Of a stretch of DNA of 32,149 nt, positions 1 through 32,149 are shown in pieces. Numbering within the stretch: the stretch's first letter is position 1; every line of letters starts with the position of its first letter. Below the pieces are notes generated by a model. The model saw only the letters and a program-made list of their open reading frames with translations. It searched no databases and had not been told where the DNA came from. Origin of the DNA: Deltaproteobacteria bacterium (GTDB lineage Bacteria; Myxococcota_A; Polyangia; JAAYKL01); the NCBI GenBank assembly GCA_030595125.1, contig JAUVDV010000061.1:1-32149 (forward strand), given 5' to 3'. A program made the translations under genes and the position numbers.

Positions 1-1380
1 GTGATAGCCGCATGGTTACAAGACCAAAACGTGCTCAAAAAGGCACAGAAGGGGACCGACCATGCATTACTGTGGATTGGATCTGGGAAAGAAGTCGAGC
101 AATTTCTGCATCGTGGATGAGAAACGTTCGGTTATTCGTGAGGGGAAGGTGCGAAACCGTGTGCACGAGCTCTGCCGTCTATTTGGCAAACTGCCACGGA
201 TGAAGATCGCCATCGAGGCGAGCACCAAGTCGTTCTGGATAGCGGATCGGCTGAGGGAGTTCGGTCACGATGTAGTGGTCGTCGACCCGGGCCGGACCAA
301 GGCTATCGGCTCGGCCTTTATCAAGCACGACAAGCTCGACGCTCGAATTCTGGCCACGTTGTGTGCTGCGGACGTACTCGCCGAGATAGACCAGCCGACC
401 GAGGAGCAACGCCTTGCGAGAATGCCGGTAGTCGCTCGCGACGGGATTGTCCGCTCTCGAGTGAAGCTGGTTCAATTGGTGCGCAGCCTTCTCGACTCGG
501 AAGGGATTGAGCTGAAGAAGTGCGCTTTAAAGGTCTTTGTCGACCGAGTCACCGACCTATGGGACGAGATCCCCGCCGGGATGGCCCACGCTATCGAGCC
601 GGTGCTGACAGCGATCCATATGCTGACCGAACAAATCGCCGACTGCGACTCGCGCATCGAAGAGGCAATCACAAAGGACCCGGACGCGCAGCTATTGATG
701 ACCGCTCCAGGCGTGGGACCGATAGTGGCAGCGTGCTTCCTGATGGCTGTGCGCGACCCATCTCGCTTCAAATCCGGCAGAGATGTGGGGTCGTATCTCG
801 GATTGGTGCCGTCGCTATACCAATCGGGAGAGACGTGTCGCCGAGGGCGCATCACCAAGCACGGCAACAGACAGGCGCGCTGGGCGCTGTCGATGGCGGC
901 GAGCGTATTGATGAGCATCGTAAAGAAACCATCAGCACTGAGGCAATGGGGATTGGAGGTGGCTGAACGTCGGGGGCGAAAGACGGCGGTGGTGGCGGTG
1001 GCACGAAAACTATCGGCGGTTCTTTGGTCGATGTGGAAGAACCGAACACCCTTCGAGCCAAGGCTTACTGAAACTGCTTAGGCAATAAGGATGAGAAATC
1101 TTGGAACTGAAACCGCGAAGCTCAGATGACGACTACGGAAGGTCATCCAATCGGGAGAGTGCGACGGGTGCCATGGCCCATGATGTGCAAACATCGGGAG
1201 GCCGAGTGTCTGGTAGCACCCCCGTTCGGATACCACCATGTGCCCGGGCAATATGGCCCGAAACAGAGCACGTATCGATGGCTGAGGAGACAGTCCGTTA
1301 TCAGGATTCCGAACTACGCGTGAACGACTTGGAGAAGAGTATCGGGTAAATGGGCAACATCTGCGGCATCACGAAACGGG
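1..1380 (+). mobile_element. IS110-family insertion sequence, left end outside window
   Basis: The element is defined by the transposase at 62-1081. Only 61 bases lie upstream of it before the window edge, so the left end is not visible. Downstream, about 300 bases without a credible gene follow before the repeats that start at 1425. IS110-family elements usually lack clear terminal inverted repeats and carry a non-coding stretch that encodes a bridge RNA, placed 5' of the gene in the IS110 group and 3' of it in the IS1111 group. I could not fix either end, so the right boundary is a guess. Confidence 0.45.
62..1081 (+). CDS. IS110-family transposase (DEDD recombinase)
   Basis: A complete 339-residue transposase of the IS110/IS1111 family (DEDD_Tnp_IS110 plus Transposase_20 domains), close to the usual 310-400 residues. 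The RuvC-like N-terminal domain shows the acidic set D7 (GLDLGK), E52 (AIEAS) and D90/D93 (KHDKLDAR). The C-terminal domain has the helix-hairpin GVGP (217-220), an SG pair at 255-256 that probably holds the catalytic serine of this family, and GRITKHGN (262-269). These enzymes move the element through an RNA-guided (bridge RNA) recombination known from IS621. The frame is intact with no internal stop, so the copy may be active. The start ATG at 62 gives a normal N-terminus. Overlapping ORFs on both strands are shadows. Confidence 0.93.
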   Translation: MHYCGLDLGKKSSNFCIVDEKRSVIREGKVRNRVHELCRLFGKLPRMKIAIEASTKSFWIADRLREFGHDVVVVDPGRTKAIGSAFIKHDKLDARILATLCAADVLAEIDQPTEEQRLARMPVVARDGIVRSRVKLVQLVRSLLDSEGIELKKCALKVFVDRVTDLWDEIPAGMAHAIEPVLTAIHMLTEQIADCDSRIEEAITKDPDAQLLMTAPGVGPIVAACFLMAVRDPSRFKSGRDVGSYLGLVPSLYQSGETCRRGRITKHGNRQARWALSMAASVLMSIVKKPSALRQWGLEVAERRGRKTAVVAVARKLSAVLWSMWKNRTPFEPRLTETA

Positions 1381-1424
1381 GGAAGAACCAATTTCTTCCT
1401 TGACGCTGACGTCCGCTTTATCGA

Positions 1425-1483
1425 TGGCACCCCTTAGTTCGGTCTCCAGGCCAATCAATTATTCACGAAACCCTCACAAGCCC
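1425..1483 (+). repeat. direct repeat copy 1 (59 bp)
   Basis: This stretch recurs at 1543-1601, 118 bases downstream, with a single A/G difference. The copies begin with TGGCACCCCTTAGTTCGG and end in ACGAAACCCTC plus eight further bases. Such a close match over 59 bases indicates a recent duplication or a dispersed repeat family. Confidence 0.9.
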
Positions 1484-1542
1484 CCCGGAAAAGTGTCTGG
1501 CACCTTCGGAAGCTCCTGAAAAGACACCAGAAAAAATGTGTC

Positions 1543-1601
1543 TGGCACCCCTTAGTTCGGTCTCCAGGCCAATCAATTATTCACGAAACCCTCGCAAGCC
1601 C
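1543..1601 (+). repeat. direct repeat copy 2 (59 bp)
   Basis: This is the second copy of the repeat at 1425-1483, identical but for one base. Its last part supplies a possible -35 box (TTCACG, 1580-1585) for the promoter of the EGF lipoprotein. In copy 1 the same box is followed by unrelated GC-rich sequence with no -10 box. Confidence 0.9.
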
Positions 1602-1608
1602 GTATAAT
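1580..1608 (+). promoter_or_regulatory. sigma70-type promoter, possibly leaderless transcript
   Basis: TTCACG (1580-1585, 4 of 6 to TTGACA), a 17-base spacer, then a perfect TATAAT (1603-1608). The ATG at 1615 lies 6 bases after the -10 box, at the expected transcription start, and no Shine-Dalgarno sequence is present between them. This suggests either a leaderless mRNA or a promoter coincidence. Confidence 0.5.
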
Positions 1609-1614
1609 TGAATA

Positions 1615-2730
1615 ATGAAAACTAAAAACACTTTCTGGATAGTTGCAATCTCGCTGCTCGTGATCTGGGCGGTACATCTCGGCAGCTGCGCGAACACCGT
1701 CTTCGAACCGGCCCTTCCCGAGTCCGATGCCGATTCCGATGGGGATTCGGACTCGGATGGCGACTCGGATACGGACGGCGACACGGATTCTGACTCGGAT
1801 TCGGATTCTGACTCGGATTCCGACACCAGCGTGGACGAATGCGAAGAAGAACTCGATGATTGTGACGATAACGCCACCTGCACAGATCTACCCGACGGCT
1901 TCGAATGCGAATGCAACAGCGGATACGACGGGGACGGCCTGGTCTGCGACGACATCGACGAATGCCTCACCACTCCATGCGCCACCAACGCCGAATGCAC
2001 CAACACTGACGGCGACTACACTTGTGTTTGCCTGACCGGCTACGACGGCGATCCCTACAGCACCATCTGCGACGACATCGACGAATGCTTCCTGGGAACC
2101 GACCTGTGCGACGTCAACGCCACCTGCGCCAACACGGACGGCGACTACACTTGCACCTGCAACTCGGGTTACTCGGGGGACGGTTTCACCTGCGTTGTGT
2201 CGTCCCTGCTGGAGGATTTCGAAACCGGGACATGGCCCTGGTCACCGTGGGTATCTGTAGGCGGCGGCGGCACGGTCAGTTCGACATACGCCCACGACGG
2301 ATCGAGAGGCATCTACAACCCGGGCTGGTACTACCGGACCGATGTCACCTTTGGAACGACAACCGGACAGACGTTATCTGTGTGGGCAAGACCGGACAGC
2401 GGCACCGACGGCCGGTTCTACTTCGGTTTCAGCGCGAGCAGTTCCGGCTGCCGGTCGATAATCCTGGCGCCCAACACGACGCAATTCTTTTTCCAGACCA
2501 ATTCGAGTTATAGTTACTCGGACCAGACAAGTGTTTCACAGAGTTACACCGGCGCAACCTGGTACTACATCGAGCTTGAATACATGGGCGGCGGTCAATA
2601 CCAGGGCAGGCTTTACAGTTCCACAATGACCCTCCTCAACACCGTGACCCATGATTTCGGAACAGCTTCCGCCGGCGGAATAGCCATGCGCGCCTTCAAC
2701 AATGTCTCGATCGACAGCATTTCCATGTAG
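1615..2730 (+). CDS. surface lipoprotein: Asp-Ser linker, three EGF-like domains, jelly-roll-like C-terminus
   Basis: A 371-residue secreted lipoprotein. Residues 1-24 are a signal peptide ending in the lipobox HLGSC, so C25 would be lipidated. Residues 37-70 are an almost pure Asp-Ser/Asp-Gly/Asp-Thr run, likely an extended acidic spacer. Three cysteine-rich EGF-like modules follow (about 75-112, 113-152 and 153-194); the second and third open with the DIDEC signature of calcium-binding EGF domains. The remaining 175 residues are rich in Ser, Thr, Gly and aromatic residues and look like a beta-sandwich (lectin/LamG-like), with no catalytic motif that I recognise. It probably sits on the outer surface and binds glycans or proteins. 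It is expressed alone; the next gene is convergent. The specific role is unknown. Confidence 0.85.
   Translation: MKTKNTFWIVAISLLVIWAVHLGSCANTVFEPALPESDADSDGDSDSDGDSDTDGDTDSDSDSDSDSDSDTSVDECEEELDDCDDNATCTDLPDGFECECNSGYDGDGLVCDDIDECLTTPCATNAECTNTDGDYTCVCLTGYDGDPYSTICDDIDECFLGTDLCDVNATCANTDGDYTCTCNSGYSGDGFTCVVSSLLEDFETGTWPWSPWVSVGGGGTVSSTYAHDGSRGIYNPGWYYRTDVTFGTTTGQTLSVWARPDSGTDGRFYFGFSASSSGCRSIILAPNTTQFFFQTNSSYSYSDQTSVSQSYTGATWYYIELEYMGGGQYQGRLYSSTMTLLNTVTHDFGTASAGGIAMRAFNNVSIDSISM
1723..1824 (+). repeat. hexanucleotide-type Asp-Ser coding repeat
   Basis: Degenerate tandem GAY-TCN units coding residues 37-70 of the EGF lipoprotein. Units are multiples of 3 bases, so slippage would change linker length without shifting the frame. 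Confidence 0.85.
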
Positions 2731-2757
2731 CGACTGGGCAGAGTTTTCCACTTCTTT

Positions 2758-3747
2758 TCACAGTGTCGGCACCGAACCCGGCGTAGGCGGATCGAGGGGA
2801 TCCGGTCCCCAGGCCCATTCGTCCCCATCGGGTAACTCTGCAGACAACCTGGCCGCCGACTTGCCCTCCTTGGGGTTTCCCACTTCGCCGAGGTACTCGC
2901 TCACCAGCACACCGGCGGCGTCCCACAGCTGAATGGTCTCTGCGGAGCTGTTCTTCAGGCCGCTGGTGCCGATGGATGAATCCAGATAGATGATCGTTGC
3001 CGACGACGCGGGCACCGGGTCATCTCCCGCCGACGGATCAAAATCCGGGGATACGATGATCCCCGTTGAGCCCGCGCCCAGGGTGGTTCCGGCCGGAAGT
3101 AGATCCCCGTCCTTGTCCCCGTTGTCATCTATCATCCATCCGGAGAGATCCACGGCCCCTGCACCGAAGTTGTGAACCTCGATGAACTCCTGATCGGGCT
3201 CGGCCCCGTTGGGATCGGCCAGGATCTCCGTGACCGCCACCGGATACCCACCCGTAGCCGTCACATCGAGAACCACCTGATCCGCGTTTCCGTTGACGTC
3301 CTCGAACGAGAGGGTTACCGAGCTCGCAACGCCTTCATCGAGGAGTACCGCCGCCGCGTGATGTTCGACCGCCCACAGCGCGGTGAGCACACTAGCCGAA
3401 CCGCTCGAGGAACTCGAAATGGTGACCATCGCCGGCTCGTGGGTCTCGAACCGAAACGACGCCGATACCGTTCCCTCGGCAACGCAGACCCCCTCAGACA
3501 TTGACTCGAATGCTCCGCATGCACCGGTGATCAACGTTGGCGGAATCGAATCGTCAGCATCGGTGGCGGGAAGGCCGTCCGTGTCCACATCGGAGTCACC
3601 ATCCGTGTCCCCGTCGGAGTCACCGGATCCGGCCACGCCTTCCTCTTCACCTGCGTCGAACAGGTCCATCTCGCTCAGGAGTTGCAGGTTCATGCAGCCG
3701 CTCGCGGCGGCCATCGCCAGTATTCCCAGGAGGTTCTTGCATTTCAT
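2758..3747 (-). CDS. lipoprotein with lamin-tail domain
   Basis: A 329-residue predicted lipoprotein. The signal peptide ends in AASGC, with C18 as the lipid-anchored residue. An acidic linker (about 30-66, Gly-Asp-Ser-Asp-Gly-Asp-Thr type) follows, then a beta-rich Ser/Thr region with two Cys (about 76-170) that resembles an Ig-like fold. Residues about 190-310 form a lamin-tail domain (LTD, PF00932): the EILADPNG, EFIEVHNFG and VDLSGWMIDD elements are typical. LTD domains in bacteria occur in secreted or surface proteins and are thought to mediate binding. The gene lies 72 bases downstream of larE on the same strand and converges with the EGF lipoprotein (27 bases between stops). No enzyme motif is seen. 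Confidence 0.82.
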   Translation of the reverse strand: MKCKNLLGILAMAAASGCMNLQLLSEMDLFDAGEEEGVAGSGDSDGDTDGDSDVDTDGLPATDADDSIPPTLITGACGAFESMSEGVCVAEGTVSASFRFETHEPAMVTISSSSSGSASVLTALWAVEHHAAAVLLDEGVASSVTLSFEDVNGNADQVVLDVTATGGYPVAVTEILADPNGAEPDQEFIEVHNFGAGAVDLSGWMIDDNGDKDGDLLPAGTTLGAGSTGIIVSPDFDPSAGDDPVPASSATIIYLDSSIGTSGLKNSSAETIQLWDAAGVLVSEYLGEVGNPKEGKSAARLSAELPDGDEWAWGPDPLDPPTPGSVPTL

Positions 3748-3819
3748 ACATCCTACATCGGACGTTCGGGCGGAAAGTTGCGCAAAAAGTGAAAAAAGAT
3801 TGAAAAAAGGTGTTACGCG

Positions 3820-4665
3820 CTACGAATTCTCTCCTCCACCGAGCGCAGCGTTTCGCTCCTCGTCGGAGAGATCTTTGTCCATCGATCCGCTCCGGTAGCC
3901 TTCCGGATCGACTACCACATTTATAAAACCCAACCCGGCGAAGCTATCGCGGATCTTTCGCATGGTCTCCGATTCCATCAGGGCGGCTACCTGCGGCTTC
4001 CCTACTTCGATGCTAGCATCGCAACCTCTTGCGCGAACACGGACCTGTCCGTCGACGAATCCGCGAATCACCTCCTCCGCGTCTCCCACCCTGGTCAGCC
4101 ATTCCGCTGTGAGCTCCGCGCCGTATGGAAACCGCGTGGCCAGGCAAGTTCCCGAGGGGCGATTGGCGGTTACCAACCCCTTGATGGACGACAGCTCCCT
4201 GACGTCCGCCTTGGTTAAACCGGCATCGATCAACGGACTGAGGATCTCCAGATCCGCAAGCGCGCGACGGCCGGGTCTGAACTCGTTGAGATCGTCCACG
4301 ATGCTGCCTTCCATTACGGTTTCCAGGCCCTCTCTTTTTGCGAGATTGAGCATTCCCTGGAAGATGGTGTGCTTGCATATATAGCAACGATTCGGCGGGT
4401 TCATCCTGAACGCGGGGTTCTCCATGACGGGCACGTTGAGGCACACTAGCTCCGCGCCCATCTGCTGCGCAATGCCGGTAGCATGTCCGGCTTCTCCGTG
4501 AAGAGGTGATATTGCCGTGGCGGCGACAACCCTTCCCTGAATGTTCTCCATGCACATCTTCAACAACAGCGTCGAATCCGTACCGCCCGAAAACGCCACA
4601 AGTGCGGAACTCACCTTCGAGAGGGCATCCGCAAGTTTTTTGGCCTTGTCTTCCAGGTTCGTCAT
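3820..4665 (-). CDS. larE: LarE-type ATP-dependent sulfur transferase for the nickel-pincer nucleotide
   Basis: A 281-residue protein of the PP-loop family that makes the nickel-pincer cofactor of lactate racemase and relatives. LarE adenylates a pyridinium biscarboxylate mononucleotide and installs sulfur. The PP-loop SGGTDST is at 26-32. C174 (in SGTCLATRFPYG) aligns with Cys176, the sacrificial sulfur donor of the Lactobacillus enzyme. Two further Cys in RCYICK (C94, C97) make a set of three like that of LarE proteins reported to hold a [4Fe-4S] cluster and to work without consuming a Cys. I chose the ATG at 4665, preceded by AGGG at a good distance, over a GTG 27 bases upstream that has no ribosome site. 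larB and larC are not in the window. Confidence 0.88.
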   Translation of the reverse strand: MTNLEDKAKKLADALSKVSSALVAFSGGTDSTLLLKMCMENIQGRVVAATAISPLHGEAGHATGIAQQMGAELVCLNVPVMENPAFRMNPPNRCYICKHTIFQGMLNLAKREGLETVMEGSIVDDLNEFRPGRRALADLEILSPLIDAGLTKADVRELSSIKGLVTANRPSGTCLATRFPYGAELTAEWLTRVGDAEEVIRGFVDGQVRVRARGCDASIEVGKPQVAALMESETMRKIRDSFAGLGFINVVVDPEGYRSGSMDKDLSDEERNAALGGGENS

Positions 4666-4704
4666 TGCCCTATTTTGATAGCACGGAATCACTTGATCCG
4701 CTTA

Positions 4705-4713
4705 TGGTATGAT
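4705..4713 (+). promoter_or_regulatory. extended -10 promoter candidate for the LRR lipoprotein
   Basis: TG-G-TATGAT is an extended -10 element (TGn plus 5 of 6 to TATAAT) about 60 bases upstream of the ATG at 4773, within the divergent larE/lipoprotein interval. No good -35 box is present, as is allowed for extended -10 promoters. Confidence 0.35.
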
Positions 4714-4745
4714 CGATGTATTGATTTCGAAGCGTCTAATGAGAC

Positions 4746-4761
4746 GAGGATGAGTATCCTC
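4746..4761 (+). promoter_or_regulatory. hairpin abutting the ribosome site of the LRR lipoprotein
   Basis: GAGGAT-GAGT-ATCCTC is a perfect 6-bp stem with a 4-base loop, directly followed by the strong ribosome site AGGAGG (4762-4767) and the ATG at 4773. The GAGGAT sequence occurs again across the ribosome site (4764-4769), so ATCCTC could in principle pair with either copy. Confidence 0.45.
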
Positions 4762-4772
4762 AGGAGGATGCA

Positions 4773-6053
4773 ATGAAGAAAATTTTTTTGACAGTCGCCA
4801 TTTGTCATTTCGCAGTGATGCTTTCGGCCTGCGGGGATGACGAGGGTCTTCCAGGAGATCCGGACGGAGGGGATACGGATACTTCCGATTGTTATATTGG
4901 AGATATTACAGTTGAGAACGAGGCAGACATAGAATTCCTGAAGCCCTACCCTTGCATCACAGGCAGTCTTACCGTTGAAGAAACAGCGCTGCAAAATATC
5001 GAGTTGCCCAACCTGGAATGGGTGGGCGGAGAACTTGATATTGGGCACAACGTATCCCTGACAAGTCTTTCGGGACTTGGAAACCTCACTTCCGTGGGAG
5101 AGGACCTGGGAATATGGGAGAATACCGCTCTTTCCAGCCTGGCCGGTTTAGACGCCCTGACATCCGTGGGTGGGGGTCTAAAAGTATCGCGTGCTAACTC
5201 AATCACGGATCTCACGGGCTTGGGCGCCCTCACCTCGGTGGGCAAGATCTTGTCTATTTCCTGCAACGACGCTCTCACCTCTCTTGCCGGTCTGGACAAC
5301 CTTTCTTCGGTGGACCATTTGAGAATCACATACAACTTCGCCCTCACCAGTCTCGACGGCCTGTGCACACCTACTTCGTTGACCGGTCTGCGATTAGAGG
5401 GCAACCCCGTCCTCGCTGACCTTGAAGGCCTCAGCGCCCTCACCTCAGTGGAGAACTACGTATCGATCCTTGACAACGACGCCCTGACGAACCTGAACGG
5501 TCTGGAAAACATCACCTCATTGGGCGCCATCACCATATCGGACAATGACGGCCTCACCGATCTTGACGGATTCCCCACCATTACTTCGATAGCGACCCTG
5601 GAAATAGGAGGCAACCTCTCCCTTACTGACCTTGACGAATTGAACGCCCTTACCCTTGTGAGCGGCGACTTGCGTATCGCAAACACCTCCCTCACCGATA
5701 TCACCGGCCTGAGCAACATCACATCGGTAGGAGGCGTAAGTGTGCCCGACGGGCCCGACGGTATGTTGGATATTTATGGAAATACCGCACTGACCAATCT
5801 TGACGGTTTAAACAACATCACTCTTGCAGGCGGGCGCCTGCTTATCACAGAAAACGCCACCCTCACTACCCTCACCGGCCTGAGCGGTCTCACAACAGTG
5901 GACGAGGACTTCTCGATTTACACCAACCCCGCACTGCCGTACTGCGAGGCGTGCAATCTACTGGATCAACTCACCGACGCACCCAATGAGATATTTGCAT
6001 ACGACAACTTTCCCGACACGTGCTGGGACGGCACCGATCTGGTCTGTCCGTAA
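4773..6053 (+). CDS. lipoprotein with leucine-rich-repeat-like solenoid
   Basis: A 426-residue lipoprotein: signal peptide ending in MLSAC (C20), a short acidic linker (DDEGLPGDPDGGDTDTSD), then about eleven repeats of 22-25 residues (about 70-390) with the pattern N-x-x-LTSL-x-GL-x-x-LTSVGG-x-L-x-I. The pattern is that of the receptor-L/leucine-rich-repeat class of bacterial surface proteins and predicts a curved solenoid. A C-terminal cap has CEAC and two later Cys (about 394-426), probably disulfide-bonded. The AGGAGG at 4762 fixes the start. Probable ligand- or surface-binding role; the ligand is unknown. It ends 21 bases before the small zinc finger gene. Confidence 0.85.
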   Translation: MKKIFLTVAICHFAVMLSACGDDEGLPGDPDGGDTDTSDCYIGDITVENEADIEFLKPYPCITGSLTVEETALQNIELPNLEWVGGELDIGHNVSLTSLSGLGNLTSVGEDLGIWENTALSSLAGLDALTSVGGGLKVSRANSITDLTGLGALTSVGKILSISCNDALTSLAGLDNLSSVDHLRITYNFALTSLDGLCTPTSLTGLRLEGNPVLADLEGLSALTSVENYVSILDNDALTNLNGLENITSLGAITISDNDGLTDLDGFPTITSIATLEIGGNLSLTDLDELNALTLVSGDLRIANTSLTDITGLSNITSVGGVSVPDGPDGMLDIYGNTALTNLDGLNNITLAGGRLLITENATLTTLTGLSGLTTVDEDFSIYTNPALPYCEACNLLDQLTDAPNEIFAYDNFPDTCWDGTDLVCP

Positions 6054-6074
6054 CCGAGGGGGCAAAGGCCGAAG

Positions 6075-6314
6075 ATGACCGATGACTCGAAAGACAAGCT
6101 CTGCGTGCAATGCGGTGAGCCGATCCCGGCAAAGCGTCTGGAGGCGGTTCCCGGCACTACGACCTGCGTCAAGTGTGCCACCGTGTCACGCAGGACTCGC
6201 GCCGATCTCCCGGGACGTCACTTTGTCCAGCACACCGGCGGCCTGCACGAGAAATACCTCCACGAGGAAGACGCCGAAATGGATCAGAAACACGGCGATC
6301 TCAAGCGCGGCTAA
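6075..6314 (+). CDS. small DksA/TraR-type zinc finger protein
   Basis: A 79-residue protein with a four-Cys zinc site C10-x2-C13-x17-C31-x2-C34 and the surrounding pattern CxxCGEPIPxxRLEAxPGxxxCVxC, the DksA/TraR C4-type finger (PF01258). It lacks the long coiled coil and DxxDxA acidic tip that let DksA act in the RNA polymerase secondary channel, so it is a finger-only member; the tail is charged and His-rich. Only 21 bases separate it from the upstream lipoprotein gene, so it may be cotranscribed. Its stop lies one base from the stop of the convergent gcdA gene. Function unknown beyond probable zinc binding. Confidence 0.78.
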   Translation: MTDDSKDKLCVQCGEPIPAKRLEAVPGTTTCVKCATVSRRTRADLPGRHFVQHTGGLHEKYLHEEDAEMDQKHGDLKRG

Positions 6315-6315
6315 C

Positions 6316-8049
6316 CTAACCTCTGATAAGGCGGGGCAAGATCATCTGGTGATGAGGGCAGATGGATTTGGGGTTGGAGTGGCAACCCGCGGCGAAGGCG
6401 ACAACGTACTTTCTCATGTCCGCAAACTTGATGACCTCGTCCACGAATCCTCGCTTTGCGCAATACTCGGGACGGGACTTGTCGTGGTAGTTCGCGGCAA
6501 GCGCGTTCATGTTGTCTATCACCGGCTGCAGATCGTTGCCCGCAGCGTCCTCCTTGACCAGTCGGCGGGCGTAGGATGCCACTGCCGCAGTCTCTCCGTG
6601 CATGACGTATATCTCCGTGGTGGGCGTGCCCAGGGTGAAAGCGTTGTTGTCGTTGGCCTGCGGTCCGCCCAGAACGTAGTGCGCCGCGGCGGTTCCCTTG
6701 CGCAGCACGACGGCCATCATCGGGTTGTCCGTATTCTGGATGGAGTAGATCAGGGATTGGCCCAGACCGAGCAGCTCCGCCTTTTCCGCAACGTCTCCGA
6801 CATCGATGCCTGAGGTGTCTTGCAACCAGATGATCGGCACCCGATCACGCCCGCACAAAGTCACAAACTCGTTCATCTTGGCCAGGCCCTGGCGATAGAG
6901 CTTGCCCCCGATGCCGGGATAGTCCGCATACTCGGGATAGCCCGCCCCCAGGAAGCCCTGGCGGTTGGCTATGATGCCCATGAGGAATCCATCGATCTTG
7001 ACGATACCGGTGTACATCTCCGGGCCGTAGTCCGGCCTGAACTCCATATGCTCCGAGTTGTCCACCAGACGGGCAATGACCTGCTCGACCTTGTAGGTCT
7101 GCTTCTGATCGAATGGGATGATGTTGGCTATCTCCGAAGACGCCCACTTGGGCTCTTTGGGCTCGGCAACCCGGAAGAATCCAGGATCGTAATTGGGCAT
7201 CCGCGCCATGTACTCCTTGATGCCGTCCAGAGTCGCCTCTTCGGTTTCGTACATATGGCGGAAGAAACCCGTCTCGTCGTAGTGGATCTCGCAGCGCCCC
7301 GGCGGCTTGCCCTTGAGAGCCTTCTGCGCGTCGATGATCTGCTGGGCTCCTTCCAGATCGAAACCTCCCTTGGGAGCCATGCCGCCCACGATACCCGAGC
7401 CGCCGACCGCGATATTGCAATCCTTGTGCGCAAAAAGGACAGTCGGAGATATTCCGTGGTAGCCGCCCCCCGCCGGGTTGGTGCCGAAGATGGCAACGAG
7501 CACCGGGAGACCCATCTGTTCCAGTTCTGTGTGACGGTAAAACGGCGTGCCGTTGCCTCGTCGATCCGGATAGACCTCCTCCTGTTGAGGAAGCTTCACG
7601 CCGGAGCAGTTGAGCACCCACACCAGGGGGAGGTGCATGCGCTTGGCCAGGTCGGTCACGCGCAGGATGTTCTCGGACTGTCCCGGGATCCACGCGCCGG
7701 CCATCACCTGATTATTGGACGCGATTATGACGGCCCATTTGCCCGCGATCTTGCCGAGGCCGTCGATAACACCGGTAGTGCCCTCTTCGTTGGCCTTGGG
7801 ATCGTAGATGGTGTGCAGGGGGCACCAGGTTCCCTCGTCTACCAGATACTCGAGCCGCTCCCACCCGGTCATCTGTCCTCTCTTCTTGAGCTTCTCCGCC
7901 GGAATACCTGCGGCCTTCACGCGATCTACCTCTGCATCGAAGATCGCCTCCGCCTCTCGGATGCTCTTCGCGCTCGCCGCCGTGCGCTCGAGAGCCTTTG
8001 GCTTGAGCTCCTTGCCGATATCCTCCATCTTTTCGAAATACTGTCTCAT
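6316..8049 (-). CDS. gcdA: glutaconyl-CoA decarboxylase alpha subunit (carboxyltransferase)
   Basis: A 577-residue carboxyltransferase with two crotonase-type halves. It matches GcdA of Acidaminococcus fermentans (587 residues) along its whole length, as far as I can recall that sequence: MRQYF near the N-terminus, VLNCSGVKL, TNPAGGGYHGISPTV, IGGKLYRQGLAKMNEFVTLC, QDTSGIDVG, GLGQSLIYSIQ, RKGTAAAHYVLGGPQ and SICPHHQMILPR. The enzyme moves CO2 from glutaconyl-CoA to biotin on the gamma subunit, giving crotonyl-CoA; a beta membrane subunit then decarboxylates the biotin and exports Na+. Glutaconyl-CoA arises from glutamate fermentation or from benzoyl-CoA breakdown via glutaryl-CoA; the bam operon 17 kb away favours the latter. 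The beta, gamma and delta genes are not adjacent. GGAGG precedes the ATG at 8049. Confidence 0.92.
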   Translation of the reverse strand: MRQYFEKMEDIGKELKPKALERTAASAKSIREAEAIFDAEVDRVKAAGIPAEKLKKRGQMTGWERLEYLVDEGTWCPLHTIYDPKANEEGTTGVIDGLGKIAGKWAVIIASNNQVMAGAWIPGQSENILRVTDLAKRMHLPLVWVLNCSGVKLPQQEEVYPDRRGNGTPFYRHTELEQMGLPVLVAIFGTNPAGGGYHGISPTVLFAHKDCNIAVGGSGIVGGMAPKGGFDLEGAQQIIDAQKALKGKPPGRCEIHYDETGFFRHMYETEEATLDGIKEYMARMPNYDPGFFRVAEPKEPKWASSEIANIIPFDQKQTYKVEQVIARLVDNSEHMEFRPDYGPEMYTGIVKIDGFLMGIIANRQGFLGAGYPEYADYPGIGGKLYRQGLAKMNEFVTLCGRDRVPIIWLQDTSGIDVGDVAEKAELLGLGQSLIYSIQNTDNPMMAVVLRKGTAAAHYVLGGPQANDNNAFTLGTPTTEIYVMHGETAAVASYARRLVKEDAAGNDLQPVIDNMNALAANYHDKSRPEYCAKRGFVDEVIKFADMRKYVVAFAAGCHSNPKSICPHHQMILPRLIRG

Positions 8050-8119
8050 GGGTGGGCCTCCGTTTCTGGACTCTCATGCAAACTGTCTGCCGCCAGCTAT
8101 ATCATGGTCACGTATGGGT

Positions 8120-10564
8120 TCAAGGGATTCCGGCTATCCTTGACAGGGCCCGCTCGTATCGAGGGGCGTTGCTCTCGTCCGGATCGTCCGGACGCAGTCT
8201 CGACAGGGGCCCGACGGCCCGCCTGTCGCCGATCTGCCCGAGAGCCTCTATTGCCGCCCAGCGTGACTGCTTGACGTCGAGGAGATCGATCAGCCCCGGC
8301 ACTGCCCTCGAATCCTCCAGCACTCCCAGTGATAGCGCCGATTCCACCCTGATCGCCGGATCGTTCGACTTCAGGGCGGCTAGAAGGGGCCTCAAAGCCC
8401 CGGGATCCTCCAATCTTCCAAGGGCGATTGCGCTCCAGCGACCGAGGTCGGTTTTCTTGCCTGAAAAAGCGTCCACAAGCCCGACGGGACACGTCTCTTC
8501 GAGAAGGGTCGAACCGACACATGCCCAGGCCGCAACCTCCGGGATCAGGGAATCGTGCAAATCCTCGAAGTCGCTTTTCAGATCCGCGTTTCGAAACATC
8601 GCCAGAAGACGGGCTGCCTCCGGCGCCCTGTTCGACGTCTTTGAGCGCGCCGTTTTCAGCAGATCGTCCGCCGCATCCTGTCTCCCGAGCCTTCCCAGCG
8701 CAATAGCCCTCGGCACAGCCGAAGACACCCTGTTCATCACTTCTCGGTCCCAGCGTTCCAGCGCGGCGAACAGCCTCGCCGCCTCCATGGGCTTCCTGCC
8801 CGCGAGGTTTCGGGTCTCCTCCGGATCGCGCCCCAGATCGTAGAGCGCGCACGGACCCTCTGGCCAGCCGTTGCAGATGAGCTTGCGCTTCCTCACGACG
8901 ACCGCCCGCTTGTCGCGAATCGATGTGAACACGGGCCCTCCTGCAAGGTTGCCGGACATCAGGCCACGCCCCTGCGCCCCTGCCCGCCCGAGCACCAGAT
9001 CCTCGAGGGTCTCGCCAAGATCCACGTTTGAGACCGGCGCCGTGATTCGCCGCAGCTCACCGCCGGGAACCCTGACGATCATGGGGACCCTGGTCTGCTC
9101 CTCGAAGAGATCCGTCGAGTGGTACAACCTCCCGTGCTCCCCAAAGGCCTCTCCGTGATCGGCGGTCAACGCGATCACCGGATCGTCAAGCCGCTCCTTC
9201 AGGTGTGGAAGCAGCTCCCCGATAACTTTGTCAACGTGGGCGATCTCCGCGTCGTAGCAATCCACCGGATCTTTCCCGAACGGCTCGCCGTGGCAGTCGT
9301 ACGGCAGATGGGGATCGTAGAAATGAACCCAGAGAAAGACCGGCCTTCCATCCATTTCCTTCAGAGCTCCGCGCACCATGCCCAAGTCGGCGCGCGCCTC
9401 CATCGTCAGGATCTCCACCTCCTGGAAACCGAACCTGCTTTCCTCCACCCGGCCCATCAGGTCGGGCCCGGCAGAGAAGACCTTGGGGGGATACAGCCCG
9501 ATGGTTCTGTATCCGGCGGCGCCCAGCCTGTCAGCAATCGTCGACGGCAGGTGAGCTCCCGTGCGCAGGATCGCCTCCATGGGCTCCCCGGCCAAAATGG
9601 CCGGGATCGAGAACGAGCTCGCCGGGGAAGACGAGTAAGCCCGCTCGAATACGACCGCCCCGGCCGCGAGGGCGTCTATATTGGGCGAGACTACCCTCTT
9701 GTATCCGGCAAAACCCAGATGATCGGCCCGCAACGCATCGATGGAGATCAGCACAACGGAGCGACCGGTGACGTCCGGCAGATCCAACCCGGCAACACCG
9801 GCGTCGACCCCGGCATCGGCATCGCCGTCGGCATCGAGAGATTCCACTGATATCCGGGGGACTGTTTCCACGCGCCCCGCGCGCGACAGGTACGACGCTA
9901 TCAACCCGCGATCCGCCGCATCGAATGAATCCTCTATGCCGACAGGAAAAATAAAAGCTGCGATGGAACAGCAAATAACCGCCGTCACGATCGGTTTCAC
10001 CAGTTCCGGACGAACGCGGCCGACGATGGGAAAGAAGGTCAGCGTGAGCGCCGTCCATGAAAGGAAAGAGGCCCACAAGGCCAGGGGCATATGAAGATCG
10101 CCAAGAGCGCGGCCGAGATAGAACAGAAGCCCGGTCACGGGAATCGCGGCGATCTGTACGATCAATGGTTGACGAGATCTCGCCAGCCGACATCTCAGCA
10201 ACATGGTTGCAAAGAACACCGCAATCATGATCGCGGCGCCGATGCCGATGATCAGAGACTCGGGAAGAGCGCCCCTCAGTGTCGCCGTGCCCGAAAGGTG
10301 GAGTCCGGCGCAGACGGACCCGGGGAGCGCGAGAACGACGGACGCCGACAGGCTAAAAAAACGGTTTCGCAGATGCAGACGTTCCCAGGCCCACAGAATG
10401 ACGCCGAGCAGAACTCCCAGGCCCACGCCGCGTCCCGCGAGCAGAACACATCCCACAGGCCCGCACCCGCATGCGATCCCATCAGCAACCGAGATGAAAC
10501 CGGCCGCCATCCCCCCCGCGACGGGGAGGGTCAAAAAATGTTTCTGCTTGTTCACGAGCGCCAT
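8120..10564 (-). CDS. membrane sulfatase-fold protein with C-terminal HEAT repeats
   Basis: An 814-residue protein. Residues about 10-210 contain five or six hydrophobic membrane segments, followed by an acidic linker (242-257, Asp-Ala-Gly type). Residues about 268-560 are an alkaline-phosphatase/sulfatase fold: metal ligand region ISIDALRADHLG (D276) and ALTADHGEAFGEHG are clear. The canonical formylglycine motif C/S-x-P-x-R is absent; the matching position reads SSPASSFSIPA (312-322), so a Ser may be the nucleophile as in phosphoglycerol or phosphoethanolamine transferases. Residues about 690-810 are PBS-lyase/HEAT repeats. It follows the M24 gene by 28 bases and probably modifies envelope glycans or lipids together with the glycosyltransferase upstream. 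Substrate unknown. Confidence 0.82.
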   Translation of the reverse strand: MALVNKQKHFLTLPVAGGMAAGFISVADGIACGCGPVGCVLLAGRGVGLGVLLGVILWAWERLHLRNRFFSLSASVVLALPGSVCAGLHLSGTATLRGALPESLIIGIGAAIMIAVFFATMLLRCRLARSRQPLIVQIAAIPVTGLLFYLGRALGDLHMPLALWASFLSWTALTLTFFPIVGRVRPELVKPIVTAVICCSIAAFIFPVGIEDSFDAADRGLIASYLSRAGRVETVPRISVESLDADGDADAGVDAGVAGLDLPDVTGRSVVLISIDALRADHLGFAGYKRVVSPNIDALAAGAVVFERAYSSSPASSFSIPAILAGEPMEAILRTGAHLPSTIADRLGAAGYRTIGLYPPKVFSAGPDLMGRVEESRFGFQEVEILTMEARADLGMVRGALKEMDGRPVFLWVHFYDPHLPYDCHGEPFGKDPVDCYDAEIAHVDKVIGELLPHLKERLDDPVIALTADHGEAFGEHGRLYHSTDLFEEQTRVPMIVRVPGGELRRITAPVSNVDLGETLEDLVLGRAGAQGRGLMSGNLAGGPVFTSIRDKRAVVVRKRKLICNGWPEGPCALYDLGRDPEETRNLAGRKPMEAARLFAALERWDREVMNRVSSAVPRAIALGRLGRQDAADDLLKTARSKTSNRAPEAARLLAMFRNADLKSDFEDLHDSLIPEVAAWACVGSTLLEETCPVGLVDAFSGKKTDLGRWSAIALGRLEDPGALRPLLAALKSNDPAIRVESALSLGVLEDSRAVPGLIDLLDVKQSRWAAIEALGQIGDRRAVGPLSRLRPDDPDESNAPRYERALSRIAGIP

Positions 10565-10592
10565 CGTATTGCCGAACCGACCTCGAATCCAG

Positions 10593-11663
10593 CTACAGAG
10601 GCCCTCTTTTTGACAACACCTTGCAACCGTCGTGGGTGATGAGGATATCGTCCTCCAGGCGGATTCCGAACTCTCCGGGTAGATAGATCCCCGGCTCCGC
10701 GGTGAGGACCATGCCCGGCTCCAGCGGCTCGGTGTTGCCCGCGACGCAGATAGGAAGCTCGTGAAAATCGAGGCCCAATCCGTGTCCGCCTCTGTGAGTG
10801 AAGAAGTCTCCGTAGCCGGCCTTCTCGATAACCCGACGGGCGGCCAGATCTACTACCTCGGCCGGGGCCCCGGGCCGGGCGGCGTCTATGGCGGCCGACT
10901 CCGCTTCTTCGACCACCCGGTAAACCTCTCGCATCCTTTCGCAAGGCTCCCCGAAGAAGAACGTGCGGGTGAGATCGGATCGATATCCCTCCACCCGGTC
11001 CCCCGCATCGATGACGATACAATCGCCTTGCGCCAGCCGCCGCAGCCCCGCCGTCTCGTTGGGCATCGATGTGGACAGACCAAACTGGATCATGGCGCTC
11101 GGCCCGTAGAGTCTTGCGAGATCCAGCTCGGTCATGCCCTCTTCGAGCTGTTTGGGCACCTTCTCCATGCGCGAAAAGGTTCTGGCGCACGCCTCGGAAA
11201 GGCAGGCTATCTCGGCCTCGCTCTTGATCGCCCGCAGGCGATCTGTACATGGAACAGGATCCACGAACTGCGCCTTGCGCATGGCTTCTGAAAGGCCCTT
11301 GTAGTGATAGTAATTGGTGGTCAACTCGACCGCCATCTTCGGCGAGGATCCACACGCGTCGCCGATCCAGTCAGCCAGACGGGAATACTGGTTCTCCTCG
11401 TCGGTCCAGGTAATCACGGCGGCCCCTCCGGGACCGGAGCGCATATTCGCTTCCTCGAACAACGTTCCCATGATGACCAGCTTGCCCTTCGCGGTGAGCA
11501 GGGCTACGAGCAGTCTGTACCGCTCCCGCACGAACTTGAGGCCGGTGAAGTAGGTGAAGTTGCTCCCCGGCAGCATGAGCAGGCAATCAACACCCGTCGA
11601 GTTCATCACCTCTACGCAGCGCTTCTGCCTTGTCACAAACTCGGTTCGTGGAATCTCGATCAT
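10593..11663 (-). CDS. M24-family metallopeptidase (Xaa-Pro aminopeptidase-like)
   Basis: A 356-residue protein with a creatinase N-terminal domain (about 1-140) and a pita-bread M24 catalytic domain (about 145-350). All five metal ligands are present: D219 (VIDAGD), D230 (SDLTRTF), H294 (GGHGLGLDFHE), E323 (TAEPGIY) and E337 (IRLEDD). This points to an active Xaa-Pro dipeptidase or aminopeptidase, probably cytoplasmic since no signal peptide is visible. Its ATG (11661-11663) directly abuts the TAA of the glycosyltransferase gene (11664-11666), so the two are likely translationally coupled. The sequence alone does not separate aminopeptidase from dipeptidase. Confidence 0.9.
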   Translation of the reverse strand: MIEIPRTEFVTRQKRCVEVMNSTGVDCLLMLPGSNFTYFTGLKFVRERYRLLVALLTAKGKLVIMGTLFEEANMRSGPGGAAVITWTDEENQYSRLADWIGDACGSSPKMAVELTTNYYHYKGLSEAMRKAQFVDPVPCTDRLRAIKSEAEIACLSEACARTFSRMEKVPKQLEEGMTELDLARLYGPSAMIQFGLSTSMPNETAGLRRLAQGDCIVIDAGDRVEGYRSDLTRTFFFGEPCERMREVYRVVEEAESAAIDAARPGAPAEVVDLAARRVIEKAGYGDFFTHRGGHGLGLDFHELPICVAGNTEPLEPGMVLTAEPGIYLPGEFGIRLEDDILITHDGCKVLSKRGPL

Positions 11664-13571
11664 TTAGCGCACCTCCAGCCAGTCGAACATCACCGCGAGC
11701 TTCCTGGAATCACTTGAGAACCCCAGCTCCTTGGGTGAAACCGCATAGGCGAACTCGAAGCTCAGAACACTCTTCTCTCGTGCCTGCGCCGCCGGTACTT
11801 CAAACGTGTACACGCGGGGTTCGGGATCCAACTCCAATCGAGCCAGGCGTACACCGTTGACCCGGACGGTGATGGTCTGCGGCAGCGCGTTACCGGGGAT
11901 GATCATCGGAGCAGCCCTGAACCTCACCAGGTTATCGCGTCCGGGTTTGAGACCATGTGAGATTTCCGCGCGTTTTCCGATTGCCCAGACCCAGGTTGAG
12001 TCACCCTCCCCCTCGTTATCGCCCCATCCCGAAACAAAATGCTCTCGCGCCAGAGGCGATCCGAAATCAATCGTCGCCATTACCCGATGGTACCTGGAAA
12101 GATCGATACCCCGGTATTGCGGACCGACCGCGAAGAGGCGCAAGGGATACCTCGAGAGTCGGGCAACTTCCTCGGTTCGGTAGTTCGACATGATCACGCG
12201 CATGGCAGCGTCCCCTTCGAGATCCCGGGGATTGACTATCATGAACACCGGTCTCTCGTTCAAGATCCCGTGGCTGACCAGCTCCGGCGCACCTGGATGG
12301 CTCCAGGAAAAAGATTCGATATCGCCGTACAACCTCAAGGGACCGGTGAAGTTGAGGGCTCCCACCAGGCTATTCCCAGGTAGTCTCTTGCTCATCTCCA
12401 GGGTGTCCAGGTAGTAGCTCTCATCAAAATCTTTACGGTAGACACCCTCGTTGTGTGAGAACCGAGCCATGCAACACACGGTGACTACAAACGCGACCGC
12501 CGCAATCACATACATGGAGCGTATACCCCGTGGCCACTTCGCAAGCGCCCTCCCGCCGACGAGCCCGATGCCGTCTCCCGCAAGCAATAAGATCGCCGGG
12601 TATGCGGGCAACAGGAATCGCACCTCCCACCAGGCCTCGAGCGAAGGCTCCCAGGTGGACAAGAACACGACAAACGAAAAGAGCCACAGGAGCAACGGGC
12701 CATTCCTGCGAAACCCAACGACCGCCGCATAGGCTGCGGGTATCAGAAGCGGCCAGAGCATCGCCAGAGTGATGCGACCGAAAAAAGAGAGCTTGGCCGC
12801 CAGATCGCCGGGACCAATCTCGTGGATGTTGATCCCGTACGGAACGGCCCATGGCGCGCCGAACTGAACGTAGATGTATACGGCCAGGCAGGTGACCGCC
12901 GCCGCAAACCACAAGACGAGCGAACGCAGCTTGCCACGCTTGCGAGCCGACCACATCAACGCGGGAAGAAAAAGCACGTTGGTGGGTCTCACGAGGAGGG
13001 AGAGCCCGAGTAGAACTCCCGAGAGTCTCTCCCTTCCCCTGGATAGCAATACATAGGACAGCAAGATGAAAACGGTCGCAGGCATGTCGCTCATCACCTG
13101 GGTAGAACCCCAGGTTACAATGGGTGTCGCGGCCCACAACACCGAGACGGCCAGCGCCGTAGTGCGACCACCGGATCCGGGGGTCCCGGCGAGATATATC
13201 AACACGACGCTCGCCGCGCCGAGCACCGGCGTGCAATAGAACTCCAATCCAACCGTGCCGAACAGGGCCATGATCGCAGAAAAACCCGGCGGAAATATGG
13301 AAGCCACCTGGCCATCAACCAGCGCGTGACACAGGGGCACCAGCGCGGGGTAGTCCATAGGGCTCAACGCCAACTCGAGACCCGAATCCAGACCGAGAAA
13401 ACCACGCGCACAGGACAGGTAGGCAAAGGGATCGCAACCTCCTACGTACCGGGATCTGAAGTGGGCCCAGAGAAGCATCGACAGGAAGGCCGCGCAAAGC
13501 GCGCATGCATTCTGCCAGACTTTCAACCACCGAACGGCAGCCTCGAAAGTTTGTCCGGTCCACTTCTTCAT
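11664..13571 (-). CDS. integral membrane glycosyltransferase (GT39/PMT-like)
   Basis: A 635-residue protein with roughly ten hydrophobic segments over residues 20-385. The first large outer loop has an Asp in a GGCDPFAYL context (D47), the position of the catalytic Asp of ArnT/dolichyl-phosphate-mannose type transferases (GT-C fold). Residues about 400-635 form a non-membrane beta-rich domain with the look of a carbohydrate-binding jelly roll (TITVRVNGVRLARLEL region). It likely transfers a sugar from a polyprenyl phosphate to an envelope acceptor in the periplasm. It leads a minus-strand trio with the M24 peptidase and the sulfatase-fold protein. It faces the PNGase F-like gene across about 100 bases. 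Confidence 0.8.
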   Translation of the reverse strand: MKKWTGQTFEAAVRWLKVWQNACALCAAFLSMLLWAHFRSRYVGGCDPFAYLSCARGFLGLDSGLELALSPMDYPALVPLCHALVDGQVASIFPPGFSAIMALFGTVGLEFYCTPVLGAASVVLIYLAGTPGSGGRTTALAVSVLWAATPIVTWGSTQVMSDMPATVFILLSYVLLSRGRERLSGVLLGLSLLVRPTNVLFLPALMWSARKRGKLRSLVLWFAAAVTCLAVYIYVQFGAPWAVPYGINIHEIGPGDLAAKLSFFGRITLAMLWPLLIPAAYAAVVGFRRNGPLLLWLFSFVVFLSTWEPSLEAWWEVRFLLPAYPAILLLAGDGIGLVGGRALAKWPRGIRSMYVIAAVAFVVTVCCMARFSHNEGVYRKDFDESYYLDTLEMSKRLPGNSLVGALNFTGPLRLYGDIESFSWSHPGAPELVSHGILNERPVFMIVNPRDLEGDAAMRVIMSNYRTEEVARLSRYPLRLFAVGPQYRGIDLSRYHRVMATIDFGSPLAREHFVSGWGDNEGEGDSTWVWAIGKRAEISHGLKPGRDNLVRFRAAPMIIPGNALPQTITVRVNGVRLARLELDPEPRVYTFEVPAAQAREKSVLSFEFAYAVSPKELGFSSDSRKLAVMFDWLEVR

Positions 13572-13669
13572 GACGCCTGCTTCCCTCTACGTGAAGTGTC
13601 TGTAAACCTTTTTTACCCACACCACACAATTGCCGGTACTGTAAACTTCAAATGAGGAGGATAGAAAAG

Positions 13670-15325
13670 ATGACAATCTCTCTTACAAGGCAAGCCCAAT
13701 ATCTGCTGACACTGGCGCTCGCAGCTAGCATCCACTTCGGAGCCGGTTGCAACTCCACGAGCAACAACCAGCCCGACGGATCGGTCGACGGCGGAGCTGA
13801 CGCAGGCATAGATACCACTTGCGAGGACGGATTGCCCTCCACCCCATTCGATAGCAGCGCAACGATAACGGCCTACGACCAGCCCGCGCCCGACTTCACT
13901 GTGAACACCACCGACGGCGAGTGGACCCTGTCGGAGCACTGGACCGGCTGCGACAACTATGTATTCGTAATGTACAATTCGGGCTACGGGACCGGCGCCG
14001 ACCAGCTCTGGGCGTCGAGCGTCGCCGAGATCATCGACGACAGCGCCCCCAACACCCACTACTTCTTCGTCACCCTGGAGGCCGGACTCGCTACCGAGGA
14101 TCGGGAGGCGCGAGTGCTCGAAGTTTGCGACAAGATTCAGGCCCACCTGGAAACCACCGATCAGGCCACCAGAGACCACTGGGCCGATCGGATGCACTAC
14201 GTTACCGACTTCGGCCGCGACATCCCGGTGGTGGACGGCGTGCTGGATGTATCCCCGGGCGAGGTGCACTTCACCATCGATCGCAAGCAGCTGGTGCGAG
14301 AAGGTCACAACACCTCCTACTTCACCGGATCCTCATGGGTGCCCCAGTTCGGCAATACGCGCTACTGGGCCCGCTACTACAACGCCCAGTACTTGCTCGA
14401 CGAGCAGCTCGAGGAACAGGAGATGAACGAAGATGTACTGGTGCATCGAGTGACTGACAGGGAAGACATCGCGGGCAGCGAACCCTTCAACTGGACCCTC
14501 CCGAACGCCGCCACCATCGCAGGGTACGAGAAACTCGAAATCGACATGCACGTGGACTGCCCCGGAGCGGGACACCCCTACGGCTCAACCTGCGGCGAGT
14601 GGGACACCGTGGGCAGCCTGTGGCTGTGCGCCGACAATGATTGCACCGCCGAGACCCGGCGCAGGATAGTGAAGTGGATAACCCCATACAGTTCACCGGG
14701 ACGCTGGGTAATCGACATCACACCGGAGCTGGTGCATCTGGACGCGGGCGGAGAGCTGCGCTTCATGGTGCAACACGGAGACAACACCGTCGGCCCGTAC
14801 ACCTACAAATACACGGTCGATTTCCGATTCATCAAGGCAGAGGACGGCCTGCGGCCCTTCGCCATCGAGCCCATGATCCCCATGGCCAATTACCCGTTCG
14901 CCGACATGGCCGACGCCTTCGACCCATTCGTCATCACGCCCCCATCGGGGACCCAGAAGGTAGAGCTGTACGCCCGAATCTCCGGTCACGGAGCCGTGAC
15001 CCCTAGCGGCTGTGCCGAGTTCTGCACCTTCGAGCACACCTTCGACGTCAACAGCACCGAACACCAGCACGTCTACCTGATGGAGAACGAAAACCGTTGC
15101 GCGCAGTGGGTGGAGCTTGGCGTAACCCCTAACCAGGGAGGTACCTGGCACTTTGACCGTTCCTCGTGGTGCCCCGGATGGACAATTGAGGAGTGGCGGG
15201 AGGATCTCACGGAGAGCTTTGATCTCACCGGCGCCAACACAGTCAATCACATCCCCACGTACCAGGGGGGGGACCCTCCGGGCGGCAATATGGACGCCCG
15301 CGTGGAGATCGTCTTCTACCTCTGA
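13670..15325 (+). CDS. PNGase F-like lipoprotein with thioredoxin-like N-terminal region
   Basis: A 551-residue lipoprotein: signal peptide ending in GAGC (C27), then a Gly/Asp/Ala linker. Residues about 70-200 resemble a thioredoxin/peroxiredoxin fold (PAPDFTVNTTDGEWTLSEHW) but have no CxxC. Residues about 255-551 match the two beta-domains of peptide-N-glycosidase F. The catalytic Asp60 and Glu206 of that enzyme correspond to D312 (CGEWD, four residues after C308, as D60 follows C56) and E450 (CAEFC). The pairs C297/C308, C448/C452 and C477/C501 mirror its three disulfides. It probably removes N-linked glycans from glycoproteins at the cell surface. I chose the ATG at 13670 because AGGAGG at 13655-13660 lies at a good distance; an in-frame ATG at 13652 overlaps that ribosome site. 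Confidence 0.85.
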   Translation: MTISLTRQAQYLLTLALAASIHFGAGCNSTSNNQPDGSVDGGADAGIDTTCEDGLPSTPFDSSATITAYDQPAPDFTVNTTDGEWTLSEHWTGCDNYVFVMYNSGYGTGADQLWASSVAEIIDDSAPNTHYFFVTLEAGLATEDREARVLEVCDKIQAHLETTDQATRDHWADRMHYVTDFGRDIPVVDGVLDVSPGEVHFTIDRKQLVREGHNTSYFTGSSWVPQFGNTRYWARYYNAQYLLDEQLEEQEMNEDVLVHRVTDREDIAGSEPFNWTLPNAATIAGYEKLEIDMHVDCPGAGHPYGSTCGEWDTVGSLWLCADNDCTAETRRRIVKWITPYSSPGRWVIDITPELVHLDAGGELRFMVQHGDNTVGPYTYKYTVDFRFIKAEDGLRPFAIEPMIPMANYPFADMADAFDPFVITPPSGTQKVELYARISGHGAVTPSGCAEFCTFEHTFDVNSTEHQHVYLMENENRCAQWVELGVTPNQGGTWHFDRSSWCPGWTIEEWREDLTESFDLTGANTVNHIPTYQGGDPPGGNMDARVEIVFYL

Positions 15326-15404
15326 CACCCCCTTTTTCAAAAAAGCATGCATTATTCCCTGAAGTGATGTAGGGGGAAGCGGCATTTTTTTTGGCCGAGG
15401 TAAT

Positions 15405-17480
15405 ATGAACAGAGATCCGACAAAGGTAAGAAACATTGGCATCAGTGCTCACATTGATGCCGGCAAGACCACTCTTACCGAGAGAATTCTTTTTTATACC
15501 CAGCGAATCCACGCCATCCACGATGTGAAGGGCAAGGACGGCGTCGGGGCTACCATGGATTTCATGGAGCTCGAAAAAGAGCGGGGAATAACAATCACTT
15601 CTGCCGCTACCTACTGCGAATGGAAGGGCCACGAAGTAAACATAATTGACACTCCGGGGCACGTAGACTTCACCATCGAAGTCGAGAGGGCCCTGCGAGT
15701 GCTGGACGGCGCCGTTCTGGTCCTTTGCTCTGTCGGAGGTGTACAGTCTCAGTCCATTACAGTTGACAGGCAAATGGCCAGGTACAAGGTTCCGTGCATC
15801 GCCTTCATAAACAAGTGCGATCGCAACGGCGCCAACCCGCTCCGCGTGGTGGAGCAACTCCGGGAAAAGCTGAACCACAACGCTGTTGCGATGCAAATAC
15901 CCATTGGCCTTGAATCGGACTTTCGGGGAGTTGTAGACCTCATCTCCATGAAGGCCATGTACTTTGATGGCCGCAGCGGCGAGCAGATACGCCTGGAAGA
16001 AATACCTCAGGAACTCCAGACAGAGGCGCAAACCAGAAGAGATATCCTTGTCGAAGCTGCTTCAATGTTCTGCGACGAACTCATGGAAGCCGCGCTCAAT
16101 GATGAGGTCACAGCAGACCTCCTGCTCGGCGCGATAAAGAGCGGGACTCTTGCTCGCGGACTCACGCCTGTATTTGTCGGATCAGCATACAAGAATAAGG
16201 GGGTCCAGCCCCTTCTTGATGCGGTAACCCAATATCTGCCGCAACCCACAGATATTGAAAACTTCGCCCTGGACATGGAAAAAGAGGAAGTCGAACAAAA
16301 ACTCGAATCAGATTCCTCCAAACCTCTGGTAGCCCTTGCGTTCAAACTGGAAGACGGTCGTTACGGACAGCTCACTTACATCAGGGTGTATCAGGGGACC
16401 CTCTCCAAGGGGGACACGATAGTCAATTCCAGAACCGGTCAAAAAATCAGGACCGGCAGGGTCGTGCACATGCATGCGGATCAGATGGAGGAAATAGGCT
16501 CCATACCTGCCGGCTATATCGGCGCTCTCTTTGGCGTCGATTGTGCTTCCGGTGACACCTTCACCTCTCCGGAAATCAGATACAGCATGACCTCCATGCA
16601 CATTCCCGAACCGGTTATCTCACTGGCAATTGCCCCCGCAGACAACAAGGCCCAGATCCAGATGTCCAAGGCTCTTGCCAGATTTACAAAAGAGGACCCG
16701 ACGTTCAGGGCGTACGTTGATCATGAAACCGGGGATACCATCATCTCCGGAATGGGAGAACTTCACCTCGAAATATACGTTGAGCGAATGCGCAGGGAAT
16801 ACGAAGCAGACGTTTCCACGGGCATGCCCCAGGTCGCATACAGGGAAACTATTACCCGACGAGCCGAGTTCAATTATACCCACAGAAAGCAGACGGGTGG
16901 TTCGGGTCAGTATGGTCGGGTAGCCGGCCACATGGAACCGATCAAAGACGAATTTGTTTTTGAGAGCAAAGTGGTCGGCGGCTCCATCCCCACAGAATTC
17001 ATCTCTTCTTGCGAAAAAGGTTTCAAGAAAAGCATGGAGAAGGGACAGTTGTTGGGCTTTCCAATCACTGGAGTGAAAATTGTCATCAACGATGGTCAAT
17101 CCCACTCTGTGGACTCTTCCGACATGGCCTTCCGGGCAGCATCCCGTGGAGCCTTTCTGGAAGGCTACAAAAAAGCCCGACCTGTCATGCAGGAACCTAT
17201 AATGAAGGTCACGGTGGAGACTCCGACTGAATTTCAGGGATCTGTAATGGGATCACTCAACCAGCGAAGAGGGCTTATTCTGGGTACACAGGATGAGGGA
17301 AATATCAGCGTGGTAGAGGCCGAGGTCCCACTTGCCGAGATGTTCGACTACTCCACAGTCCTGCGCTCGGGCACCCAGGGGAAGGCCCAATCCACCATGG
17401 AGTTTTCCTCTTACCGCCAGGTGCCAAAAAATGTGTCAGAAGAATTGATAAAAAAAGCGGCCGAGAAGAAAAAACGGTAA
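15405..17480 (+). CDS. fusA: elongation factor G, mitochondrial/spdEFG1 type
   Basis: A complete 691-residue translational GTPase that drives translocation. G1 is AHIDAGKT (15-22 region), G3 is DTPGHVDFT, and G4 reads NKCD where NKLD or NKMD is usual. Domains II-V follow, with the domain IV stretch [16 protein letters not shown]. Switch-region wording ([30 protein letters not shown]) and [20 protein letters not shown] are those of mitochondrial EF-G1 and of the spirochaete/planctomycete/delta group rather than the usual bacterial EF-G. In Borrelia the spdEFG1 form acts in translocation while a second form does recycling. GAGG precedes the ATG. It is not in a str operon; an ATPase gene follows after 36 bases. 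Confidence 0.93.
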
Positions 17481-17516
17481 ACTGGCTTTTCTCCAGGAAA
17501 AAAGAAGGTCTTTGCC

Positions 17517-18155
17517 ATGTCGAAGAAGAATCCAATTCCCAACAATCCGCTGAAATTCATCAAGGAAGAAGCCGGCCACCTGCTGGCGGACGGACAATTC
17601 GGCGCAGTACTCGCCAGGGCGGGAGAGGGCAAAACTTCTTTCCTGATGCACCTGGCTCTCGACAACTTGCTTCGAGAAAAAAATGTACTTCATATTTGCC
17701 TGGATCAGCCGATAAAAAAGGTGTGTCTCTGGTACGAAGAAGCCTTCCACAGCATGTCGGATCAATACGAAACAAGTAGTTCCGACATGACGTTGGAGAC
17801 GATCATTCCCCGCCGTTTTATCATGACCTTCAATATTGAGGACTTCAGCGCAAAACGGCTCGAAGAACGTATAACCGACCTCACCGAACAGGGCATATTC
17901 TTCCCACAGATAGTCCTGCTGGACGGATTGCCATTCGACAAAACTGACGCGGCATCATTGAGCGAACTCAAGACGCTGGCACGGGAACACAATTTCCCTG
18001 TATGGTTTACGGCAATGACTCACAGAGAAGACAACATCGCGCAAAACGGCGACATCCCGCCCCCCATCAATCACGTGTCAGATCTTTTTGAAGTAGTAGT
18101 GAAGCTCAAGTCAGCGGGACGTGAAATCAGCGCTCAACTGATCAAGGAACCGTAA
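17517..18155 (+). CDS. P-loop ATPase of the RecA/KaiC type, function unknown
   Basis: A 212-residue single-domain ATPase. Walker A is ARAGEGKTSFL (G36-T40), followed by a helix and a strand (NVLHICLDQPIKK); Walker B is IVLLDGLPFD (about 132-141), preceded by a strand and followed by a hydrophobic strand (FPVWFTAMTHR) as in RecA/KaiC/DnaB-like folds. There is no second domain, no DNA-binding motif and no membrane segment, so it is a minimal RecA-fold protein. An AAGG element precedes the ATG. It starts 36 bases after fusA on the same strand and may be cotranscribed. I do not recognise a named family; a role linked to translation is only a guess from position. Confidence 0.7.
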   Translation: MSKKNPIPNNPLKFIKEEAGHLLADGQFGAVLARAGEGKTSFLMHLALDNLLREKNVLHICLDQPIKKVCLWYEEAFHSMSDQYETSSSDMTLETIIPRRFIMTFNIEDFSAKRLEERITDLTEQGIFFPQIVLLDGLPFDKTDAASLSELKTLAREHNFPVWFTAMTHREDNIAQNGDIPPPINHVSDLFEVVVKLKSAGREISAQLIKEP

Positions 18156-18200
18156 GCGGACTGAGTCCCGCAATCAAAAGAATCAATCCAGTCTCTGGGT

Positions 18201-18653
18201 TCAGGCGCGCGCCTCGATGAGAGCGCGAATGCGCGTTGCGTGGGTCGCGGATTCGTCGGAGAGCTTGTTGGCCTTGCTCTTGTGCTCGTCGGTGAGAACC
18301 AGCTTGAGGTGCGTCAGGAGGTTGTCGGCCAGGGATCCCTCCAGGCCTTCCAGTTTCTGATAGACGTCGATCCAGTCGATGTCGTCTTCCAGGTCCTCCT
18401 GTATCAGAACCAGGCGGGCCATGAATTCAGTCTGATAGTCGATTATCGCCGAGTAGTCGTAACCCTCGATCTCCTCCGGGAGGTGGTCCATGATCTCCAG
18501 AAGGGTGTTGGCGTGCTCCTTCTCCTCCTGTGCAAGCCCGGCCAGGACAACCCTGTCCTGCGAGTCGGCCTCCGCGAGCCGGGATAGCAGATAGTACACA
18601 TGGCCTATCATTCGCTCGCAAACAGCCGACCCCTTGATGATGTTGTGCAGCAT
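18201..18653 (-). CDS. ferritin-like (rubrerythrin-type) four-helix protein
   Basis: A 150-residue all-alpha protein with ferritin-like carboxylate motifs: E13, then EExxH at 43-47 (EEKEH), then E105 and a DEH at 122-124 in the last helix. These are the expected ligand positions of a di-iron centre, although the second half is less canonical than in true rubrerythrin and no rubredoxin CxxC domain is fused. It may act in peroxide or oxygen defence or in iron handling in the cytoplasm. It starts 13 bases after the stop of the upstream CHAP-like lipoprotein gene and converges with the ATPase gene. Confidence 0.75.
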   Translation of the reverse strand: MLHNIIKGSAVCERMIGHVYYLLSRLAEADSQDRVVLAGLAQEEKEHANTLLEIMDHLPEEIEGYDYSAIIDYQTEFMARLVLIQEDLEDDIDWIDVYQKLEGLEGSLADNLLTHLKLVLTDEHKSKANKLSDESATHATRIRALIEARA

Positions 18654-18666
18654 GGCGAAATGATCC

Positions 18667-19368
18667 TTAAAGCAAGTCGAACCAGTCCTCGAGGTAACCG
18701 TAGTACTGGACTTCGGCGTCCGTGGTGGAGCGCGCCATCACGCAGCTGCTGACGTTGCCCTCAATGGTGTAGATGACGATCTCGTCGGTGGAAAGGCTGG
18801 CCACCATTCCGTAGTGCTGGTACGTGTATTTTACCAGGTCGCCCGGGGCCGGGCGCCAGTCGGGGGGCATGGATCCCGGGTACATCTGGGGCAGGGATAT
18901 CGGTGTCGGCAGCCCGGCGTTGGCCTGCTCGTAGACCCAAGCCACAAAGTCGTAACACCATAACCCCGGCTGGTACTGCATGTACGGTCGAACGTCGACC
19001 CCCTCACACATACCGATCTCCGCCGTGGCGATATCTACCAGCATCGAACGGATGTATTCCTCCTCGGTGCATTCATCGTAGGGATCGCCCGCAAACTCAT
19101 CTTCGCAGTAACACGTGCCATCCTCGCAGAATGCGTTTTCGCCGCAGACGACCTCCTCACACAAATCGTCGGCATCGGTGTCCGTATCGGTGTCCGTGTC
19201 GGTATCGGAATCGCTGTCCGAATCGGAATCGCTGTCCGAATCGCTGTCCGAGTCGCCTCCGTATACATAACTGTCGTCTTCCGAATCGTCACAGCCCAGG
19301 ATCGGCAGCCCGAGCATGGCGAACGACAGCAGCAGCGCTATGCGGTTTTGTCTTGTCAGGATCGTCAT
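18667..19368 (-). CDS. lipoprotein with Asp-Ser linker, EGF-like module and NlpC/P60-CHAP-like peptidase
   Basis: A 233-residue lipoprotein: signal peptide with lipobox PILGC (C26), an uninterrupted Asp-Ser then Asp-Thr run (39-67), a six-Cys EGF-like knot (70-100), then a papain-like domain (about 104-233). The latter shows a Cys nucleophile at C138 (WCYDFVAWVYEQA), PGDLVKY before H185 (QHYGMV) and an EGN at 203-205, the order of CHAP/NlpC-P60 amidases. It may cleave peptidoglycan peptides or amides from the outer membrane face. AGGAG precedes the ATG. The gene lies 13 bases upstream of the ferritin-like gene, so the two may be cotranscribed, though no functional link is obvious. Confidence 0.78.
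   Translation of the reverse strand: MTILTRQNRIALLLSFAMLGLPILGCDDSEDDSYVYGGDSDSDSDSDSDSDSDSDTDTDTDTDTDADDLCEEVVCGENAFCEDGTCYCEDEFAGDPYDECTEEEYIRSMLVDIATAEIGMCEGVDVRPYMQYQPGLWCYDFVAWVYEQANAGLPTPISLPQMYPGSMPPDWRPAPGDLVKYTYQHYGMVASLSTDEIVIYTIEGNVSSCVMARSTTDAEVQYYGYLEDWFDLL
19168..19254 (-). repeat. Asp-Ser/Asp-Thr coding repeat
   Basis: Degenerate 6-base GAY-(TCN or ACN) units in the CHAP-like lipoprotein gene, coding residues 39-67. The protein run is perfect while synonymous bases vary. Confidence 0.85.
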
Positions 19369-19430
19369 TATTTGTGCTCCTTATGTGACAAGAGTACCAC
19401 GGCTGGCACACGGGAGTTGAGGAAAAAGAT

Positions 19431-19754
19431 TCAGTGGCAGGCGTTACAAGACTCGGGATCCGGGAACCCGTCCTTCCCGTGTATTTCGGAGTGGCAGTCG
19501 CCGCAAGGTGTTGCTCCGCCGTGCCCGTCCGGAGCTCCGTTCTTGCCGTGACAGTCGACGCACTCGTAAGGCTGCAACTCGGAATTATGAGTATCATCAT
19601 CTGTATGACAGTCGCTTCCCCAGCAACCCGGGTTGCCCCACCCCTCGTGTTCGGTGGTCAGAGAATTCGAGTCTTCATCGCTGTCACAGCCGAGGAACAG
19701 CCCCGACATCAGAAAGAATACGAACAGAATAGCCATTGTTTTACCGGTGCTCAT
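19431..19754 (-). CDS. small multiheme cytochrome c lipoprotein
   Basis: A 107-residue lipoprotein: signal peptide with lipobox LFLGC (C23), short acidic linker, then four heme-attachment motifs: an unusual C44-x4-C49-H50, then C65-x2-C68-H69, C84-x2-C87-H88 and C103-x2-C106-H107. The last His is the final residue. Tetraheme lipoproteins of this size carry electrons across the periplasm or outer membrane in anaerobes. I chose the ATG at 19754, which has GGGAGG at good spacing; an in-frame ATG 18 bases upstream overlaps that site. It is preceded by the 43-bp element shared with the ZIP gene. Few non-motif His residues (for example H36, H56, H78, H92) are available as distal ligands. Confidence 0.85.
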   Translation of the reverse strand: MSTGKTMAILFVFFLMSGLFLGCDSDEDSNSLTTEHEGWGNPGCWGSDCHTDDDTHNSELQPYECVDCHGKNGAPDGHGGATPCGDCHSEIHGKDGFPDPESCNACH

Positions 19755-19778
19755 GATCTCGCCTCCCGTCATTGTGGA

Positions 19779-19821
19779 GAAATATTGTATCGCGAAGTCA
19801 GTGAAGGGGAAAACGGAATTT
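19779..19821 (-). promoter_or_regulatory. shared intergenic element, copy A (before the cytochrome gene)
   Basis: This 43-base stretch is about 79% identical (one gap) to 23856-23897. Both copies lie in the same orientation 24-35 bases upstream of a minus-strand start codon. On the minus strand it reads ACTTCGCGATACAATATTTC at its proximal end, with a -10-like TACAAT. This suggests a common promoter or operator. Confidence 0.5.
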
Positions 19822-19835
19822 CACACCAAAGAGAT

Positions 19836-22800
19836 CTATTGTGAGGGAGGGTGCGACGGTGGCCCCGGACCTTCTGTCTTGATGAGATCCACAGTGTACC
19901 CTTCGATCTCGGACAATGGAGCGTTGAGTTCTGGTGGCATGATCGCCATCGTGTCCTCGTATTTCTTGTTCACGAGACGGCCGTCCAGAGGCGTGGCAGA
20001 GGTGGGTATCACGCCGACAGTTCGATTCCTGCCGGCCTGTTTTGCCGTATAGAGGCCACGATCGGCCAGCTCGATCACGGATTCTATTGAAACCCTGTTT
20101 GGCGCTTCTCCATAAAATGGGAATGGCGCCCAACCCAGAGAGCACGTGAGACGAATGGCTGTGCTGTCGTCCACTTGAAAGTTGCCTATCCCGATCGATG
20201 ACAGAATGCGCTCGGCCTGTGCGCTCGCCTGATCCCGCTCCGTATCCGGGCACAAAACCAGAAACTCCTCGCCTCCCCAGCGCACAACCAGATCGGATTG
20301 GCGGAGCATAGATCTAAGGCGATCCGTGAACTCGACCAGGATACGGTCTCCGGCCAGGTGTCCGTACCGGTCGTTGACCTGCTTGAAAAAATCCAGATCG
20401 ATCATGTATACAACAGCCGTTGACTCGGAGAGGGGCTCGCCAGGGGCATCGTCGCTGAACATTTGAACGATTCGCGGGAGGTCCTGTGCGACAAACTCCG
20501 AGAAGTAACGTCGGTTTCTCGCACCGGTCAGCGCATCGGTGAAGCTCAGATCTCTGAGGCGCACATTCGCCTGCGCCAACTCCGCGCTTCGCTCGGCCAC
20601 CGCCTTTTCGAGGCGAGAGCGGTCCTTCTTGAGTTTGCGCGTCCTTAGCCCCACGCCGATGGAAAACACCAGCATAGCAACGAAAAAGAGGAACATCCGA
20701 AACCACAAAGTCTCCCACCAGGGCGGGCGCACAACAAAATCATACACGGCCGCGCGAGCGCTTTCGATGCCGGTGGCCGATACGCAATAGACCTCGAACC
20801 TGTAGCTGCCGGCTGGGAGAGACGGGTACCTCGCCTCTCGCAATCCGGTCTCCACGAAATCCTTCTCCAGGCCGACCAGTCGGTATTTGAAACGTGCCGC
20901 AGTGGGGCGAGTGAACGTCAAACCCGAGAACTTCACCCAGAATGTGCCGTCATCATGATCCACGGAAGGTCGAGGAGTGATCATTACCTGCGTGTCGCCC
21001 AGCGTTGCGGAGGTGATCACCACGTTGGGAGGACCTTCGGGTTTCTCGTCGACCTCCGGACGGTAGTGCACCATGCCGCGGCTCGTTCCCATGAAGAAGG
21101 AGCCGTTCGGGCCCGCCATCGTAGAATTGGAGCTGAGATCATCCCAGATGAGCCCGTCGTTGTGGTTGAAGATACGAACCGAGAGATCTCTCCGCGATAT
21201 TCGTCCGAGTCCTGCGTTCCCCCCCGCCCAGATGTTGCCCAGCGTGTCCGACGTCACCAGGTAGACGGTATCGCTAGGCAACCCCTCCTTTGCCCCAAAG
21301 TGAACAGTCGAAGGTCGCCCGTCGTTATCGAGCAGCAAACGCGTCAATCCTTCGAAGTTGTAGTATCCGAACCACACTTCATTGCCGGAAATCGCCACCA
21401 GCTCATCTGCGTAGTCAAGCATCAGGCCATCGGCCTTCGAGAAACGGCGCCATTCCACACCGTCGAATCGACCAATACCTTCTGGACCGGTCGTCCACAG
21501 CACACCGTCGGGGGCGATCTTGATTTTACGCGAGCACTTCTCGATTTCTTTGGGCACCTCCTGTCTTTCAAACGATATCTGTCCATCATCGATCCTGGTC
21601 GACAGAAGAAACGAGTCACAGGAAATCCAGATGTCCCCTTTGGGGTCTGTGGTGATCCTGATTCTCTTTTTGACGCATTCCTCGGGCATGGGGGCCTTTG
21701 TTGCCTCGAGGGTCTCCGGGTGAAAGCGCGTCATCCCAAGAGTAGGAGCAACCGCCCATACCCAGCCGTCAGGCCCTTCGACCAGCTTGGTTATCAGGCT
21801 CCCCACGACGCCGTCTTCCTCCCTGCGAATGTGCCATCGACCCTCGCCCGGGTCCCAGATGCCGACGCCGTCGTTGGTGGCGACCCATGTTCGCCCATGC
21901 CGGTCCACAAGGGTGCTCCACACCACGTTGTCCGGAATCCCCTCGGCGGTAGTCCATGCCGACCAGGTCCGTCGCCCGGGCCAACGTGCAACACCAGCTC
22001 CACCCAGGCCGATCCACAAGGCGCCCGAATCGTCCTCGAGGGCGCACAAGACCCAATCAGAAGCAAGACCCTGCTTTTCGGTGATGGACCGCCATTGCCC
22101 GTCTGCCTTGTAAAACAACCCCTCGGTGCTCGGTACGAGCGGGTTGCCGTCGCGGTCGAGGCTGAGCGCACCCCACCCAACGGTTCTGGGCGGGATGCCG
22201 TCATCATCGTGAACGAAGCGAGATGTCCCCGCCGGTTTTTTCAGGAGATGGCGCATGCTGCGAAGCCACACGGTCCCGAAACTATTGACCAGGAGCGTGG
22301 TAGTTTTCTCTTCGGGCACACCCTCGTTTTTTGAGAACACCTCGATTTTACCGGTGTCGGGGCGAAGAACGACAACGGATCCTTCGCACGCAAACCACAC
22401 CAATCCATCCGGCGCAACGGTCACAGCGGTCGTATGGTTTTTCGGCAGGCCATCCTCGGTAGTCCATGTTCGAAGCAATTTTCGGGTTTGCCCGTCGAAC
22501 TCCAGAAGACCCTTGTTGGACACCATGTACACGTGATTGTCGTCACTCAAAGCGAAACGCTGCTGTACGGCGTCCTTGCGAAGAAGGAGCTCGTCATCAA
22601 TCCCGGTGAGCATCTGTTCGAAAGAGAGGCCGTTGAAATACATGACCCCGGCGTGGGTCGCAGCCCAGAGAGTGCCGTCCGGTCCCACAACGAGTTGCTC
22701 GATATAGGGCCTCGGCAGACCTTGCTCCTTTCCGAACTGCTCGACGGCCACACCGTCGTACCGGAAGAGCCCGGTCAGAGTACCGAACCACAAGAAGCCG

Positions 22801-22997
22801 TCGCGATCTTGGGCCATCGTGGCCACCAGCTTTGTGGCCAGCTCAGAATCAGCGCTCAACTGCTGGAAGACGAAGCGCGGATTTGCCGGCAACGAGCCCG
22901 GCTCGGCAGCATGGACTGCGCCGGAACCAATCAGGATTGTCAGCAGCGCGAAGGCCGCATATTGATATATCCTGGTTTTCAGACAGACTCCCATCAT
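19836..22997 (-). CDS. beta-propeller sensor diguanylate cyclase
   Basis: A 1053-residue signalling protein. Signal peptide or N-terminal membrane segment (about 10-30, ending AVHAAEP), then about 600 residues of two-component-regulator propeller repeats (pattern DGLPxxxVxxLxxDxxGxLWxGTxxGLxR), a Y_Y_Y domain (about 690-755), a membrane helix (WFRMFLFFVAMLVFSIGVGL), a coiled coil and a GGDEF domain (about 830-1000). The active site is GGEEF (908-912) and the product-inhibition site RxxD is intact (RQSD, 899-902). It should make cyclic di-GMP in response to a periplasmic ligand, in the style of hybrid systems that sense glycans but with a cyclase output. A 55-residue tail of unknown use follows. 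The gene lies 7 bases from the stop of the upstream ZIP gene, so they may be cotranscribed. Confidence 0.92.
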   Translation of the reverse strand: MMGVCLKTRIYQYAAFALLTILIGSGAVHAAEPGSLPANPRFVFQQLSADSELATKLVATMAQDRDGFLWFGTLTGLFRYDGVAVEQFGKEQGLPRPYIEQLVVGPDGTLWAATHAGVMYFNGLSFEQMLTGIDDELLLRKDAVQQRFALSDDNHVYMVSNKGLLEFDGQTRKLLRTWTTEDGLPKNHTTAVTVAPDGLVWFACEGSVVVLRPDTGKIEVFSKNEGVPEEKTTTLLVNSFGTVWLRSMRHLLKKPAGTSRFVHDDDGIPPRTVGWGALSLDRDGNPLVPSTEGLFYKADGQWRSITEKQGLASDWVLCALEDDSGALWIGLGGAGVARWPGRRTWSAWTTAEGIPDNVVWSTLVDRHGRTWVATNDGVGIWDPGEGRWHIRREEDGVVGSLITKLVEGPDGWVWAVAPTLGMTRFHPETLEATKAPMPEECVKKRIRITTDPKGDIWISCDSFLLSTRIDDGQISFERQEVPKEIEKCSRKIKIAPDGVLWTTGPEGIGRFDGVEWRRFSKADGLMLDYADELVAISGNEVWFGYYNFEGLTRLLLDNDGRPSTVHFGAKEGLPSDTVYLVTSDTLGNIWAGGNAGLGRISRRDLSVRIFNHNDGLIWDDLSSNSTMAGPNGSFFMGTSRGMVHYRPEVDEKPEGPPNVVITSATLGDTQVMITPRPSVDHDDGTFWVKFSGLTFTRPTAARFKYRLVGLEKDFVETGLREARYPSLPAGSYRFEVYCVSATGIESARAAVYDFVVRPPWWETLWFRMFLFFVAMLVFSIGVGLRTRKLKKDRSRLEKAVAERSAELAQANVRLRDLSFTDALTGARNRRYFSEFVAQDLPRIVQMFSDDAPGEPLSESTAVVYMIDLDFFKQVNDRYGHLAGDRILVEFTDRLRSMLRQSDLVVRWGGEEFLVLCPDTERDQASAQAERILSSIGIGNFQVDDSTAIRLTCSLGWAPFPFYGEAPNRVSIESVIELADRGLYTAKQAGRNRTVGVIPTSATPLDGRLVNKKYEDTMAIMPPELNAPLSEIEGYTVDLIKTEGPGPPSHPPSQ

Positions 22998-23004
22998 CGT
23001 CTAC

Positions 23005-23820
23005 TCATCCAAGTGCGACATCAAGCAACATCATCGTTGCAAATCCTAACATTGCCCCAATTGTTGACAAGTCTGTTTCATTTCCTTGCTGAGATTCCGG
23101 AATCAACTCTTCTACAACCACAAAGATCATGGCTCCGGCAGCAAATGACAGTGCATATGGGAGTAATGGTGCAATTGTCAGAACCAGGTAGGCTCCCAAT
23201 ACAGCAGCTACGGGTTCTACGATGCCGGACAATTGCCCATAGTTGAATGCCTTCAGTCTGGACAATCCTTCACGTCTCAATGGAATGGAGACTGCTGCTC
23301 CTTCCGGAAAGTTTTGCAATCCAATGCCCAGTGCAAGTGCAATAGCTCCGGCAAGGGTTCCTGTTTCCGGACTATTTGCCAACGCCCCAAATGCAACTCC
23401 TATGGCCAGTCCCTCGGGAATGTTATGCAATGTAATCGCCAGGACGAGCAATACACTGCGTTGCCAGGATGTCTTTATTCCCTCTGCTCTATCTATCGAG
23501 AGTCCCAGGTGCAAGTGAGGCAGTATTTTATTGATTACAAGAAGAAAAGCCCCTCCCGCCAGGAAACCCGTCACGGCCGGAAGCCACTTTATACCGCCCT
23601 GTGCCTCGGTCAGTTCTATTGCAGGTTTCAATAGAGACCAGAAGCTGGCTGCAATCATTACTCCGGCCGCGAAACCAAGCATTGAATTCAATACTTTGGG
23701 AGCTATGGTTTTAAAGAAAAAGACCATGGCGGCGCCCAGTGCAGTAATTCCCCAGGTGAAAAGGGCTGCAACAAGCGCCAACAATACTGGATTGTAATCA
23801 AGTAGCCATTCAGTTTTCAT
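23005..23820 (-). CDS. ZIP-family divalent metal transporter (GufA/ZupT-like)
   Basis: A 271-residue membrane protein with eight hydrophobic segments. The two signature motifs are HNIPEG in the fourth and NFPEG in the fifth core helix, which form the metal-binding centre of ZIP carriers; a third EELIPE lies near the end. Length and the loop PHLHLGL between helices 3 and 4 fit the GufA/ZupT branch, which imports Zn2+ and other divalent metals. The gene is visibly poorer in GC than its neighbours, which hints at separate acquisition. It runs into the diguanylate cyclase gene 7 bases later, and is preceded by the 42-bp element shared with the cytochrome gene. Confidence 0.9.
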   Translation of the reverse strand: MKTEWLLDYNPVLLALVAALFTWGITALGAAMVFFFKTIAPKVLNSMLGFAAGVMIAASFWSLLKPAIELTEAQGGIKWLPAVTGFLAGGAFLLVINKILPHLHLGLSIDRAEGIKTSWQRSVLLVLAITLHNIPEGLAIGVAFGALANSPETGTLAGAIALALGIGLQNFPEGAAVSIPLRREGLSRLKAFNYGQLSGIVEPVAAVLGAYLVLTIAPLLPYALSFAAGAMIFVVVEELIPESQQGNETDLSTIGAMLGFATMMLLDVALG

Positions 23821-23855
23821 GGCGCTTCACTTCCATGTCCAGATGTCATGATCGT

Positions 23856-23897
23856 GAAATAGTGTACCGCAAAGTGAGGTAGGAGAAAATGGAATTT
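23856..23897 (-). promoter_or_regulatory. shared intergenic element, copy B (before the ZIP gene)
   Basis: This is the second copy of the element at 19779-19821. On the minus strand its proximal end reads CTTTGCGGTACACTATTTC, with a -10-like TACACT, 35 bases before the ZIP start codon. The conserved parts (AAATTCC, ACTT-GCG, GTA-CA) are spread over four helical turns. Confidence 0.5.
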
Positions 23898-23961
23898 TGG
23901 GCTAACGGGATGCGCGATTTTGCCGGCAGGCTGGTGAATTACATGGTCTGGAGTCGGAAAC

Positions 23962-24480
23962 TCAATTTCCACCCACGCAGCAGAAGGGGGTGGCGGAAGG
24001 GCAGCCCAACTCGAAAGCCATGCCGGGGCACTCGCCCTCGTTAGCGGCGCAGGTGCCGCCAAGTGCGATGACGCACTGATCGTCCCCTATGCAACAGACT
24101 TCACCGACTTCGCAGTCTCCCTGGGGATTGTATCCGGCAACTCCGGCTTCGCACAAAGACTCGTTTGCCGCGCAGGTGCCCGCAGCTGTGCTCGGACCCA
24201 TCGTGACGCTGCAGGGATCGCCTTCGGTGTCGGTGTCGGAGTCAGTGTCCGTGTCCGAGTCTGTATCGGAATCTGTGTCGAAATCGCTGTCGGTGTCACT
24301 GTCGGAGTCGCTGTCGGAGTCGCTGTCGGAGTCACTGTCGGAATCCGAGTCCGCGTCAGTATCGGTGTTTGTCCCCGCGTCCCCCATGGGAGACGGGCTG
24401 TCGCCGGAGCAGGCCGCAGCCCACGCGCCGAGCACGGCCAGAGTCATTATGCAAAAAGCGATTCTGTACAGGTCTTTCAT
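23962..24480 (-). CDS. Cys-rich lipoprotein with Asp-Ser linker
   Basis: A 172-residue lipoprotein: signal peptide with lipobox AAAC (C24), a long Asp-Ser/Asp-Thr spacer (39-85), then a small domain built from two similar Cys-rich modules. Each has CAANE-x2-C near its start and a CC pair near its end (GEVCCIG and PFCCVGG), suggesting two disulfide knots of about 40 residues. AGGAGG precedes the ATG. No enzyme motif is present; this is probably a surface-displayed binding or structural protein. It shares its linker style with the lipoproteins at 1615, 2758 and 18667. Confidence 0.8.
   Translation of the reverse strand: MKDLYRIAFCIMTLAVLGAWAAACSGDSPSPMGDAGTNTDTDADSDSDSDSDSDSDSDSDSDTDSDFDTDSDTDSDTDTDSDTDTEGDPCSVTMGPSTAAGTCAANESLCEAGVAGYNPQGDCEVGEVCCIGDDQCVIALGGTCAANEGECPGMAFELGCPSATPFCCVGGN
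24226..24366 (-). repeat. Asp-Ser/Asp-Thr coding repeat (longest in the window)
   Basis: About 47 codons of nearly unbroken GAY-TCN/ACN units in the Cys-rich lipoprotein gene. One Asp-Phe unit interrupts the run. Confidence 0.85.
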
Positions 24481-24524
24481 GGTTCAGCCCTCCTAAATAA
24501 ATATGCGAGATACAATATCTGCGC

Positions 24525-24543
24525 CTGTCACTATAGGTGACAG
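24525..24543. promoter_or_regulatory. perfect inverted repeat CTGTCAC-N5-GTGACAG
   Basis: Seven-base arms with a five-base centre lie 45 bases upstream of the Cys-rich lipoprotein start and after the stop of the small membrane protein gene. No T-run follows on either strand, so a protein-binding site is more likely than a terminator. Confidence 0.4.
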
Positions 24544-24575
24544 CTGCAAGACAAAATGGTCCAATTAATTCGGCT

Positions 24576-24806
24576 CTACCAGCTATCCTGGTTGCCGGGG
24601 CGTCGAAGCAGGCTGGTAAAAATGGCGTACAGAAACACGATCACCGAGATGGGCCACGCGAGGGCGATCATTACACAAACGGCGATAAGGACCGAGGGCC
24701 GAAATCGCCTGCCGGGATTTCCTTCGAGTTCGGTGTCGAGATTGTTGATGAGGGTCCATACCGCGACAATCGCGCCTGCCAAAAAGTAAAGAAGGACATA
24801 GTTCAT
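24576..24806 (-). CDS. small two-helix membrane protein
   Basis: A 76-residue protein with two hydrophobic helices (about 3-20 and 37-63) separated by a short charged loop (NNLDTELEGNPGRRFRP), ending in positively charged residues. I chose the ATG at 24806, which has GAGAGG upstream at fitting distance, over a TTG 15 bases earlier. No family is recognised. It is divergent from bamB and about 250 bases away, so the interval between holds signals for both. Function unknown. Confidence 0.6.
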   Translation of the reverse strand: MNYVLLYFLAGAIVAVWTLINNLDTELEGNPGRRFRPSVLIAVCVMIALAWPISVIVFLYAIFTSLLRRPGNQDSW

Positions 24807-24969
24807 TTCAGTTCCTCTCAAATAATAACATGATCATCCGATCGTACCTTTTCAAGGGGGCAACGCTCGAATCTGCGCAGATGTTTCATATTTGTCACAA
24901 AACACTCGGTTTTTATCTGGAGCCCCGGTACCGGCGTTTACCCTTGCAGTTTACTCGGGCCTATGAAAC

Positions 24970-24996
24970 ACTGACCAAAATTGATTTCTGGTCAGT
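24970..24996. promoter_or_regulatory. inverted repeat upstream of bamB, operator candidate
   Basis: ACTGACCA (24970-24977) and its exact reverse complement TGGTCAGT (24989-24996) are separated by 11 bases, so half-sites lie 19 bases apart, close to two helical turns. It is 57 bases before the bamB ATG. The spacing fits a dimeric repressor or activator. A short T-rich stretch follows, so an attenuator hairpin is a weaker alternative. Confidence 0.5.
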
Positions 24997-25053
24997 TTTC
25001 TTCACTGAGATCGGTCGAAAAAACGATTCAGGCAAAATAAAAAAGGGACAAAA

Positions 25054-27060
25054 ATGAGGTTCGCAGAGACAGGGTTCAATTTAGAAGTTGATCTATCCAG
25101 AGGAAACGTTGAGAGGGTAGCAACTGACCCGAAAGACACCGAGCTTTATCTGGGGGGACTGGGAACAAGCGCCAAGCTGATGTGGGACAGGGTTCCCCCT
25201 GAAGCCGAACCCTTTTCTCCCGAGAATCTACTCATATTCAGCGCCGGGCTCTTGTGCGGCACGCCTGCTCCCGGTTGCAATCGCACCATCGTTTCCACCT
25301 TTTCTCCTCAGACCAAGTTGCTGGCGTATTCAATGATGGGGGGGTTCTGGGCGCCGGAATTGAAGCATGCCGGTTATGACAAGGTGATCCTTCGCGGCAA
25401 GTCCCCCGATCTGGTTTACTTGTGGATAAACAACGACAAAGTAGAAATACGCGATGCCTCCCATTTAAAGGGTAAGGGCGCTGTTGAAACTGCCGACCTC
25501 ATAAAAAAAGAGTTGAAGGAGCCGAAGGCCCAGGTGGCTGCCATTGGCATGGCCGGTGAAAACAGGGTCTATTTTGCTTCCATCGAGCAGGGCAGGTCCA
25601 GCGCCAGCCGGGGCGGAATCGGCGCCGTCATGGGAGACAAGGGGGTGAAGGCCATCGTCGTCCGTGGAACGAAGGACGTCCATATCGCCAAACCAGCCGA
25701 ATTTATGGAGCTTTGCAACTACGTATTGAAATACATTAAAGCCCGTGATGGAAATCCGATCCCGGGGGTAATGCCCATTTTGGCCGGGCTCGGGTCGCCG
25801 CAAGAGATGATTGTGCACGATGAGAAGTGGCACACCGAAAACTTCATGTGGGGGAATTCCCGCCTTCGAAGAAAAGGGTTCTGGACCGAGGAAGTCGCGG
25901 AAAATTGGACAAATACCATGGAGAGTATGCGGACGCGGCTGATCAGTTGCTACAACTGTCCCATGAAATGCGGGGCAACAATTTCCCCCCCGGGACTTCC
26001 GACATACATGATGAAGTGCTTCTCCAAGCTCACCTATACAATGGGGGCCATGTCAGACCTTGAGTTTGGTTTGAGGATCGCTCAAAGCGCTACGGAATAT
26101 GGAGTGGACGGATTCTCCGCCCCGCAGGTCATGGCCTTCGGCCTCGAGCTTCTCGAAGCCGGAATTCTGACCGACAAGGACTTCCCGGGGATGCCCGACG
26201 ATAACGAGGGGAAATTCTACTGGCTACTCGATAAAATCGTCCGGCGCGAAGGGATAGGAGATACCCTGGCCAACGGCACTCATTGGGCGGCCGAACAAAT
26301 TGGTAATGGCGCGCAGGAATTCGCTCATAACAACATCAAAAAACTCGAGCAGCTGCCTCTCAAGCTGGGAATGCTGAATCCTATTTATTTCCTCATGTAT
26401 TCTACCGGCGAGAAAATAAACATCACCCAGATTGAAGGTAATTTCCCCCAGGCGCCTTTCGCCACCAGGGAGGAAAGAGAAGAGTTCGTAAAAGATTGGC
26501 CCCACGTTCCCGATGAGAAGTTCAAGGAGTATTTCGTTGAGTGGGAACAGCGCGGAGAGAAATCAATTCCATATTACCCGACACCTGACGCAACCTGTGA
26601 AATTGTCAACTGGCAAGAGCAGATGCACTACATCGATGATTCCCTCGGAATGTGCGCCGGCCTGTCGTCATTCCCCCTGAAGCCTCCGTATCATATACAC
26701 AATTTGCCGACTTTCATCTCGTCCGGGGCCGGGATCGATATGGACAAGGACGAACTTATTCAGATAGCCAAGCGGAACCGGAATCTGGTCAGAGCCCTCA
26801 ATGTAAGAAAAGGCATGAGAAGAGCAGATGAGAAGCCCCCCGAGGACCACTGGAGGAAGAGATTTCCCGAGCTTGAAACCGAACTCATGGATACATATTA
26901 CAAATTCAAGGGATGGAATAGCCAGGGTATTCCTACAGAAGAATCTTTAAATGAATTGAGCCTGGATTACATCAGCAAGGACTTCATTCAAAGAGGCATC
27001 TTGAAAGATGGCGAAGACGCTCCTTCCGGGGAGACTTCGACGGAAAAAGAGCAGAAATAA
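25054..27060 (+). CDS. bamB: class II benzoyl-CoA reductase catalytic subunit BamB (W-bis-pterin)
   Basis: A 668-residue member of the tungsten aldehyde:ferredoxin oxidoreductase family; Geobacter metallireducens BamB is of similar size. It reduces benzoyl-CoA to cyclohexa-1,5-diene-1-carboxyl-CoA at a W-bis-metallopterin, without ATP. The Fe-S ligands CYNCPMKC (C299, C302, C306) and a distal Cys in LGMCAG are present. E251 (QE-MIV), H260 (KWH) and C322 (MMKCF) fall at exactly the residue numbers I recall for the active-site Glu, His and W-ligand Cys of the solved BamB structure, which separates it from ordinary aldehyde oxidoreductases. The following genes bamC-bamF complete the assignment. 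AAGGGA lies before the ATG. It leads the operon and is separated from bamC by about 15 bases. Confidence 0.93.
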   Translation: MRFAETGFNLEVDLSRGNVERVATDPKDTELYLGGLGTSAKLMWDRVPPEAEPFSPENLLIFSAGLLCGTPAPGCNRTIVSTFSPQTKLLAYSMMGGFWAPELKHAGYDKVILRGKSPDLVYLWINNDKVEIRDASHLKGKGAVETADLIKKELKEPKAQVAAIGMAGENRVYFASIEQGRSSASRGGIGAVMGDKGVKAIVVRGTKDVHIAKPAEFMELCNYVLKYIKARDGNPIPGVMPILAGLGSPQEMIVHDEKWHTENFMWGNSRLRRKGFWTEEVAENWTNTMESMRTRLISCYNCPMKCGATISPPGLPTYMMKCFSKLTYTMGAMSDLEFGLRIAQSATEYGVDGFSAPQVMAFGLELLEAGILTDKDFPGMPDDNEGKFYWLLDKIVRREGIGDTLANGTHWAAEQIGNGAQEFAHNNIKKLEQLPLKLGMLNPIYFLMYSTGEKINITQIEGNFPQAPFATREEREEFVKDWPHVPDEKFKEYFVEWEQRGEKSIPYYPTPDATCEIVNWQEQMHYIDDSLGMCAGLSSFPLKPPYHIHNLPTFISSGAGIDMDKDELIQIAKRNRNLVRALNVRKGMRRADEKPPEDHWRKRFPELETELMDTYYKFKGWNSQGIPTEESLNELSLDYISKDFIQRGILKDGEDAPSGETSTEKEQK

Positions 27061-27076
27061 AATGGAGGAACATGCT

Positions 27077-27622
27077 GTGAGCGGTCACAAGAAAACCAAA
27101 ACAGTCAAGACAATAAGAATTGATGTTGACAAATGCAATGGTTGCCGGGCATGTGAGGTAATCTGCTCCGCCTTTCACGCTTCGCCGAGGTATAGCAGCA
27201 GCAACTCGGCAAGATCTCGCATTCGCGTAATTCACGATCCATTGAGAGATATCTACGTCCCCGTATACGCGGGTGACTATTCAATGGCCGAGTGTGCGGG
27301 CAGAGACAAATACACAATTGACGGGAAGGAATACGACGAGTGTGCCTTCTGCAGGGCCTCCTGCCCATCCCGAGATCTTTTCAAAGAACCCGATTCCGGT
27401 CTCCCCCTCAAATGCGATATGTGCGAATCCGATCCATCACTTTCGGAGCCCATGTGTGTGCAATGGTGCCTGGCTGATGCCCTGGTTTACGAAGAGAGGG
27501 AAGAGGAAGTAGTAGAAGAAGAACAGCAAGAGGAGATAGAGATTGGATTGGAAGCCATGGCAAACAAACATGGCGTGCAGAAGGTAATGGATACTCTCGC
27601 CCGGATGACAAAGAAGGCCTGA
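27077..27622 (+). CDS. bamC: benzoyl-CoA reductase Fe-S electron transfer subunit BamC
   Basis: A 181-residue ferredoxin-like protein that docks on BamB and passes electrons to it. Four Cys clusters are visible: CNGCRACEVIC (C20, C23, C26, C30), CAFCRASC, CDMCE and CVQWC, enough for three or four [4Fe-4S] centres in the DMSO-reductase-subunit-B style. The C-terminal tail is acidic (Glu-rich) and probably helical. I prefer the GTG at 27077, with GGAGG (27064-27068) 8 bases upstream; an in-frame ATG at 27062 would overlap that site and add five residues. The bamD ATG follows three bases after the stop. Confidence 0.87.
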   Translation: MSGHKKTKTVKTIRIDVDKCNGCRACEVICSAFHASPRYSSSNSARSRIRVIHDPLRDIYVPVYAGDYSMAECAGRDKYTIDGKEYDECAFCRASCPSRDLFKEPDSGLPLKCDMCESDPSLSEPMCVQWCLADALVYEEREEEVVEEEQQEEIEIGLEAMANKHGVQKVMDTLARMTKKA

Positions 27623-27625
27623 TTC

Positions 27626-28786
27626 ATGAAAACCGATGAAACAGTAGCCCCCTTCGCAGAAGTAATAGATGAGATAAAGGAGGCTAGCAAAGAGGTCTTC
27701 AACTTATGCTATCAATGCGGAAAATGTGATGTTGTTTGCCCGTGGAACAGGGTCAGAGATTTCAGCATGCGCAAGATTATCCGGGAAGCCACCTTCGGTT
27801 TGACCGAGATTGAAAGCGAAGACATCTGGCGTTGCACAACCTGCGGAAACTGTCCCGAAAAATGCCCACGGGGAGTCAAACAAATAGATCTCAGCGTGTC
27901 CCTGCGCAAGCTTGCTTCCAACTATGATGTTTTCCCGGCGTCTGTCCGTTCTGCCGTGGCCGTCAGAGCCAGCCTTCGCACCGAGGGAAACCCCCTGCAC
28001 GAAGAGCGGGAAAAACGGGCTGACTGGGCAAAAGACCTTTCCGTGAAACCGTTCACCGAGGGTATGGAAGTTCTGTATTTCGTGGGCTGCTATCTCAGTT
28101 ACGACCCGCGATTAAAAAAGGTGGCCACCGCCACGGTCAATATCCTCAACAAGGCAGGGGTCGATTTCGGAATATTGGGCACCAAGGAGAGTTGCTGCGG
28201 AGAGAGCGTCCGCAAGACCGGCAGTGAGGACGTATTTAAAGACCTGGCCAGGGAGAACATCAAGACGTTTATTGATAATGGGGTCAAGAAGATGATCGTT
28301 TCTTCCCCTCATTGTTACGAGACCTTTAAAAACGAGTACCCCGAGTTCATGGTGAACTTTGAAATAGTTCATATGTCCCAATTTTTGTCCGAACTCATCA
28401 GGGATGGGCGACTCGAGATCACCGGCGAGTATGAAAAGAAAGTGACCTATCACGATCCGTGTTACCTCGGGAGACACAACGGCGTATACGACGAGCCCCG
28501 AGATGTTCTGACCGGGATACCCGGTCTCGAACTGGTTGAGATGGCGGATTCGCGCCAGGATAGCCTTTGCTGCGGCGGCGGCGGCGGCAGAATCTGGATG
28601 GACACGGAAAAGGGAGAGCGCTTCTCCGATCTCAGATTGGAACAGGCCAGAGATATTGGGGCGCAAGTGCTTGCGACCGCCTGCCCATACTGCATCACCA
28701 TGTTCGAAGACAGCAGGCTGAACCTGGAGTACGAAGAAGTTTTGGAAGTTAAAGACATCACTGAAATTGTCGCGGAAATGATCTAG
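27626..28786 (+). CDS. bamD: benzoyl-CoA reductase subunit BamD (HdrBC/HdrD-like)
   Basis: A 386-residue fusion of an HdrC-like ferredoxin domain and an HdrB-like CCG domain. N-terminal clusters are CYQCGKCDVVC (C28-C38) and CTTCGNCPEKC. The C-terminal part has two full CCG motifs, ending in ESCCGES...SPHCYE and LCCGGGGGRIW...CPYC, the signature that binds the non-cubane [4Fe-4S] clusters of heterodisulfide reductases. In the Bam complex it is thought to carry electrons between the flavin subunit BamE and BamBC. Only three bases separate it from bamC, showing one transcript. No membrane segment is seen; the complex is soluble. Confidence 0.88.
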   Translation: MKTDETVAPFAEVIDEIKEASKEVFNLCYQCGKCDVVCPWNRVRDFSMRKIIREATFGLTEIESEDIWRCTTCGNCPEKCPRGVKQIDLSVSLRKLASNYDVFPASVRSAVAVRASLRTEGNPLHEEREKRADWAKDLSVKPFTEGMEVLYFVGCYLSYDPRLKKVATATVNILNKAGVDFGILGTKESCCGESVRKTGSEDVFKDLARENIKTFIDNGVKKMIVSSPHCYETFKNEYPEFMVNFEIVHMSQFLSELIRDGRLEITGEYEKKVTYHDPCYLGRHNGVYDEPRDVLTGIPGLELVEMADSRQDSLCCGGGGGRIWMDTEKGERFSDLRLEQARDIGAQVLATACPYCITMFEDSRLNLEYEEVLEVKDITEIVAEMI

Positions 28787-28820
28787 GGATTTTCAAGACA
28801 TCTGAAAAGGACCAAGAGAA

Positions 28821-31800
28821 GTGAAAAACGTGCCAGTCGAAGGAAATTTTGGAGATGTAATGGTCGTCGGTGGGGGGATCAGCGGTATTCAGGCCGCTCT
28901 TGATCTTGCCATCGCCGGTTTCAGGGTTTATCTGGTCGAGAAAGGACCGAGCATCGGCGGGCATATGGCCCAGCTCGACAAGACCTTTCCCACCAATGAC
29001 TGCTCAATGTGAATACTTTCACCCAAACTGGTCGAGGTCGGCCGGCATCCAAACATTGAGGTTCTGACATACACGGACGTTGACGCAGTGGACGGGGAAG
29101 CAGGAGATTTCAACGTAACCCTGACCAGGAAGCCCCGATACATCGACGAGGACAAGTGTACGGGTTGTGGGACCTGCACAAAATACTGCCCCAAGGTGTA
29201 CCCCGATCAATTCAACCAGGGAATATCCGATAACAAGGCCGTCCATGTATACTTCTCCCAGGCAATTCCCCTCGTCGCGTACATTGATGAGGGCTGCCTT
29301 TACCTCAAAGACGGAAAGTGTGACATCTGCAGGGGCGTATGTAAGACCGGCGCCATCGATTTCAAACAGACTGCTGAAAAAGTAGAAGTAAACGTAGGGA
29401 CGATAATCCTGTCTTCAGGCATCCAGCCGTTTGATCCGACAGAGGTAGAGGAATACGGCTACGGAAAGATGCAGAACGTGGTCACCAGTATGGACTACGA
29501 GCGGCTGCTGTCCGCCACCGGGCCATACGAGGGTGAGATACTGCGTGGTTCAGACCAGAAACACCCCCAAAAGATCGCCTGGATCCAATGCGTCGGTTCC
29601 AGACGGGTTACCCCGGGCGAGAACAGCTACTGTTCGGGCGTATGCTGCACCTACACCCAGAAGCAGGTGATCCTGACAAAAGATCACGGAGAAGAGACAG
29701 AGTGTACGGTATTCCACAACGACATTCGATCTCATGGGAAGGATTTTGAACGGTACTACCAGAGAGCCGAACAACTTCCCGGAGTTCGGTTTATCCGAGG
29801 TTATCCATCAATCGTGAGGGAGGACCCGGAAACCAGGAATATCTTTTTAAAATATGCAACGAACGACGAAGGCGTAAAAGAAGAAGAATTCGACATGGTG
29901 GTATTGTCCGTCGGATTGAATCCTCCTGCGGACAATGAAGTTCTGGCCGGGAAGTTCGGAATCGGGCTCAATTCACACGGGTTCAGTGAAATAGAGACTG
30001 AAAATCCGATGAAAACCACCAGGCCCGGGATCTTCGTGAGCGGAGCTTTCCAGGGTCCTACCGACATCCCCGAGGCGGTTTTTTCCGCCAGCGGGGCCAG
30101 CGCGCAATGTGGTGAATTCCTCGACTACAGGCGGGGGAGGCTGTCTCGAGAACGGGTATATCCACCGGAGAGAGATGTCTCAAAAGAAGAACCCAAAATT
30201 GGCGTCTTTGTGTGTCATTGTGGAGCCAATATCGGGAGTGTGGTCAATGTTCCTTCCGCAGTCGAAGATGCTCTGACCTTGCCCAATGTTGTCTACGCCA
30301 AGGAACAACTGTTTTCATGTGCCACTAATTCCGCCCAGGAAATAACCGACCTGGCAAAGGAGAAGGGGCTGAATCGGGTGGTCATCGCAGCCTGTTCCCC
30401 CAGAACCCTCGAACCGTTATTCCGGGACACACTTCGGGAGGCGGGGCTCAATCCCTATTACTTCGACATGGCGAATATCAGAGAGCATTGCTCCTGGGTC
30501 CATTCCAAGCAGAAGGAAGAGGCCACCGAAAAGGCAAAGGATATCATCCGGATGTCTGTGGCGCGAACTCGCCACCTGGAGCCGTTGCAGGAATTCGATC
30601 TATCGGTAAACAAGACGGCCCTGGTGGTCGGCGGCGGTGTAGCCGGTATGACTTGTGCGCTCTCCATCGCCAACCAGGGACATGAAGTTTGCCTGGTGGA
30701 AAAAGATACAGACCTGGGGGGAATGGCGAAAAGAATTCCCACTACCCTGGAGGGGTTGGATGTCAATGCATATCTGCGTGATGTTATCGGCAAGGTTTAT
30801 GCGCACCCCCTGATACATGTATCTCACGACGCCACCATCACAGACGTTTCCGGTTATGTGGGGAATTTCATAACGACGGTGGAGTCCGAGGGAAGAATCA
30901 ACAAGATAAAGCACGGCGCGGCCATCCTCGCTACCGGAGCTGACGAATACACACCCACCGAATACCTTTATGGACAGGACGACAGGGTTCTTACCTCGGT
31001 TGAGCTGGGAGAGCAGATCGCTAGGGGAGACGAAAAGATCGTCAATGCGCAGAGCCTGGTGATGATCCAGTGTGTCGGCTGTAGAAACGAAGACAGAAAC
31101 TACTGCAGTCGGGTTTGTTGCAGCCATTCCGTCAAGAACGCACTGAAATTAAGAGAGCTAAACCCCCAGATGGCCATCTACATTCTCTTCCGGGATATGA
31201 GGACGTATGGGTTCAACGAAGATTATTACCGGGAAGCGTCAGAGAAAGATGTAAGGTTCATCCGTTATGAGCCCGAGGACAAGCCCCAGGTGGAAGCTGT
31301 TGAAGAGGGAGGCAAGTCTATTTTAAGAGTAACCGTCCCTGATCCTATTTTAGGTCAACGGCTTGAATTAGATGCCGATGTTCTTTCTCTGGCTGCCGCT
31401 GTTATTCCCTCCGCATCAACCAATGAAGTAGCCGGGTTTTTCAAGGTAACTTTGAGCCCGGATGATTTTTTCAAAGAAGCACATGTTAAGTTAAAACCTG
31501 TTGAGTTTGCTGCAGACGGCGTTTATCTTTGTGGAACAGCTCACTATCCTAAGCATATACAGGAAACGATTAACCAGGCTTATGGCGCTGCCGGCCGGGT
31601 CTTAACGCTTCTCTCACACGATACAGTTGTAGCCTCAGGTTCTGTTTGCGAGGTAAAAGAGAACGATTGCGTATCATGTGGGGCATGTATTACAGCTTGT
31701 ACCTATGGTGCGATAGAGTTTAGAGATACGCCAAAAGGCAAAAAGGCCTGGGTTAATCCTGTTCTTTGTAAAGGAGACGGTGTTTGTAACGCAAAATGTC

Positions 31801-31910
31801 CAACAAATGCTATTGTACTAAAACACTTTACAGATGAAGAGCTCTGTAGCCAAATTGATGCGGCGGTTACAGATGAAGAGATCATACAACAAATTGATGC
31901 GGCGGCTTAA
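28821..31910 (+). CDS. bamE: benzoyl-CoA reductase subunit BamE, HdrA-like selenoprotein (UGA read as Sec)
   Basis: One 1029-residue gene read through an in-frame TGA at 29010-29012 (residue 64). Upstream and downstream frames join as [16 protein letters not shown], where HdrA proteins have Cys in place of U. Order of domains: FAD-binding [11 protein letters not shown] (about 15-50), Sec64, a ferredoxin site (C112, C115, C118, C122), a second Cys group (C158, C166, C169, C173), the HdrA signature region ([21 protein letters not shown]), a second FAD site [11 protein letters not shown] (about 605), then two C-terminal ferredoxin sites ([11 protein letters not shown] and [11 protein letters not shown]). 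It thus holds two HdrA-like modules. It is the probable flavin-based bifurcation centre of the Bam complex. The last 600 bases have much lower GC than the rest. Confidence 0.92.
29010..29012 (+). other. selenocysteine codon (UGA) of bamE
   Basis: TGA lies in frame between two halves of one HdrA-like protein. The residue aligns with the conserved Cys in the DCSxC-I-L-x-PK motif of HdrA. Both halves keep the same frame and conserved flanks, so a frameshift or decay is unlikely. Confidence 0.92.
29028..29045 (+). promoter_or_regulatory. bacterial SECIS hairpin of bamE
   Basis: CTGGTC (29028-29033) pairs with GGCCGG (29040-29045), six pairs including two G-U, around the loop GAGGTC that starts with G. 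The stem begins 15 bases after the UGA and the loop starts 22 bases after it, within the range of known bacterial SECIS elements. Confidence 0.65.
31320..31910 (+). other. low-GC segment at the 3' end of bamE
   Basis: Hand counts of 60-base lines give 55-57% GC at 30541-30720 but 37%, 42% and 35% at 31441, 31741 and 31801. Third codon positions turn to A/T at about the same point, while the protein frame continues without a break. Confidence 0.75.
31830..31907 (+). repeat. 39-base tandem duplication at the end of bamE
   Basis: Two 39-base units (31830-31868 and 31869-31907) share ACAGATGAAGAG and CAAATTGATGCGGCGG at equal spacing. They code the repeated TDEE...QIDAA ending of BamE. The TAA follows the second unit. 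Confidence 0.85.
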
Positions 31911-32001
31911 GATGAAAAGAAGTATACGAATAAATAAAACCCAGATAACTAAAAAAGTGGATAACTATCAAAGGGGTGACTAATAATGGAGGTGGCAACG
32001 A

Positions 32002-32149
32002 ATGAGTGCAGGCATAGAATTTAAACCAAGAATATTAGGTTTTGTATGCCATTGGTGAGCATACGGTGCTGCTGACCTGGCTGGAGTTTCCAGACTGCAA
32101 TATACAAATGAAATGAGGCTTATTCGAGTCATGTGTTCCGGTAGAGTTG
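32002..32149 (+). CDS. bamF: benzoyl-CoA reductase subunit BamF, MvhD-like selenoprotein (partial)
   Basis: The first 49 codons of an MvhD/BamF homologue, cut by the window end. The frame reads [19 protein letters not shown], then [20 protein letters not shown], with TGA at 32056-32058 as residue 19. MvhD proteins have CNWC at this place, so Sec replaces the second Cys of the pair. MvhD links a hydrogenase or other electron source to HdrA through a [2Fe-2S] centre; BamF is thought to do the same between BamE and the NADH-oxidising BamGHI. In Geobacter metallireducens BamF is also a selenoprotein. GGAGG (31988-31992) lies 9 bases before the ATG, and bamE ends 91 bases upstream. bamGHI would be expected next. 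Confidence 0.9.
32056..32058 (+). other. selenocysteine codon (UGA) of bamF
   Basis: TGA lies in frame after CHW, where MvhD homologues have Cys. The conserved [14 protein letters not shown] and IRVMCSGRV segments continue in the same frame immediately after it. Confidence 0.9.
32070..32099 (+). promoter_or_regulatory. bacterial SECIS hairpin of bamF
   Basis: An imperfect stem pairs 32070-32080 with 32090-32099 (two mismatches and one bulge) around a 9-base loop containing GGAG. An alternative inner stem is CTGG (32081-32084) with CCAG (32090-32093) and loop AGTTT. Either puts the loop 22-27 bases after the UGA. Confidence 0.5.

Follow-up and report, generated by a model that had tools for sequence, protein, structure and literature searches.

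What would a bacterium do with a protein that joins a thioredoxin-like domain to a relative of PNGase F, and is such a protein likely to release N-glycans? The question is posed by the fusion gene P0001, which lies at 13670..15325 on the + strand (as do all features of the gene given below) of the window, by which we mean the whole 32,149-nucleotide stretch of deltaproteobacterial DNA that was analysed (contig JAUVDV010000061.1); its open reading frame is intact, and the 551-residue product matches the Pfam domain PF09113 with an E value of 4.7e-17. Our preferred answer, to which we would give a probability of roughly 0.7, is that it encodes an Ngly2-type lipoprotein PNGase that has no PA domain, would hydrolyse through Asp312 and Glu450, would keep its thioredoxin-like domain for something other than redox chemistry, and would strip foreign glycoproteins so that they can be proteolysed. 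Activity, surface location, dimerisation, substrate source and purpose are the parts of this answer that we infer.

An alternative in-frame ATG lies at 13652, 5′ of 13670; in L026, a 93%-identical gene, the open frame begins just one codon before the ATG equivalent to 13670, which makes 13670 the likelier start. The protein then opens with a predicted signal peptide ending in Cys27 (13670..13750, placed by alignment column 27), the probable lipid-attachment residue. Column 27 holds Cys in 71 of the 81 aligned rows and a gap in the remaining 10 (the starts of the 80 homologues were chosen by rule, which leaves gaps and short values in the N-terminal columns), and a loose lipobox pattern matches 47 rows. 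Because of this column, and despite the window's own FGAGC, which we take to be a non-canonical lipobox, the protein is probably a membrane-anchored lipoprotein.

These 81 rows, on which much of what follows depends, are the window protein and the best 80 of 127 loci; the loci were picked out for their similarity to fusions by means of two peptide patterns derived from eight of them, so that the conservation reported here is partly a product of selection; Asp312, His440, Glu450 and the six disulfide cysteines all lie outside both search patterns. A structure model was built from 73 sequences (alignment A2), the window protein and 72 of the 80 loci; it has a mean pLDDT of 88 and a pTM of 0.85, and in it a thioredoxin-like domain is followed by a helix (residues 227-252, 14348..14425) and then by a mostly beta domain. 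Ngly2 is likewise helical between the same two domains.

The beta domain, residues 253-551 (14426..15322), is recognised as a PNGase F-type catalytic domain by structure, by Pfam and by matches in the PDB. The preliminary description had proposed superposition of a predicted structure on PNGase F, and the model does superpose on 1pnf with a Z score of 24.1 (271 residues, 3.1 Å). PF09113, the C-terminal Pfam domain, scores 62.5 bits against a cut-off of 25; PF09112, the N-terminal half, gives no match to the window protein at E values up to 1 and none in the organism's own genome, a profile search in which the control genomes matched nowhere either, and the equivalent half of the domain is covered by PDB sequence and structure matches. 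With the single protein as query, the best PDB match is Ngly2 (9lwg, E 1.2e-38), followed by PNGase F (1pnf, 2e-8), and with profile A1 the two values become 4.1e-82 and 6.5e-18.

Does this domain have what it needs for catalysis? Asp312 aligns with Asp60 of PNGase F and Asp421 of Ngly2, and Glu450 (15017..15019) with Glu206 and Glu555, while Cys297, Cys308, Cys448, Cys452, Cys477 and Cys501 align with Cys51, Cys56, Cys204, Cys208, Cys231 and Cys252 of PNGase F (counted along the printed rows, with the pairing of Cys297 and Cys51 visible in the 3pms alignment row alone). Trp311, both acids, His440 and all six cysteines are each present in 81 of 81 rows, in agreement with the earlier claims that the catalytic pair and the disulfide pattern of PNGase F are kept. 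The cysteines of PNGase F form three disulfides, to which the window protein would have three putative counterparts. Glu118 of PNGase F, which we take to contribute to activity, pairs with Gln368, and in the profile alignment the same position reads as Ala in the active Ngly2. Around the acids, Trp311-Asp312-Thr313 (14600..14608) places Thr where PNGase F has Arg61 and Ngly2 has His422, and His440 (14987..14989) corresponds by alignment to His546 of Ngly2 and Trp191 of PNGase F. The wording of PMC12753239 pairs Trp59/Arg61 of PNGase F with His422/His546 and Trp191 with Trp420; our alignments give instead Trp59 with Trp420, Arg61 with His422 and Trp191 with His546, and this is the pairing adopted here. 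The same source reports that D421A and E555A each abolish Ngly2 activity. PMC12381499 describes a superfamily motif of aromatic-Asp-positive/aromatic plus a loop with His and Glu, from which PNGase F departs in that Trp replaces the loop His, and His440 with Glu450 fits that loop. Judged from these residues, the domain is likely to be active on N-glycans. A His440 that is found in every one of these 81 bacterial fusions, and that matches the usual His of PMC12381499, also argues against His546 being by itself the cause of the acid activity of Ngly2.

The other half of the fusion is a thioredoxin/peroxiredoxin-like domain (residues 63-225, 13856..14344) with neither a CxxC motif nor a PA insert, delimited by the model, structure comparison and the alignment. 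Over about residues 63-240 the model resembles many thioredoxins and peroxiredoxins (Z 8.0-9.3), and CxxC was found in 0 of 81 rows, which bears out the peroxiredoxin-like, CxxC-free region of the preliminary description. Its label 'Cys-less' has to go, since three cysteines precede the catalytic domain: Cys51 (13820..13822), Cys94 (13949..13951; Cys in 76 of 81 rows) and Cys153. In 68 of 81 rows Cys51 and Cys94 are both present, which suggests that they probably form a structural disulfide. A single Cys lies between positions 52 and 245 in 73 rows, none in five and two in three, and at no position from 96 to 111 is Cys among the three commonest residues. A redox-active thioredoxin or peroxiredoxin is ruled out by the absence of CxxC from all 81 rows and of a conserved peroxidatic Cys. 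By analogy with Ngly2, the domain would probably act as a scaffold or dimerisation module; the link between the two thioredoxin-like domains rests on structure, for this stretch compared with Ngly2 by sequence scores a non-significant 4.6 bits.

It is to Ngly2 that the whole protein is most similar. The closest solved structure is that of this recently described zebrafish egg enzyme, an acid PNGase (9lwg, a chain of 612 residues), on which model residues 63-551 superpose with a Z score of 34.4 (453 residues, 2.9 Å, 25% identity), spanning both the thioredoxin-like and the PNGase domains. The preliminary description held the fusion's N-terminal region without CxxC to be unusual, a view that gives way to the observation that a thioredoxin-like domain without CxxC, a linker helix and a PNGase F domain are also the layout of Ngly2 in PMC12753239, and that 81 proteins have it in our similarity-chosen set. 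The catalytic acids correspond, as does the loop His; the differences are that Ngly2 has His422 where the window protein has Thr313, that it is lysosomal and acid-active whereas ours is a probable bacterial lipoprotein, and that a PA domain (186-318) is inserted in its thioredoxin domain (PMC12753239). An insert of this kind was sought in all 81 rows, in which the stretch 60-256 spans 163-205 residues (196 in the window protein) and the stretch 176-200 spans 23-34, and again in ten further long homologues selected by inspection (L108-L117), whose largest thioredoxin insert is 10 residues (L114); no PA insert was found in either set. In the catalytic domain, all ten have extra segments of 21-54 residues following window positions 320 and 328, and several of these segments are rich in Cys. 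Judged from sequence and model together, then, the window protein is a well-conserved Ngly2-type PNGase without the PA domain. The Ngly2 authors tie the PA lid to a preference for unconstrained peptides (PMC12753239); with no such lid the active site would be more open than in Ngly2, and the enzyme may be able to take constrained or folded substrates.

How does this relate to the other known enzymes? PNGase F itself (Elizabethkingia, 1pnf) shares the catalytic fold, Asp60/Glu206 and the six disulfide cysteines, but it has no thioredoxin domain, differs at Trp191 (His440 here) and Arg61 (Thr313 here), and falls on the opposite side of a 100/100 split in a 99-row tree of catalytic domains. That split sets PNGase F and nine single-domain enzymes, taken from the organism's own and related genomes, against the thioredoxin fusions and Ngly2; the root is arbitrary, Ngly2 is the sole animal sequence, both Ngly2 (1.31) and PNGase F (2.43) sit on long branches, and Ngly2 is placed to a side of the split only. 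Three thioredoxin-PNGase genes nested among the Myxococcota sequences, L032 and L074 (both titled Bifidobacterium breve) and L078 (Klebsiella pneumoniae), come from metagenome bins whose record titles look wrong. By the descriptions in PMC12381499, PNGaseDr (Deinococcus) and PNGaseCg (oyster) belong to the same superfamily and are likewise modular, with an alpha-helical spine, and differ in having modules that sit over the active site; they are likened to the window protein by description, and the layout of the Deinococcus enzyme is said there to resemble that of the oyster enzyme. PNGaseLl, from the deltaproteobacterium Labilithrix luteola, is a superfamily member made of a catalytic module and a flexible linker (PMC12381499), closer to a single-domain paralogue in our genome (L002) than to the window protein. 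PMC12753239 states that Ngly2 orthologues exist 'even in some bacteria', and its main text contains no word beginning 'Myxo' or 'Plesiocystis'; the literature searched, mostly at the level of listings, yielded no description of a bacterial thioredoxin-PNGase architecture. One could imagine that Ngly2 descends from a bacterial thioredoxin-PNGase lipoprotein in which the non-redox thioredoxin domain was already fused and to which animals later added the PA lid, an origin that we regard as possible but rather doubtful.

Within the fusions, the window gene belongs to a small group of its own. At residue 313, 68 of the 81 rows have Tyr, six have Thr, four have Arg and three have another residue, with Thr confined to the window protein and L026-L030, and these six form a clade on a branch of 1.08 with 100/100 support in the catalytic-domain tree. 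One of them, L029, is the homologue from Plesiocystis pacifica SIR-1, 50% identical to the window protein. The six also share a loop, HGDNTVGPYTYKYTVD (residues 369-384, 14774..14821), of the pattern GDNxVGxYTYxYT in 6/6 rows, which is expected near the second GlcNAc and in which model pLDDT falls below 50 at 371-374. Thr313 in place of Arg61 of PNGase F, together with one altered loop, means that the glycan specificity of the subfamily may differ from that of PNGase F. These features raise the tentative possibility, one compatible with our preferred answer, that the enzyme is a diverged PNGase for a different Asn-linked sugar or a decorated core, its acids kept and its sugar-contact positions remodelled; the genome has, besides the window gene, a second fusion and a single-domain PNGase. 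Set against this, Trp311, His440, both acids and the six disulfide cysteines are intact, and loops also vary among other active members of the superfamily (PMC12381499). Considering Thr313, at a position for which PMC12381499 describes a positive or aromatic residue, the branch of 1.08 and the altered loop, the window enzyme could have low activity or target a different glycan; in PMC12381499 its oyster relative PNGaseCg had little effect on the substrates assayed. Thr313 in place of the usual Tyr, Arg or His might even be read as the mark of a catalytically dead binding protein, but Asp312 and Glu450 persist in 81/81 rows, the six of the subfamily included, and we consider this very unlikely.

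If the enzyme is active, what would it act upon? PNGase F frees the glycan in an amidase step that converts Asn to Asp. On our preferred answer, Asp312 and Glu450 would likewise hydrolyse the amide that links the Asn of N-glycoproteins to the innermost GlcNAc, releasing the glycan and leaving Asp, and foreign, mainly eukaryotic, glycoproteins, which are a plausible substrate, would be stripped so that their peptide becomes accessible to proteases. N-glycosylation in the community had also been suggested in the preliminary description, and self-deglycosylation of the bacterium's own N-glycoproteins has nothing in its favour beyond the enzyme itself; STT3 (PF02516) was not found in the genome (95% complete, 203 contigs) in a search where controls matched in 4 of 14 genomes, and with respect to the STT3 route we reject this source of substrate and find such a role scarcely credible. 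Feeding, in which released glycans are catabolised as in Bacteroides-type N-glycan use, has in its favour a co-occurrence across the phylum, where GH92 occurs in 106 of 143 genomes with fusion-level matches and in 73 of 234 others (odds ratio 6.3, p 5e-16, ignoring phylogeny). GH16, a family taken as unrelated, is itself enriched (54/143 versus 41/234; odds ratio 2.9, p 2e-5), and since neither statistic is corrected for phylogeny, some of the GH92 signal reflects background; all these counts are taken to refer to the same 377 genomes because their handles and tallies agree. The association with GH92, stronger than that with GH16, also counts in favour of our preferred answer, and the family taken together fits N-glycan processing. 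For our own genome, however, none of GH92, GH20, GH38 and GH18 was detected, although control genomes matched for each, and no glycosidase was found among the neighbours scanned, so that feeding is unlikely and, as the main role here, is rejected on account of the four undetected families. GH92 is also missing from a congener (G002) in the 377-genome survey, and with both genomes lacking it we favour, for this organism, a role in exposing foreign glycoproteins to proteases over one in sugar feeding.

The neighbourhood offers little guidance. When 24 window ORFs were compared with the 80 loci, nothing was conserved beyond the near-identical L026, in which alone three neighbours were matched; four other ORFs each had matches in no more than two loci (L042, L076/L089, L094 and L100), with no set in common, and operon context was therefore rejected as a guide to function. 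An NCBIfam search gave a single uninformative match at E 0.18. Divergent to the PNGase gene is a weakly PMT/GT-like protein (11664-13571, -; matched among the 80 loci in L026 only, at 89%), and the window also encodes a long protein in which HEAT repeats come after a sulfatase-fold domain (8120-10564, -), a protein containing a long Ser-Asp/Thr-Asp repeat whose weak CHAP and EGF-like matches fall short of the cut-off (18667-19368, -), a protein of EGF repeats that matches laminin-G below threshold (1615-2730, +), an LRR-type protein with a match to the EndoS LRR model (4773-6053, +) and, at its edge, an IS110-family transposase (62-1081, +).

Are bacterial PNGases rare, as had been supposed? 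Not in this phylum, to which the organism is assigned through its named neighbours and in which such genes are fairly common: of the 377 genomes sampled, the A2 profile matches 166. PMC12381499, for its part, drew on 1897 PNGase F sequences from InterPro. A survey of the fusion in other genomes, also proposed in the preliminary description, gave 143 of the 377 with fusion-level matches, that is, the 166 minus 23 with E values above 1e-60, a cut of our own. PF09113 is present in 17 of 39 genomes, our own included, where it occurs in three genes: the window gene, L001 (C69), which is the second fusion and reads Trp-Asp-Tyr, and L002 (C181). Four divergent PF09113 matches in relatives (L005, L012, L019 and L021) do not have the CxE[FWY]C motif.

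The phylum holds many candidate glycan-release enzymes, which corrects the view that they are a bacterial rarity. The 2025 Ngly2 paper (PMC12753239), in the part available to us, treats bacterial orthologues briefly, and a PA-less form could be used to test what the thioredoxin and PA modules each do. It could also show whether the PA lid keeps constrained substrates out, and by what route the animal enzyme evolved.
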